Assembly: GCA_014382535.1 (NCBI GenBank)
Contig: JACNJN010000072.1
Span: 1-50,389 of the forward strand
Source: Candidatus Desulfolinea nitratireducens
GTDB taxonomy: Bacteria; Chloroflexota; Anaerolineae; Anaerolineales; Villigracilaceae
Direction: 5' to 3'
DNA: 50,389 bases
Below are positions 1 to 50,389 of this stretch, piece after piece (the first letter of the stretch is position 1; every line of letters begins with the position of its first letter). The notes under the pieces are model-generated. The model ran no database searches and had not been told where the DNA came from. It saw only the letters and a list, made by a program, of their open reading frames with translations. The position numbers and the translations under genes are program-made.

Positions 1-13
1 ATAACTATGGGCA

Positions 14-48
14 TTTCTAATTGTCGCCATGTCCTTTTCTAATTGTCG
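14..48. repeat. 23-bp imperfect tandem duplication at left edge
   Basis: The 12-mer ttctaattgtcg occurs at 14-25 and again at 37-48, giving a 23-bp period. Because 23 is not a multiple of three, the duplication shifts the frame of the coding region that follows. It may mark the disrupted 5' side of the adjacent ORF. Confidence 0.6.
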
Positions 49-701
49 TTGACAGTGCAGACGGCGGAAGTGCATTTTATACTTTCTATATAGGTAGTAA
101 TGATAACTATATAGCTTTATCTGAGTTTGATGTAGCACAGAACGTAGAATGGGGTGGATATGATATTAGTAAGAGCTATTCAATTAGACATAACCAATGG
201 TATACGTTTCGTTTCGAGCTTGATCAGAGCACACTAAGTTTCTACGTCGATGATAAATTAGCATCAACCACAGAAGCTAATTTACCACTTGTCCGAGAAA
301 GTGGCGGCATAGGTTTTTATATTGGAGGCAATGAAGAAGTACACTTAGATGATATTAAAGTGTGGTCTTTATCTGAACAAGATACGCCCGCACATTCAAC
401 AGAAGCAGCAGCTAGCTTAGTTAGTAATAAATTAATTCGCCCCTGTGAGTGGGATGTTCGAATAAATCTAACCGGATTTGAACCTAATAGCGTAATTACA
501 GTATCTTCAAATTACAGCGAGACAGTTTGTAGCGATGGGAGCCAGGTAACATCAGCATGGACTGTTGATTATCAAAAAAAAACAGATGCGCTTGGAAATC
601 TTGTTACTTCATATCTTCACAAGGGTACTGGTGATTACAATTATTCCTACGTAGATGAAAAAGGAAATCGAGCTAGCTTATCTTTCTCAACCGAGCCATA
701 A
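21..701 (+). pseudogene. 3' fragment of a secreted ConA-like/LamG-type protein
   Basis: The ORF starts directly after an in-frame stop at 18-20, has no ribosome binding site and no signal peptide. About residues 15-115 look like a concanavalin A-like jelly-roll typical of extracellular sugar-binding or hydrolase-accessory domains, with the segments QWYTFRFELD, LSFYVDD, GGIGFYIGG and a closing LDDIKVW. A second domain of about 90 residues (135-226) contains two cysteines and may be Ig-like. Families of this kind are normally exported with a signal peptide, which is missing here, so I read this as the C-terminal part of a longer gene, broken or cut near position 20. It lies on the strand opposite to the following 20-kb gene block and is AT-rich compared with it. 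The exact function is unknown. Confidence 0.55.
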
Positions 702-852
702 CAAACATACTCCCCATAAGGAGGCTTTATTACGTTTATAAACCCAAGTGAAAATAATCAAGATAGCGAAACGCTACACTAGGAGATAACATCTCTGTTT
801 TTCCAAAAAACACCTGAAAATTCGCCCTTTTAGGTTTTTCCTTAGAGTTCGC

Positions 853-1965
853 TCAGTGTTTCAATCCCCTCCCGAAAACCACTCTCTTCCACTGCGGAAT
901 AGGCAAAGCCCCAAACCCCTTCCAATCAGCAACAACAACCGCTATATTTTCAGGCACCCCCACAAAAGCCAATCTCGCCGCTCTCCCAGCCCAAGGCTTG
1001 GCAAGCAAGGCAAAGACCAAATGGAGATCATGCTCCTCTGCATATAAGATCGCCTTCCGAAAACGCTTTGCTGAACGCTGCATAATCACCCTCCCAGAAG
1101 TTCCTCCCCCCTCTACCTCCAACCAAAATAAAGTTTCATGTCCATTTAACTTTCCCCAAGCTAACGCATCTGGTGCGGTTCTCAAACCAGGTATTTGGAC
1201 TTCGCTCCAACCTGTCCAAATCTCAGCCCCAGACCATGCCCTACGTAAAGAAGCAATCCACAAACGCGAAGTACGTCGATGCCGTCCATCTTTAGGGTTT
1301 CGTCTTTCTCTATAAGCTGTAAAATTAGCTCCCTTTGGGATTCCCCAGCTACGCAAAGCTAATGAAACGCCTTTCCGCTTCACACTCCAGAATGGATAAA
1401 AACTTTTTCTCTCATCCTGTTCTTTGGGTGGTTCTTCATGGAAAACAATCAATTCCTTTTTATGCAAATCTCGCAGTATTCGTCTCGCCTTCCAAACACT
1501 ATAACCGGTTAGAGAAGAAACTTCCGATGTGTAGCCTGTCTTGATCCTCGCCAAAACACGTAAGGCTTGGATTTCTTCATCTGCCATATCAAAAGGCTGC
1601 CAACTTTCGGCAGCGGGCGCACCAGGTGAGGGTTTAATAAAAGTACGCGGGATAAAAGAAAAATCTGTCAACACAGGGCGAGTGTCTCTACGTGTAATTG
1701 CCGTTGCAAGAGGCAAACCGTAAAGAGCAGATTTTACCTCTTCCCAATACCACCTACCTGGTGATTCAACCTGTATCCATAGAGAGGCTCCCCGCCGGTA
1801 CTTGGCTAAAGTATTGATCTTTGTCCGCACCGCACGACCATAGTCCCAAGGGGGAAGAGAGTGATTATAAGAAATGGGATAGAGAAAGGTATCTGTCCAA
1901 CGCCCTGGAGAAATCTCCAAACTCTCTGTGCCTGCAAAGAGGATATTTCGGATATGTACGGCCAT
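853..1965 (-). CDS. replication-relaxation-like protein with PD-(D/E)xK-like core
   Basis: The protein is about 370 aa, taking the ATG at 1965 that lies 8 nt after the stop of the upstream M23 gene. An in-frame ATG at 2004 inside that gene is an alternative. The middle part has a helix-turn-helix-like stretch (VSSLTGYSVWKARRILRDLH). The C-terminal part has PDALAW, then FWLEVEGG about 10 residues on, then a lysine- and arginine-rich helix, which is the P-D...E-x-E pattern of the replication-relaxation family found on plasmids and ICEs. Nothing in the window shows whether it nicks, cleaves or only binds DNA. It is the last gene of the minus-strand block. The family assignment is by eye. Confidence 0.6.
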   Translation of the reverse strand: MAVHIRNILFAGTESLEISPGRWTDTFLYPISYNHSLPPWDYGRAVRTKINTLAKYRRGASLWIQVESPGRWYWEEVKSALYGLPLATAITRRDTRPVLTDFSFIPRTFIKPSPGAPAAESWQPFDMADEEIQALRVLARIKTGYTSEVSSLTGYSVWKARRILRDLHKKELIVFHEEPPKEQDERKSFYPFWSVKRKGVSLALRSWGIPKGANFTAYRERRNPKDGRHRRTSRLWIASLRRAWSGAEIWTGWSEVQIPGLRTAPDALAWGKLNGHETLFWLEVEGGGTSGRVIMQRSAKRFRKAILYAEEHDLHLVFALLAKPWAGRAARLAFVGVPENIAVVVADWKGFGALPIPQWKRVVFGRGLKH

Positions 1966-1972
1966 TGTAGCT

Positions 1973-2689
1973 TTAGTCGGAACATCCCCAAGGGAGATAA
2001 TCATCCGACGTGAAAAACTGGTTTGGATTAACCCACCAATAATCATCTCCATCACGCTGCTTGATCCCATAATGCAGGTGCGGTCCAGAAGAATTTCCAG
2101 AACCAGGATCAGCCGGGTCACCTCCGGATAGTCCCAAAATATCTCCCCGTTCTATGATTTGCCCTTCTTCCACATAGATTTCGCTAAAATGCGCTAACCA
2201 AACCTGATAGCCATTATTTTCAATCACAACCAATCTACCCCAGGGACCATTCATCCCTGCCCAAACAACCTCACCGCTCAAGACAGCATGAAGCGGTGTG
2301 CCCACATCTACGGGGAAATCAACGCCAGTGTGAGAACTATAGTTCGAATCATGGTATGTACAACCTAATAAGGGCTTTTCATAAACTTCACCCCATTTTG
2401 TTAGCGGTCCCCATAAAGGAATGCCAATAATCTCTGCATCTAAACCTATATAGTCCGTCCAAGTGCCAGAAAAAGCACGCGTAGGATCGTATTCATTCCA
2501 GGCTGGCGCATCATAATTATCACTATCCTGAGGGATATCCAAAAGCCACTTGGTTAGACTGGGTTGCGCCCAGGAAGGTAGTTGCGGAATAGCAACCCCC
2601 ACCATTACCACATAGGCAACCACAAAAACAATTCCACATAAGAAGGGGAGAGCGATTGCCCCACCGGTGATTTTCAATAAACCTTTCAT
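1973..2689 (-). CDS. membrane-anchored M23 (LytM-type) peptidase
   Basis: The protein is 238 aa. Residues 10-35 form one transmembrane anchor. A LytM/peptidase M23 domain occupies about 105-225, with the zinc ligands H120 and D124 (HTGVDFP) and the H204-L-H206 motif (GPHLHYG), plus H167 as the remaining catalytic histidine. All four metal or catalytic positions are present, so it should be an active peptidoglycan endopeptidase. In conjugative elements of Gram-positive type such enzymes open the wall for the secretion channel, and the neighbours here (VirB2-, PrgI- and VirB6-like membrane proteins) fit that role. It lies 6 nt after the TadB-like gene. Confidence 0.85.
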   Translation of the reverse strand: MKGLLKITGGAIALPFLCGIVFVVAYVVMVGVAIPQLPSWAQPSLTKWLLDIPQDSDNYDAPAWNEYDPTRAFSGTWTDYIGLDAEIIGIPLWGPLTKWGEVYEKPLLGCTYHDSNYSSHTGVDFPVDVGTPLHAVLSGEVVWAGMNGPWGRLVVIENNGYQVWLAHFSEIYVEEGQIIERGDILGLSGGDPADPGSGNSSGPHLHYGIKQRDGDDYWWVNPNQFFTSDDYLPWGCSD

Positions 2690-2695
2690 AGAGTC

Positions 2696-3628
2696 TTAGA
2701 GAACCTTCCCTATCCGATCCAACTGGATCATACCTACTTCCCCAGACTGTAACCCCATCGAAGCTTCAATTGAAAGTCCGTTGCGAACCATCCGCATAGA
2801 TAGCCAATAGGACAGTCCTGAACCAAGCAGTACAGGCAAGAGAAAAACTGGATTCTGCGCATACATTCGTCCGTTCTCTGGTGTCATAATTGAAATCACA
2901 ACCAGCACTCCTGGCGGAAAAAGTGCTAGAAAACGAGCTTGCCATTCGATACCTTTGGAGGCTGCACGCGCACGAGATAGAACTTCCACAACAGCACCCA
3001 ATGTTGTGCGTAGATTAGCAATCAGTGGAGAGATTTCAATTCGCCCTTCAATAGATGCGAGCAAAGAGGTCGCTACAATATCAACGGCTGGATTGTCCCA
3101 AGTCAACGTCCATTCCTTGACTGCCTTCGCTGCCTGATCAGAAGCTGCTGTACGCAAGCGCAAGACCAAATCTTCGAGAACAAGACGACCATCTGGTCCA
3201 ACCGATCTGGCTGCCCCTTCCAAAGAATCCTGCAAGGTTCTCCCTTGCCCCAACAAAGTCTCTACCACAGATAAGCCACGCAAAATATCTTTGGCTTGCT
3301 GCAAGCGAAAAGCCTGCCGAATATCAGATAGTGAACCGCTATAGATCAATCCCCCCGCAATAGAGAATAAAATAGCAGGCACCATGCCCAAAGTCAAACC
3401 AGCAACAAGACCTCCCCCAGCCCAAGTCAGGAAGCCAAAAAGAATTTGATTAAGCGTCAAGCCTGTTCCTGTTTGGCGCGCCATCTTCTCCAGATCAACG
3501 CGTTTCTCAGGTGGGGCTACGCCCATCTGCCTGGCCATTTGTGCGGCACTATATGTACGCCTCCACCCCAGAAGAAGGGGAATCGAAGCCAATGCCAATG
3601 CACCAATGAGGGATAATAAAAAAATCAT
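2696..3628 (-). CDS. type II secretion F-domain protein, TadB-like
   Basis: The protein is 310 aa with an N-terminal helix (2-22), a second hydrophobic pair (about 60-97), a cytoplasmic helical domain (about 110-215) and two C-terminal helices (about 232-280). This is the layout of T2SSF/GspF proteins that form the inner-membrane platform of Tad/Flp pili. The segment VVETLLGQGRTLQDSLEGAA matches the usual GxxLxxALxxA region. A second F-domain protein is encoded at 14589-15467, so the block has the TadB/TadC pair needed for a Tad pilus, although they lie 11 kb apart. It lies 15 nt after the PrgI-like gene. Confidence 0.75.
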   Translation of the reverse strand: MIFLLSLIGALALASIPLLLGWRRTYSAAQMARQMGVAPPEKRVDLEKMARQTGTGLTLNQILFGFLTWAGGGLVAGLTLGMVPAILFSIAGGLIYSGSLSDIRQAFRLQQAKDILRGLSVVETLLGQGRTLQDSLEGAARSVGPDGRLVLEDLVLRLRTAASDQAAKAVKEWTLTWDNPAVDIVATSLLASIEGRIEISPLIANLRTTLGAVVEVLSRARAASKGIEWQARFLALFPPGVLVVISIMTPENGRMYAQNPVFLLPVLLGSGLSYWLSMRMVRNGLSIEASMGLQSGEVGMIQLDRIGKVL

Positions 3629-3643
3629 TCTTTCTCCTAATGC

Positions 3644-4072
3644 CTATAGTTGTCTGATCCAAAAAGAAATTTCTTCAGCACCCCCATTTTGTAACCAGAT
3701 CACAAAATAAATCCCTATCACTGCCAGCCAAATAGAAACCACCCAATAGATATTGCTATCATCCAGTTGCAAAGATAAGGGGCGAAAATGAGAAGGTGTT
3801 TTTGGGATATGTGTTGTAGGGATAGCTCTATCACGTCTCCCGTGATAGGTGTGCTGCCGAACCTGGGTTGCAAATTTGATGCGTCGTTTTAGAAAGACTT
3901 CCATCGGCACGCGGTCTGGGCCCAAGCGAATCAAAGCCAAGGCCATGAAGATCATCAAAATCACAAATGCGATAATCCCTTTAGCAACCAGCCCCAGAGA
4001 AGGAATGAGCAGGCAAATTACCGCCGCAATCGCCCCTACGCCCATAATGCTTAGGTCACGATCGTTAAACAT
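3644..4072 (-). CDS. PrgI/VirB3-like small membrane protein
   Basis: The protein is 142 aa with two N-terminal transmembrane helices (about 10-50), a basic cytoplasmic stretch (PDRVPMEVFLKRRIKFATQ), and a C-terminal helix (about 108-127). Two close N-terminal helices followed by a basic segment are typical of PrgI/VirB3-type proteins, which in conjugative systems sit beside the VirB4 ATPase. No VirB4 is seen in the window. The start overlaps the end of the upstream gene by 8 nt, pointing to coupled translation. The family call is tentative. Confidence 0.5.
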   Translation of the reverse strand: MFNDRDLSIMGVGAIAAVICLLIPSLGLVAKGIIAFVILMIFMALALIRLGPDRVPMEVFLKRRIKFATQVRQHTYHGRRDRAIPTTHIPKTPSHFRPLSLQLDDSNIYWVVSIWLAVIGIYFVIWLQNGGAEEISFWIRQL

Positions 4073-4445
4073 AAGGAAGGTGTCCCTTTAGCAATCTGCC
4101 TATTTCTTCCCAAGGTTGTGGGGCTGGACGAAAAGGAGGGTTGGGTTTAAAGCCTTCCAGCAACTCTCCGAGCTGCGGCAAGATTAGAAAACCAATTAGC
4201 ACCATAATCACCAAGCCCACCACACCCAAAATGGCATAGGTCGCCATCTTGGAACCACCAAATGCCATCCCCGCACTGCCTTGCAGGACATAAAACAAAC
4301 CACCCAGCAGGGCAACAACGACGATCAACCCAACCAGAAAACCCCACGCATCTCTGGCTAGAATTAGGATTTGCTCCATGACGGGGCCAAAAAGTCCTGG
4401 ACCATCATCCAGTAAAGACTGGGGATTAGCACCTGAAAAACTCAT
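4065..4445 (-). CDS. VirB2/TrbC-like small membrane protein
   Basis: The protein is 126 aa with two strong hydrophobic helices (about 35-55 and 65-90) joined by a short polar turn, as in VirB2/TrbC channel or pilin subunits. It aligns by eye with the neighbour at 4467-4952: both have a short amphipathic start, R-(D/E)-AW, LV-rich first helix, L-x-x-SAG, then FLxxPxLxE. The pair is therefore a tandem duplication. A proline-rich cytoplasmic tail (NPPFRPAPQPW) is unique to this copy. Confidence 0.5.
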   Translation of the reverse strand: MSFSGANPQSLLDDGPGLFGPVMEQILILARDAWGFLVGLIVVVALLGGLFYVLQGSAGMAFGGSKMATYAILGVVGLVIMVLIGFLILPQLGELLEGFKPNPPFRPAPQPWEEIGRLLKGHLPYV

Positions 4446-4466
4446 AGATATACTCCAAAAATAGTG

Positions 4467-4952
4467 TCAACATGCACCTAAAAAGATTGCCGCAGCAGGG
4501 ACGGCGACACTTGCCAGTAGCATCCCAAACATCGCTTCAACGATTTCAATCAAGGCATTAGTCGTATTACTTGCCCCTCCAGCAGATGCCGACAAGACTG
4601 CCAAAAAGGTCGCTTTCAACATGCGCAAACCCGCCAGCCCTGCGATCAGCATCGCTGAAAATGTACCCAAATCATTAATCGGTCCGCACCCAGCCCCACC
4701 GGGGATGGAAGATGAGGTTGCTTCTACCAAAACAGGAATACCTAAAAAGGCAAAAAGAACCAGCATCAATACACCGGAAATACCTGCCATCGCTTCCCAG
4801 ACCCACAGATTTGCGCCAATCATTGTGCCTGCGGAGAGACGCAGGATTTGTGCTAGCCCAGCCAACAACCCAATAGCCAAGGTCAATGCGACCAGTACCT
4901 GCCATGCTTCCCTGAAAATGCCAAGCAGAATATCTGCAACACTACTCATCAA
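4467..4952 (-). CDS. VirB2/TrbC-like membrane protein, longer paralogue
   Basis: The protein is 161 aa with an N-terminal half homologous to the 126-aa neighbour, and a C-terminal half rich in Ala, Gly and hydrophobic residues that adds two more helices (about 95-115 and 138-158). It ends in Cys. It starts 6 nt after the DnaB-like gene. It is likely part of the same membrane complex as the VirB6- and PrgI-like proteins. I cannot name a specific family. Confidence 0.5.
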   Translation of the reverse strand: MMSSVADILLGIFREAWQVLVALTLAIGLLAGLAQILRLSAGTMIGANLWVWEAMAGISGVLMLVLFAFLGIPVLVEATSSSIPGGAGCGPINDLGTFSAMLIAGLAGLRMLKATFLAVLSASAGGASNTTNALIEIVEAMFGMLLASVAVPAAAIFLGAC

Positions 4953-4958
4953 GTCCGC

Positions 4959-5759
4959 CTATTGGATATGCTCATCGAATTCAGATTCGAGTGCAGGGTA
5001 GAAACGCTCTCCCCAGAACTGGAGCTTCCAGGTGCGGGTTGGACCAGTACGGTCTTTGAGGGTATGCACCACCAGATTAAGACAACCACAGTTGGCAGGC
5101 TCACCTTCTCGAGAAACCAAAAGGACACGATCTGCTTCATAAGGCACACGCTCATCGCCTAGTAAATGCCCCAGGTTAAAATCTTCGTCCAAATAAAAAC
5201 TTTCTGCCTTTAAAGCGGCAGCCACAATAATCGCCCATTCATGTCGTCTGGACATCGCACGTAAAGCCGCGGCGGCTTCTCCGCTACGCAACTCCAAGGG
5301 GATCATCCCTGTTAGTCCAACCACTGGCATACGGTTGAGATAATCCACAGTCAGCAGGGCCTTTCCTTTTTGAGGGAAGTTGTAGGTGTTCAGTAAAACA
5401 TCTTCCAAGCCACGCACCGTATCACGGCGATCATCCAAAGAGAGCAAGACTGCGTTCCCACATTCTGCTAATTTATCTTCTCTGGCGAATTGCTCTGCTT
5501 CCCCATGAGGGCCTGCAAGCATGGCAGAAGCCTGTTGGGATATTCTGTATTTCAATTCTTCTTCGGTATGCTCATAACAGCCTATAGCGGTGGGGATATT
5601 TTGGGCCGCGGCATCAAAAAGCATCCGCAACATCCAACTTGTTTTTCCAACACCAGGAGCAGCTGCTAGTAGTGTAAGACCGCCTCCCCAAAAGGGGAGC
5701 CCGGCAAATTCGCCAAAAATCTGATAGGGGGTTGGAACGCCAATAACACCTGCTCTCAT
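4959..5759 (-). CDS. DnaB/RadA-like RecA-fold ATPase
   Basis: The protein is 266 aa and consists of a single RecA-type core. Walker A is APGVGKTS at 34-41, the E of YEHTEEE (about 62-68) fits the catalytic glutamate of DnaB-type motors, and Walker B is ALLTVDYL with D139. A later segment AALKAES resembles the DnaB H3 region (xxQLxR), but the usual Gln and Arg are missing. It lacks the N-terminal primase-binding domain of DnaB, so it is a stand-alone motor core. In this block it probably serves element replication or DNA processing together with the initiator at 16639-18558. A promoter with a -10 at 5766-5771 would start the transcript at the ATG, so it may be read from a leaderless mRNA. Confidence 0.75.
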   Translation of the reverse strand: MRAGVIGVPTPYQIFGEFAGLPFWGGGLTLLAAAPGVGKTSWMLRMLFDAAAQNIPTAIGCYEHTEEELKYRISQQASAMLAGPHGEAEQFAREDKLAECGNAVLLSLDDRRDTVRGLEDVLLNTYNFPQKGKALLTVDYLNRMPVVGLTGMIPLELRSGEAAAALRAMSRRHEWAIIVAAALKAESFYLDEDFNLGHLLGDERVPYEADRVLLVSREGEPANCGCLNLVVHTLKDRTGPTRTWKLQFWGERFYPALESEFDEHIQ

Positions 5760-5765
5760 GGCGGC

Positions 5766-5799
5766 AGTATAGAAGATTCCGCATGGGGGTACCCCCTGA
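5766..5799 (-). promoter_or_regulatory. promoter with GGGGGTACCCCC palindrome
   Basis: On the minus strand the box TCAGGGGGTACCCCCAT (5783-5799) is followed after exactly 11 nt by TATACT (5766-5771). The perfect 12-bp palindrome (5785-5796) covers the -35 position. The same box and spacing occur at 10094-10126, and in weaker form at 14494-14519. It drives the DnaB-like gene. Confidence 0.6.
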
Positions 5800-5884
5800 T
5801 ATGCGTTAAATTCTTTTCTCTACGATGATTATTGCTGAAAGAGAAATACTTGCAGCACAAAACATTCCCCAAAAAACAACGGCT

Positions 5885-6364
5885 TTATACAACCCAAAGC
5901 CATTGGGCAAGGCTAAAGACAGACAGTCCCAATAACATGCCCGGCAAGGCGGGGGAAAGTCCATCGTTTGGGTAGCGTTTCCGCCACCATCTGCGCCATA
6001 ATTCCACCCCCAAGACAGATAGAATTAGGGCTGTCCAAGGAAATAAAGCTGCGATGCCAGCTAGGGCAAGAAGGTCTGCTCTGCCAATTAAGCCGCGCCG
6101 AACGCCAAATCCGGTCAGTAATAACACCCAAGCTGGAGGGAAGAATAAGGCTGGGATAACCAGAAATCCGGGGAAAGAAGTAAAGATGCCCCAAGCTACC
6201 GCCAGGACAATTGCAAGAACCTGAGGGAAAGAACCAGAAGCGGCAATAAAAAGGCTTGCCAAGAAGAAAATCTCAATCGCTGGTACCAGGCGATAACGCA
6301 AATCCGCAAAGCTGAAGAGCGCAAAGGATAGCAACCAAAAAGGTGTTGCGTTCGCGTCAACCAT
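5885..6364 (-). CDS. A24 (prepilin peptidase)-like membrane protein, divergent
   Basis: I use the ATG at 6364, which overlaps the VirB6-like gene by 8 nt, so the protein is 159 aa. It has several hydrophobic helices and two aspartates in the positions expected for an A24 aspartic prepilin peptidase: D21 in ADLRYRLVP (compare D-x-R-x-x-x-P) and D97 in LIGRADLLAL (in place of GxGD). The GRAD variant makes activity uncertain. A canonical member is encoded at 9051-9470, so this may be a specialised or degenerate second copy. Confidence 0.55.
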   Translation of the reverse strand: MVDANATPFWLLSFALFSFADLRYRLVPAIEIFFLASLFIAASGSFPQVLAIVLAVAWGIFTSFPGFLVIPALFFPPAWVLLLTGFGVRRGLIGRADLLALAGIAALFPWTALILSVLGVELWRRWWRKRYPNDGLSPALPGMLLGLSVFSLAQWLWVV

Positions 6365-8114
6365 CTTGTTTTTTTGCCTGCTCAAGAAGAGAAAGTAGTT
6401 CGGCATCCACTCCAGCTCTGTTAGCGGTCTCCCATAAAGGGGCTGTGGCATCATCTATTTCCTGCTGGGATTGGGTATAGGTTTTCGCCATCATCCCTAC
6501 CGCTTGCGGGTATTGGGAAGCAAAGCCATCGGGGGAAAAGCCTGCTGCTTCCATATGAGAAGATAGCCCACTATAAGCTGAACGAAACTCATCTGATGAA
6601 CCCCCAAAGCCTGAGAGAATATCTTTTTTGACTCCAGCAGAAGCAGAAAAACCAAGGTCTGAAGATGCTGGTGATGATTGATTAGCTTGGGGCTTGCTTG
6701 ACGCACCACCAAAGCCATCTATTTTTGTTTGCAAGCGATCTTGTCTGGCTGAAAGGTCACTGCTTCGAGCCATGCCATAAGCTACTCTGGCTTGTTTATG
6801 GGCACCCACTGCATCAAGGGCTGTTCCCAATTTATTAAAGCCTTGCGATTTGGCGAGATGTGCCATTTCTGTACCTGCGGCTGTTGCTGCCGCTCCTGCT
6901 CCAGTAGCTCCTGTACCAGCCGCTGCCCCTCCTCCCGCGGCTGCCGCCCCACCTGCCGCAGCACCAACCCCGCCTGTAGCCGCTGCCAAAGCCGCAGTTG
7001 CCACTAATCCTTTTGCCACTCCAAAGATTTTCTTAGCCGCTTCTCCAGAAGCGCTCAAGGTCATTTTTGCCAGAATGCCAGACAGAGAAAGCAAGGCTCC
7101 CGTTGCGCCAAAGAGCCATAATAAGCGTACCAGGCTGAGTACCATCCCACCCTGACTAATCGCTCCAGCCACAGAGACGGCTGCCTTAAAAATCGCTCCT
7201 GCAATCAGTGGCAGAAGGGAAATTAAAACAACTGCCTTTAACCATAGAGAACGCAACCAGCGCATTTGTGGAATGACTGCACCCACAGAAATGGCAGGAC
7301 CCAAAACAGCCAAAACAAAGAGAGTGGCTTGCGCAGAGACAAAGGCAAAAAGAAGCCCAGACATGGCTAAGATAGCGGCGAAGGTCATCCCAATCCCGAT
7401 CAAGGATTGCAAAAAGACAAGCCCAGGAATGACTGAGGTAATACTCAGAAAGGAAGGAGCAGACATCAGGGTCACAAAATTGGATGCGAGGACACGTGTT
7501 TCTCCAACAGCAGCGACTTTGCACATCCACCAGCCTAAGCGTGAGATCAGATCAAGAAAAGGACCAGAAAGGACGGCTAATAATCCGGCTGTTAGCCAAT
7601 CCCCAACTACAACCATTGGAGTGTCATTTCCATCTCCGAGTAACTTGCTCCAATGATAGAGTGCAAGACGAAGCAGGAATAGGGCGGGAGCCAAAGCCGC
7701 GGCAGTCTTCAACCCTGATTTTGCGACAGTAGTGAATTGATCTTTTTCAGCAGGCTTTACTAATTCGTTCAAAGCGGATGACCAGCGGGCAACTTCTTTT
7801 TGGAAATCTGTCTTTTGCGCTTCGGCAGTTTTCTTGAAGAGATTGCTCAATGCCTTGGAAATCGTATCATCGTGAAAGACAACATTGAAGAAAGATTGGG
7901 TAATTGAAGTAACCACGGATGTAGATTCTTCGGGAGGCTCTTCAGCGTCGTCCGGATCATCTCCACCTTCAGGCGTATCAGTCTGTGCCTGCATCCTTAC
8001 TTCTCCGCCTGCGGATACGGGAGCGATACTGGAAGAAGCAAGCATCAGAAAGACCATTGAAAGCGCTATTAGCAAAACGGAGAATGTGCGATGGATTCTT
8101 TTATGAGAAAGCAT
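6357..8114 (-). CDS. VirB6/TrbL-like polytopic membrane protein
   Basis: The protein is 585 aa. It has a signal peptide (about 1-35, ending APVSA), an acidic low-complexity linker (45-65), an amphipathic region, then at least six hydrophobic helices between about 135 and 375. An Ala/Gly-rich stretch (about 385-420) follows, then a polar cytoplasmic tail of about 150 residues. This layout matches TrbL/VirB6 channel proteins of conjugative type IV secretion in Gram-positive-type ICEs. It lies 6 nt after the Cas4-like gene and overlaps the next gene. Its presence beside Tad genes is the best sign that the block encodes DNA transfer or uptake and not only a pilus. Confidence 0.65.
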   Translation of the reverse strand: MLSHKRIHRTFSVLLIALSMVFLMLASSSIAPVSAGGEVRMQAQTDTPEGGDDPDDAEEPPEESTSVVTSITQSFFNVVFHDDTISKALSNLFKKTAEAQKTDFQKEVARWSSALNELVKPAEKDQFTTVAKSGLKTAAALAPALFLLRLALYHWSKLLGDGNDTPMVVVGDWLTAGLLAVLSGPFLDLISRLGWWMCKVAAVGETRVLASNFVTLMSAPSFLSITSVIPGLVFLQSLIGIGMTFAAILAMSGLLFAFVSAQATLFVLAVLGPAISVGAVIPQMRWLRSLWLKAVVLISLLPLIAGAIFKAAVSVAGAISQGGMVLSLVRLLWLFGATGALLSLSGILAKMTLSASGEAAKKIFGVAKGLVATAALAAATGGVGAAAGGAAAAGGGAAAGTGATGAGAAATAAGTEMAHLAKSQGFNKLGTALDAVGAHKQARVAYGMARSSDLSARQDRLQTKIDGFGGASSKPQANQSSPASSDLGFSASAGVKKDILSGFGGSSDEFRSAYSGLSSHMEAAGFSPDGFASQYPQAVGMMAKTYTQSQQEIDDATAPLWETANRAGVDAELLSLLEQAKKQDG

Positions 8115-8119
8115 AGACT

Positions 8120-9061
8120 TTACCTTTGAAGCATTTTTAAAGAAACATCCCCAAAGAGGGGCTTTTGCCGCCCTTTTTTTGTCCTATCCGGGTAGCATAG
8201 GTGTTGATAGCCACAGTCCAGACAAGCACGAGGATTACGCAATGCTCGCATAGGGAAAGATACTTTTGATGTTGCTCTTTCTGCCAGAGGCAGGAGCATT
8301 TGCATTAACTTCTCTATCTCAAAAGCTGATTGGAAAAGCTCAGCATCGCCACTCTCGCGTTGCAAACCAAAAACCAGCGGGGGATTAGACCAGGTCTTGT
8401 CTCCCCTTTTATCCGATGCTTGTACCAAAGCGAAACGTAATTGGTCATGTCCCCGTCCATCTTCAACCAAGAGACCGATATGATCACGTTCCACTTTGCC
8501 AATCTTTGCTGTCCAAACCCAAGCCGGAAAGTAGGCTGCTTTCCGCACCCCTCGTGAAGTAATTGCCAACCATTCCATCTCTATTTGAATATCAGAATCT
8601 TGAGAGATTTTCATATCTCCCTGCCAATCATAGATCAGATATGCCCAGACACGGGCATATTCCAGGACCTTATTCCAACCGCCCATCTTCTTGATCGTAA
8701 CATGCGAACCAAGTCGGTGGCTAGGGTCAAATCTCCCACCAGGGAAAAGAGGCGAGAGTTCAGGAGAGCTCATCGGGTGGTGGCTGCGGTAAGTGGCCAC
8801 TTCACCAATATATTTTTCAATATCGCCGAGAACAGCTTCACCTATTCCATGTTCTGTGAGGGCTTCCTTGAGTGTTTTTCCTTGACTGAAATCTTCCAGT
8901 GCATGCCAGGCAACATCAAAGACAGGCTCAGGATTTGCCCCTGCCAACCACCAACCTGCTGCAGCGGGACAAAAGATATATAAAAGGGCTGGCAGGATCG
9001 GGTTTCCACGCGCCTGCTGGTTGCGTTTATCAAGGAGAGCCATAAAAAGATCAGTAGGCAT
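8120..9061 (-). CDS. Cas4/RecB-like iron-sulfur nuclease-like protein
   Basis: I use the ATG at 9061, which overlaps the prepilin peptidase gene by 11 nt, so the protein is 313 aa. Near the N-terminus is an FCPAAA segment followed by a VAWHAL histidine. Near the C-terminus is CLDCGYQHLCYPD, a C-x2-C-x5-C cluster. One N-terminal Cys plus three C-terminal Cys is the 4Fe-4S arrangement of Cas4, AddB and RecB-type PD-(D/E)xK nucleases. The expected D...ExK active site is not clear, so activity is uncertain. No cas genes or CRISPR array are present, so a role in element DNA processing is more likely than adaptation. Confidence 0.5.
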   Translation of the reverse strand: MPTDLFMALLDKRNQQARGNPILPALLYIFCPAAAGWWLAGANPEPVFDVAWHALEDFSQGKTLKEALTEHGIGEAVLGDIEKYIGEVATYRSHHPMSSPELSPLFPGGRFDPSHRLGSHVTIKKMGGWNKVLEYARVWAYLIYDWQGDMKISQDSDIQIEMEWLAITSRGVRKAAYFPAWVWTAKIGKVERDHIGLLVEDGRGHDQLRFALVQASDKRGDKTWSNPPLVFGLQRESGDAELFQSAFEIEKLMQMLLPLAERATSKVSFPMRALRNPRACLDCGYQHLCYPDRTKKGRQKPLFGDVSLKMLQR

Positions 9062-9470
9062 AGTGAAGTTCCTGAACCAAAATAACGAGCATATAAACCG
9101 GCGTTCGCCACGCGCCTGGACTACGGACACCTGCCAAGGTTTTCCCCCTAACTTTTCTCCAGAGCAATTGCAAAGCAGCTGTAGCGAAGAAAACAAGGGG
9201 AATAGCCCAGAGCATTTGATATGCAGCGGGTAGAGAGACTATCAATCCCATCCACAATTTTGCATCACCTGCGCCCATCCAGCCTAGTTTCCATGCTATC
9301 CAAAAGCTGAGTAAGATAATGTAGATGCCAAGAGGATGAGGGCTGTTGGCAATAAGCCCAAGGATTAGAAGTGGGATTGTTGCCCAATTTGGAATGCGGG
9401 CATGGTGAAGATCATATAGGGACACAAAAGCAGTTAGAGACAGAAGCGCAAGGAGAAAAAACAGATTCAT
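9051..9470 (-). CDS. A24 prepilin peptidase, TadV/CpaA-like
   Basis: The protein is 139 aa with several hydrophobic helices and both catalytic aspartates of A24 peptidases: D20 in YDLHHARIPN and D69 in GAGDAKLW, the GxGD motif. It lacks the N-terminal methyltransferase domain of PilD, as is normal for the short TadV/CpaA type. The obvious substrate is the Flp pilin at 14275-14454. It overlaps the upstream gene by 4 nt and the downstream gene by 11 nt, so it belongs to a tightly coupled operon. Confidence 0.9.
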   Translation of the reverse strand: MNLFFLLALLSLTAFVSLYDLHHARIPNWATIPLLILGLIANSPHPLGIYIILLSFWIAWKLGWMGAGDAKLWMGLIVSLPAAYQMLWAIPLVFFATAALQLLWRKVRGKTLAGVRSPGAWRTPVYMLVILVQELHYAY

Positions 9471-10069
9471 TTACTCAACTCCACCTGATAATTCCAAAAG
9501 GCAGAAGGATTGTTGTTGAAATCTGCGTCAGCAGCAAGGTGGTCCTGTAGATCAGGAATATCAGTTGGTGTTATTTTTCCTGAAGACAGTCTCTCTTCCC
9601 AGTCTTCGCCAACGAGAAGCAAATAAGAAAGCTCCCACTCTGCCGCATAGGGAACACGATTTCCACCCCAAAAAGGCCAAATATCAGAAATGTAGGGCAT
9701 TAAATAAGTTGGGGTAATTGGTTGGAAGGAAAGTGTGAGGCGAACTCGTTTCAGCTCAAGGAAGGAAGCATCTTCCTCTCTTGGTGTTTTCAGAAATTCT
9801 ATGGTCTCACTCACAGAGCTACTCGGAAAAGCCCGTATAGAATCAATCCTTTCTTCATCAACATATAAATGGGGAAAGGGAAGAAAAAGGCGGGTATACC
9901 AGAAGGGCTCTCCTACCTTACAGATGATGCCTTCTTCACTTACTGATAATTCCGTACACGGGGATTCGTCAAGAAAATCGGGCATGACACCTTGATCATG
10001 GTTTTTGGATAGATAACCTGATGTGCTAAAAGATAAGAATAAGAATAGCCATATCGCATTTCTCTGCAT
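9467..10069 (-). CDS. exported protein, short paralogue of the 414-aa protein at 10678-11922
   Basis: The protein is 200 aa with an N-terminal hydrophobic segment (5-20) that acts as signal or anchor. It shares a row of motifs with the larger protein at 10678-11922: PCTEL...G-I-I-C near the start, RLTL-x-F-x-P in the middle, WEL-x-YL, and an end with ADAD/ADLD, an Asn-rich turn and a (F/Y)W. The function is unknown. It has its own promoter (10094-10126), an AGGAG at 10081-10085, and overlaps the prepilin peptidase gene, so it may be exported with the pilus system. Confidence 0.7.
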   Translation of the reverse strand: MQRNAIWLFLFLSFSTSGYLSKNHDQGVMPDFLDESPCTELSVSEEGIICKVGEPFWYTRLFLPFPHLYVDEERIDSIRAFPSSSVSETIEFLKTPREEDASFLELKRVRLTLSFQPITPTYLMPYISDIWPFWGGNRVPYAAEWELSYLLLVGEDWEERLSSGKITPTDIPDLQDHLAADADFNNNPSAFWNYQVELSK

Positions 10070-10093
10070 TGGGTTGCGGTCTCCTGAGAGGGC

Positions 10094-10126
10094 ATCATAC
10101 GATAATAATTATGGGGGTACCCTGAG
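10094..10126 (-). promoter_or_regulatory. promoter with the GGGTACCCCC box, second copy
   Basis: On the minus strand CAGGGTACCCCCAT (10111-10125) is followed after 11 nt by TATGAT (10094-10099). Box and spacing are as at 5766-5799. Transcription would begin near 10087 and read into the 200-aa gene at 10069. Confidence 0.55.
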
Positions 10127-10168
10127 TGATGGATGTATTTTCTTGAATATTCCCATGCAAGACCACCA

Positions 10169-10270
10169 TTAAAGCGAAAAGCCGCCTGGGTGAAGGGGGC
10201 ACCCAAGCGACCTTTCAATTATCAGTATATAGTCTTTTTCAAAGGGTGGTCAGCCCGTGCGCAATTTTAT
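10169..10270. repeat. 102-bp direct repeat, copy A
   Basis: This is one of two copies of a repeat of about 100 bp, roughly 85% identical by eye, that flank the 98-aa gene. It contains a GC hairpin (10184-10192 with 10200-10208) followed on the minus strand by a T-rich stretch, and on the upstream side TTTGAAAAAGA...TATA, which could be promoter elements. Confidence 0.85.
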
Positions 10271-10566
10271 TACCAGAGAACATTTTCTTCATACCAAGTG
10301 TCTGTGCCACCGCCACAGACCTTACCACCCACTCTTTTTTTACCATCAGATGGAATCGCGTCAAAAGAAAAGCGATAAGCATCATCTGGCTTGCAGCCAT
10401 GCCCTTCAGCAAGTTGACCAGTAATTCTCACAGATCTATAGCCTTTGCCTTCGAGGTAGGCTATTGCACTAAAATCCGCTTCCAATTCTTTCCAGAAAGT
10501 AAAGCTACAGAAAAACAGTACGAGAAAAATAAAGGCAATCAGGAATGCTTTTTGTCCATTGCTCAT
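10270..10566 (-). CDS. small membrane-anchored protein of unknown function
   Basis: The protein is 98 aa with one N-terminal transmembrane helix (about 6-24) and a short exposed domain (about 28-98) holding two cysteines (in GHGCKP and KVCGGG) that could form a disulfide. The pattern AIAYLEGKGYRSVRITGQ looks like a compact alpha/beta start. I do not recognise a family. It is bracketed exactly by two copies of a direct repeat, with its stop codon at the edge of copy A and its start just after copy B, so it looks like a mobile or duplicated cassette inside the operon. Confidence 0.7.
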   Translation of the reverse strand: MSNGQKAFLIAFIFLVLFFCSFTFWKELEADFSAIAYLEGKGYRSVRITGQLAEGHGCKPDDAYRFSFDAIPSDGKKRVGGKVCGGGTDTWYEENVLW

Positions 10567-10581
10567 GCCTTCACCGATGCC

Positions 10582-10682
10582 TTAAAATGAAAAGCCACCT
10601 GGGTGAGGGGGGCACCCAAGCGACCTTTCAATAATAAGTATATACTCTTTTTCAAAGGGTAGTCGGCTCGTGCGAAATTATT
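10582..10682. repeat. about 100-bp direct repeat, copy B
   Basis: This is the second copy of the repeat at 10169-10270. It fills the gap between the stop of the 414-aa gene (10678) and the start of the 98-aa gene (10566). The hairpin (CCTGGGTG...CACCCAAG) is conserved, with only its loop and flanks changed. Confidence 0.85.
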
Positions 10683-11922
10683 CCTGCCAGCCAATTTGCC
10701 CTTGCCCTTCTCGCACGCCCCAATAAAAGATGCTGCCCCAGGAATAGCTCCGCGCCCAAAGCGGATTGTCTACCCGATTGGCATTATCCATACGGCGGAT
10801 TTGCACAGAGCGATCCCAATAAGCATCTGGCGCACCATTATGATCCAGGTCTGCCATCATTGAAGCCGGTAAGCCCCGCACAGCTGATGGGGGAATTTCT
10901 CCACCAGAAGAGCGACCTTCCCAATCCCATTCGCGATGCCCCGTGAAGTTGCCATACTCATCACGTCCGCAGTTGAGTGCCCCACTGCCACCCTCTTCAC
11001 AATGACTATCCCATTCCAAATAACGCAATTCCCAATACAGACGATAAGGCGCTTGGGCTCTGCCTTCAAAAAGAGGAAAATCTGCGGGTAATTCATCCAG
11101 GCCTACGCTTCCCGCCAAAGGACCACCACCAGCTTCTGGATGAGAGGGTAAGTCCCAATAGAAAAGCATGGGATTGTCTCCCAGCGGTAAATTAAATTCA
11201 CCAATATGCGGCAAGGAAACACTTGCTGAGCTTTGGGCTGGTCGGAAGGTCAGGGTCAGGCGAATATCACACCAATCTCCTGGGGCAGGGTTACCAGGAC
11301 TACCACCGCCCAAAGCAGCGTAATCAAGTCGCCCTGTTCCAGCACTAGTAGGCAGTGCCCCAAGACGGAGAGCTGTGTCTTCCCAGCGGACTAAAGTCGC
11401 AGGGTAGGGACGGGCATCCAAAGAGATCACAGGCAACCTCACACTGGCTGTAAGATTCCAATCCCAATCAGTGCCACAGATCACGCCACCAGAGGTTACG
11501 ATCAATTCTGTTGTGCATGGATTTGGCGGCGGGGTATATTCTGTTGGGCAATCGGTTGGAAGTCCAGAAGTATAGGCAGCAAAAATATTGCCAGAACAAG
11601 TATCTACAAGTCCGCTGGCAGGAATGCAGCTACCAGGAGGGGCTGAACCACCCAGTGTCGTAAAATAACTTGCGGGGATCAAAACATCCGAGAAATCAGC
11701 TAAAGCTACTTCGGTACAAGGTTCTCTTTCCTCACCACCCGATCCTCCATTCCCACCTTCTCCGCTTTCACCGTTATTCCCACTTCCACCTGTAGTGCAG
11801 CTTACAGTATCTGGTGGCGTATAAAAACAATCCCCTGCATCAGCATGAGCGGGTGCTATTTGGATAAGGCTTAATATGAGCGCAAAGATAATCGGAATAA
11901 AGAAAAACTTTTTCGAGTTCAT
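10678..11922 (-). CDS. secreted Gly-rich protein with EF-hand-like loop
   Basis: I choose the ATG at 11922 because GGAG lies 9 nt upstream and a clean signal peptide follows (residues 1-28, ending APAHA), giving 414 aa. A Gly/Ser/Asn linker (about 42-65) precedes a beta-rich domain with the PCTEL-type motif, RLTLTFRP and YWELRYL. Near the C-terminus ADLDHNGAPDAYWD looks like a calcium-binding DxDxNxxxD loop. It is a paralogue of the 200-aa protein downstream. It lies after the TadG-like gene in the same operon, so it is probably an exported surface or pilus-associated protein. The function is unknown. Confidence 0.7.
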   Translation of the reverse strand: MNSKKFFFIPIIFALILSLIQIAPAHADAGDCFYTPPDTVSCTTGGSGNNGESGEGGNGGSGGEEREPCTEVALADFSDVLIPASYFTTLGGSAPPGSCIPASGLVDTCSGNIFAAYTSGLPTDCPTEYTPPPNPCTTELIVTSGGVICGTDWDWNLTASVRLPVISLDARPYPATLVRWEDTALRLGALPTSAGTGRLDYAALGGGSPGNPAPGDWCDIRLTLTFRPAQSSASVSLPHIGEFNLPLGDNPMLFYWDLPSHPEAGGGPLAGSVGLDELPADFPLFEGRAQAPYRLYWELRYLEWDSHCEEGGSGALNCGRDEYGNFTGHREWDWEGRSSGGEIPPSAVRGLPASMMADLDHNGAPDAYWDRSVQIRRMDNANRVDNPLWARSYSWGSIFYWGVREGQGQIGWQE

Positions 11923-11947
11923 GATGGTCTCCAGACAGTCTTTTCCC

Positions 11948-12946
11948 CTATTCAAAATAAGCATTAATTTCATTCAGGATAGCATCGCGGATAGCAGTAT
12001 CTGTGGCATCTTTCCAGCTATCTGGCAAAGCCTTCATTGCCAAACCATAGCTTTCTTCCAACCAGGCACTATCCCATAGAGGCAGGCTAAAAATAGAGCT
12101 TTTCATTTCACGATCAGCAGTAGCCAATTCAGCGGTCAAGCCAATTTCTTCATAATCGACACGTCCCCCGTCTTCACGCCAACCAAGCCAAGTCCAACGC
12201 TTACCCTTATAGCCAAAGAGCAGGAAGGTGCGCGAGGCTGTGATCTGCCCATCTCCGCCAATGAAGAGATGCTCTCCTAATTGCATCAACCCATAAGAGG
12301 CTTCTGTATCTTTGGATACGACGCAAATTACTTCATATCCATCTCCCCAATTCTGCTGCTCATTTCCAGCGAAGGTAAATGTGCGAAAACAACCTCGCAA
12401 CGCCATCGCTGTAGCGGGATTTCCCGCCCCATCAATTGCCCACTGTGCCAAACCAGGCACTTGGGGACTGATAAGCATTTGCACAGACAGAGGGCCTTTA
12501 TTGTCTGTGAGGATTGTCAGTTCGCCTGTTTGCATAGTCATGGGCATAGTGGAAAAGCCTAGAACTTCTGTTGCTTCTGCTCGGCTATAGCCTTCACTAA
12601 TTGCCAATACCCAAGCTACCGTCCGCCCCAATTCTGTGTAGACACAGGCCGGGTTAAGCGACTTGTAGTTCTTGCTCAAAGGTAAATCCAACAAAGCCCA
12701 ATCAGCAGGATTAGAGGGGCAGACTTCTGGTGTGTTGGTTGGTGGTGTTTCAGGAATAGCGGTCTCTCTAAGAGGGGCGAAGACGGGTGTCTCTACAATA
12801 TCAGTAGAATCAAACTCCGAGATACGCCAAAGCATTGCTCCGCCAGCGAGCAAAAGCAATAAGGCAAATGAAGCGATAGCGATAATCACATAGGTACGCA
12901 AGCGCCGCTTTCCAGATAAATCTGTATAGGTAAAGAACTTCAGCAT
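11948..12946 (-). CDS. membrane-anchored exported protein of unknown function
   Basis: The protein is 332 aa with a basic N-terminus, one transmembrane helix (about 17-40), a Pro/Thr-rich spacer (about 52-72) and a large extracellular domain with five cysteines. There is no recognised motif. The segment LMQLGEHLFIGGDGQ and the C-terminal LPLWDSAWLEES region look like a folded globular domain. It sits 15 nt after the TadG-like gene, and its topology suits a structural partner of the pilus or channel. Confidence 0.7.
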   Translation of the reverse strand: MLKFFTYTDLSGKRRLRTYVIIAIASFALLLLLAGGAMLWRISEFDSTDIVETPVFAPLRETAIPETPPTNTPEVCPSNPADWALLDLPLSKNYKSLNPACVYTELGRTVAWVLAISEGYSRAEATEVLGFSTMPMTMQTGELTILTDNKGPLSVQMLISPQVPGLAQWAIDGAGNPATAMALRGCFRTFTFAGNEQQNWGDGYEVICVVSKDTEASYGLMQLGEHLFIGGDGQITASRTFLLFGYKGKRWTWLGWREDGGRVDYEEIGLTAELATADREMKSSIFSLPLWDSAWLEESYGLAMKALPDSWKDATDTAIRDAILNEINAYFE

Positions 12947-12961
12947 AATTTTCCTTTTTTA

Positions 12962-13387
12962 TTATTGGTCTTCTCGTGTCACCCCATGCGCCAGATAGCC
13001 TACGGTATTGACTGCAATCCAGTGCTTGGGGAAAAGAAAACCAGGGGTTTCAATCCCAGCCTGCACCAAACAGCCTGGTCTGCCCTGATAACGCCCGCAC
13101 CGCACAAAGTTCATCTGTAAATATGAGGGGGCCTGATTACGAAAATAAGTAGCTGCAACCGCATTCCCTTCGGCAGTTGAGCGGATGACACCATTTGGCA
13201 GCACTTCAATTTCCTGTGCGCCAGCATGAGCAGCCAGATCACCAATGGCAACGGCATCCATCACACGCACACTGGTGGTCATATAATCAAGCAAACCCAT
13301 CAAAAAAACAGCCATCAGGGGCAGGATAATGGCATAGAGTGCAATGGTCTGTCCACGTTCACTGGGATTATTTTTTCTCAACGCCAT
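12962..13387 (-). CDS. TadG-like pseudopilin-type protein
   Basis: I use the ATG at 13387, which overlaps the preceding TadE-like gene by 10 nt, so the protein is 141 aa. The N-terminus SERGQTIALYAIILPLMAVF is the GQxxx...hydrophobic segment of TadE/TadG proteins that insert in the membrane near the Flp pilus. Two cysteines (in RCGRYQGRPGCL) may form a disulfide. A full TadG also has a large von Willebrand domain, which is absent, so this is a short form. Confidence 0.7.
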   Translation of the reverse strand: MALRKNNPSERGQTIALYAIILPLMAVFLMGLLDYMTTSVRVMDAVAIGDLAAHAGAQEIEVLPNGVIRSTAEGNAVAATYFRNQAPSYLQMNFVRCGRYQGRPGCLVQAGIETPGFLFPKHWIAVNTVGYLAHGVTREDQ

Positions 13388-13797
13388 TTTGCTTTCCAAG
13401 TTTCTGAACGAGAGATAAATCTTTCTTGGGAAGAGCCATTCCCAAATCCAAGCCTGAATAATTCCGGGATTTGCCAGGAGACAGTACAAGCTCCGGGGTC
13501 GCCTGGTGCGCGCGGCGGTTCTACGCTTACCCTATACTGCACACCAAAAGTGCCACTCCATTCGGAGTTCAGGGTGGTATTTGCAATTTGATAAGCATTT
13601 TGTGCAGCCCGAACTGCATCGGGAGATTGGCTCAAAAATTGGGCGCAACCATAAGCAGATGCGGTTGCTGCGGTGCGTGCCCGGTGAATAGGAATTAGCG
13701 ACAAAAAGCCAAAGGCCATCAGCACCAGCAATACAGAAAACATAGCCGTTTCTGCCATCGCCTGCCCCTTCTCCGATCTTCTAGCCTTCGCTCGCAT
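13378..13797 (-). CDS. TadE-like protein
   Basis: The protein is 139 aa and starts with KGQAMAETAMFSVLLVLMAF, the GQ-x-x-x-E plus hydrophobic helix typical of TadE pseudopilins. Its ATG shares one base (TAATG) with the stop of the previous gene, giving coupled translation. Two cysteines follow (in YGCAQF and ACTVSW). It is one of three tandem TadE/G-type genes. Confidence 0.8.
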   Translation of the reverse strand: MRAKARRSEKGQAMAETAMFSVLLVLMAFGFLSLIPIHRARTAATASAYGCAQFLSQSPDAVRAAQNAYQIANTTLNSEWSGTFGVQYRVSVEPPRAPGDPGACTVSWQIPELFRLGFGNGSSQERFISRSETWKAKWR

Positions 13798-14264
13798 TAC
13801 TCAAAGCCTCCTGGCGGGGGCGGACCGGGATAGAAACGCCAAAGTCTGAAAACGGACTCTCCTTTTTGGGCTTCTATCAAAGTGATCCCAAAAGCCCAGG
13901 GCGTGGTCTTTTCTATGGAAATCGTCGAACGAACTCTGCGAGGCGCATCTTGGCTGGTAGCAACTGCTTCTTGAATATCGGGCCAGAGGATTGTGCCTCT
14001 GGCGATGCTGGTGGCTGGGGTGTTATAAGAACCTTCGGCAACTCCGGTAATGAAGACGCCCCAATCTGCCGCTGTTGCCCGAAAAGCATAAAAGCCAGCA
14101 AAGACCAATCCGAAAATCAGCAAGGTCATAATCGGGATCATTAGGGCAAATTCCGGCATAGCCTGTCCTGCCTGTGCTCGTGCCGCAGGTACGGGTGAGC
14201 AATGTCGAAGGCGGTGCTCTGAGTAACACCGAAGAGCCTGTCCGCGCTCAGCATTCTTTCTCAT
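13797..14264 (-). CDS. TadE-like protein with a 25-codon in-frame insertion
   Basis: I use the ATG at 14264, giving 155 aa. The family signature GQAMPEFALMIPIMTLLIF is present, but the usual N-terminal RKNAERGQA is followed by an extra Cys- and Arg-rich peptide of about 22 residues before a second GQA. The extra stretch is bounded by a repeated 9-mer (see 14160-14243). The rest is a normal pseudopilin with a periplasmic domain. It follows the Flp gene by 10 nt. Confidence 0.8.
   Translation of the reverse strand: MRKNAERGQALRCYSEHRLRHCSPVPAARAQAGQAMPEFALMIPIMTLLIFGLVFAGFYAFRATAADWGVFITGVAEGSYNTPATSIARGTILWPDIQEAVATSQDAPRRVRSTISIEKTTPWAFGITLIEAQKGESVFRLWRFYPGPPPPGGFE
14160..14243. repeat. 66-bp insertion with 9-bp direct repeats inside tadE
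   Basis: The 9-mer agcctgtcc occurs at 14160-14168 and 14235-14243, exactly 75 bp apart. The 66 bp between them read in frame as a Cys/Arg/His-rich peptide absent from the sister TadE-like protein. The insert contains short inverted repeats (gagca...tgctc, ggtg...cacc). Confidence 0.6.
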
Positions 14265-14274
14265 CCAAATTTCC

Positions 14275-14454
14275 TTATCCACCTGCAGCCATATTGAGAG
14301 CATTTATCCCGGTCTGGAAGGCGTTGATCACCGCTTCTCGAAACTGCGGAATAACTGCCATTGCGATCACACCGATCGCACCAAAGATTAAGGCATATTC
14401 GCCAAAATCCTGCCCGCTTTCATCACTTAAAAACTTCTTTATTTCTTTAAACAT
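14275..14454 (-). CDS. flp: Flp-type pilin
   Basis: The protein is 59 aa: MFKEIKKFLSDESGQDFGEY, then a hydrophobic helix ALIFGAIGVIAMAV, then IPQFREAVINAFQTGI. The leader ends at G14, with Glu at +5 and Tyr at +6 of the mature pilin, the Flp signature cut by TadV/CpaA peptidases. AAGGAG lies 7 nt before the ATG. It heads the TadE-TadE-TadG group and is preceded by a terminator and its own promoter region (14494-14519), as expected for an abundant major pilin. Confidence 0.88.
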   Translation of the reverse strand: MFKEIKKFLSDESGQDFGEYALIFGAIGVIAMAVIPQFREAVINAFQTGINALNMAAGG

Positions 14455-14493
14455 CCTTTTCTCCTTGATTCAATGAATGGTTGTTCAACCGCT

Positions 14494-14519
14494 ATATAAA
14501 CATAAAGAGCAGGTGGGTA
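14494..14519 (-). promoter_or_regulatory. promoter of the flp operon, weak copy of the GGGTACCC box
   Basis: On the minus strand TACCCACCT (14511-14519), 11 nt and TTATAT (14494-14499). It matches the nine-base box of the two other promoters at 7 of 9 positions and keeps the same 11-nt distance. It would leave a leader of about 33 nt before flp. Confidence 0.4.
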
Positions 14520-14534
14520 TCTATGCACATGCAC

Positions 14535-14565
14535 AAAAAAAGACTTCCTGCGGGAAGTCTTTTTT
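14535..14565. terminator. bidirectional intrinsic terminator
   Basis: The stem AGACTTCC/GGAAGTCT (14541-14548 and 14553-14560) has loop TGCG and A and T runs on both sides. It ends the initiator/DUF192/TadC transcript before flp. Confidence 0.9.
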
Positions 14566-14588
14566 CACCATCAGATTACTCATATCTT

Positions 14589-15467
14589 TTAAAAAACACT
14601 ACCGAGAAAAGGCATCACCATGGATAGCACCAAGCCCACCACAGCGGTAACCCCAAAAAGACCACTGCGCCTGCGCACAAGAGCGGCACGCGTTTCGGTG
14701 ATCTCCAATACCGTGCGATGAACTGACTCTCGCAAAGCAGTTACGCTTGTGAGGATAGGACGGCTGCGCTGGAAGAAATCCAGAATATCGGTCAGAAAAA
14801 GTGTCGCATCCACATCAGATGGATCGGGCAGGTGTGCTTGAACAACTTCTACAGCCTCTTCAATATCTTTGATCTCTATCTGTGCTACCAATAGTCCCAG
14901 CAGATTACTGAATGTGCCGCCTACCGATGCCGTTCTGCGCAAGGCATCCTGTACCCCAACACCAGACGATAAAAGCGATTCAAGCACAGATAGCGCAATT
15001 AACATATTATTGCGCATGGTTTCTGCGCGTGCTTTTGCCATTTTCTCCAAACGCGTATAGGGGCGACGTAAGCCCAGATAGATATAAAAAGCGGCAAAAA
15101 GAGGGGCGGCAACCAACATCCCGTTCATCGCGAGTGCGCCTGCCATCAAACCGCCAACCAGCAAATACTTGCTGAACTCACGAATAGCGGCGGCATAGAA
15201 TTCCCCTGGCGTATCATAGGGATAGCCCGCTCTGCGGATTAGTCCCACCACATCCAGCATATTCTTTGCATGTTCCGGGTCAAAACGTTTGGGGAGAATG
15301 GCAATCAGAATCGCATCCCAAGTTGATCGTCGTTGTGGGATTTTATTTGCATCCTGAAAGGCGCCATCCAAACGACTATGGCGAAAAACCCCATATTGGA
15401 AAGTCGAAATAATTTCAAATACAAAGGCCGCTACACTGAGCGCACCTAAAAAAGCCAAACCTGTCAT
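14589..15467 (-). CDS. type II secretion F-domain protein, TadC-like
   Basis: I use the ATG at 15467, which has GGAGGTG 6 nt upstream. The GTG at 15476 lies inside that Shine-Dalgarno, so it is not the start. The protein is 292 aa. It has an N-terminal helix, a cytoplasmic segment, paired helices (about 95-135), a T2SSF helical domain (about 160-260; VLESLLSSGVGVQDALRRTA) and a C-terminal helix. It is the TadC partner of the TadB-like protein at 2696-3628. A terminator follows. Confidence 0.75.
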   Translation of the reverse strand: MTGLAFLGALSVAAFVFEIISTFQYGVFRHSRLDGAFQDANKIPQRRSTWDAILIAILPKRFDPEHAKNMLDVVGLIRRAGYPYDTPGEFYAAAIREFSKYLLVGGLMAGALAMNGMLVAAPLFAAFYIYLGLRRPYTRLEKMAKARAETMRNNMLIALSVLESLLSSGVGVQDALRRTASVGGTFSNLLGLLVAQIEIKDIEEAVEVVQAHLPDPSDVDATLFLTDILDFFQRSRPILTSVTALRESVHRTVLEITETRAALVRRRSGLFGVTAVVGLVLSMVMPFLGSVF

Positions 15468-15508
15468 AAAACACACCTCCGTTTTTCAAGAAAATACCAG
15501 CTAATGGT

Positions 15509-16615
15509 TCAGGGTAGTCGTGGCGTGCTCCCCAAAAGTTCAGCTAAAACTCTCTTTTGCGCTTGCGTCCGGCGGATTTCTTTTGGTTCGCGAGGCACGC
15601 AATTCATCACATTGCCGCTTCCAGAAGCCCAGTTTTTGCCACCGAACTCTTCTGGCCATAAGGGATGTTCAGCTTTGTCCCAATTGTGGGGTAGACGATA
15701 AACACCCTCACCACGCACAGCCAAGAACCAACTTTCCAATGCTTCAAAGCGTGGACCCCATAATCCCCAAAGGAGTTGGCGGCGCACCTGCTCATTTTTG
15801 GCAAAATGAAGTTTCCGAGTGCAGTCTCTACAAAGCGGAACTGCATTTTCAGGACGCTTTAAGCGCCAGGCAAGTTCAGGAGAGAGATTCTCACTAGGCA
15901 AAACAAAACGCCAGGAAGCATTTTTTCCACAACGAATACAAGCTTTTGAAAATTCTTTTTCCCAAGGAACGCCAGCCAAAGCTGCTGCGAAGAGTTCATC
16001 CTGGAAAGCATTCTCCACATCAAACATTTGTCTGGATAAACTAACCGCCCCATCTGGGATGCTGATTTGCGCTTCGATACGGCAATCCAGAATAAAACCT
16101 GCGGAAGCCAATATCTTGCCACGCTCCCAGGGCGAAAAGTGGTTTCTTATAATTTCCGGATCTACACGCCCATAGCCACTAATCCCACACACAGAGCGAA
16201 CCCGCCTGAGATCGGCTACTGAGGCAGCAAAAAGGGCAAAGATTAAATCCTTGATCCCCGTATTTGCATCAATTCCGCCCACCGCTGAGTTTTTATGCTC
16301 TCCCACTGCGGAGATAATGTCTGCTATCAACTTTTCATCCATTTGCATATCCGGAGCCATCTCCACGATCAAATCTGCCGGGGGCAAGGACACAAAACAC
16401 CAAGAAGAGATTACCTTTTTAAAGACAATTTCAACATCTTGCTCATCCCCCCTTGCCAAAGCCACAATACGCAAAGACGGACAAAAAAAGGTCTGAAAAA
16501 GCCGGCGCGTTTTTGTAGGGTAGATAAAAACAAATATTTTTTCACCAAGTCTGCGACGGAACATCACCCCCCAAGCTTGAGAGAAAGCTGAGCGTAAAAG
16601 AATAATTTTTCGCAT
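15509..16615 (-). CDS. DUF192-like domain fused to a four-Cys zinc-finger region
   Basis: The protein is 368 aa. Residues 1-90 resemble DUF192 (ILLRSAFSQAWGVMFRRRL; later ADLIVEMAP in the position of VLEL), normally a small exported or cytosolic domain. The C-terminal part carries C226-x2-C229 and C262-x2-C265, a treble-clef or HNH-like zinc site spaced by 32 residues, with basic helices around it. The middle part (95-220) is unknown. A DUF192-like start joined to a zinc finger is unusual. It lies between the replication initiator and the TadC-like gene, so a DNA-linked role is plausible but unproven. Confidence 0.5.
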   Translation of the reverse strand: MRKIILLRSAFSQAWGVMFRRRLGEKIFVFIYPTKTRRLFQTFFCPSLRIVALARGDEQDVEIVFKKVISSWCFVSLPPADLIVEMAPDMQMDEKLIADIISAVGEHKNSAVGGIDANTGIKDLIFALFAASVADLRRVRSVCGISGYGRVDPEIIRNHFSPWERGKILASAGFILDCRIEAQISIPDGAVSLSRQMFDVENAFQDELFAAALAGVPWEKEFSKACIRCGKNASWRFVLPSENLSPELAWRLKRPENAVPLCRDCTRKLHFAKNEQVRRQLLWGLWGPRFEALESWFLAVRGEGVYRLPHNWDKAEHPLWPEEFGGKNWASGSGNVMNCVPREPKEIRRTQAQKRVLAELLGSTPRLP

Positions 16616-16638
16616 GATTCAATTCCTTTTTTGAAATC

Positions 16639-18558
16639 TCACTCGCCAAAAAGACGTTTCAATAATTCCTCTTTGGCTTGGTCTTCCAATGAGCTGAAGG
16701 CAGCCAGATAAATTTCATCATCCACAGCTTTCCCTTCTAAATCTTTTTCAAGCATAGCTTTGAGTTTATAGGGGGAAAGTTTTGCCAGAGCATTTGCTGG
16801 CCACCCTGGACCACCTCGCGGCGATTCCAGCGTGCGCGCAATCGCATTGGAAACCCCGCTTGCGTCATGCAAGCCCGCCCCAGCCGGGGTATAGGCATAA
16901 AGTAGCCATGCAGCAAAAGTCTCGCCGGTTGCACCTGCTCTGCGCAAGGTGTTGCGCTTTTGGGGGCTAGCGACATTAATTGCCAGCAGATGGTTTAAAT
17001 CCCAATAAGACATAGACCCCACCCCCGTTTTTTCTTTGTGGCGATATTTCTTTTTTTCTTGTGGGGGGATTAGGGGGGAGGTTTTTAAAGGAGTTAAGGG
17101 GTTCTTTAAAGAGTTAAGGGGTTTAAAGACTCTGCAAGTCGCGTAAAGATCGTCTGCAAATCGCGTAAAGCCCATACTGCAAATCGCGTAAAGATCATAT
17201 GCAAATCGCGTAAAGACGATACTGCAATCCGCGTAAGCTTCTTCCTCACATTCGAGCGCAGCTTGCACGATCTCAGGCGGAATATCATTCAATAAAACAC
17301 GGAAAGTACGCGGACTGTGGTTGAAATTTTCTGCACGCCCTTCATCCAGATTTTTTAGGTAAGCAAGAGTTACAGGATGGCGCAACTTTCCCGGCTCTTT
17401 GGCTTTTTTGCCGAAACGTCCATTCATCCATTCATAGATCGTCATGGGGCGGGAAATACCCAGCCAATGGGCAATTTCAGCATAGCCACCCTGCACTGTG
17501 CAAATATCTCGTTGCTCATCTTGCCCCTCATAGCAACGATCTCGTAAGAGAATATACATCCAGGCTGGACCTGCACCCAAATGGGGCAGGATATGCTCCA
17601 AAAAGAAAAGAGAAATTACGATTTGGTCGTTTTGCGGCATGAGATGCATGCGTAGTCTTTCAGCAAAAGCCTCTAGTTGCGAAGCGGGTAACTCCCCTGA
17701 GAATAAATACCGCACGATCTCAGCCACATCCATTGGTTTGCCAGGTGAGCTATTTTCTTGTTGAGGTGCAAATAGTTCACTTAGAGGTGTTTCGCAAGAA
17801 GCAGCCAAAACGCCGGCGGGGCCGTTAAAAGTCTCAACACCAGATTGCAACCACTGTGCCAGTGAAAAGGAATCAGAACCGGTCAAAGGCAGCGTAATTG
17901 CAACAGTGTATTTTCTTGGTAGGCGACGAGGCTGTGCGCCCTCTGCCCACTCAGGCTCAGTCGTCTTTGAAGTCACCAAGCCAGATAACTTCTCCCAGGT
18001 TTTCTCTCGTTCAACTCGATTCCAAAAAGTACGCTCACTAATGCCACAAAGTGTGGCAATCTGTTTTCCTGATAAGCGAGCAGTCTTTTGACCACCACGT
18101 CCACCTTCTGAATAGGCAGCCTGCCTAAAGCCCACATACATCCAACCTAAATCTGGGCCTAACTGGCTGAGATGTTTACGGAAGTACCCAGGCAGATAAA
18201 CAGCTCTATCTGGACGTACCACCTGGTAATACAGAGACGCAATTTCTTCGCTTGAGACTGCAATCTCTTTTTTGTCAAGCTCGTCTTCGACATCATCATC
18301 TTGCGATGCTTCACTTTCTGAGACCACAAACTCAACCTGTACAGACTGATTCATCACCCCGATCAGGAGGCGGGAGACCGTGCTGGTTAGGCGACTTTCC
18401 AACCAATCACGAGCATAGGCGTTGCGAACACCAATGGTCAAAGCACCATGACTAAACTCCAAAGCTTTCGTGTCTCGCACCCAGGTATCGAAAGAGGCAC
18501 GCGGCATCTCCATTTGCAGTTGTCCCAAGACAATTTTCCAGGCTTTTTGAATATCCAT
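16639..18558 (-). CDS. replication initiator with DnaA domain I-like N-terminus and two winged-helix-like repeats
   Basis: I use the ATG at 18558, with GGAAGG about 8 nt upstream, giving 639 aa. Residues 1-80 look like DnaA domain I (AW...PRASFDTWVRDTK...ALTIGVRNAYARDWLES), the part that contacts DnaB helicase. Two related DNA-binding-like units follow: about 120-195 (LGPDLGWMYVGFRQ...GISERTFW) and about 320-385 (LGAGPAWMYILLRD...GISRPMTIYEW). No AAA+ motif is present, so this is not DnaA but a plasmid-type initiator that may recruit the helicase itself. Residues about 440-475 are encoded by an iteron array (17132-17238), placing the likely origin inside the gene. ParA and the ParB-like gene lie upstream. 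Confidence 0.65.
   Translation of the reverse strand: MDIQKAWKIVLGQLQMEMPRASFDTWVRDTKALEFSHGALTIGVRNAYARDWLESRLTSTVSRLLIGVMNQSVQVEFVVSESEASQDDDVEDELDKKEIAVSSEEIASLYYQVVRPDRAVYLPGYFRKHLSQLGPDLGWMYVGFRQAAYSEGGRGGQKTARLSGKQIATLCGISERTFWNRVEREKTWEKLSGLVTSKTTEPEWAEGAQPRRLPRKYTVAITLPLTGSDSFSLAQWLQSGVETFNGPAGVLAASCETPLSELFAPQQENSSPGKPMDVAEIVRYLFSGELPASQLEAFAERLRMHLMPQNDQIVISLFFLEHILPHLGAGPAWMYILLRDRCYEGQDEQRDICTVQGGYAEIAHWLGISRPMTIYEWMNGRFGKKAKEPGKLRHPVTLAYLKNLDEGRAENFNHSPRTFRVLLNDIPPEIVQAALECEEEAYADCSIVFTRFAYDLYAICSMGFTRFADDLYATCRVFKPLNSLKNPLTPLKTSPLIPPQEKKKYRHKEKTGVGSMSYWDLNHLLAINVASPQKRNTLRRAGATGETFAAWLLYAYTPAGAGLHDASGVSNAIARTLESPRGGPGWPANALAKLSPYKLKAMLEKDLEGKAVDDEIYLAAFSSLEDQAKEELLKRLFGE
17084..17128. 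other. repeated AT-rich boxes next to iterons, possible unwinding element
   Basis: The block TTTAAA(G)GAGTTAAGGGGTT occurs at 17084-17103 and 17105-17123, with a third TTTAAAG at 17122-17128. It directly adjoins the iterons at 17132 and is the natural candidate for the DNA-unwinding part of an origin. Confidence 0.45.
17132..17238. repeat. five iterons (22-23 bp period), candidate replication origin
   Basis: The 17-mer core ctgcaaatcgcgtaaag is seen at 17132-17148 (one change), 17154-17170 (exact), 17177-17193 (exact), 17199-17215 (first base changed) and 17222-17238 (diverged). The spacings are 22, 23, 22 and 23 bp, about two helical turns. The array lies inside the initiator reading frame and there encodes a 15-residue repeat (FTRFA-x-DLYA-x-C). 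Confidence 0.75.
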
Positions 18559-18639
18559 AAAAAAGCCTTCCTTAGCCCACCTGTGCAAGCAGAAGGCAAC
18601 TGTCTGTTCCGCTCGGTTTTGGGCTTCCTGTGGCTTCGG

Positions 18640-18716
18640 CGTAGACGGCAACGTAGGCGGGTATGTAGACGGAGCGTAGACAAGACGTAGGCGACACGTT
18701 GTCATTGCCGTCTACG
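18640..18716. repeat. five helically phased GTAG(A/G)C repeats with a 12-bp inverted repeat
   Basis: GTAGAC or GTAGGC occurs in direct orientation at 18641, 18653, 18665, 18676 and 18687, each 11 or 12 bp apart. CGTAGACGGCAA (18640-18651) returns as the perfect inverse TTGCCGTCTACG at 18705-18716. The array sits between the ParB-like gene and the initiator start and looks like a protein-binding site: centromere (parS), initiator operator or part of the origin. Confidence 0.7.
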
Positions 18717-18759
18717 CTCGCTATTTTTGTAAAAAGTTTTTCAAGAATTTGTCCAGGCA

Positions 18760-19368
18760 TCAAAAATCTCCATCCAGCACTAAACTGTAATTCGTCGTTT
18801 TTTCAACAGGCTGGAGTACCAACTCGCCACTGCTATACGCTTTGAGTGCATATTGTAAAAATGCAGAGATGAGCTCTCCCACTGGAATATCCAAGCCCTT
18901 CTCAGATGCCAGTACACCGATCTCATCCTTGAGTTCAGCAGAGAAATTTCGCCAAGTCGTGACCACCCGCCAGGATGCTTCTTTGGGCAGCTTTTTTCGA
19001 CCTGCCTTTCCTATCTTTCGTTTGGATGCAGTTCTCTTAGGAAAAAGCGTCATCCGCAAGCGTTCGGGGTTAGGACGTGGGGCAAGAATAAGTTTGCCGC
19101 GACTATAAGCATCCAGTCCATACTCCAGCAACGCACGAGCGACTTCACCTATAGGCACATGCAGTTCTTCTGCAAGCTGACGTACTTGCAAAGCTGCTTG
19201 TGGATCAACACCACGATAGACCACCTTCTCACTCTGATGATTTCGCTCCCAATCCCGTTTGCGCCGACGTGGGGCAGCCATAGGCAGGGATTCATAAATA
19301 TCAGGTGGTGCAGCGGATGAGCTTTCACTTGCAGGCATATCCCCAAAGGGATTTCTTCGATCACTCAT
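18760..19368 (-). CDS. ParB-like partition partner with an internal duplication
   Basis: I use the ATG at 19368, with AGGAGG 4 nt upstream, giving 202 aa. Two homologous units are visible, at 71-97 (PIGEVARALLEYGLDAYSRG) and 161-187 (PVGELISAFLQYALKAYSSG), each followed by (K/E)L(I/V)L. They look like DNA-binding ribbon-helix-helix or helix-turn-helix folds and are 90 residues apart. The N-terminus is disordered and acidic to basic. It directly follows parA (8-nt gap), the standard place for a centromere-binding protein, and the phased repeats at 18640-18716 just downstream are a good candidate site. It is not a classical ParB. Confidence 0.6.
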   Translation of the reverse strand: MSDRRNPFGDMPASESSSAAPPDIYESLPMAAPRRRKRDWERNHQSEKVVYRGVDPQAALQVRQLAEELHVPIGEVARALLEYGLDAYSRGKLILAPRPNPERLRMTLFPKRTASKRKIGKAGRKKLPKEASWRVVTTWRNFSAELKDEIGVLASEKGLDIPVGELISAFLQYALKAYSSGELVLQPVEKTTNYSLVLDGDF

Positions 19369-19376
19369 ATTCCCTC

Positions 19377-20147
19377 CTAGAATTTCAGAACCTGCTTCGT
19401 TAGGCTCATATACTCCTCTGCGGAGCGACATTTCTCATCATATTCAAAGATCGTTTTCCCTGAAGCAGCACATTCTCTCAGAATAGTGGCTCGGTGAATG
19501 GGATCCAAGACACTCTCTCCGAAACGTTCTTTTAGTGCTGTATTCGTGATCTTGCTTTCTCTGGTTTGGGCATCATAGAAGGTTGGCAGGATGCCTAAAA
19601 GTGCTCCTTTCCAACCCTTCTTTTGTTGCAAGATATTCATCATATAGGCAACTTTTCCCACACCTTCCGCAGAAAGAAACTCGGTTGCGGTAGGAACGAT
19701 TACGAGATCAGATGCCCAAACAGCCCGCTCCTGAATACCTCCCACGCTGGGTGCGGTATCGAAAATAATATAATGCAACCCTTCTTTGAAAAAAGGTTTG
19801 AGCGCAGTCCGGATCGAAGAGACTGGCTGGTTCTGGGCATTAAGCACGGTTTGGGCTGCCATCGTCTGTTGGTCACCTGGATAAAGATATAACCCATCTC
19901 TGCCAGACGAACGCACCCAGGACTGCACAAAACTGCTTTCCTGTGGGGAGTTTCCCATCGTGAGCAGGTAAAAAACACCTGATTCAGGATTGCGCCCCAA
20001 AGCTGTAGCGGACTGTCCCTGTGGGTCCAGGTCTACAAGTAAGACCTGCTTACCGCGTATAGCAAGTCCATGAGCAAGAGAAACAGCTGTGGTGGTTTTA
20101 CCAACCCCACCTTTCTGGTTGGCAATACAGATGATTTTTGTAGACAT
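19377..20147 (-). CDS. parA: ParA-family partition ATPase
   Basis: The protein is 256 aa. The deviant Walker A KGGVGKTT is at 12-19 with both signature lysines (K12, K17), Walker A' is LLVDLDPQG, and Walker B is IIFDTAPS. It has no N-terminal DNA-binding extension, so it is a type Ib-like or small type ParA. A SHD of GGAAGG lies 4 nt before the ATG. With the CopG-like gene upstream and the ParB-like gene downstream it forms a partition cassette, so the element is probably maintained, at least at times, as a separate replicon. A TadZ role in placing the pilus is a less likely alternative. Confidence 0.9.
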   Translation of the reverse strand: MSTKIICIANQKGGVGKTTTAVSLAHGLAIRGKQVLLVDLDPQGQSATALGRNPESGVFYLLTMGNSPQESSFVQSWVRSSGRDGLYLYPGDQQTMAAQTVLNAQNQPVSSIRTALKPFFKEGLHYIIFDTAPSVGGIQERAVWASDLVIVPTATEFLSAEGVGKVAYMMNILQQKKGWKGALLGILPTFYDAQTRESKITNTALKERFGESVLDPIHRATILRECAASGKTIFEYDEKCRSAEEYMSLTKQVLKF

Positions 20148-20161
20148 TTATCCTTCCTCGA

Positions 20162-20266
20162 CTATTTTGATTTCTTGAAAATCAATAAATAAAGAACACC
20201 ACCAAACACTAATGGGCCAAAAAACATGCCTATAGCAACAAGAGTAGGTAATAGGGTGCTAATCAT
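20162..20266 (-). CDS. 34-aa single-pass membrane peptide
   Basis: The ATG at 20266 overlaps the stop of the CopG-like gene by 8 nt (AATGATTAG), suggesting coupled translation. The peptide MISTLLPTLVAIGMFFGPLV continues hydrophobic and ends in a basic KKSK tail, so it is one transmembrane helix with a positive inside end. The function is unknown. It resembles small toxin or membrane regulator peptides in size only. Confidence 0.45.
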   Translation of the reverse strand: MISTLLPTLVAIGMFFGPLVFGGVLYLLIFKKSK

Positions 20267-20453
20267 TGGATTTTGACACATCTTGTGAACCCACCTCGGT
20301 TGCAAATTCTTCACAAGGAACAAGTTGGAGCCGTTCCAATTCTTTTCGGATAATGAGGGCTGCTTGCGCTTTTGGAACGCGGTACTCGCGTTCAGCCAAA
20401 TCATTCAGTGCCAATACTTCATGATCTCGTAAATAAACAATAACTTTCGCCAT
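20259..20453 (-). CDS. CopG-like ribbon-helix-helix regulator
   Basis: The protein is 64 aa from the ATG at 20453. An upstream GTG at 20462 lies within the GAGGTGA ribosome site, so the ATG is preferred. It has a short beta strand (AKVIVYLRD) followed by two helices (EVLALNDLAEREYRV-P-KAQAALIIRKELERL), the RHH pattern. It heads the partition operon and probably represses it. The inverted repeat at 20544-20566 is a candidate operator. It could also act as a plasmid copy-number regulator. Confidence 0.7.
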   Translation of the reverse strand: MAKVIVYLRDHEVLALNDLAEREYRVPKAQAALIIRKELERLQLVPCEEFATEVGSQDVSKSND

Positions 20454-20481
20454 GTACTTCACCTCGTTGAATTTAAAAATA

Positions 20482-20508
20482 AAAAGAGCCGCGATAACGA
20501 CTCTTTTA
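20482..20508. terminator. intrinsic terminator
   Basis: The stem AAAAGAG-C-CG ... CG-A-CTCTTTT sits with A and T runs on both sides, between the two-TM protein gene at 20578 and the CopG-like gene, so it ends the former on the minus strand. Confidence 0.7.
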
Positions 20509-20543
20509 TCAAGTGAGAGACAACTAAGTTTATGGGTTAGTTT

Positions 20544-20566
20544 ATGAATTGATTACAAGAATTCAT
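20544..20566. promoter_or_regulatory. inverted repeat, possible operator
   Basis: ATGAATT (20544-20550) and AATTCAT (20560-20566) form a 7-bp inverted repeat separated by 9 bp in the AT-rich gap upstream of the CopG-like gene. Confidence 0.35.
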
Positions 20567-20577
20567 ATAAGATTATT

Positions 20578-21231
20578 TCATCTGTATTTTGGCTTCTTTT
20601 TCTTTTTTGCTCTTCTTTCTAATTCTTCTAGTGCGCGGTCTCGCCAAGTAGTGTAATAAGCCTGTTCAGAAACAACCGGGGAACCATCAGCGTTTATCCC
20701 AAGATGTTCAGCAATTAATTCTGCCAAAGTAAAGGCATCACGAATAGAGTCTCGGCTTTCCCATTGAGCAGCAATTGGTAACCAACGTTCCAGAGGAAAG
20801 GCTGGTTTACGCCCTCTCCTTCGTGGTCTCAAGGGTTTATCTTCAATTAGAATGATATCATCGGTTAAACTGTCCAGTTTTTCCAATGATTGTGTGTCAT
20901 CTTGAGCAACTAATTCATATCCCCACCAATACAAAATACGCTCTCTCCAATGTCCGGGCTGAGGTGCTGAAAAAAACACTACTCGATTGCGAATAGCAGC
21001 ATCTATACAACAAGCGGTTATAAAGCCAGCCACAATCAAAAAGAATAGCAAGACAATTTGATATGCTAAAGCTGTTTGAGACAGAGTTTCTCCTAAACTT
21101 ATTTGCAGATTGTAATTTGTCCAAACGAGTGGCAAAAACATAGACATTCCACTGCCTAAAAGCAAGAGATATAGGAACCTTCTTTGTGATCGTTCATATT
21201 TGCGTTGTTTGAATTCTGTGATAATCATCAT
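20578..21231 (-). CDS. two-TM membrane protein with a basic cytoplasmic domain
   Basis: Taking the ATG at 21231 gives 217 aa. There are two transmembrane helices (about 17-40 and 55-80), then a charged domain with RRRGRKPAF and a C-terminal stretch including [10 protein letters not shown] and [16 protein letters not shown], which could be a DNA-binding helix pair ending in KKKKKPK. I recognise no family. A membrane-bound, basic-tailed protein next to the partition genes might tether the replicon, but this is speculation. It ends at the terminator 20482-20508. Confidence 0.6.
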
Positions 21232-21239
21232 AAGGCAAG

Positions 21240-21301
21240 ATTGTACTCGAAAAGTATATCTGCACAAAACACTTGCATTCCATATAGCTCCATAGTATTC
21301 T
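21240..21301. promoter_or_regulatory. divergent promoters at the element edge
   Basis: On the minus strand TTGTGC (21262-21267), 16 bp and TACAAT (21240-21245) give a start near 21233, two bases before the ATG at 21231. On the plus strand TTGCAT (21273-21278), 17 bp and TATTCT (21296-21301) face yjbQ. Confidence 0.5.
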
Positions 21302-21339
21302 ACAAGCAGTTTTTACTTGATTATCAAAGAGAGGACATT

Positions 21340-21759
21340 ATGAAATCCTATCGCAAAGAACTCTGGTTCCACACCCCTACCCGCCGAGAATTCATTAATA
21401 TCACACCACAAGTTAACGAAGCTCTCCAAGAGAGTGGAGTGAAAGAGGGCCTAGCCCTGGTTTCAGCGATGCATATAACAGCCTCTGTCTTTATCAATGA
21501 CCATGAATATGGCCTTCATCAGGATTATGAAGAATGGCTTGAAAAACTTGCTCCCCATGCCCCCATTGATCAATATAGACATAATGATACGGGTGAGGAT
21601 AACGCGGACGCGCATATGAAAAGGCAGATTATGGGGCGTGAAGTTGTTGTTGCTGTCACTAACGGAAAACTTGACTTTGGTACATGGGAGCAAATCTTCT
21701 ACGGCGAGTTTGACGGTCGCCGCAGAAAACGTGTCCTTATAAAAATAATCGGTGAATAA
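21340..21759 (+). CDS. yjbQ: YjbQ (UPF0047) family protein
   Basis: The protein is 139 aa from the ATG at 21340, with GAGG in the correct position. It shows the YjbQ/UPF0047 features: an N-terminal strand region, [33 protein letters not shown] and the final [16 protein letters not shown]. Members are a widely spread single-domain family with thiamine phosphate synthase-like activity reported for some. It is the first gene on the plus strand after the 20-kb minus-strand block. It is nearly identical in protein to the truncated copy downstream but diverged at many third codon positions. Confidence 0.9.
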
Positions 21760-21764
21760 TAAAA

Positions 21765-21790
21765 GCTCCCTGATAGTATTATCAGGGAGC
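21765..21790. terminator. 11-bp stem hairpin, terminator (minus orientation has the U run)
   Basis: GCTCCCTGATA/TATCAGGGAGC with loop gtat lies just after the first yjbQ. The T-rich tail is on the minus-strand side, so on the plus strand it is a weaker stop. Confidence 0.6.
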
Positions 21791-21849
21791 GACGACAAAT
21801 CTTTTCTTATGAACAAATTACGCTAGATTTTGCGTTAGGAGACTAACTC

Positions 21850-22212
21850 TTGGAAATGATAGGAGAGCCACAAGCTTTGGGGACAACTGAAAGTCGTATT
21901 TGGTTTCGGCTGGTAAACGCCATGCATATCACCGCATCCGTCTTCATCAACGACCATGAGCATGGGTTGCATCAGGATTACGAAATGTGGCTCGAAAAGC
22001 TTGCTCCCCATGCGCCCATAGATCAATATCGTCATAATGACACAGGCGAAGATAACGCCGATGCGCATATGAAGCGCCAGATCATGGGTCGCGAAGTCAC
22101 CATCGCCATCACCAACGGAAAACTCGATTTCGGAACCTGGGAGCAGATCTTCTACGGCGAATTCGATGGTCGTCGCAAAAAACGGGTATTGGTCAAGATT
22201 ATTGGTGAATAA
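21850..22212 (+). pseudogene. yjbQ: yjbQ remnant lacking its first 40 codons
   Basis: From the Leu codon at 21910 the protein is about 92% identical to the complete copy ([15 protein letters not shown]...), but upstream it reads an unrelated stretch of about 20 residues with only a TTG start. The missing part includes the N-terminal beta strand of the fold, so the product is unlikely to be functional. The nucleotide sequences of the two copies differ strongly at synonymous sites, so this is not a recent tandem duplication. Confidence 0.75.
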
Positions 22213-22221
22213 AGAAATAAT

Positions 22222-23448
22222 ATGACAAAAAAAATATGGGGCGGCATTCTTGTCATCCTGATAATAATCAGTTTATTCATTGCGGCGCAGAGTATTGCTA
22301 CTAAAGCAGATTACATCAACAACGATTTCCTTGTCTTCTGGCTCGCTGGCTACTCCAATTGGGTAGACATAGATCCGTATAATGCTTCCGATTGGATTAA
22401 CGCAAGGATCCAATTTGGCTCAGAAAATATTCCGGAGCCAGAATTTCTATATCCCCTTCCTCTCGCCGTATTTCTGGCTCCATTAGGCCTTTTAAATCTA
22501 CATCAGGCTTTCACTATGTGGGTATTTCTATCAGCCTGCCTGATAATTATTTCCATTAGCATCATTCTTCGCTTCGGAAAAACACATCCGCAAATAATTT
22601 ACTTAGCCATCCCCTTTCTCCTGTTCAGCCCTCTATTTCCTCCAACGCTCATCACCCTGTTTCTTGGCCAACTCAGCGCGGTACTCCTGTTATTTGCCAG
22701 CCTTGCAATTTATTTTTGGCAACAGAGGAAATGGTTTTGGGGTGGATTCTTTATCGCATTTTTCACGCTCAAACCCAGTATTGGTCTCCCTCTTCTGGCA
22801 CTGACAACACTTTGGTTACTCAACAAAAAACAATTTAAGGCTATTAGCGGAATTATCTCAGCATCCCTTCTTCTTTTAATTATTGGTCTCATCAAAGATC
22901 CTTTATGGATCTCAAAATATCTGGCAATTGGTAGCAATAAAATATCAAATACTTTTGGCTTTTCTCCTACTATCTGGGGAATTTCTGGCCTGTCGTGTGA
23001 TTTTGACACATCCTGTACAATCATATTCGGTCTTATAGGGATACTTACTTTTCTGGCAATAAATATCTGGTTATTATTCAAATGGAAAGATGCCTCTCTG
23101 TCCCTGGAGTATGGCCAGATTCTTATCGTCAGCCTGCTATCTGCCCCCTATCTTTGGCCATACGATCAACTCCTTCTGTTGATTCCAATATTCCTTGGCC
23201 TGATCACGCTTATTCACCAGGGATTCTCCCCTATAAAAACCATCCTGATTTTTATCCTTATTTCATTTTTTGCAATTGGGCTTGGACTTACTGCAAATAT
23301 CCTCGAACATCCGCATGAAAATCTTTATGTCCTCCTTTCAATCATTGTGTGGGGAATGAATACCTGGATACTCTATCGCGTCAATATTGAAAAGCGTTCA
23401 TCTGCGCATTCGGAAAAATCTGAGATAAATCTCCTCACACGCGGTTAA
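22222..23448 (+). CDS. GT87-like (DUF2029) mannosyltransferase-type membrane protein
   Basis: The protein is 408 aa and highly hydrophobic, with about 9-10 helices. The first extracellular loop has NNDFLVFWLAG and DPYNAS...PEPEFLYPLPLAVFLAP, the acidic-plus-P/Y pattern of DUF2029/GT-C polyprenol-phosphate-mannose-dependent transferases. Its substrate cannot be told. It starts 10 nt after the yjbQ remnant, so it would be co-transcribed with it. Confidence 0.75.
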   Translation: MTKKIWGGILVILIIISLFIAAQSIATKADYINNDFLVFWLAGYSNWVDIDPYNASDWINARIQFGSENIPEPEFLYPLPLAVFLAPLGLLNLHQAFTMWVFLSACLIIISISIILRFGKTHPQIIYLAIPFLLFSPLFPPTLITLFLGQLSAVLLLFASLAIYFWQQRKWFWGGFFIAFFTLKPSIGLPLLALTTLWLLNKKQFKAISGIISASLLLLIIGLIKDPLWISKYLAIGSNKISNTFGFSPTIWGISGLSCDFDTSCTIIFGLIGILTFLAINIWLLFKWKDASLSLEYGQILIVSLLSAPYLWPYDQLLLLIPIFLGLITLIHQGFSPIKTILIFILISFFAIGLGLTANILEHPHENLYVLLSIIVWGMNTWILYRVNIEKRSSAHSEKSEINLLTRG

Positions 23449-23539
23449 GGATTACCTACATTATTTTGTAGTGCAACCTCCGTTAAATTTCTGCGTATAC
23501 CTTTACGCAACCATATTTTTTAAGAATTAGGAGAAACTC

Positions 23540-24871
23540 ATGTCCCACAAAACAAAGTTATTTAGCGCATTTGCCATCTTTATGCTGGTCGCGCTTGCCA
23601 TTGTTCCCACCGCCTCAGCCTTTGAAGGCCGGGAAGGTGACCGGATTGTCATCGAAGCCGACGAAGTTATCGAAGACGATCTCTACGTCGGTGCTGAATC
23701 GCTCGTCGTTGACGGCGTCATCAAAGGCGATCTATACGTTGGTGCGCAGACGGTCATCATCAACGGTACTGTTGAAGGTGATCTCGTTGCATTCGCACAA
23801 AGCGTTACGATCAATGGTACCGTAGGAGACGATATTCGCTCCGGTGCTGCCGCCATTCAACTTGGTCCTGAAGCAAAAATCGGCGACGACCTGCTTTTTG
23901 GCGGTGCAAGTCTCGAAGCGAAAAGCGGAAGCCTCGTCGGCGGGGATATTCTTGTCGGCAGCGCTCAAGTTCTCGTTGCAGGCGATACTGAAGGTGATCT
24001 TATCGCTGGCACCGCTGCATTTGAATTAAGCGGCGGTGTAAACGGAAACGTCAAGGCATATGTCGATATATCCAATAAAGATCAAGGGATGTCTCCAATG
24101 TCCTTTGGTCCCTCTATGAATATCAGCATTCCCTCTGTCACCTCAGGGATCACGATTGCCAAAGATGCCTCCATCGGTGGTGACTTAAGCTATACCTCAT
24201 TTGATGAGATCGTTTTCCCCACCGGTGTTGTTGCTGGAGAAACCCTGCGTGTTGAACCGGAATTTGACAACTATAATTACGAATATGAACGGCCCACGCC
24301 TCCCACCCCTGCACAACTGGTTGGATTTTGGGCACTGAATTTGCTTCGCACGATCATCACCCTGATCGCAATTGGTCTTCTACTCGGCTGGCTTTTCCCG
24401 AATTTTCTTCATGGTGCAGGGCATAAACTGCAAACTCAGACCTGGCCAAGCCTGGGATGGGGTGTGGTCGCCTATGCAGCCTTCTACTTTGCCTTGCTGG
24501 TCATCTTTACAGCGATGGTTATGGGTGCAGTCATCCTCGGCTTCCTCTCTTTGGGTGGACTGAGTGGCACGATCATCATTCTTGGCTTGCTCGCTCTCTT
24601 CACCCTGATCGTTGGCTTCATCCTGACAGTTGCCTATGGAACCAAGATTATCGTCAGCGTCCTGGGCGGCAAGTTGATCCTGGCCCGAGTGCAACCTGAT
24701 CTGGTCAACCACAAAGTATGGCCCCTGGTTGTCGGCGTAGTTATTCTTGCCACAATCATGTCTGTCCCCTTCGCGGGCTGGATGATCAAGCTGATCGTTG
24801 CCCTATTTGGTCTCGGCGCGTTATGGATCTTGGGACGTGAACAATTCAGCAGAGAATCCGTAGTTCAGTAA
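23540..24871 (+). CDS. secreted bactofilin-like protein with C-terminal membrane helices
   Basis: The protein is 443 aa with a signal peptide (about 1-27, ending PTASA). Residues 30-190 form repeated strands of about 10 residues (DDLYVGAESL, GDLYVGAQTV, NGTVEGDLVA, NGTVGDDIRS), a right-handed beta-helix like bactofilin/polymer-forming proteins. A Pro/acidic linker (about 245-260) leads to four or so transmembrane helices (about 265-430). Cytosolic bactofilins lack both the signal and the helices, so this is an extracytoplasmic, membrane-tethered form. AGGAG precedes the ATG by about 7 nt. A terminator follows at 24887. Confidence 0.75.
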   Translation: MSHKTKLFSAFAIFMLVALAIVPTASAFEGREGDRIVIEADEVIEDDLYVGAESLVVDGVIKGDLYVGAQTVIINGTVEGDLVAFAQSVTINGTVGDDIRSGAAAIQLGPEAKIGDDLLFGGASLEAKSGSLVGGDILVGSAQVLVAGDTEGDLIAGTAAFELSGGVNGNVKAYVDISNKDQGMSPMSFGPSMNISIPSVTSGITIAKDASIGGDLSYTSFDEIVFPTGVVAGETLRVEPEFDNYNYEYERPTPPTPAQLVGFWALNLLRTIITLIAIGLLLGWLFPNFLHGAGHKLQTQTWPSLGWGVVAYAAFYFALLVIFTAMVMGAVILGFLSLGGLSGTIIILGLLALFTLIVGFILTVAYGTKIIVSVLGGKLILARVQPDLVNHKVWPLVVGVVILATIMSVPFAGWMIKLIVALFGLGALWILGREQFSRESVVQ

Positions 24872-24886
24872 CCCAACTCTATTTAC

Positions 24887-24923
24887 AAAAAAGGACGAGA
24901 GCAAAAAACTCTCGTCCTTTTTT
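24887..24923. terminator. bidirectional intrinsic terminator
   Basis: The 15-nt arms AAAAAAGGACGAGAG and CTCTCGTCCTTTTTT are separated by 7 nt. It serves the bactofilin-like gene and the convergent lipoprotein gene. Confidence 0.92.
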
Positions 24924-24941
24924 GATGAAAATATCTTACAC

Positions 24942-25565
24942 CTAGGAACAGTTGCGAGTGAAGACGATCTCTTTGGTAATCTTTTCACTACGTCCAATCA
25001 CATCATGATATTTATTGACGGCAACAAACTGGTAATCAAGCCAACCTTTCTCATAGCGCCAATCAGGGTTAATATCAACTGCTTTCAAAACGTAACTGTA
25101 ATTATTGCCATCCCTCTCCATCACAGCGGCATTCTTCCATCCAGTGACTGAACCAGAAGGATATTCTTGCATACGAATATACAAATTAGCTTCAACTATA
25201 TATGGATCTATCGCGGTCACATTAAAAGTGATCTCGGTTGGCAAACAGTTCAACGACAAAGTATCAGATAAACGGGTGATATCGGTAAACACAAGCCCAC
25301 CAACATTAGATTGTGGAGCAACACTGGGAGGGATTTCTGTCGGTTCAACCGTTGGCTCTTCCTGTACTTGTGTAGAAGTCGGAAGAGGGGGTTCTGTCGG
25401 AATAGCAGTTGCCAATGGTGGAGGCGCAGGTTGTGTAACTTCCACGGGCACAATTACAGTGACAATAACCGGCGGAGGGGCTGTCGGCGGAGCAACCGGA
25501 ACGGCGTTACAAGCTGTCAAAGCAAAAGCTAAAAAAATAAAAAGCATGATTGGGTTTTTCTTCAT
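24942..25565 (-). CDS. lipoprotein with Pro/Thr-rich linker
   Basis: I use the ATG at 25565, with AAGGAG 7 nt upstream, giving 207 aa. It has a signal peptide with lipobox LTAC (Cys19), then about 70 residues of low-complexity Pro, Thr and Glu typical of surface spacers in Chloroflexota, then a domain of about 110 residues with two cysteines (SLNCLPTEITF and the C-terminal RNCS), probably Ig-like. The function is unknown. Confidence 0.75.
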   Translation of the reverse strand: MKKNPIMLFIFLAFALTACNAVPVAPPTAPPPVIVTVIVPVEVTQPAPPPLATAIPTEPPLPTSTQVQEEPTVEPTEIPPSVAPQSNVGGLVFTDITRLSDTLSLNCLPTEITFNVTAIDPYIVEANLYIRMQEYPSGSVTGWKNAAVMERDGNNYSYVLKAVDINPDWRYEKGWLDYQFVAVNKYHDVIGRSEKITKEIVFTRNCS

Positions 25566-26397
25566 AATAATTCTCCTTTGCAAATTTACCGACATTCTAA
25601 AAGCAATGTAGCCCTTTTTCTATCTACCCATTTGTAGTTTCTTCATTTCGTTCTCCTTAGTATTTTTTTCTATGCTAAGTATATCGGCGAGAGTAATATT
25701 TTATTATCACCCAATAGTCACAACTTTATGTTATTTTGCGACCCACTGCGACCTATCGGTGCCTAATAGAGAACCAAGGAAGGAAGACTGAGACATGTCT
25801 GCGACCGAGAGTGCCTAATTTGGTGAGTATACAAAACCAATTAGATGAGTTGGATATTTCGGATATTGTTGTTTGTACAGTTGTCGTTTATTGAAAGAAA
25901 AGGCAAAAATCTTGACCGCTTTCCTGAGAGCTTTCTCACATCGAGAAAAACAACGTGATTTTCTTGCTAAACATGCCAGCTAATATCGTAACTCGGTATT
26001 AGCTCCTTTATATGAAGAGAATTATGTAGATTCTGTTTCATCGGGAACAGAAGCCTCTGGAAGTTCTTCTGCATAAGCATTATCCCAATTGATAACGCTC
26101 TGATGATAAACTGACGGTATGCGACCGATACGTCAAAAAAATAAGACCATCAACATACAATAGGATGGCTTTTTTGCGAAGACTTTCTGAATAGACGCGA
26201 GATTTAGGCTCTCGGGTATATCTTTTTTCGCAATGCTGGCACTTAAACGTTGGCTTTTCGCATTCGTGAACTCTATCTTGTGTTGGAGGATTCTTTCTCC
26301 GCAGTTTGGACAATTCATAATCTCTTTTGTATCTCATAAACACTTACTACTTTAGCCCCCCCACGTAGGCTATCTATTGTGGACAATCCTTGTCTGT
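25566..26397. other. intergenic stretch with degraded coding remnants
   Basis: No intact gene is seen in these 830 bp. Short pieces look protein-like but are split by stops: on the plus strand about 25885-25983 (LRAFSHREKQRDFLAKHAS) and about 26004-26076 (LYEENYVDSVSSGTEASG). The minus strand carries the IS1-type fragment at 26080-26318. The direct half-repeat cgacc...gtgcctaa occurs twice around 25750 and 25810. Confidence 0.5.
26080..26318 (-). pseudogene. IS1-type transposase N-terminal remnant, frameshifted
   Basis: One frame starts MNCPNCGERILQHKIEFTN, the first CxxC of an InsA zinc ribbon. The match continues in another frame as FKCQHCEKRYTREP and RKKAILLYVDG, the second CxxC and the following helix. 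The rest of the element is missing or decayed. It indicates past insertion-sequence activity here. Confidence 0.6.
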
Positions 26398-26403
26398 TAT
26401 AAT
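26398..26403 (+). promoter_or_regulatory. -10 TATAAT giving a leaderless start
   Basis: A perfect TATAAT ends 7 nt before the ATG at 26411, so the transcript would begin at the start codon. No clear -35 is seen and there is no ribosome site. Confidence 0.55.
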
Positions 26404-26410
26404 TTCGCGC

Positions 26411-28366
26411 ATGTTAACCCCTCAACAAATTGAAGCCCGCCTCGAGCGGGTACTCTTAACGGTACAAAAGCCCGGTCGCTATGTGGGCGGTGAGTTCAAT
26501 GCAGTCCATAAAGATTGGGACTCAATTCAGACCAAAGTCGCTTTTCTCTTCCCGGACATTTACGATCTCGGCGTCTCCAACGTGGGTCTTAAAATTCTTT
26601 ACGACCAGATCAACCAACGTGATGATGCCCTGGCCGAGCGTGCTTATCTTCCCTGGCTTGATTTTGAAGAAATCATGCGTGCCAACGAGATACCCCTCTA
26701 TGCGCTGGAATCAAAACATCCGCTGATCGATTTCGATATCATCGGGATCAGCATCCCCTACGAGACTCTCTACACCAACACCCTGAACGCCCTTGACCTG
26801 GCCGGGATTCCGGTTAAAAGCGCAGCTCGCGGTCCCGAGCATCCCCTCATCATCGCCGGCGGACATACCTGCACAAATCCCGAGCCGATGCACGCCTTTA
26901 TCGACGCTTATGTTGTCGGCGAAGGGGAGGAGGTCATTCACGATATTGTGGACACCGTTCAGGCGTATTCCCGTTTTCCCGTTGACTCGTCCCAACAGCA
27001 TAACGGTAAAACGGTAAAACGGGAAAGCCTCCTAAAAGCCCTCGCCCAAATCCCCGGCGTCTATGTCCCCTCGCTTTATAAAGTCAACTATATGGATGAT
27101 GGCACCATCGCCGAAACCATCCCCCTTGTCGAAGAAGCTCCAGCGAGAGTTTTGAAACGCATCGTTGCCAAACTGCCACCTCCGCCAACGGATTTCATCG
27201 TCCCGAATATAAAAATCGTCCATAACCGCGCAACTGTCGAGGTGATGCGCGGATGCACGCGCGGGTGCAGATTCTGCCATGCGGGGTTCACCACGCGTCC
27301 AGTCCGCGAACGAAGCGTTGAAGAGGTGCTGGATGCCGCAGAAAAAGCGATTGCTTCCACCGGTTTTGAAGAGGTCTCCTTCCTCTCCCTTTCCTCCTCC
27401 GATTACACTGGCATCGCCGAATTGGTCGAAGCCGTAAGCGAACGTTTTCCCGATGAAAAAATGAGCATCTCGCTGCCCTCGCTGCGGGTCGAATCAGTTT
27501 CCGTCGACCTGATGGAGGGGCTGAAAAAACATCGCACTGCGGGATTTACCCTCGCTCCCGAAGCCGCCACAGAACGGATGCGGAAGATCATCAACAAATT
27601 CATCACCGATGAACAATTACTTGATACTGCCCGCGAGATTTACAGCCGTGGTTGGACGACGATCAAACTCTATTTCATGATCGGGCATCCCTCTGAAACT
27701 CTCGAAGACGTGCAGGCAATTATCGATCTGAGCAATAAAGTTCTGGCTGAGGGGCGCAAGGCGATCGGAGGAAAGGCAAAGCTCAATCTCGGCGTGGGGA
27801 CCTTCGTGCCGAAGCCGCAGACCTCCTTCCAGTGGGTTTCAGTGGATAATTTTGAGCAAATAAACACTAAGCAGAATTTGCTCAAAAAAGAACTTGGGCG
27901 TGGCATCAAACTCGCGTGGACTGACCCCGAAGATACGATAATCGAAGCTTTTCTTTCGCGTGGAGACCGCCGCCTCGCCGATGTGATTTATACTGCCTGG
28001 AAAAATGGTGCAAAATTCGACGCCTGGGGCGACCAGCGCCGCTATGATATTTGGATGGATGCCTTTGCAGAACATAACCTTGACCCCACATTTTACACGC
28101 ATCGCCAACGGCGTGTAGATGAAATCTTCCCCTGGGAGCATATTTCTACGGCTGTGCATAAAAAATTCATCTTCGAGGATTACCGTCAATCGCTCGAAGG
28201 TCTAATTCGGGTTGATTGCCGAGAACAATGCTTTGCCTGTGGCATTCTGCCGATCTTCAAGGATCTGCGCCGTGAAAATCCCGGCGATATCTGGATGTGC
28301 CCAGAAGTGAAAAGCAGAAAACCAAAAACAGCCATGCAACCTGATGAATTGATCACGATCAACTAA
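26411..28366 (+). CDS. radical SAM protein, rSAM_fuse (TIGR03960) type
   Basis: The protein is 651 aa from the ATG at 26411. The N-terminal half looks like a B12-binding-type Rossmann domain (IIGISIPYETLYTN, PLIIAGGHTCTNPEP). The radical SAM core has C282-x3-C286-x2-C289 (CTRGCRFCHAG), and the later part follows the TIM-barrel pattern (GWTTIKLYFMIGHPSETLEDV). A Cys-containing C-terminal region (REQCFACGI and WMCPEVKSR) is typical of the family. In many bacteria the partner domain is fused at the C-terminus, whereas here it is the next gene, 2 nt away. The substrate is unknown. Confidence 0.88.
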   Translation: MLTPQQIEARLERVLLTVQKPGRYVGGEFNAVHKDWDSIQTKVAFLFPDIYDLGVSNVGLKILYDQINQRDDALAERAYLPWLDFEEIMRANEIPLYALESKHPLIDFDIIGISIPYETLYTNTLNALDLAGIPVKSAARGPEHPLIIAGGHTCTNPEPMHAFIDAYVVGEGEEVIHDIVDTVQAYSRFPVDSSQQHNGKTVKRESLLKALAQIPGVYVPSLYKVNYMDDGTIAETIPLVEEAPARVLKRIVAKLPPPPTDFIVPNIKIVHNRATVEVMRGCTRGCRFCHAGFTTRPVRERSVEEVLDAAEKAIASTGFEEVSFLSLSSSDYTGIAELVEAVSERFPDEKMSISLPSLRVESVSVDLMEGLKKHRTAGFTLAPEAATERMRKIINKFITDEQLLDTAREIYSRGWTTIKLYFMIGHPSETLEDVQAIIDLSNKVLAEGRKAIGGKAKLNLGVGTFVPKPQTSFQWVSVDNFEQINTKQNLLKKELGRGIKLAWTDPEDTIIEAFLSRGDRRLADVIYTAWKNGAKFDAWGDQRRYDIWMDAFAEHNLDPTFYTHRQRRVDEIFPWEHISTAVHKKFIFEDYRQSLEGLIRVDCREQCFACGILPIFKDLRRENPGDIWMCPEVKSRKPKTAMQPDELITIN

Positions 28367-28368
28367 AT

Positions 28369-29070
28369 ATGAAGAACGATCAACAACCCATCAATAAAAG
28401 ATTAAGGATTTCCTTCTCCAAAGAAGGCCCGTTGCGTTTTATCGGTCATCTCGACCTGCACCATATCTGGCAGCGGAGTATCCGTCGTGCCGGACTGCCC
28501 CTTGTTTATAGCCAGGGATTTCACCCTCAGCCCAAAATACAGCTTGCATCCGCTTTGGCGCTGGGGTTTTCTAGCCGCGCCGAGGTTGTGGACATTTGGA
28601 TTGAAGAGAATAGAATTCAGACTTCAGACATAGGAGAAAAACTACAATCTGCTGTTCCTGAGGGAATTGCGATACTTGATGTGCAGGAAGTGGAATTGGG
28701 CAGCCCTGCCCTCCAAACCCAAATAGTATCGTCTGAATACGAAGTGACTTTATTGGATGAAAATCCCGCTTCGCTCATAAACGAGAAACTTGCCACCCTT
28801 ATGGAGGCAGAATCCATTCTGAGACCCAAGCGCGTTAAACACAAAAAACGCAAACACTTCACCAGCGCTCCTCCAACCTACGATCTGCGTCCTTTAATTT
28901 TGAAATTAGTAAAATTACCACCTGGCAAAGAAGATAACGCTATCCGTCTTTTTATGCACCTCTCTGCCCGCGAAGGCGCGACCGGCCGCCCAGACGAGGT
29001 TCTCGCAGAATTGGGCATTCCTGTCGAGGATGTACGCGTTGAACGAACAAAGTTGATCTTTTCTGAGTAA
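28369..29070 (+). CDS. radical SAM-linked protein (DUF2344, TIGR03936)
   Basis: The protein is 233 aa and starts 2 nt after the radical SAM gene. It shows the family opening RLRISFSKEGPLRFIGHLDLHHIWQRSIRRA, then YSQGFHPQPKIQLASALALG, with the usual alpha/beta layout, and ends about 20 residues after ERTKLIF. It is the partner normally fused to TIGR03960 proteins, so the two must act together. Confidence 0.88.
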   Translation: MKNDQQPINKRLRISFSKEGPLRFIGHLDLHHIWQRSIRRAGLPLVYSQGFHPQPKIQLASALALGFSSRAEVVDIWIEENRIQTSDIGEKLQSAVPEGIAILDVQEVELGSPALQTQIVSSEYEVTLLDENPASLINEKLATLMEAESILRPKRVKHKKRKHFTSAPPTYDLRPLILKLVKLPPGKEDNAIRLFMHLSAREGATGRPDEVLAELGIPVEDVRVERTKLIFSE

Positions 29071-29113
29071 GGGGTTCCGCTCAGAATGATATGGTCTCTA
29101 ATAAAGGCACAAC

Positions 29114-29202
29114 AAGGAGAACCAATGCGATCTTTCTATATTTGGGGGTAAAATAAGGTAGGAAACTGCAAAACTCACAGCGAAAAGACCATTGGAGGTC
29201 TT
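29114..29202 (+). promoter_or_regulatory. leader with a 9-codon mini-ORF and an RBS-masking hairpin
   Basis: AAGGAG (29114-29119) precedes a tiny ORF at 29125-29151 (MRSFYIWG). About 30 nt on, AAGACC (29185-29190) pairs with GGTCTT (29197-29202). The loop and 3' arm hold the GGAGG (29194-29198) of the following GTG-started gene. Confidence 0.35.
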
Positions 29203-30192
29203 GTGCCCTTTCTAACATCCTTGTTTTTCGGCTTTGTGCCCATGTTTTTTTTCGCCTATATCCTCTATTGGACAGACCGCTATGAGAGAGAACCCAAAAT
29301 TCTCCTTGTAGCGGTCTTTTTTTGGGGGGTCGCGATCGCTGCGGGCGGAGCCTTTATCATCAATACTGTGTTGGGGATGGGCGTTTATATTTTCACAGGG
29401 TCAGAAACCGCTTCCGATCTGACGACGGGATCCATTATTGCACCCATTGTCGAGGAGGCGCTCAAAGGCCTCGCAGTGCTGATCGTTTTCCTCGTCTTTC
29501 GCAAAGAATTTGACTCCATTCTGGACGGGATCGTCTATGCGGGCATCGCCGCCCTGGGGTTCGCTGCTACTGAAAACACTCACTATATTTATAACCTGGG
29601 CTACCTCGAAAGCGGCTGGGAAGGACTCTGGTTCCTCGTTTTCGTGCGTGTGATCCTCGTCGGCTGGCAGCATCCTTTTTACACCGCCTTCACAGGAATT
29701 GGCCTGGCCATCACTCGGCTGCAGCGCTCTGGTTGTATCAGATATCTTGCGCCTCTGATCGGGATCAGTATTGCCATGTTCACGCATGCTTTTCATAATA
29801 CAATGGCTTCTTTTCTGACCGGCACGTCTGGACTTGCAATTGGCACCTTCATGGACTGGACAGGTTGGTTCTTCATGTTCCTGTTCATTCTTTGGGCGGT
29901 CGCCAGTGAGCGCAAACTGCTTATGATCCATCTTAAAGAAGAGGTTTCGCTGGGATTAATAACCGCCACACAATATCACACTGCCACTTCCACCTGGAAA
30001 CAAACTTCAGCTCGTTTTCAGGCATTCTTCAATGGCCGCTATCCTGCAACACAGCGCTTCTATCAAATATGTGGAGAGCTGGCTCACAAGAAACATCAAT
30101 ACCACACTCTGGGCAATGAAAAAGAGAATGTGGAGATCATCAAAAAATATCGTGCTGAGTTGAAAACTCTACGGGAAAAAGCTGAAGCTTAA
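29203..30192 (+). CDS. PrsW-family membrane protease
   Basis: The protein is 329 aa from the GTG at 29203, with GGAGG 4 nt upstream. About eight helices carry the PrsW motifs: PIVEEALKG (EExxK), ATENTHYI, GWQHPFYTAFTG and FTHAFHN, i.e. the Glu and His residues of the CPBP/PrsW intramembrane metalloprotease site. The N-terminal YEREP loop is also typical. The C-terminal 80 residues are cytoplasmic and coiled. In Bacillus PrsW cleaves an anti-sigma factor, but no such gene is nearby, so its substrate is open. Confidence 0.85.
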   Translation: MPFLTSLFFGFVPMFFFAYILYWTDRYEREPKILLVAVFFWGVAIAAGGAFIINTVLGMGVYIFTGSETASDLTTGSIIAPIVEEALKGLAVLIVFLVFRKEFDSILDGIVYAGIAALGFAATENTHYIYNLGYLESGWEGLWFLVFVRVILVGWQHPFYTAFTGIGLAITRLQRSGCIRYLAPLIGISIAMFTHAFHNTMASFLTGTSGLAIGTFMDWTGWFFMFLFILWAVASERKLLMIHLKEEVSLGLITATQYHTATSTWKQTSARFQAFFNGRYPATQRFYQICGELAHKKHQYHTLGNEKENVEIIKKYRAELKTLREKAEA

Positions 30193-30260
30193 ACCATGTT
30201 CTCAACCCTCTCAAGATCAATAAGAGAAGAGTCTTTTCGTGGTAAAATCGCCTTCGCATT

Positions 30261-30332
30261 GCCCCCATAGCTCAGTGGATAGAGCGCTACCCTCCGGAGG
30301 TAGAAGCCTGCGTTCGAGTCGCAGTGGGGGTA
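30261..30332 (+). tRNA. trnR: tRNA-Arg (anticodon CCG)
   Basis: The acceptor arm GCCCCCA pairs with TGGGGGT (G-T at 1-72), the D arm is gctcagtggatagagc, the anticodon arm ctacc-ctCCGga-ggtag gives CCG, and the T arm has gTTCGAgtc. CCA is not encoded directly after the discriminator; cacca follows. The element edge is not at this tRNA. Confidence 0.92.
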
Positions 30333-30335
30333 CAC

Positions 30336-30375
30336 CAACCCCGCTCCATACCTTTTTGGAGTAGGGTTTTTTCTT
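30336..30375 (+). terminator. terminator after tRNA-Arg
   Basis: ACCCCGCTCC...GGAGTAGGGT forms an imperfect stem followed by TTTTTT. Confidence 0.7.
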
Positions 30376-30404
30376 TCCAATCCAATTAAAAAAACTAAGT
30401 ACAC

Positions 30405-30410
30405 TATAAT
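30405..30410 (+). promoter_or_regulatory. -10 TATAAT giving a leaderless start
   Basis: TATAAT ends 6 nt before the ATG at 30417, again with no ribosome site. Confidence 0.5.
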
Positions 30411-30416
30411 TTATTG

Positions 30417-31331
30417 ATGAAAAACATTGAAAAAACTGAATTGAGTATCCATTCTATCGGGAATAGAGCAATGGATATACTTTCAGTTGAGAAAATCGCT
30501 GAAATACTTGGTATTACCTCGAAGGGGATTTTTATAAAATTTGAAAACAATAAAATGGTTTTCTTATCCTTCGAAGACTATCGGGGGCCATTGACCGCTA
30601 ATCTGTCCGGGGATTTTCGCCATTTTACACGCTTATCTAGAGGTGGAAAAGTTACATTTTTCCGAGAGGCGATACTATTTCCAGATTCTAAAATAAGTAT
30701 TTCAACATCGAATTCAAAAGTATGGAAGCCATCCAAACCAACAGAATCATCTATAAACCCTGAAGATCGTTTAGGCCTAATTCGTGGCTTGGCTTTAGAT
30801 ATTTATCAATCTAAAAAAGGGGAAGGGCTCAGCGAGATGCTCCCAGCAATGGTTGGTTTTTCTCCAGAAAATGCAAAGGGAAACACTCAATATCAAGGCT
30901 TCAATGCGAAAATTGAAGAAATAAGAAATCAAATTGCAGTGGGTAATCTGCTACCCCTATCCCAAACTATCCAATCATTTCTTGGGTTGGGAGGTGGCCT
31001 AACCCCTTCGGGCGATGATTTCGTTATCGGACTGCTCCTCAGTATTAATCGCTGGAGTACCATTTTCCATCAAATAAAAAATCTGGCAACCTTTAACAAA
31101 GAAATAGTTGAGGCAGCCTATAAGCATACAACTACCCTAAGTGCGAATCTTATAGAATGTGCGGCTTTGGGATCGGCTGACGAACGTCTGATCCAGGCGG
31201 TTGACCACCTTGCCACTGGAAAATATCACCTTGATGAGGTAATCCCCGGGTTGATCAGCTGGGGTAATTCTTCGGGGGTTGATGCTTTAGTCGGGATGAT
31301 GACCGCCTTTTTACCACTTGATCAGTCCTGA
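30417..31331 (+). CDS. DUF2877 (AllH-like) protein
   Basis: The protein is 304 aa from the ATG at 30417. The C-terminal domain has the family motif LGLGGGLTPSGDDFVIGLLL and a later WGNSSGVDALVGMM. DUF2877 includes AllH-type proteins linked to oxamate/ureide or carbamoyl-transfer operons, but no such enzymes are near here. It stands alone between the tRNA and the two-component system. The function is not assigned. Confidence 0.75.
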   Translation: MKNIEKTELSIHSIGNRAMDILSVEKIAEILGITSKGIFIKFENNKMVFLSFEDYRGPLTANLSGDFRHFTRLSRGGKVTFFREAILFPDSKISISTSNSKVWKPSKPTESSINPEDRLGLIRGLALDIYQSKKGEGLSEMLPAMVGFSPENAKGNTQYQGFNAKIEEIRNQIAVGNLLPLSQTIQSFLGLGGGLTPSGDDFVIGLLLSINRWSTIFHQIKNLATFNKEIVEAAYKHTTTLSANLIECAALGSADERLIQAVDHLATGKYHLDEVIPGLISWGNSSGVDALVGMMTAFLPLDQS

Positions 31332-31487
31332 TGCATACTCATGGCTTAGCCTCGACTATAATTATCAAAAGCTGTACAGGATCTTGGAAAATCCACCAAA
31401 TTCTTTTAACCAAGCTCCGATTTTAAAATCCCGCATGCAGAAAATGGTATCGTTTTCTGCAATGAAGTAAAATATCAGTATATTTTT

Positions 31488-32819
31488 ATGCCTACTTTTT
31501 ATTTCTCCAACGACTTGTCTCTTATCCTCCTGTTGGCAGGGGGCGTTTTTGTTATCGGAATGTTTCTTTTGCGTATACAAAAACAGAGGCAAAGCACGAA
31601 TGAAGAAATTGAAAACACCAATAAAAATATAAATGCCAGTTTTTCTCTCAGCGGATATTTGTTGGCAGCCCATAACGAAGAGGCTGTAATCATGGCTGCC
31701 ATGCGTTCGGGATTTGATCTGCTGGAAGCCGAAGGATCTGCCTTTGTCCCTTTCAACGAATGGAAGCAATCTGTTACGGTTCTAAAGCACGGCGATTTCC
31801 AATTTTTGCAGGAACCAGTCTGGCAAACACGCTTAACAGACCCTGCAACGCGACATAGCTGTAGAAACTGTAAAGACAAAGAAGCGGGCATGAAATGCAT
31901 CCTCCTCCCAAACCCTGCCGATGCAGACAGGGTTTATTGTTTAGCCCTACGTTGTGGGGGACGAGAGATCGGTGTGCTTAATTACTTTTTCCATAAACCA
32001 CCAAAAATTACTGGGAGCCAGGAACTTTTCCTGTCAGAATTGGTCCGTCTTACTGACCTGAGACTGGATGCTTTGCATGCACATTCTCAGGAATTAGACT
32101 CCCTTCGCCAAGGCAGGCAACCTGCTCTGTCAAAAGAAGAATTTAACAGTTTGAACGCTGAAAACAAAGAGTTGTTGGTTCAACTGGAATACCAGGCTGT
32201 ATTAAAGGAGCGCACAAGGCTGGCACGTGAAATCCATGATGGCCTGGCGCAAACGTTGGCTTTCTTGAAGATGGAAACAGCACGTATGCAAATCCAGATC
32301 TCAAAGGGAGAAATCGCCTCAATTGATCAGGCCCTGCAAGCCTGCCACAAAACGCTATCAGAAGCCTACCTGGATGCACGTCAGTCTATTGATAACTTGC
32401 GCCGTGCACCCGACGAGAAGTTTTCCGATTGGTTGGAGACTACAGCCTCTGATTTTAAGCTCCTGACTGACGTGGCGATTGATTTATCTGACCTTAGATT
32501 GGATACTATCTTCCCAGATAATATTAAGGCGCAGTTGATCCGGATTGTGCAGGAGGCGTTGACAAATATTCGCAAACATGCTTTGGCAGATATGGTATCC
32601 ATATCTGCATTTGAGCGGGCAGATGAAATCATCCTTGAAATAAAAGATAATGGACATGGTTTTACACCGGAAGAGGTTACCTTTGTATCTCGGTACGGTT
32701 TACGCAGTATGCGCGAACGCGCTGAATCTATCCATGCTGATTTCCAAATTATCAGCGCCCCTGGCGCTGGAACTACGATAAGTTTAAAGATTCCAACAGT
32801 CGAAAAGATAAATTTATGA
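31488..32819 (+). CDS. NarX-type sensor histidine kinase with Cys-rich sensory domain
   Basis: The protein is 443 aa with one N-terminal helix (about 8-30), a GAF-like domain (about 55-190), a coiled coil, HisKA_3 with H250 (AREIHDGLAQTL), and an HATPase domain ending GLRSMRERAESI and GAGTTISLKIP. The sensory domain carries five cysteines (C125, C128, C137, C151, C156), which could bind a metal or iron-sulfur cluster. It overlaps the response regulator gene by 4 nt (ATGA). Position beside the oxidase genes suggests oxygen, redox or copper sensing, but this is inference. Confidence 0.88.
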   Translation: MPTFYFSNDLSLILLLAGGVFVIGMFLLRIQKQRQSTNEEIENTNKNINASFSLSGYLLAAHNEEAVIMAAMRSGFDLLEAEGSAFVPFNEWKQSVTVLKHGDFQFLQEPVWQTRLTDPATRHSCRNCKDKEAGMKCILLPNPADADRVYCLALRCGGREIGVLNYFFHKPPKITGSQELFLSELVRLTDLRLDALHAHSQELDSLRQGRQPALSKEEFNSLNAENKELLVQLEYQAVLKERTRLAREIHDGLAQTLAFLKMETARMQIQISKGEIASIDQALQACHKTLSEAYLDARQSIDNLRRAPDEKFSDWLETTASDFKLLTDVAIDLSDLRLDTIFPDNIKAQLIRIVQEALTNIRKHALADMVSISAFERADEIILEIKDNGHGFTPEEVTFVSRYGLRSMRERAESIHADFQIISAPGAGTTISLKIPTVEKINL

Positions 32820-33451
32820 GCAATGCCATCCGTGTTTTTGTTGTTGATGATCACACCCTTTTTCGAAAAGGTTTGGTGAGCTTATTATCTGAATTGGAGG
32901 ATATTCAAGTAGTAGGCGAAGCATCCACTGGTGAGGAAGCAATTGAAATCGTTATGGGGATCGAATCTGATCTGATCTTGATGGATATCAATATGCCCGG
33001 AATGAGTGGGATTGAAACGCTTGGCGTATTGAGGCAACAGGGGGTGGAAAATCCTGTCTTGATGCTGACCATTTCAGAGCATCAGGAAGATCTTGTGGAA
33101 GCAATTTGCGCTGGTGCCAGTGGATATTTGCTCAAAAATACGGAACCCGAGATTTTACAGCAAACAATTAAACAGGTAATCGCCGGGAAGTCGGTTCTTT
33201 CTCCTGAGATTACCGAGCAAGTATTTGAGATGGTCCGTAGCAGGAAAATAGGGGTGGAGAAGAAGCTTACCGAACGAGAAATCCAGATGTTGCACTTGCT
33301 TTCCAGTGGTTCAAAGACATCGCAGTTGGCCGAACAGATGTCCATATCTGAAAACACCGTCAAAACGCATATCCGGAATATCTTTGAGAAATTGGAAGTG
33401 AGCAGTCGCGCGGAGGCTGTCGCAAAAGCGGTTCGACTAAAATTGATTTAG
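32816..33451 (+). CDS. NarL/LuxR-type response regulator
   Basis: The protein is 211 aa with a receiver domain (VVDDHTLFR; phospho-acceptor D57 in ILMDINMPG) and a C-terminal LuxR helix-turn-helix (TEREIQMLHLLSSG...SENTVKTHIRNIFEKL). It is paired with the histidine kinase by a 4-nt overlap. A terminator follows, then the oxidase cluster 150 nt on, its likely target. Confidence 0.93.
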   Translation: MSNAIRVFVVDDHTLFRKGLVSLLSELEDIQVVGEASTGEEAIEIVMGIESDLILMDINMPGMSGIETLGVLRQQGVENPVLMLTISEHQEDLVEAICAGASGYLLKNTEPEILQQTIKQVIAGKSVLSPEITEQVFEMVRSRKIGVEKKLTEREIQMLHLLSSGSKTSQLAEQMSISENTVKTHIRNIFEKLEVSSRAEAVAKAVRLKLI

Positions 33452-33478
33452 AAATATAAAATGGGGGGTGATAAGAGC

Positions 33479-33510
33479 GGGTGATATAAAAATCACCCCT
33501 TTTTCTTTTA
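33479..33510 (+). terminator. terminator after the two-component operon
   Basis: GGGTGAT...ATCACCC stem with 6-nt loop followed by a T-rich run. Confidence 0.8.
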
Positions 33511-33602
33511 AAAATACCTCCCTTTTTGACCTTAATATGATGACAAATAAGAGAATATTTGGTAAATTACTATATATTATTCGTTGAGTTGGATATTTCT
33601 AC

Positions 33603-33968
33603 ATGAGTCATCTTTCTGAATTTTCGCGCAGGATATTAATCGCCTCAGCCAATTCCTTATTTCGGGAAGGGTTGCATAAATTTTATGCTGAAAGATGGGG
33701 TAAACAGAAGGTGGGGGTAGTGATGGCCAAAACTATGCAGGAGACCCTTGATCTGCTCGAGAGTCATCAACCTGATCTTGTGATCGTCGATCACGATGAC
33801 AAAGCCATCAATCGCGATGAATTTTTGAACCGTTTTATGACCGGTGAAATGCCGATGAAGGTAATTCTTGTCTCACTAGCTTCTTCTGAACCGGTTGTGA
33901 TCTATAACCGTATGCAATTGACGGCAGCTCAGGCGGAAGACTGGCTTGCAAATCCGTGGGACGAATAA
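33603..33968 (+). CDS. pseudo-receiver protein at the head of the oxidase cluster
   Basis: The protein is 121 aa with a receiver-like fold: ILIASANSLFREGL, DLVIVDHDD (D63 at the phosphorylation site) and ILVSLASSEPVV. The N-terminal acidic pair that binds Mg is replaced by ASANS, and the conserved C-terminal Lys is not seen, so phosphorylation is doubtful. It has no output domain. Its end is 21 nt before coxB, so it is probably co-transcribed and may tune the oxidase operon. Confidence 0.65.
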   Translation: MSHLSEFSRRILIASANSLFREGLHKFYAERWGKQKVGVVMAKTMQETLDLLESHQPDLVIVDHDDKAINRDEFLNRFMTGEMPMKVILVSLASSEPVVIYNRMQLTAAQAEDWLANPWDE

Positions 33969-33989
33969 TCATTATGAAGGAGAGTGCGT

Positions 33990-35000
33990 ATGAAACACTT
34001 TTTTAGAGTAGCCGTTCTGGTAGCAATCCTAACTGTGTTGATCGGTTTTGGACTGGATAACTCAGGCTATATGCCCGCGCTTGCCAGCGTGCAAGGCGCA
34101 GCTATTGACGCTTTATTCCGAAAACATATTTGGGTGATTTCCTTCCTCTTCTCGTTGATTTCAGGATTCATGCTCTATAGTTTTGTAGCGTTCAGACGGA
34201 AACCTGGTGAAGAAGGAGATGGGGATCATTTTGAAGGACATACTGGGTTGGAAATTGCCTGGACAATTTTGCCTCTTGGCATTGTGTTGTACTTTGCTTT
34301 CCTGGGTGCTGCCGCCCTTGCAGAAACCCGCCGTGCAGATCCGAACGCACATAAGGTCACCGTGGTTGGGTCCCAGTGGTCCTGGCGTTTTGATTACGAG
34401 GATTATGGATTTTCTTCGACAGAGCTGCGTCTCCCCATTGATCAGCAGTCCCTCCTGACGATGACATCGACAGATGTAATTCATTCATTTTGGGTTCCTG
34501 AATTCCGGTTAAAACAGGATGCTCTCCCAGGGGAAGGGATGGAACGCGAACTTCGGATTACCCCCACTGTAATTGGAGATTATAAACTCCGCTGTGCCGA
34601 GCTTTGCGGCCTGGAGCATGCCTATATGGTCTCGGATGTTATCGTAATGGAAGTGAGTGATTTTGAAAAGTGGGTTGCAGAACAAACAGAAGGTCCATCG
34701 GATGATCCAATAGAACGTGGCGAATTATGGTACGAACAATATGGTTGTCAGGCTTGTCACTCCATTGATGGTTCTGATCGTATAGGTCCTACTTGGGCAG
34801 GTATCTTCGGCACGGAAGAATTATTAACAGACGGTACGACTATTGTAGTGGACAGGGAATACCTGATCGAGTCTATTGTTGATCCCCAAGCAGCTATTGT
34901 CGAAGGTTTTGAAACTATCGTCATGCCGCCCACCGGAGATAGTATGACCGAAGAGCAAATTCATGACATCGTTGATTTTATCGAGAGTTTGGCTGAGTAA
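33990..35000 (+). CDS. coxB: cytochrome c oxidase subunit II with fused cytochrome c domain
   Basis: The protein is 336 aa from the ATG at 33990, with AAGGAG upstream (the GTG at 33984 is in the ribosome site). It has an N-terminal signal/anchor and two TM helices, the Trp-rich DxxW loop (VVGSQWSWRFDYED), and the CuA site with H in DVIHSFWVPE and CAELCGLEHAYM. A C-terminal domain of about 100 residues holds CQACH and a distal Met (IVMPPTGDSM), making it a caa3-type subunit II with its own electron-entry haem. Confidence 0.95.
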   Translation: MKHFFRVAVLVAILTVLIGFGLDNSGYMPALASVQGAAIDALFRKHIWVISFLFSLISGFMLYSFVAFRRKPGEEGDGDHFEGHTGLEIAWTILPLGIVLYFAFLGAAALAETRRADPNAHKVTVVGSQWSWRFDYEDYGFSSTELRLPIDQQSLLTMTSTDVIHSFWVPEFRLKQDALPGEGMERELRITPTVIGDYKLRCAELCGLEHAYMVSDVIVMEVSDFEKWVAEQTEGPSDDPIERGELWYEQYGCQACHSIDGSDRIGPTWAGIFGTEELLTDGTTIVVDREYLIESIVDPQAAIVEGFETIVMPPTGDSMTEEQIHDIVDFIESLAE

Positions 35001-35032
35001 GCGAGCATCTAAGAATTACTTCCCAAAAAATG

Positions 35033-35112
35033 CACCACAAAGCCACAGAGAACACAAAGGTTTTCTCTGTGGTCACAAAGAATTTCTTCGTGACCTTTGC
35101 GACTTTGTGGTG
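35033..35112. repeat. 80-bp nested palindrome (REP/MITE-like)
   Basis: Outer arms CACCACAAAG and CTTTGTGGTG (35033-35042 and 35103-35112) enclose a second stem CCACAGAGAA...TTCTCTGTGG and further ACAAAG motifs. It fills the gap between coxB and coxA. Confidence 0.85.
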
Positions 35113-35168
35113 AGCCTGTAGGAGCTTATTTTTAGACGATTACTAAGAGTAGGAATAGGAGTAAAAAA

Positions 35169-37046
35169 ATGGATGAAAAGAAAAAGGTCAATTTCCTGAA
35201 ACTCGGTTTGGTACGCGGAATCATCTTTCAGGTGGTCGGCTCAATAGTAGGCATGGGAATTGTCATGCTGATCCGACTGCTGATGGGATTACCAGCGTGG
35301 AATGCTGAACCGGTCTGGGTAGGCGGTACTTTTGTTGGCGTGATCACCTTTTTGATCGGTGTTGGTGCCTTCAGCGATTGGTTCAAATGGGCGAAAGGCG
35401 AAAAAACATCCGATCATCATGAAGCTGATCCCAGCTTACCAGGTTGGGCGAAATACTATAGTATTTCGCTGGATCACAAGGTAATCGGTATTCAATACGG
35501 TGTTACATCGATTCTGACATTGGGACTGGCGGGTACCTTCGCAATGATTTTTCGGACAGAATTGGCCGCTTCAAAGCTGCAATATATCGATTTGGGTACA
35601 TTCAACAGCCTGATCGGTTTACATGGTATTGTGATGATCGCGGCAATTTTATTGGGTATAGGCGCTATGTCAAATTATCTGGTGCCTTTAATGATCGGGG
35701 CCAGTGATATGGCCTTCCCGCGATTGAACGCTTTCGCTTACTGGATTAACGTACCGGGTGCACTCCTGGTGGTGAGCAGCCTCTTTTTAGGTGGCTTTGA
35801 TACCGGTTGGACAGCCTATCCGCCCCTCAGTGCGCGGGCTCCCCTGGGGATGCAGATGTTCTTCCTGGGCGTTTATGTGATCGGCCTATCCTCTATCTTG
35901 GGATCGCTGAATATTATTGTCACCACGATCAGGATGCGTGCTCCGGGAATGAACTATTTCCGCATGCCGATATTTGTTTGGGCAGCGGTAGCAACTTCCA
36001 TTATCGGGCTGACCGCGACGCAGTTCATCGCTCTTTCCTTCCAAATGGTCATGTTCCAGCGTTTATTGGGGATGGGTTTCTTCGATCCGACCAACGGCGG
36101 TAATGTTGTTTTATTCCAGCACCTCTTCTGGTTCTACTCTCATCCGGCGGTATACGTCTTTATCCTGCCAGGGCTGGGGATGATCAGCGAACTGCTGCCC
36201 GTCTTTGCCCGCAAACCCCTTTTTGGATATAAATGGATCGCCCTGTCCTCGATGGCCATTGCCCTTGTTGGCTTCTTTGTCTGGGCGCACCATATGTTCA
36301 CGGCGGGGATGGAAGAATACTTACGGGTTCCTTTCATGTACAGCACCATGCTGGTGGCCGTGCCAACTGGCGTGAAATTTTTTAGTTGGGTCGGGACGCT
36401 ATGGCGAGGCAAGATCAGTTTCCCCACACCGATGTTGTTCACTTTGGGGGCAGTGTCAATTTTTCTGCTTGGTGGATTAACCGGGCCGCCAAATGCGACC
36501 GTGGCCACTGATCTCCATTTGCATGACACCTATTGGATTGTGGGCCACTTCCACGCTACGATGTTTGGCGGGTTTATCTTCCCCTTCTTTGCGGCACTTT
36601 ATTACTGGTTCCCAAAGATGACAGGTCGAATGTACAACGAGAAGCTGGGAAAATGGCATTTCTGGCTGATGTACCCTGCCTTTTACGTTCAGTCATTGGG
36701 GCAAATGCGGATCGGCTTATTGGGAATGCGTCGTCGTATCGCTGATTATGACCCGGCGCTCAATTTTGACTTTTCTCATTTGCTTATTACCATCGCCGGT
36801 TTTGTGATCTTTGCCTCGGTAGTGATCTTCCTCGTGAATGTGTGGATGAGTGTCAAGCGTGGGGAAAAAGCAGGAACGAATCCCTGGAATTCCCGCTCCC
36901 CGGAATGGCAATTACCCACTCCTATTCCAGAACATAATTATGCAGATCATCCATTCGAAGTAGTGGGTGAACCGTATGACTATGGTTTGGAGGGTTCAAC
37001 TTATATAAAAATGTCCGCCGCTTCTAAAGCCTCAGCAGCGGACTGA
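35169..37046 (+). CDS. coxA: cytochrome c oxidase subunit I
   Basis: The protein is 625 aa with about 14 helices, including two before the canonical core and extra ones at the end. The haem and copper ligands are visible: GLHGIVMI (haem a), HPAVYVFILPGLG (CuB His cross-linked to Tyr), WAHHMFTAGM (two CuB His) and HDTYWIVGHFHATMFGG (haem a3 and a). The N-terminal 90 residues are an extension seen in some Chloroflexota oxidases. A GGAG lies 8 nt upstream. It is the catalytic subunit of the haem-copper terminal oxidase. Confidence 0.95.
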   Translation: MDEKKKVNFLKLGLVRGIIFQVVGSIVGMGIVMLIRLLMGLPAWNAEPVWVGGTFVGVITFLIGVGAFSDWFKWAKGEKTSDHHEADPSLPGWAKYYSISLDHKVIGIQYGVTSILTLGLAGTFAMIFRTELAASKLQYIDLGTFNSLIGLHGIVMIAAILLGIGAMSNYLVPLMIGASDMAFPRLNAFAYWINVPGALLVVSSLFLGGFDTGWTAYPPLSARAPLGMQMFFLGVYVIGLSSILGSLNIIVTTIRMRAPGMNYFRMPIFVWAAVATSIIGLTATQFIALSFQMVMFQRLLGMGFFDPTNGGNVVLFQHLFWFYSHPAVYVFILPGLGMISELLPVFARKPLFGYKWIALSSMAIALVGFFVWAHHMFTAGMEEYLRVPFMYSTMLVAVPTGVKFFSWVGTLWRGKISFPTPMLFTLGAVSIFLLGGLTGPPNATVATDLHLHDTYWIVGHFHATMFGGFIFPFFAALYYWFPKMTGRMYNEKLGKWHFWLMYPAFYVQSLGQMRIGLLGMRRRIADYDPALNFDFSHLLITIAGFVIFASVVIFLVNVWMSVKRGEKAGTNPWNSRSPEWQLPTPIPEHNYADHPFEVVGEPYDYGLEGSTYIKMSAASKASAAD

Positions 37047-37059
37047 TTGGAGAAATCTC

Positions 37060-37266
37060 ATGGAAGATAAGAAAAAGAAAGCCTTAACGTTCGGCGTTAT
37101 CATTTTTGTGATTTTAGCAGTACTTACCCTTGGTGAGTATTTAATTGCTACTGTGAACTTCCAGTGGTGGTATTTGCTGGTTGGAATAGCCATCATAAAA
37201 GCCTGGCTGGTAATTCAGCATTATATGCATCTGCCAAGGTTGTTCAGTGAAGAGGAGAAACACTAA
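37060..37266 (+). CDS. cytochrome c oxidase subunit IV-type small protein
   Basis: The protein is 68 aa with two helices and the motif IKAWLVIQHYMHLPRLF, as in bacterial COX4/CtaF subunits. It lies between coxA and coxC and overlaps coxC by one base (TAATG). Confidence 0.8.
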   Translation: MEDKKKKALTFGVIIFVILAVLTLGEYLIATVNFQWWYLLVGIAIIKAWLVIQHYMHLPRLFSEEEKH

Positions 37267-37844
37267 TGGCTACATCTACCTTGGATAATCGCACAAGCTA
37301 CAAATATAAATTGGGGACCAACCGCCTGGGTTTATGGTTATTCCTCCTCTCAGACGCGTTTTTCTTTGCTGGCTTGTTGATCTCTCGCTTCTACCTGATG
37401 GGCTTTACCCGCCCTCATCTGGATCAGACCCTGGGTCTGATCGTCACCTCAGTACTTTTGATCAGTTCATTTTATATGAATCGGGCTGAGACAGCCATGG
37501 CTCATGGGGATCAAAAAACCTTCCTGCGAGGCACGTTAATCACCCTTGTTTTGGGCGTGATCTTCCTCGTTGGCGTGGTCGGTGTCGAATGGCAATTGGC
37601 GCCCTTCGGCCCGGGCGATGGGGCCCATGGCGCGCTCTTCTATATGATGACGGGTATGCACGCTTTTCACGTGCTTACAGGCGTGATCTTCCTGGTGATC
37701 GTCTATCGCAATGGACGCAAAGAGCTTTATACCGCTGAAAAACATTGGGGCGTGGAAGCCTGTGCCACTTACTGGCATTTTATTGATGTAGTTTGGATTT
37801 TCTACTACCCAGCCCTTTACCTGATCGGTACAGTGGTTGGATAA
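37266..37844 (+). CDS. coxC: cytochrome c oxidase subunit III
   Basis: The protein is 192 aa with five helices. It shows GLWLFLLSDAFFFAGLL, HAFHVLTGVIFL and EACATYWHFIDVVWIFYYPALYL, the short five-helix type of subunit III. It is coupled to the preceding gene. Confidence 0.93.
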   Translation: MATSTLDNRTSYKYKLGTNRLGLWLFLLSDAFFFAGLLISRFYLMGFTRPHLDQTLGLIVTSVLLISSFYMNRAETAMAHGDQKTFLRGTLITLVLGVIFLVGVVGVEWQLAPFGPGDGAHGALFYMMTGMHAFHVLTGVIFLVIVYRNGRKELYTAEKHWGVEACATYWHFIDVVWIFYYPALYLIGTVVG

Positions 37845-37857
37845 AGTTAATTAGCTG

Positions 37858-37897
37858 ATCAGTAGTAATCAGTTTGTATAAACTGATTACTACTGAT
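37858..37897. terminator. 18-bp perfect hairpin after coxC
   Basis: ATCAGTAGTAATCAGTTT (37858-37875) pairs fully with 37880-37897, loop gtat. The following run is TTTCACACTTTTT, so it may end or attenuate the transcript before the assembly genes. Confidence 0.7.
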
Positions 37898-37913
37898 TTC
37901 ACACTTTTTCAAT

Positions 37914-38519
37914 ATGACCAGAAAACTTTTCCGGCAAATAGTGAATGGACTGATAATTGTTTTAGTCGTATTTGCCGGATTTTATTTTTTAGCCCAGCCT
38001 TATGCTTTTCAGGGATCCTTGATTGAGCCACCACTCCCAACGGCTGATTTTTCTTTAAAACAAGCTGATGGAAAAAACTTTCGTCTCTCTGATCAACAAG
38101 GCAAATTGGTATTGCTTTATTTTGGATACACATTCTGCCCGGATGTATGCCCGACTACACTATACGATCTCGCCAGAGCGAAAGAACGTCTGGGTGAAAA
38201 TGCATCCGAAATCCAGGTTCTTATGATTACCGTCGATCCTGAACGAGATGCCCCTGATCAACTTGAAAAATATGTCACTACTTTTGACCCATCTTTCATC
38301 GGCTTGACTGGCGATATCACGGAGCTGGAATCCATCTGGAGTGATTTCGGCGTCTACCGCAAGAAGAATGAGACTAATGGTGCATCCGGTTATCTGGTGG
38401 ATCACACTTCCCGCGTCTATGTCATTGACAGAAATGGCAATTTACGGCTGACCTTTCCATTTGGCATGGAATTCGAAGCGATGGCAGACGATCTGGCCTA
38501 TTTATTGGATAGTGAGTAA
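37914..38519 (+). CDS. SCO1/SenC copper-insertion protein
   Basis: The protein is 201 aa with an N-terminal anchor (about 9-27), a thioredoxin fold with CPDVCPT (CxxxC), VDPERDAPD, and a copper-ligand His in LVDHTSRVYVID. It loads copper into the CuA site of CoxB. It begins the assembly-factor group. Confidence 0.92.
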   Translation: MTRKLFRQIVNGLIIVLVVFAGFYFLAQPYAFQGSLIEPPLPTADFSLKQADGKNFRLSDQQGKLVLLYFGYTFCPDVCPTTLYDLARAKERLGENASEIQVLMITVDPERDAPDQLEKYVTTFDPSFIGLTGDITELESIWSDFGVYRKKNETNGASGYLVDHTSRVYVIDRNGNLRLTFPFGMEFEAMADDLAYLLDSE

Positions 38520-38524
38520 AAGAT

Positions 38525-39034
38525 ATGAACAAAAATTTTCCCACATACAGGAAACGTTTCTTATTATCAGTGTTGGGGGCGTTCATATTTGTTGGATTGA
38601 TTAACGAAGGCGCGCATTTATTACTAAAAGAAAAAACAGATCGCCCTCCCGAAATTGTAGAGGTTTCTATCCCAGCCGGGACGGCAGAGCGAATAAGCGC
38701 AGGGGAAGCTGACCCTACCATTCCATCAGAATTGATCTTTGTGATAGGCGATACCTTGCAGGTCACCAACGAAGATGACGTACCTCACGAGCTTGGCCCC
38801 CTGTGGATCCCTGCTGGTTCCAGCGCCAGCCTGTTGATGGAAAATGCCAATAAATATACCCTGGGCTGTACTTTCCAGCCTTCACGCTACCTGGATTTCG
38901 ATGTGCGGTCGCGGACTACGTTAAATTCACGCTTACAAGCTTTTGGGCTGGCAACCCCGCCTACTGCAATGTTTTTCTTCCTATACAGCCTTTTGGTTTT
39001 TCCGTTGAAGTCTGATGAAACAGAAGAAAATTAA
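38525..39034 (+). CDS. membrane-anchored cupredoxin-like protein
   Basis: The protein is 169 aa, with an N-terminal helix (about 12-30), a beta domain (about 42-130) and a C-terminal helix (about 140-160). Within the beta domain, DDVPHELGPLWIPAG followed by KYTLGCTFQPS gives a His...Cys pair spaced like a type-1 copper site. I do not recognise the family, but the position between SCO1 and the PCu(A)C chaperone suits a copper carrier or oxidase-assembly factor. It starts 5 nt after SCO1. Confidence 0.6.
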   Translation: MNKNFPTYRKRFLLSVLGAFIFVGLINEGAHLLLKEKTDRPPEIVEVSIPAGTAERISAGEADPTIPSELIFVIGDTLQVTNEDDVPHELGPLWIPAGSSASLLMENANKYTLGCTFQPSRYLDFDVRSRTTLNSRLQAFGLATPPTAMFFFLYSLLVFPLKSDETEEN

Positions 39035-39069
39035 CCTGATCAAATGATCCTTAAAGAAAAATAAACCAA

Positions 39070-39504
39070 ATGATGAAATCCTCTTTGCTCTTTATTCTCA
39101 CAATTTTGGTACTCATTCTGGCGGCTTGTGGAGCTTCTGCAGGAAATGACTCGTTAGAGATCAGTGATGTTTGGGCACGCCCTGGCCTTGCAGATGGCAA
39201 TGGTGCTGTTTATTTTCTGATCGATAATTCGACCGGCGAAGAAGATACTTTAATCTCTGCCTCCAGTGATATTGCACAGGCTGTTGAAATTCACATCTCC
39301 ATGATGGATGGTGAGGTTATGCAGATGAAGCCACAGCACGAGGTATCCATTCCTGTTGGTAAGACTGAATTCAAACCTGGTGGATTGCATGTGATGCTAA
39401 TTGGATTGCATGATGATCTCAATACTGGAGATAATTTCCAGATCACCTTGAAATTTCAAACGGCTGGCGAAGAAATTCTCGAAGTGACAGTCAAGAAACC
39501 ATAA
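39070..39504 (+). CDS. PCu(A)C copper chaperone lipoprotein
   Basis: The protein is 144 aa with a lipobox LAAC (Cys20) and the PCu(A)C motif: VEIHISMMDGEVMQMKP and later GGLHVMLIGL (H-x-M). This is the DUF461-type periplasmic copper carrier that hands Cu(I) to the oxidase. Confidence 0.9.
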   Translation: MMKSSLLFILTILVLILAACGASAGNDSLEISDVWARPGLADGNGAVYFLIDNSTGEEDTLISASSDIAQAVEIHISMMDGEVMQMKPQHEVSIPVGKTEFKPGGLHVMLIGLHDDLNTGDNFQITLKFQTAGEEILEVTVKKP

Positions 39505-39536
39505 ACTATTTCTTTGAAAAAACCAGGAAAAGACGC

Positions 39537-40289
39537 ATGAAATTATTCCGCGCTATGATCTCAAAACAATGGTTGCTGGCCACCTTGCTAGTATTGGCTG
39601 GCGGTGCGCTTTGCATCCGCCTTGGCATTTGGCAGTTGGATCGTCTCGAGCAACGCCGAGCTTTTAATGCGCATATTGAAAGTGTCTGGATGATGGAACC
39701 TTTGAACCTGAACAGTCAAATAACAGAAGATCTGGCCATCATGGAATACCGGACAGTATCCATCAGCGGGAAATATGATTTTGAAAAGCAAGTTGTTCTT
39801 CGAAATCGCTATTTCCAGAATGAATATGGCTTCCATCTTCTCACCCCCCTCCTACTGGAGGATGGGACTGCTGCCTTGGTGGACCGGGGCTGGATTCCAG
39901 CCGAGGGAAATGACTCGCCTGTTGATTGGCGGAAATATGATCAGCCCGGACAGATCAGCATCCAGGGGCAGATTCGACTTGGGCAGACCAAACCAGATAT
40001 GGGGGGAGTCCCCGATCCGGCGCTTGCTCCGGGGCAGGAAAAACTCGAATTCTGGAATCTTGTCAATCTTGAGCGTATCCGTCAACAGATGCCATATCCA
40101 CTATTGGCTGTTTATATCCAACCCGATCCTGATCCGCAGGATATTGAACCCCCAATCCCCTACCAGCCAGAAATTGAACTCAACGAGGGGTCTCATCAGG
40201 GATATGCCGTGCAATGGTTCACCTATGCAAGCATACTTATGCTGGGATACCCCTTCTATGTGCGCCAACAGATAAAGGAAAAATTATGA
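39537..40289 (+). CDS. SURF1 oxidase assembly protein
   Basis: The protein is 250 aa with one helix at each end and the SURF1 features RLGIWQLDRLEQRRAFN, RTVSISGKYD, LLTPLLLEDG and LVDRGWIP, ending in a helix near YAVQWFTYASILML. It takes part in haem a insertion into subunit I. It overlaps the next gene by 4 nt (ATGA). Confidence 0.92.
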   Translation: MKLFRAMISKQWLLATLLVLAGGALCIRLGIWQLDRLEQRRAFNAHIESVWMMEPLNLNSQITEDLAIMEYRTVSISGKYDFEKQVVLRNRYFQNEYGFHLLTPLLLEDGTAALVDRGWIPAEGNDSPVDWRKYDQPGQISIQGQIRLGQTKPDMGGVPDPALAPGQEKLEFWNLVNLERIRQQMPYPLLAVYIQPDPDPQDIEPPIPYQPEIELNEGSHQGYAVQWFTYASILMLGYPFYVRQQIKEKL

Positions 40290-41602
40290 AATTTTCACTT
40301 TCATCCTCATTTACTCGCCTGACACTTTTTGTCTTGCTTGCCGTTTTACTGGTCTCATTCGGTGGAAGGCTGGTGACCATGGCCGACGCAACCGATGCCT
40401 GCACAGGTTGGCCCCTTTGCGAGCCTCAGGGAGTGCTGGGATGGATGCAATTGCTGCACCGCGCTTCAGTAGGTTTTGCCAGTGCCTTGATGATCTACCT
40501 GCTTCATCGGGCATGGCGAGATATGCGCGACCACCGTATATTGCTGCCACTCTCGACACTGACCGTGATCTTATTCTTCGCCCAGGCATTTGTAGGTGCG
40601 ATGGAAGTAACACGCGGTTTCCCTCACTATTTGGCAGTAATGCATACGTTGACAGGGATTCTATCGTGGGGAAGCCTGCTTGGACTTGTGCTTGCTTCTG
40701 CTTTCCTGGCGCGTGAGACTGTGGCCTTCCCTCCGCTTGATCTCCGACAACGATCACGTGATTTTCTGACACTGACCAAACCCATCGTTGTTTTGCTTTT
40801 GCTGGTGACAACTTATGCTGGCATGGTGGTGGGCGGCAAAGCCTGGCCCTCCTTATCCCTGACCTTCTGGACAATGCTGGGCGGCTATCTGGCTGCGGGT
40901 GGCTCATCTGCCCTAAATCAATATATTGATCGCGATCTGGACAAGAATATGCAGCGCACCGCTCAACGCCCACTGGCGGCAGAGCGTATGACTCCCGCTG
41001 AAGGCTTTGCCTTTGGACTGGCCCTATCGGTGATCAGTTTTTATATTTTCGCAGGTTTCGTCAATTTGCTGGCGGCATTTTTGTCGCTGACTGGAATAAT
41101 TTATTACGTGGTGCTATATAGCATCCTCTTGAAGAAAGCGACTGTCCAGAATATCGTCATTGGTGGGGGGGCAGGCGCAATTCCACCCCTGGTGGGTTGG
41201 GCAGCGGTTACGGGTAGTTTGAATATTCCCGCCTTATTCCTGTTTGCGATTGTATTTATGTGGACTCCGCCCCATTTCTGGGCGCTGGCAATAGTCCGCA
41301 AAAAAGATTATGCGCGTGCGGGTGTCCCAATGATGCCAGTCGTGCGTGGTGAGAGAGAAACACGCAGGCAAATTTTGATCTATACGCTGGAGCTGGTCGC
41401 GTTGACCTTATTGATGTCGGTCTTTAAATTTGCCGGTACGATCTATCTTATCTCGGCAGTGACGCTGGGGATCTGGTTAATCTACACTGCATGGCAAGTC
41501 TGGAAGATAGAAGGCAACCAAATTGCATGGAAAATGTACCGCTACTCTAGCATGTATCTGGCCTTTATTTTCCTGGCTCTGATGATAGACGCGGTTGTCT
41601 AA
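40286..41602 (+). CDS. ctaB: haem O synthase (CtaB) fused to a half CtaA/COX15-like domain
   Basis: The protein is 438 aa from the ATG at 40286. The first 150 residues carry four helices with GRLVTMADATDACTGWPLC, QLLHRASVG and VMHTLTGIL, i.e. one half of a COX15-type protein with two His ligands. The rest is CtaB: NQYIDRDLDKNMQRTAQRPL (the Asp-rich N-x3-D-x3-D motif) and KKDYARAGVPMMP. It farnesylates protoheme to haem O; the added half may bind the haem substrate or product. A separate full CtaA lies at 42288-43313. A terminator follows at once. Confidence 0.9.
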   Translation: MKFSLSSSFTRLTLFVLLAVLLVSFGGRLVTMADATDACTGWPLCEPQGVLGWMQLLHRASVGFASALMIYLLHRAWRDMRDHRILLPLSTLTVILFFAQAFVGAMEVTRGFPHYLAVMHTLTGILSWGSLLGLVLASAFLARETVAFPPLDLRQRSRDFLTLTKPIVVLLLLVTTYAGMVVGGKAWPSLSLTFWTMLGGYLAAGGSSALNQYIDRDLDKNMQRTAQRPLAAERMTPAEGFAFGLALSVISFYIFAGFVNLLAAFLSLTGIIYYVVLYSILLKKATVQNIVIGGGAGAIPPLVGWAAVTGSLNIPALFLFAIVFMWTPPHFWALAIVRKKDYARAGVPMMPVVRGERETRRQILIYTLELVALTLLMSVFKFAGTIYLISAVTLGIWLIYTAWQVWKIEGNQIAWKMYRYSSMYLAFIFLALMIDAVV

Positions 41603-41604
41603 AC

Positions 41605-41646
41605 AAAAAAGTCTCGCTGGTTGAAAAAACCAGCGAGACTTTTTTT
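41605..41646. terminator. bidirectional intrinsic terminator
   Basis: AAAAAAGTCTCGCTGGTT (41605-41622) pairs with AACCAGCGAGACTTTTTTT (41628-41646). It ends the oxidase/assembly operon. Confidence 0.93.
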
Positions 41647-41748
41647 ATAAGGCGTACCGGTTTTTACAGTCCTTATCCCAATGCTCTCCGTTGGGAACCT
41701 GTAGACATTCCGCAACGCAGAGCGTTGTTGCTAGAAAGAAATGCAATC

Positions 41749-42171
41749 TTATTTGAAGGTTCTCAAATAAGAAATCACCTGCCATATTTGATCTTCGCTA
41801 AAGCTGGTCTTCCAACTGACCATGGCGGTTCCCTCTTTTCCATCAGAGATTCGCCAGAGGAGGTAATCGTCGGCGGCTGTTTTATTGACTTCTACCAGGC
41901 TGGCAGGCTGAGGTGTTAAGGCGGCGGCAGCAGGCCCATCTCCCAATCCGGTATCTCCATGACATGCTGCACAGGTACTTTCAAAGACCTGCTTTCCCTC
42001 GGCAATTGCCTCGGAAGACCCAGCAAATGAGTTGGTTTTTCCGGCATATTCAGCAGGAACAACAGGACCTTCTGGAACAGCTGGAGCAGCTGTCTCTCCG
42101 CCACCACAAGCTGCAATCAATGTTGCCATTATAGCAAGCATGATAAAACTATAAACAAAACTCTTTTTCAT
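41749..42171 (-). CDS. cytochrome c lipoprotein
   Basis: I use the ATG at 42171, with AAGGAG 7 nt upstream, giving 140 aa. It has a lipobox IAAC (Cys22), a Pro/Ala-rich linker, and a class I cytochrome c domain with CAACH and the distal Met in GTAMVSW. It is convergent with the oxidase operon and a plausible electron donor to the caa3 oxidase. Confidence 0.9.
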   Translation of the reverse strand: MKKSFVYSFIMLAIMATLIAACGGGETAAPAVPEGPVVPAEYAGKTNSFAGSSEAIAEGKQVFESTCAACHGDTGLGDGPAAAALTPQPASLVEVNKTAADDYLLWRISDGKEGTAMVSWKTSFSEDQIWQVISYLRTFK

Positions 42172-42287
42172 TTCAAAACTCCTTAGAACATAATAGTTTT
42201 TTAGTTCACAATTATAAACGATTGGCAAATTTTAATACATCAATAACGGTTATTTTTACAAAAAATATCAGGTTTCATAAATAACTC

Positions 42288-43313
42288 TTACACATTCAAT
42301 ATACGTAAACGATACAGTAAAATTAATGACCACCCAAACAATAAAACGGCGGTTAATTGATGCAGTAGCGCAAGTGATATCTGGACATTTAAAAGTACTA
42401 CCAACACACCCAAAACGATTTGCAAGCTCCCTAAGCCCAAAATCCACAACAATCCCCTGGTAATTTCAGGGTGGTAATTTTGTTTTCGGGCAAGAAAGTA
42501 TAAAGCTATCCCAAAAATCAATGCCACAAAGGCGAACCAACGATGCACGAATACGATAGTTTGTGGTGACTTTAATAAATTAATTCCATTACTAAACAGA
42601 CCTGCTGGAAGCCATTTTCCAAACATCAAGGGCCAGGTATTGGATACGTGGCCAGCTTTCAGCCCAGCCGTAAATCCACCGTAGGAAATCTGAACAAGCA
42701 AGACGATCATCCCAGTGATGGCCAGCTTTAAAAATCCAGACCGCTTGATGCTAATTTTAAAATCAGGAAAACCATTACGATGCCCCAAAGCTACCCAAAG
42801 ACTTAAGGCAAACAGACTAAGCGCCAATAACAAATGGAGTGTAAGCCGAAAATGGCTCACAGAAGGACGATCAATAAGACCGCTGGCCACCATAAACCAT
42901 CCCATAAATGCCTGACCGATAAAAAGCAAACCCATTAAAACATAAATGCCAAACTCTTTTAGAGGAATTGCCCCTTTGATTAAAAAATAGAAAACCGGGA
43001 TGGCGTAGAATAAGCCAGCCAGGCGAGCGATCAGCCTGTGAAGCCACTCTATATAAAAAATTCGCTGGTATTGCTCCAAGGTTATATTATGATTAACTTT
43101 TAGAAATTCTGGCGTAAGTTGATATTTGGCAAACTCATTTTGCCAGGCTTGCTCACCGATGGGAGGGAATATCCCACTGACTGGATTCCACTCAACTACA
43201 GACAATCCTGATCGAGTTAACCGTACAAAACCGCCAAAAACAACCAGAAAGGCGACAACAAAGGCAAAGGCAAATAACCAGATCATTACAGCACGATTTT
43301 TAGATTTTGGCAT
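42288..43313 (-). CDS. ctaA: haem A synthase
   Basis: The protein is 341 aa with eight helices. It shows the four conserved His regions (WLHRLIAR, HFRLTLHL, FVHRWFAF and LLHQLTAV) and the first-loop signature GGFVRLTRSGLSVVEWNPV. It converts haem O to haem A for the oxidase at 35169-37046. It is followed by the cytochrome c lipoprotein gene on the same strand. Confidence 0.93.
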   Translation of the reverse strand: MPKSKNRAVMIWLFAFAFVVAFLVVFGGFVRLTRSGLSVVEWNPVSGIFPPIGEQAWQNEFAKYQLTPEFLKVNHNITLEQYQRIFYIEWLHRLIARLAGLFYAIPVFYFLIKGAIPLKEFGIYVLMGLLFIGQAFMGWFMVASGLIDRPSVSHFRLTLHLLLALSLFALSLWVALGHRNGFPDFKISIKRSGFLKLAITGMIVLLVQISYGGFTAGLKAGHVSNTWPLMFGKWLPAGLFSNGINLLKSPQTIVFVHRWFAFVALIFGIALYFLARKQNYHPEITRGLLWILGLGSLQIVLGVLVVLLNVQISLALLHQLTAVLLFGWSLILLYRLRILNV

Positions 43314-43406
43314 TGATGCTCCGTATTTTGGGGAATTAATTTCAGGGATTTAATATACAGGTAGATTACTTTTTCAGAATCTGATCTCAAGATAGATCCA
43401 TTTTTT

Positions 43407-46235
43407 CTAGGCCTTCTCTGAAATCATCTTAAAAAAAGCCTCGACTACTTCTGGATCAAAATGTTTGCCAGATTGCTCACGAATATGAGCCAAGATCTTC
43501 TTTTCTGGCCAGGCTTTCCGATAGGGTCTATCCGCTTTTAATGCGTCGTATACATCAATGATGGCAAAGATGCGTGCCGATAAAGGAATCGCATTTCCGC
43601 TCAATTGTAATGGGTAGCCGCTGCCATCCCATTTTTCGTGGTGGCTGTAGGGAATATCAAGCGCGGGTTTCAAATATATGATTTCCTTTAGCATCTCATA
43701 AGCATAAACCGGATGTTTTTTCATCTCGACCCATTCTTCGTCTGTCAACGGGCCTTCTTTTTTGAGAATGTCATCTGGAATACCCATTTTGCCAATATCG
43801 TGCAATAATGCACCCCGGCGAACATGATCCATCAGACGACCATCCATTCCCATAGCGATAGCAAGGTCCGTTGTAAATTTGGTCACGCGGCGGCTATGGT
43901 CCTCTGTCTCCATATCACGTAATTCCAAGGCATGTGCCCAGCCTTCCAAAGTTGCTTCATAGGCTAAACGCAATTCGACGTTTCTTTTATCCAGATTCTC
44001 GTATAGTGAAATACTATCAACTGCAATAGCCGCCTGCCTGGCTAAAGTATCCAAAAAACTGAGCCACTCAACATCAGGTTCCAGAATAGAGCGATGATAA
44101 ACCTCTAATACCCCTTTCAGCTTTCCCTTGGCCAACAAAGGCACACCTACATAAGATACGAATCCTTCACGAACCAATTCAGGGGAATTTGCTAACAGAT
44201 CGCTTTCTTCTCGTAAATCATGCACCTGAATCGTCTCTCGTTGCAAGGCAACTTTTCCTGCCAATCCTTTCCCCAGGCGTAATTGTGGTTGGGTTAATGA
44301 TTCTACGTTGAAACCCACTCGCGCGGCGCTATGCAACGATTGCAACGAAGGTCTGAAGAGCAGCAAATTAGCCGAATCTACTGCTAATTCTTTTTGCGCC
44401 TCCTCCAAAATAACATCAAGGATGATGTTTACATCTGTGCTCCCCGAGATCGCTGTGTCGATTTTATGCAGGGAATCAAGACGAGAAAGTTGCAAGCGGA
44501 TCTGTTCCTCAGCCCGCTTACGCTCGGTAATATCCTGTTTCACTGCTGCGAAATTAATTATTTTCCCATCTTTTGTTTTTATAGGAAAAATACTGGCATC
44601 CTCATGATAGAAACTGCCATCTTTATGCTTATTGATAATAGTGCCCTGCCAGGTCTCTCCAGAGGTTATCGTATCCCACAATTTTTTATAAAATGCGTCA
44701 TCTTGAAAGCCACTTTTGAGGATACTCAATTTTTCACCCAAGGCCTCTTTTGCACTAAAGCCACTCGCATCTTCAAAATATGGATTGATGTAAACCAGAT
44801 CACCCTCCAGATCCGTAATTGCCACCGTTATCGAGGCCTGCTTTACCACCTCTGCCAGACGAGCGATTTCACGCGTGGCTTCAACCTGCTCGTTGATATC
44901 CTGAAAAGTGACCACAGCCCCAAGCAGGACTCCCTCCTTTTTTATTGCCGTACTGGAAAAAAGTCCTGGAAAACTACTCCCGTCATTACGCCAAAAATCT
45001 ATACGTCCCCGATAAATATTTTCTCCATCCCCATAGGTTTTACGAACTGGACATTCTCCGTTAGCACAAGATTTGTCTCCGAGGTTTCCCTGATAAAAAC
45101 AGATACAGCAATGTTTCCCCAACATTTCCTTCACTGAATAACCCAACATTTCTGCTGCAGCCGGATTAATAAAGGTAAATTGCCCTCCTGTATTTAATCC
45201 GAAAATGCCTTCGCCTGCAGAATCGAGAATTAATTTTTGCTGACGATGCAATTCTTCAATCTCCTCATCGGCCAGTTTGCGGGCAATAATTTCGATCACC
45301 TGTGATGCAATCGATTCCATCCTTTGAATACTTTGTGCAGATAAGTGCTCTTTATGAGAGAATGCTAAAATACCAATTTTTCGATTTTCGATGATCAAGG
45401 GCAAGAAGGCAACTGCTTTAAGGGTGAGCAATTTCTTGACCTTCAAAGCAAGCTTCTTCAATGAAGCTTCATCCTGTTTTGAGGCGAGTGCTGCAACCAA
45501 CCCCAAAACAACCTGGCCTATATCTTCATCAACATCAAGGATTTGCTTTTCCCTCTTTTCCAGTGCCTGCTGCATCCTCTTTTGCTCGTCCACTTTCAGT
45601 CGCATAGAAAGAAGATTAGTCCCGATCAGTTTCTGTAGTTTTTCACCCACCTTTGCCGGTAGATCAAAATGCTGCATTTCCAAATATTTTTGATCTTGGC
45701 TCAGTAAGAAAATATTTAAACCAACTGCTCTGGAATAGATATTCATATCAACCATAAGAATATCTATCAATTCAGAAATGCTGGAACCATTAATTGTCGC
45801 TTGATTGAGTTTACTGAAAAGAGCAAGATCCTCAGCCTGCTCTCTTTCTCTGACACGCAATTTGTTCTCTTCCAGGGCTCGCTTAACTGATCGCACCAAT
45901 CTTCCAAGGCGGTCTTTATGGACATAATCCACTGCCCCTGCCTTAATGCTATCAATTGCCAATTCTTCTCCCAAGTTTCCAGAAACAAGAATGGCGGGGA
46001 TATTCAGTTGACTTTTACGGAGGATATTGAGAGCGGTCAACCCATCGAAACCAGGCAGGTTGTAATCAATCAGAATCAAATCATAATCAGGGTTGTCTAA
46101 TGCAGCAATAAATTCATTTTTCGATTGGACGCACTCCCATTTGCACTGATATCCTTCTGCTTCCAGCGCTGTGATATTCAGTTCTGCGTCGAGGGGGTCG
46201 TCTTCAAGGAGAAGGATCTTAATTGTTTTTGACAT
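43407..46235 (-). CDS. response regulator with PAS, GAF and HD-GYP domains
   Basis: The protein is 942 aa. In order: receiver (about 1-125; LLLEDDPLDAE and D57 in LILIDYNLPG), GAF-like (about 150-320), PAS with a Cys cluster (about 335-455; HCCICFYQ...CANGECPVRK), PAS (about 460-580), GAF (about 600-760) and HD-GYP (about 775-942; LLHDIGKMGIPDDIL and HHEKWDGSGYP). All HD-GYP metal residues are present, so it probably hydrolyses c-di-GMP. It follows the large histidine kinase by 95 nt on the same strand and is its likely partner. The Cys cluster in the PAS may bind a cofactor. Confidence 0.88.
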   Translation of the reverse strand: MSKTIKILLLEDDPLDAELNITALEAEGYQCKWECVQSKNEFIAALDNPDYDLILIDYNLPGFDGLTALNILRKSQLNIPAILVSGNLGEELAIDSIKAGAVDYVHKDRLGRLVRSVKRALEENKLRVREREQAEDLALFSKLNQATINGSSISELIDILMVDMNIYSRAVGLNIFLLSQDQKYLEMQHFDLPAKVGEKLQKLIGTNLLSMRLKVDEQKRMQQALEKREKQILDVDEDIGQVVLGLVAALASKQDEASLKKLALKVKKLLTLKAVAFLPLIIENRKIGILAFSHKEHLSAQSIQRMESIASQVIEIIARKLADEEIEELHRQQKLILDSAGEGIFGLNTGGQFTFINPAAAEMLGYSVKEMLGKHCCICFYQGNLGDKSCANGECPVRKTYGDGENIYRGRIDFWRNDGSSFPGLFSSTAIKKEGVLLGAVVTFQDINEQVEATREIARLAEVVKQASITVAITDLEGDLVYINPYFEDASGFSAKEALGEKLSILKSGFQDDAFYKKLWDTITSGETWQGTIINKHKDGSFYHEDASIFPIKTKDGKIINFAAVKQDITERKRAEEQIRLQLSRLDSLHKIDTAISGSTDVNIILDVILEEAQKELAVDSANLLLFRPSLQSLHSAARVGFNVESLTQPQLRLGKGLAGKVALQRETIQVHDLREESDLLANSPELVREGFVSYVGVPLLAKGKLKGVLEVYHRSILEPDVEWLSFLDTLARQAAIAVDSISLYENLDKRNVELRLAYEATLEGWAHALELRDMETEDHSRRVTKFTTDLAIAMGMDGRLMDHVRRGALLHDIGKMGIPDDILKKEGPLTDEEWVEMKKHPVYAYEMLKEIIYLKPALDIPYSHHEKWDGSGYPLQLSGNAIPLSARIFAIIDVYDALKADRPYRKAWPEKKILAHIREQSGKHFDPEVVEAFFKMISEKA

Positions 46236-46330
46236 AAGAAATCCAAATATATATGGTTAAAGATGTTGGCGCTCCCATTCTGGAGCTATGGGTATTATCC
46301 CGGAAATTGCAATTAGTCATTTTATTTGAT

Positions 46331-49300
46331 CTAGTAAATCGGTTCCTGAGGTAAGCTGAAATAAAAAATTGCTCCTTTATCTGGCTCACCATCTGCCCAA
46401 ATCTGACCTCCATGACGTTCGATAATGCGCTTGGCAGTTGCCAGACCAACGCCAGAGCCTTCAAATTCATCATTTTTCTGAAGACGCTGAAAAACGCCAA
46501 AAAGTTGTTCGTGATATTCTGGGTTAAATCCAATGCCGTTATCCTTGATAAAGAAAGTGATTTGCCCTTCAGAGGGTGTAGTGCCAATTTCAATAATTGC
46601 GTTTTCGCGAGGCCTTGTATATTTTACCGCGTTCCCGATCAGGTTTTCCCAAAAAACTTTCATTAGGCCTATATCTGCCTGGGCCGGGGGGAGGGTAGCA
46701 ATCTTCCATGTAATCTGACGTCCTTCTACCTCATCAAATAATTGAGCGCGGATGCTTTCGATGACGGCATTGAAATCAAGAGGCTTAATATTCAAATCCG
46801 CTCTGCCAGCGCTTGAAAGAGTTAGCAGGTCTTCAATCAGGTTTCTCATTCTTTCGGTTGAAATAACGATATTGTTGAGATAGCGGAGAGATGTCGGATC
46901 AAGCGTCTCGCCAAGCTGGTCGCTTAAAAGGCGGCTGAAACTTTCAATATGTCGCAGAGGTGCACGCAGGTCATGAGAAACAGAATAAGTGAATGATTCA
47001 AGTTCGACGTTGGAATCCAAGAGTTCACGTGTTTTTTTTCTGGCGATCTTAGAAGCGATGTTGAGATCATCCATCATATTTGCCATACCTGCGTTAAGAT
47101 TTTCGACAGTTGCTATGCGTTGATCAAGTTCTACAGTACGAAGCTTGACTCGTTCTTCAAGTTCGATGTTGAGCTTTTGGAGTTCTTCCTTTGCCAATTG
47201 TCGCGCAATTATAGCTGCAACAGAGGCTGAAACCGTTTCGAGGAAATCCTTATCCTGCGTGCTGAAAGCTTGTGGATTATGGTAATCCTGAACAGCCAGC
47301 ACACCCAGAGTGCGTCCTTCTGCAATAAGAGGAACCCCAAGCCATATTTTTGGTGCTGAGCCAACCTTTTCAATTTCCCCACGTGCCACAAGATCTGTAA
47401 ACTTCTGAGCGGTACAAAGCAAGGGTTGACCTATTCTGAGCAGGTATGCCGTCAGGCCCTGACCAATATGCTTTGTGGTGGGTGGATCATCCTTTTCATC
47501 AACAAAGTAAACAGGATAAGCAAGGTCTTCGTCTTTATCGTAAAGTGCAATAAAGAAATTTTTGGCAACCATCATCTCTGCAATAATTGCATGGATCGCA
47601 GGATATAGCTCATCAAGGCTTAACGCTCGGTTTGCCTCCTGCGCAATCTGATAAAGAGCACTTTTCAATTGTTGGGTTCTGTATTCTTCTTCAATATCTT
47701 CCCCAAAAGATTGGTAACCGATAATCTCTTGATTTTCATTAAAGAAGGCGCGATTTACCCAACGTTGATGTCTTATTTTCCCATTGGAATCGACCACCCT
47801 GTGTGTGAGAACGCCAAAAGGATTCTTTTTCGAGAGGGAGGAGATTTGTGCCATCACATCGGCGCGGTCTTCTTCGAGAAGTAGGTCAAGGAAGTTTGTC
47901 CCTATTAAGGCTTCAGGAGTACTCTGGTAGTATTCAGCATAGCTTTTGTTTACAAAGTCGATTTCTCCGCCAGGTAAAAAACTGCCAACAAGCCCAGGTG
48001 AATCTTCAACTACAGAACGATACCGCGCCTCGCTCTCTCGCAGGGCTTCATCTGTCTGTTTACGTTCCAGGATCTCATGCTGCGCAGTCTCGTACAATTG
48101 AGCCCTTTCCAGGGCCAAAGCAGCCTGGTTCGCGATGGCCATCGCCAGATTTATATCCCGCGGAGTATAGCAGTATTCTTCAAGCCAGGTTTCCAATTCT
48201 ATTACCCCGATGAAACGGCTTTTTACAACCAGAGGTAAAATTGCCACAGTTTTTACCTGGGTTTCTTTCAGATAAGCCAACATTCTCGAATTGATATTTG
48301 AACCGCTGGCTTGCACTATCTGGGGTTCCAGGGTTTCCATCGCACGAACTAAAACAAGATTATTTGGCATGGATGCCACTTTTCCCCTCCAACCCACAGA
48401 GTCTGACGGCGCAATTTCTGGATCGAAATAGTCCACAAGGTATTGGAAAACATTAGTCTGCTGATCATACAGAGCAATGGAGACTTCGGATAAGCTAAAT
48501 ATATTTTCAAATTGACGAGCTATAATTAAGGCGATTTCAGTTGATTCGGGTGGAGCCTGGGCAAGCAGCTGGCTAACAGAAAATAATGTGACTGAATCCC
48601 GAGCCTGTTGATGTGCAATCTGGTCAGCCTGCACCCGATCAGTGATGTCTAACTCTGTCCCGAATGATTTGAGGAGCCTGCCTTGATCATCCAATACAAC
48701 GTCGCTGCGTAGGTTAAGATGACGGACTGCACCTGAGGGGGTGATGATCCTGTATTCAATATTCATCCCTTTCAGTTGTTCCTCAGACTCAAAAAAATGT
48801 TTTTTGTAGCGAGCGCGATCATCCGGATGAATTACATTGAATTCAGTTTCCAGATCTGAGAAGTGTACCAGTGCTTCGTCTGCGGTCATCTCGTATGTCC
48901 GCGCAAACTGATCTGAGCATGAAAGCATCTTGTGGTTGATGTGATCCCACTCCCAATGCCCTAATTTACCCAGAGATTCTGCCTGGTGATAGAGCGCCTG
49001 ACTTTTACGCAAACCTTCATCTGCTTTCTTTTGTTCAGTAATGTCACGGCCAACAGATTGATATTCTATAATGTCTCCATCAGCGTTAAAAATAGCCTGA
49101 TTACTCCAAGAGAACCAATGTACTTTACCTTGAAAATCTATATTTTCATTTTCGTTTCGAATGATTGGCATTTCCTGGCTCAAATTAGTAATTTTCTCAT
49201 GGAGAACCTGACGGATTTTGTTGGGAGCATTCTCCAGATAATCCTTACCATAGAAATCGTCGGGCTTCTTACCAAAGAATTGACAATAGGCTTCATTTAC

Positions 49301-50329
49301 AAATGTGATAATGCCTTCAGGTGAAAAGCGAAGAATCAAATCTGTTTGTGAATGAAGTATGGTCTGGTAACGATCTTCAGTAGCTTGCAAATCCTGAAGG
49401 ATATTACGAAGGTTTTCTGTCTTTTCTTTTACATTCTGCTCCAGGCGTGCTTGTCTATTAATACCCAGGTAGAAAGTCCATGTCCAAAACACGGTGATAA
49501 TTCCTGCCAAAACTCGAGATAACCTCAGCTTTTTTTCATAAGTAGAGCGCCAACCATCCTTTGGCACTCCGACCAACTCCCAACTTCTTTCAGGCAATAA
49601 AATGCTTGTGCTGACCGGATTTTCATCAAAAACACTTTCCGAGCCATAAAACACCTGTCCTTCTTGATCTTTGATAGCGACCATTAAATCATTCCCCTCA
49701 GGGGAAAAACCTGCTTCACTAAGTAATGGGGGAACATCAATAACAATATTGGCTAACCCCCAATAATCTTCATCAACAAAAATGGCCTGCCTGGCGATTA
49801 TGCCTAATCCTCCCTGAACAAGCTCAATCGGCAAACTCATCACAACCCCCTTTGTTGTGATCGCTCGCTTTACATCTTCCCGAACATTAAGGCGCTCATC
49901 TACAGCCGGTTCATATCCAAGTGAGGCTTTATTCTCTTCAAAGGGATAGACATAAGCTATCACCCCATGAGGTGCAAGAGCAATATTTCGAAGACCATCT
50001 GTACTCATATAAAGGCTTTCAGCAAAGGCTTCAAAATCTTCGTGGGGAATAGTGCCGTCCGCGGCTTTGATTGACGCAAAGGCACTCAATCCATTGACCA
50101 AATTCAATCTCCGGGTAAGAGTCTGCGTCAGGCTTATGCCATAAGATGTGACCTCTTTTGAAACCTGAGCTTGAGCCTCAGCACGCAACCTTTCCTCTAT
50201 CCATTGATCAGCCAGCTTCCAAACCAGAAGCATAATTACCATTGACATCGCAGCATAAATCAGGGCCACACGACGAGGTTTGGCAAAAAAGCGTGAGAGG
50301 TAATTCCGCGAGAAAAAATGTTTTATCAT
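46331..50329 (-). CDS. multi-domain sensor histidine kinase (CHASE-PAS-PAS-GAF-PAS-GAF)
   Basis: The protein is 1332 aa. It has an N-terminal helix (about 20-40), an extracellular CHASE-type domain (about 70-260; LNLVNGLSAFASIKAADG, ALAPHGVIAYVYP), a second helix (about 275-295), PAS (about 320-440), PAS (about 450-570), GAF (about 580-740), PAS (about 755-880), GAF (about 885-1045), HisKA with SVSHDLRAPLRHIES and HATPase ending VFWENLIGNAVKYTR, DNGIGFNP and GSGVGLATAKRIIERHGG. There is no receiver, so the phosphate probably goes to the next gene. Six sensor modules point to integration of several signals. No clear ribosome site precedes the ATG at 50329. Confidence 0.88.
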   Translation of the reverse strand: MIKHFFSRNYLSRFFAKPRRVALIYAAMSMVIMLLVWKLADQWIEERLRAEAQAQVSKEVTSYGISLTQTLTRRLNLVNGLSAFASIKAADGTIPHEDFEAFAESLYMSTDGLRNIALAPHGVIAYVYPFEENKASLGYEPAVDERLNVREDVKRAITTKGVVMSLPIELVQGGLGIIARQAIFVDEDYWGLANIVIDVPPLLSEAGFSPEGNDLMVAIKDQEGQVFYGSESVFDENPVSTSILLPERSWELVGVPKDGWRSTYEKKLRLSRVLAGIITVFWTWTFYLGINRQARLEQNVKEKTENLRNILQDLQATEDRYQTILHSQTDLILRFSPEGIITFVNEAYCQFFGKKPDDFYGKDYLENAPNKIRQVLHEKITNLSQEMPIIRNENENIDFQGKVHWFSWSNQAIFNADGDIIEYQSVGRDITEQKKADEGLRKSQALYHQAESLGKLGHWEWDHINHKMLSCSDQFARTYEMTADEALVHFSDLETEFNVIHPDDRARYKKHFFESEEQLKGMNIEYRIITPSGAVRHLNLRSDVVLDDQGRLLKSFGTELDITDRVQADQIAHQQARDSVTLFSVSQLLAQAPPESTEIALIIARQFENIFSLSEVSIALYDQQTNVFQYLVDYFDPEIAPSDSVGWRGKVASMPNNLVLVRAMETLEPQIVQASGSNINSRMLAYLKETQVKTVAILPLVVKSRFIGVIELETWLEEYCYTPRDINLAMAIANQAALALERAQLYETAQHEILERKQTDEALRESEARYRSVVEDSPGLVGSFLPGGEIDFVNKSYAEYYQSTPEALIGTNFLDLLLEEDRADVMAQISSLSKKNPFGVLTHRVVDSNGKIRHQRWVNRAFFNENQEIIGYQSFGEDIEEEYRTQQLKSALYQIAQEANRALSLDELYPAIHAIIAEMMVAKNFFIALYDKDEDLAYPVYFVDEKDDPPTTKHIGQGLTAYLLRIGQPLLCTAQKFTDLVARGEIEKVGSAPKIWLGVPLIAEGRTLGVLAVQDYHNPQAFSTQDKDFLETVSASVAAIIARQLAKEELQKLNIELEERVKLRTVELDQRIATVENLNAGMANMMDDLNIASKIARKKTRELLDSNVELESFTYSVSHDLRAPLRHIESFSRLLSDQLGETLDPTSLRYLNNIVISTERMRNLIEDLLTLSSAGRADLNIKPLDFNAVIESIRAQLFDEVEGRQITWKIATLPPAQADIGLMKVFWENLIGNAVKYTRPRENAIIEIGTTPSEGQITFFIKDNGIGFNPEYHEQLFGVFQRLQKNDEFEGSGVGLATAKRIIERHGGQIWADGEPDKGAIFYFSLPQEPIY

Positions 50330-50389
50330 CTTTACTGTCCATTCGCTGAAAATATTTTGACATTTCTCAATTATCGGCTAGGCGAGTGT

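What the first reader, a model, noticed from the sequence alone, without database searches (positions are those of the whole stretch)
16639..18558. Replication initiator with a DnaA domain I-like head, two winged-helix-like repeats and its origin inside the gene
The gene looks like a plasmid-type initiator whose N-terminus resembles the helicase-contacting domain I of DnaA but has no AAA+ part. Five 17-bp iterons (22-23 bp apart) and two copies of an AT-rich box lie inside the reading frame. This would be a compact, self-contained replicon of a type I do not recognise in Chloroflexota. Seen: repeats, spacing, N-terminal motif and the two similar units. Inferred: replication role.
Basis: partly seen in the sequence, partly recalled or inferred. 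Interest (0 to 1): 0.85.

Follow-up and report, generated by a model that had tools for sequence, protein, structure and literature searches.

The report
Plasmid-type initiator wearing host DnaA's head
A mobile-element gene widespread in Anaerolineae bacteria joins a plasmid-style DNA-binding core, with its likely replication origin inside its own coding sequence, to the helicase-recruiting head of the host's chromosome initiator DnaA, and most relatives without this head have a helicase or other ATPase gene next door.

Summary
The minus-strand gene 16639-18558 encodes 639 aa: a true DnaA domain I (Pfam DnaA_N 1.2e-10; model against 4tps Z 14.8), a double winged-helix core resembling RepE54 (Z 7.0-8.2), a disordered linker and a helical C-terminus. 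Five 17-bp iterons (22/23-bp pitch, read in two codon phases) and two AT-rich boxes lie in the linker part; 0 and 7 of 20,000 synonymous recodings reach their similarity. The core matches 112 of 400 genomes of the order; 77 of 91 tested genes carry such intragenic repeats. New here: domain I is portable. It is N-terminal in 95, C-terminal in 10, not found in 10 of 115 Reps, and tracks host DnaA beyond core descent (0 of 5,000 permutations). All 6 Reps followed by DnaB have a missing or weak domain I (under 70 bits, a cut set after seeing the scores), against 9 of 83 others, but only 3-4 events are independent. Best reading: an initiator with an intragenic origin that recruits helicase through a captured domain I. 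Precedents: RepA_N origins, AAA-less DnaA_N proteins. Replication, iteron binding and helicase contact are inferred.

The parts
16639..18558 (-). rep gene, 639 aa: DnaA domain I + tandem winged-helix core + disordered linker holding the iterons + helical C-terminal domain
18319..18558 (-). codes residues 1-80, DnaA domain I (Pfam match residues 5-63)
   Evidence: E 1.2e-10; 62% identical to the genome's own DnaA over 98 aa; 4tps_B Z 14.8, rmsd 1.5, 80 aligned
17269..18270 (-). codes residues 97-430, core of two winged-helix-like units
   Evidence: model; RepE54-type chains Z 7.0-8.2 in the first 36 rows, RctB 6.4, R6K pi 6.0
17222..17238 (-). iteron 1 (codon phase 0; most divergent, 13 of 17)
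17199..17215 (-). iteron 2 (codon phase 2)
17177..17193 (-). iteron 3 (codon phase 0)
17154..17170 (-). iteron 4 (codon phase 2)
17132..17148 (-). iteron 5 (codon phase 0)
17080..17119 (-). two 20-bp AT-rich boxes in tandem, candidate unwinding element; similar short tandem boxes follow the iterons in L068, L144, L147 and L155
16642..17010 (-). codes residues 517-639, helical C-terminal domain, fold not assigned
18639..18717 (.). 11-12-bp repeats with a 13-bp inverted repeat upstream of rep: candidate operator or centromere; short-period arrays of other sequence precede many related rep genes
18760..19431 (-). 223-aa protein with two ribbon-helix-helix-like stretches (my reading of the sequence), candidate partner of ParA or regulator
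   Evidence: weak matches only (DUF6027 below cut-off; phrog_5118 of unknown function 1.4e-6; none in NCBIfam)
19377..20147 (-). parA-type partition ATPase, 256 aa
   Evidence: AAA_31 3.9e-34
4959..5759 (-). 266-aa ATPase with only a DnaB C-terminal domain, 11 kb from rep: possible alternative helicase partner
15509..16615 (-). 368-aa protein of unknown function directly downstream of rep; a similar-looking frame follows rep on C9 and in several relatives
   Evidence: similarity read by eye

Best explanation
The gene is the replication initiator of a mobile element that sits integrated in Anaerolineae chromosomes. The double winged-helix core binds the five iterons that lie in its own gene, and the adjacent AT-rich boxes melt. 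Domain I, derived from the host lineage's chromosomal DnaA, then brings the host's DnaB helicase (directly, or through the host's own domain I partners) to the opened DNA, so the element does not need the full host DnaA. Elements that carry their own DnaB lose this need, and their domain I weakens or disappears. Shown by sequence and model: domain composition, the repeats and DNA-level selection on them, tracking of host DnaA, and the inverse association with an adjacent DnaB gene. Inferred: iteron binding, melting, helicase contact, replication, independence from DnaA.
For: Domain I by profile, PDB sequence and fold. Core fold like RepE54, RctB and pi. Iterons read in two codon phases, 0 of 20,000 recodings; linker repeats in 77 of 91 genes against 3 of 91 for the core control at the same threshold. 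Neighbouring parA. Domain I tracks host DnaA after removing core distance: partial r 0.327, 0 of 5,000 permutations, 49 Reps; in L151 domain I is 95% identical to its own host's, rank 1 of 56, with 83% DNA identity to dnaA over nt 1-230, the only match listed. DnaB next to rep: 6 of 6 have domain I under 70 bits against 9 of 83 without, Fisher 8.6e-6; threshold-free Mann-Whitney 1.0e-4. Other cuts from 30 to 90 bits give Fisher 0.006 to 8.6e-6, and thinning to 81 Reps at 95% core identity gives 1.5e-5 at 70 bits and 4.1e-4 at 80. The two DnaB-linked Reps with a residual domain I lack the aromatic residue at the site of E. coli Phe46, kept in 71 of 76 N-terminal domains I without DnaB, 8 of 10 C-terminal ones and 30 of 30 DnaAs; Phe46 contacts DnaB in E. 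coli (PMC5448010, passage). No excess of consensus DnaA boxes around rep genes (0.47 against 0.58 per kb in flanks). Parallel: the longer form TrfA-44 of RK2 loads the Pseudomonas helicase (PMC4980987, passage).
Against: No experiment. The DnaB association rests on few events: 3 independent pairs, 3 on well supported or 4 on all branches, sign test median p 0.25; the other tests ignore relatedness, and the 70-bit cut was chosen after seeing the scores. L144 and L155 are sisters. Four Reps with downstream sequence (L082, L083, L084, L267) show no domain I and no DnaB; they and L268 belong to one genus-level group (5 of the 19 genomes of that group matched were examined) and all five have an AAA+ ATPase gene directly upstream. 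Four further Reps without DnaB score 57-68 bits and one 33. The window's own element carries a DnaB-C-domain-only ATPase 11 kb away. In its own genome the window's domain I is not specially close: own DnaA ranks 8 of 56 (71%), and the best DnaA is of the same genus for only 21 of 51 Reps. The host's DnaA box is unknown and no box cluster was found at dnaA. Foldseek E-values for the core are not significant.
Confidence: 0.72

Rival explanations
1. Domain I pairs with the domain I of host DnaA (as DnaA monomers do) and pulls whole DnaA to the iterons; helicase loading is then done by host DnaA, not by Rep.
For: Domain I dimerises in E. coli through Trp6 (PMC5448010, passage); a tryptophan aligns there by eye (W7 of the window protein). 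Tracking of host DnaA is expected here too, and an own DnaB would also relieve this need.
Against: Nothing tested here separates it from direct helicase contact; the lack of an excess of consensus DnaA boxes near rep is only mildly against it.
Confidence: 0.22
2. Domain I loads the element's own DnaB-C-domain-only ATPase (4959-5759) rather than the host's DnaB.
For: The 266-aa protein matches DnaB_C above cut-off (1.7e-11) and DnaB helicases in the PDB (1.7e-6); 272-290-aa relatives occur in genomes that have Rep, six of them on the same contig about 18-45 kb away (places).
Against: It lies among pilus- and secretion-like genes; no DnaB N-terminal domain was found in it; domain I tracks host DnaA, which an element-borne partner would not require.
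Confidence: 0.1
3. The protein is a transcription regulator of the element with operators inside its gene, not an initiator.
For: Weak helix-turn-helix matches in the core; the repeats could be operators.
Against: DnaA domain I, RepE-like double winged helix, AT-rich boxes beside iterons, adjacent parA, and adjacent DnaB genes in some relatives point to replication.
Confidence: 0.06
4. The repeats are only a low-complexity peptide linker.
For: The linker is predicted disordered (residues 432-516).
Against: The same DNA is read in two codon phases and gives different peptides; 0 of 20,000 recodings.
Confidence: 0.01

Closest known systems
RepE/pi/TrfA-type (Rep_3) iteron plasmid initiators
   Same: Two winged helices in series, tandem iterons, AT-rich stretch beside them
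   Different: No PF01051 match listed at E<=10; iterons inside the gene; a DnaA domain I attached; extra C-terminal domain
RepA_N initiators (pSK41)
   Same: Origin with Rep boxes in the middle of the rep gene, encoding a linker; frequent on conjugative plasmids (PMC5703833, passages)
   Different: No RepA_N match listed at E<=10; two winged helices; a DnaA domain I, where pSK41 Rep has a DnaG-interaction domain
Chromosomal DnaA
   Same: Domain I, up to 95% identical to the host's own (L151); 62% over 98 aa for the window
   Different: No AAA+ domain III and no domain IV
Rickettsia plasmid DnaA-like proteins (DALP)
   Same: Plasmid proteins with a DnaA_N domain (PMC4316617, passage; PMC9098888, passages)
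   Different: DnaA_N is in the C-terminal region there and the rest is described as extremely variable; iterons not mentioned in the passages; sequences not compared here
Brevibacillus phage Jenst replication initiation protein (phrog_26369-like) and pTHECO01 HTH protein
   Same: C-terminal DnaA domain I on a protein annotated as replication initiation or HTH
   Different: The core profile finds neither; the Jenst gene holds DnaA-box-like 9-mers and a short 22-bp repeat of 2.5 copies
Leptolinea sp. HRD-7 212-kb plasmid protein BCY19596.1
   Same: N-terminal domain I plus a match to the second winged-helix part of this family (5.4e-10); a parA-like gene on the same circular plasmid
   Different: 295 aa, no first winged-helix unit matched, no tandem repeat found inside (27-bp repeats just upstream)

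Membership tests
Rep_3 (PF01051) iteron initiators | PF01051 profile match | tested here: not met
   not among the families listed at E<=10; HMMER's filters drop most weak matches, so a remote link is not excluded
Rep_3 (PF01051) iteron initiators | tandem winged-helix fold | tested here: met
   RepE54-type chains over both units, Z 7.0-8.2, 170-197 residues, rmsd 3.7-4.5; moderate strength
Rep_3 (PF01051) iteron initiators | tandem iterons | tested here: met
   binding by Rep not testable here
Rep_3 (PF01051) iteron initiators | DnaA boxes in the origin | tested here: inconclusive
   no excess of the consensus, but the host's box is unknown
RepA_N (PF06970) | RepA_N profile match | tested here: not met
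   not among the families listed at E<=10
RepA_N (PF06970) | origin repeats inside the rep gene, encoding a linker | tested here: met
   (repeats and disorder; origin function inferred)
RepA_N (PF06970) | N-terminal domain fold of the solved RepA_N initiators | tested here: inconclusive
   4pql Z 5.8, 4pt7 5.6, 5kbj 5.3, below RepE54; that these entries are RepA_N proteins is recalled
DnaA | domain I | tested here: met
DnaA | AAA+ domain III and DNA-binding domain IV | tested here: not met
   no such family listed; TIGR00362 37 bits against a cut-off of 343.9, residues 7-100 only
AAA-less DnaA_N proteins of phage Jenst and pTHECO01 | homologous DNA-binding half | tested here: not met
   the core profile finds neither at E<=10
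Rickettsia DALP | homology outside DnaA_N | not tested
   no Rickettsia sequence was fetched

The most novel reading that the evidence does not exclude
DnaA domain I is an interchangeable helicase-recruitment cartridge: this initiator family has repeatedly taken it from the current host's dnaA, at either end of the protein, to match the host's helicase, and drops it when the element acquires its own DnaB (or another ATPase), giving initiators that open and load their origin without host DnaA.
Probability: 0.45. Interest if true: 0.85.

Novelty: new variant of a known kind. Interest (0 to 1): 0.72.

Why it matters
How plasmid and integrated-element initiators obtain the host helicase sets their host range and their dependence on DnaA. 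Here evolution appears to have run the swap experiment: a captured domain I, or an own DnaB. That makes the role of DnaA domain I testable outside DnaA, in a phylum whose replication is little studied (my impression, not a search result), and gives a small gene-with-origin candidate for a vector replicon in Anaerolineae.

Tried and rejected
Rejected: the peptide-repeat explanation. No support for a phage origin: the whole protein has no match among phage records at 1e-5 and no confirmed relative among viral contigs (24 pattern matches, none confirmed); a C-terminal domain I of a relative (L092) does match 6 phage records at 0.01, weakly. No Rfam family in 15000-22000. Among plasmid records the whole protein finds one Leptolinea plasmid, in the domain I stretch only; its first 79 residues find 7 records, three of them annotated dnaA. 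The C-terminal domain was not modelled alone and is barely tested by the fold comparison, so its fold is open. DnaA boxes gave no answer. Domain I tree: 74 columns for 117 rows, most forks unresolved; used as a lead only. NCBIfam and PHROGs gave only domain I matches for Rep. Median rank of own DnaA in the first set was 6 of 30.

Only Reps whose flanks I fetched could enter the DnaB count; many matches were not fetched. DnaB was sought in the fetched stretches by phmmer with the L066 DnaB at 1e-5 over frames of 80 aa or more; a DnaB_C fragment 2 kb after the L089 Rep (2.6e-8) was not found that way and is not counted.

Searches of the held open-access library for prior work. By title and abstract start, none lists a paper on this family or on a fusion of DnaA domain I with a RepE-like core and intragenic iterons. 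Passages only were read of PMC5703833, PMC5448010, PMC4980987, PMC4316617 and PMC9098888; other papers were seen as listings.

Full report
WHAT IS THERE. The gene at 16639-18558 (minus strand) encodes 639 residues. Pfam finds DnaA_N at residues 5-63, E 1.2e-10, over its cut-off, and weak helix-turn-helix matches; no AAA+ DnaA family, Rep_3 or RepA_N is listed at E up to 10. The PDB chains found by sequence (3 at E<=1) are all DnaA, aligned over its N-terminal part. The AlphaFold model (mean pLDDT 73.8, 16 sequences) has a confident domain I, core and C-terminal domain and a low-confidence stretch 432-516. Domain I gives 4tps_B at Z 14.8, rmsd 1.5, 80 residues. The core modelled alone (pLDDT 83.0, pTM 0.81) gives, in the first 36 of 50 rows, RepE54 entries, entries of the same co-crystal series and Rep-DNA complexes (not every title names RepE54), Z 7.0-8.2, spanning both winged helices; then RctB 6.4, R6K pi 6.0 and initiator N-terminal domains 4pql 5.8, 4pt7 5.6, 5kbj 5.3. 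The tool warns that Z under 8 may be a common arrangement, and Foldseek's E-values are not significant; the run of replication initiators at the top is what persuades me.

THE REPEATS. Five 17-bp iterons at a 22/23-bp pitch fall in the part that codes the disordered linker; two 20-bp AT-rich boxes follow. Because the pitch alternates, successive iterons are read in different codon phases and give different peptides. With the protein kept and codons redrawn, 0 of 20,000 reach the iteron identity and 7 of 20,000 that of the boxes. So the DNA itself is under selection. In relatives the iteron sequences differ between clades but the place after the core is kept. The stretch after the core exceeds all 300 recodings in 69 of 91 Reps, and at most 3 of 300 reach it in 77 of 91; the core as control gives 1 and 3 of 91; 9 of 100 rows were too short to test. 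The 14 that miss include a clade with irregular repeats visible in the protein (L082-L084) and one with no repeat at all (L170).

DISTRIBUTION. Residues 97-639 match 16 of 400 genomes drawn from the phylum; profiles of the core match 36 of 396 of the class, 112 of 400 of the order and 49 of 152 of the family. The sets overlap, and the counts at E<=0.001 include short frames of about 300 aa that match only the second winged-helix part. The own genome holds a second copy on contig C9 (73% identical) with the same neighbours. In the single 4.4-Mb contig of G005 three copies lie at 0.04, 2.03 and 3.14 Mb, so the elements are integrated at least there. Window neighbours are parA, an RHH-like gene, two prepilin peptidase-like, a TadE-like and a weak PrgI-like gene, which looks conjugative. 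The contig starts inside the element, so its ends were not mapped. DNA similarity to C9 runs from 13400 (where C9 ends) to 20139, and a probably chromosomal UPF0047 gene lies at about 21340-21759.

DOMAIN I IS PORTABLE. Of 115 Reps (core at least 60 bits; near-copies included; two cut at the 5' end left out), 95 have domain I at the N-terminus, 10 at the C-terminus, 10 none found; two of the ten (L095, L268) run off their contig at the 3' end. L087 shows two in a row at the C-terminus by my profile; Pfam reports one. Domain I distances among 49 N-terminal Reps follow the distances between their hosts' DnaA domains I after removing core distance: partial r 0.327, 0 of 5,000 permutations. The raw correlation with the core is stronger (0.818), so most of the history is ordinary descent with occasional replacement. 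The clearest case is L151: 95% identical to its own host's DnaA domain I, rank 1 of 56, while L068 shares 68% of its core but only 56% of its domain I; L068 is its nearest row on the core tree. DNA identity of L151 to dnaA is 83% over nt 1-230 only. The window Rep and L210, from a genome of the same genus, share 77% in domain I and 28% in the core. The window Rep itself is not the best case: its own DnaA ranks 8 of 56 (71%). By best hit alone the signal is weak: same genus in 21 of 51.

DOMAIN I OR A HELICASE GENE. A DnaB gene lies within 1 kb after rep in 6 of 89 Reps that have at least 2.5 kb of fetched downstream sequence and an uncut N-terminus. Their domain I scores 0, 0, 0, 0, 58 and 67 bits; of the 83 others 9 score under 70. 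Fisher gives 8.6e-6 at that cut, which I set after seeing the scores; cuts from 30 to 90 bits give 0.006 to 8.6e-6, and the threshold-free Mann-Whitney test 1.0e-4. Thinned at 95% core identity to 81 Reps the result stays. None of these tests allows for relatedness: on the trees there are 3-4 independent pairs, in the same direction or undecided and never opposite, sign test median p 0.25. The L066 neighbour is a full DnaB with both domains. Of the ten Reps without domain I, four have DnaB (L066, L070, L149, L152), five of one genus-level group have an AAA+ ATPase gene directly upstream (L082, L083, L084, L267, L268; 5 of the 19 genomes of that group matched were looked at), and one is a fragment (L095). 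That ATPase type also sits beside Reps that keep domain I (L213, L214, L265, L266 and the shorter L100-L102, L136, L137), so it is no clean substitute. The two DnaB-linked Reps with residual domain I have R or C where 30 of 30 DnaAs and 71 of 76 N-terminal Reps without DnaB have Y or F, the site of E. coli Phe46 (Phe46 from PMC5448010, passage). These two Reps are sisters.

HOW IT PROBABLY WORKS. Rep binds its intragenic iterons with the winged helices, the AT boxes open, and several domains I held on the array recruit DnaB, as the DnaA filament does. All of that is inference from anatomy. Contact with host DnaA through domain I pairing is the main rival and is not excluded. The element's own DnaB_C-only ATPase (4959-5759) is another.

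COMPARISON. An origin inside rep, coding a dispensable linker, is described for pSK41 (PMC5703833, passages). Helicase loading by a longer initiator form is described for TrfA-44 (PMC4980987, passage). DnaA_N proteins are described on Rickettsia plasmids (PMC4316617 and PMC9098888, passages), and C-terminal domains I occur in annotated proteins of phage Jenst and pTHECO01. I saw none that combines a RepE-like double winged helix, intragenic iterons and a DnaA domain I, and no report of an exchange with DnaB in the ten searches listed under Tried and rejected. Hence: new variant of a known kind.

Noticed in passing
L247 2167-3210 (phage Jenst, NC_028805.1): The annotated replication initiation gene codes a C-terminal DnaA domain I and holds about four tandem 9-mers TGTGGATAA (70% match), the reverse complement of the recalled DnaA box, inside its frame.
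   Followed up: partly
L103 14953-15840 (Leptolinea HRD-7 plasmid AP024711.1): A 295-aa protein with DnaA domain I and the second winged-helix part, two genes after an AAA+ ATPase gene, on a closed circular plasmid; frames of about 280-340 aa matching the same part occur in many genomes of family f2.
   Followed up: partly
window 4959-5759: A DnaB C-domain-only ATPase of 266 aa in the element, with 272-290-aa relatives in other carriers.
   Followed up: partly
L087 9630-12098: A Rep with two DnaA domain I matches in a row at its C-terminus by my profile.
   Followed up: no
L152 8994-11941: Two rep frames in tandem, the first a partial 321-aa core, followed by DnaB; the C-termini of L149 and L152 align poorly with the rest.
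   Followed up: no
L183 7171-9129 (G937): The rep gene is split into two frames; the core match holds a TAG.
   Followed up: no
L089 10315-10524 (G670): A weak DnaB_C fragment (2.6e-8) about 2 kb after a Rep whose C-terminal domain I is also weak (33 bits): a possible further case of the exchange, not counted.
   Followed up: no
window 18639-18717: Short-period (11-12 bp) repeats upstream of rep, also upstream of many related rep genes with other sequences: a second array, perhaps centromere or operator.
   Followed up: partly
L096-L098 (G641, G664): 232-234-aa proteins with domain I and one winged-helix unit, with long near-palindromic tandem repeats over their 3' end; a DnaB-like gene lies about 16-20 kb away.
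   Followed up: no
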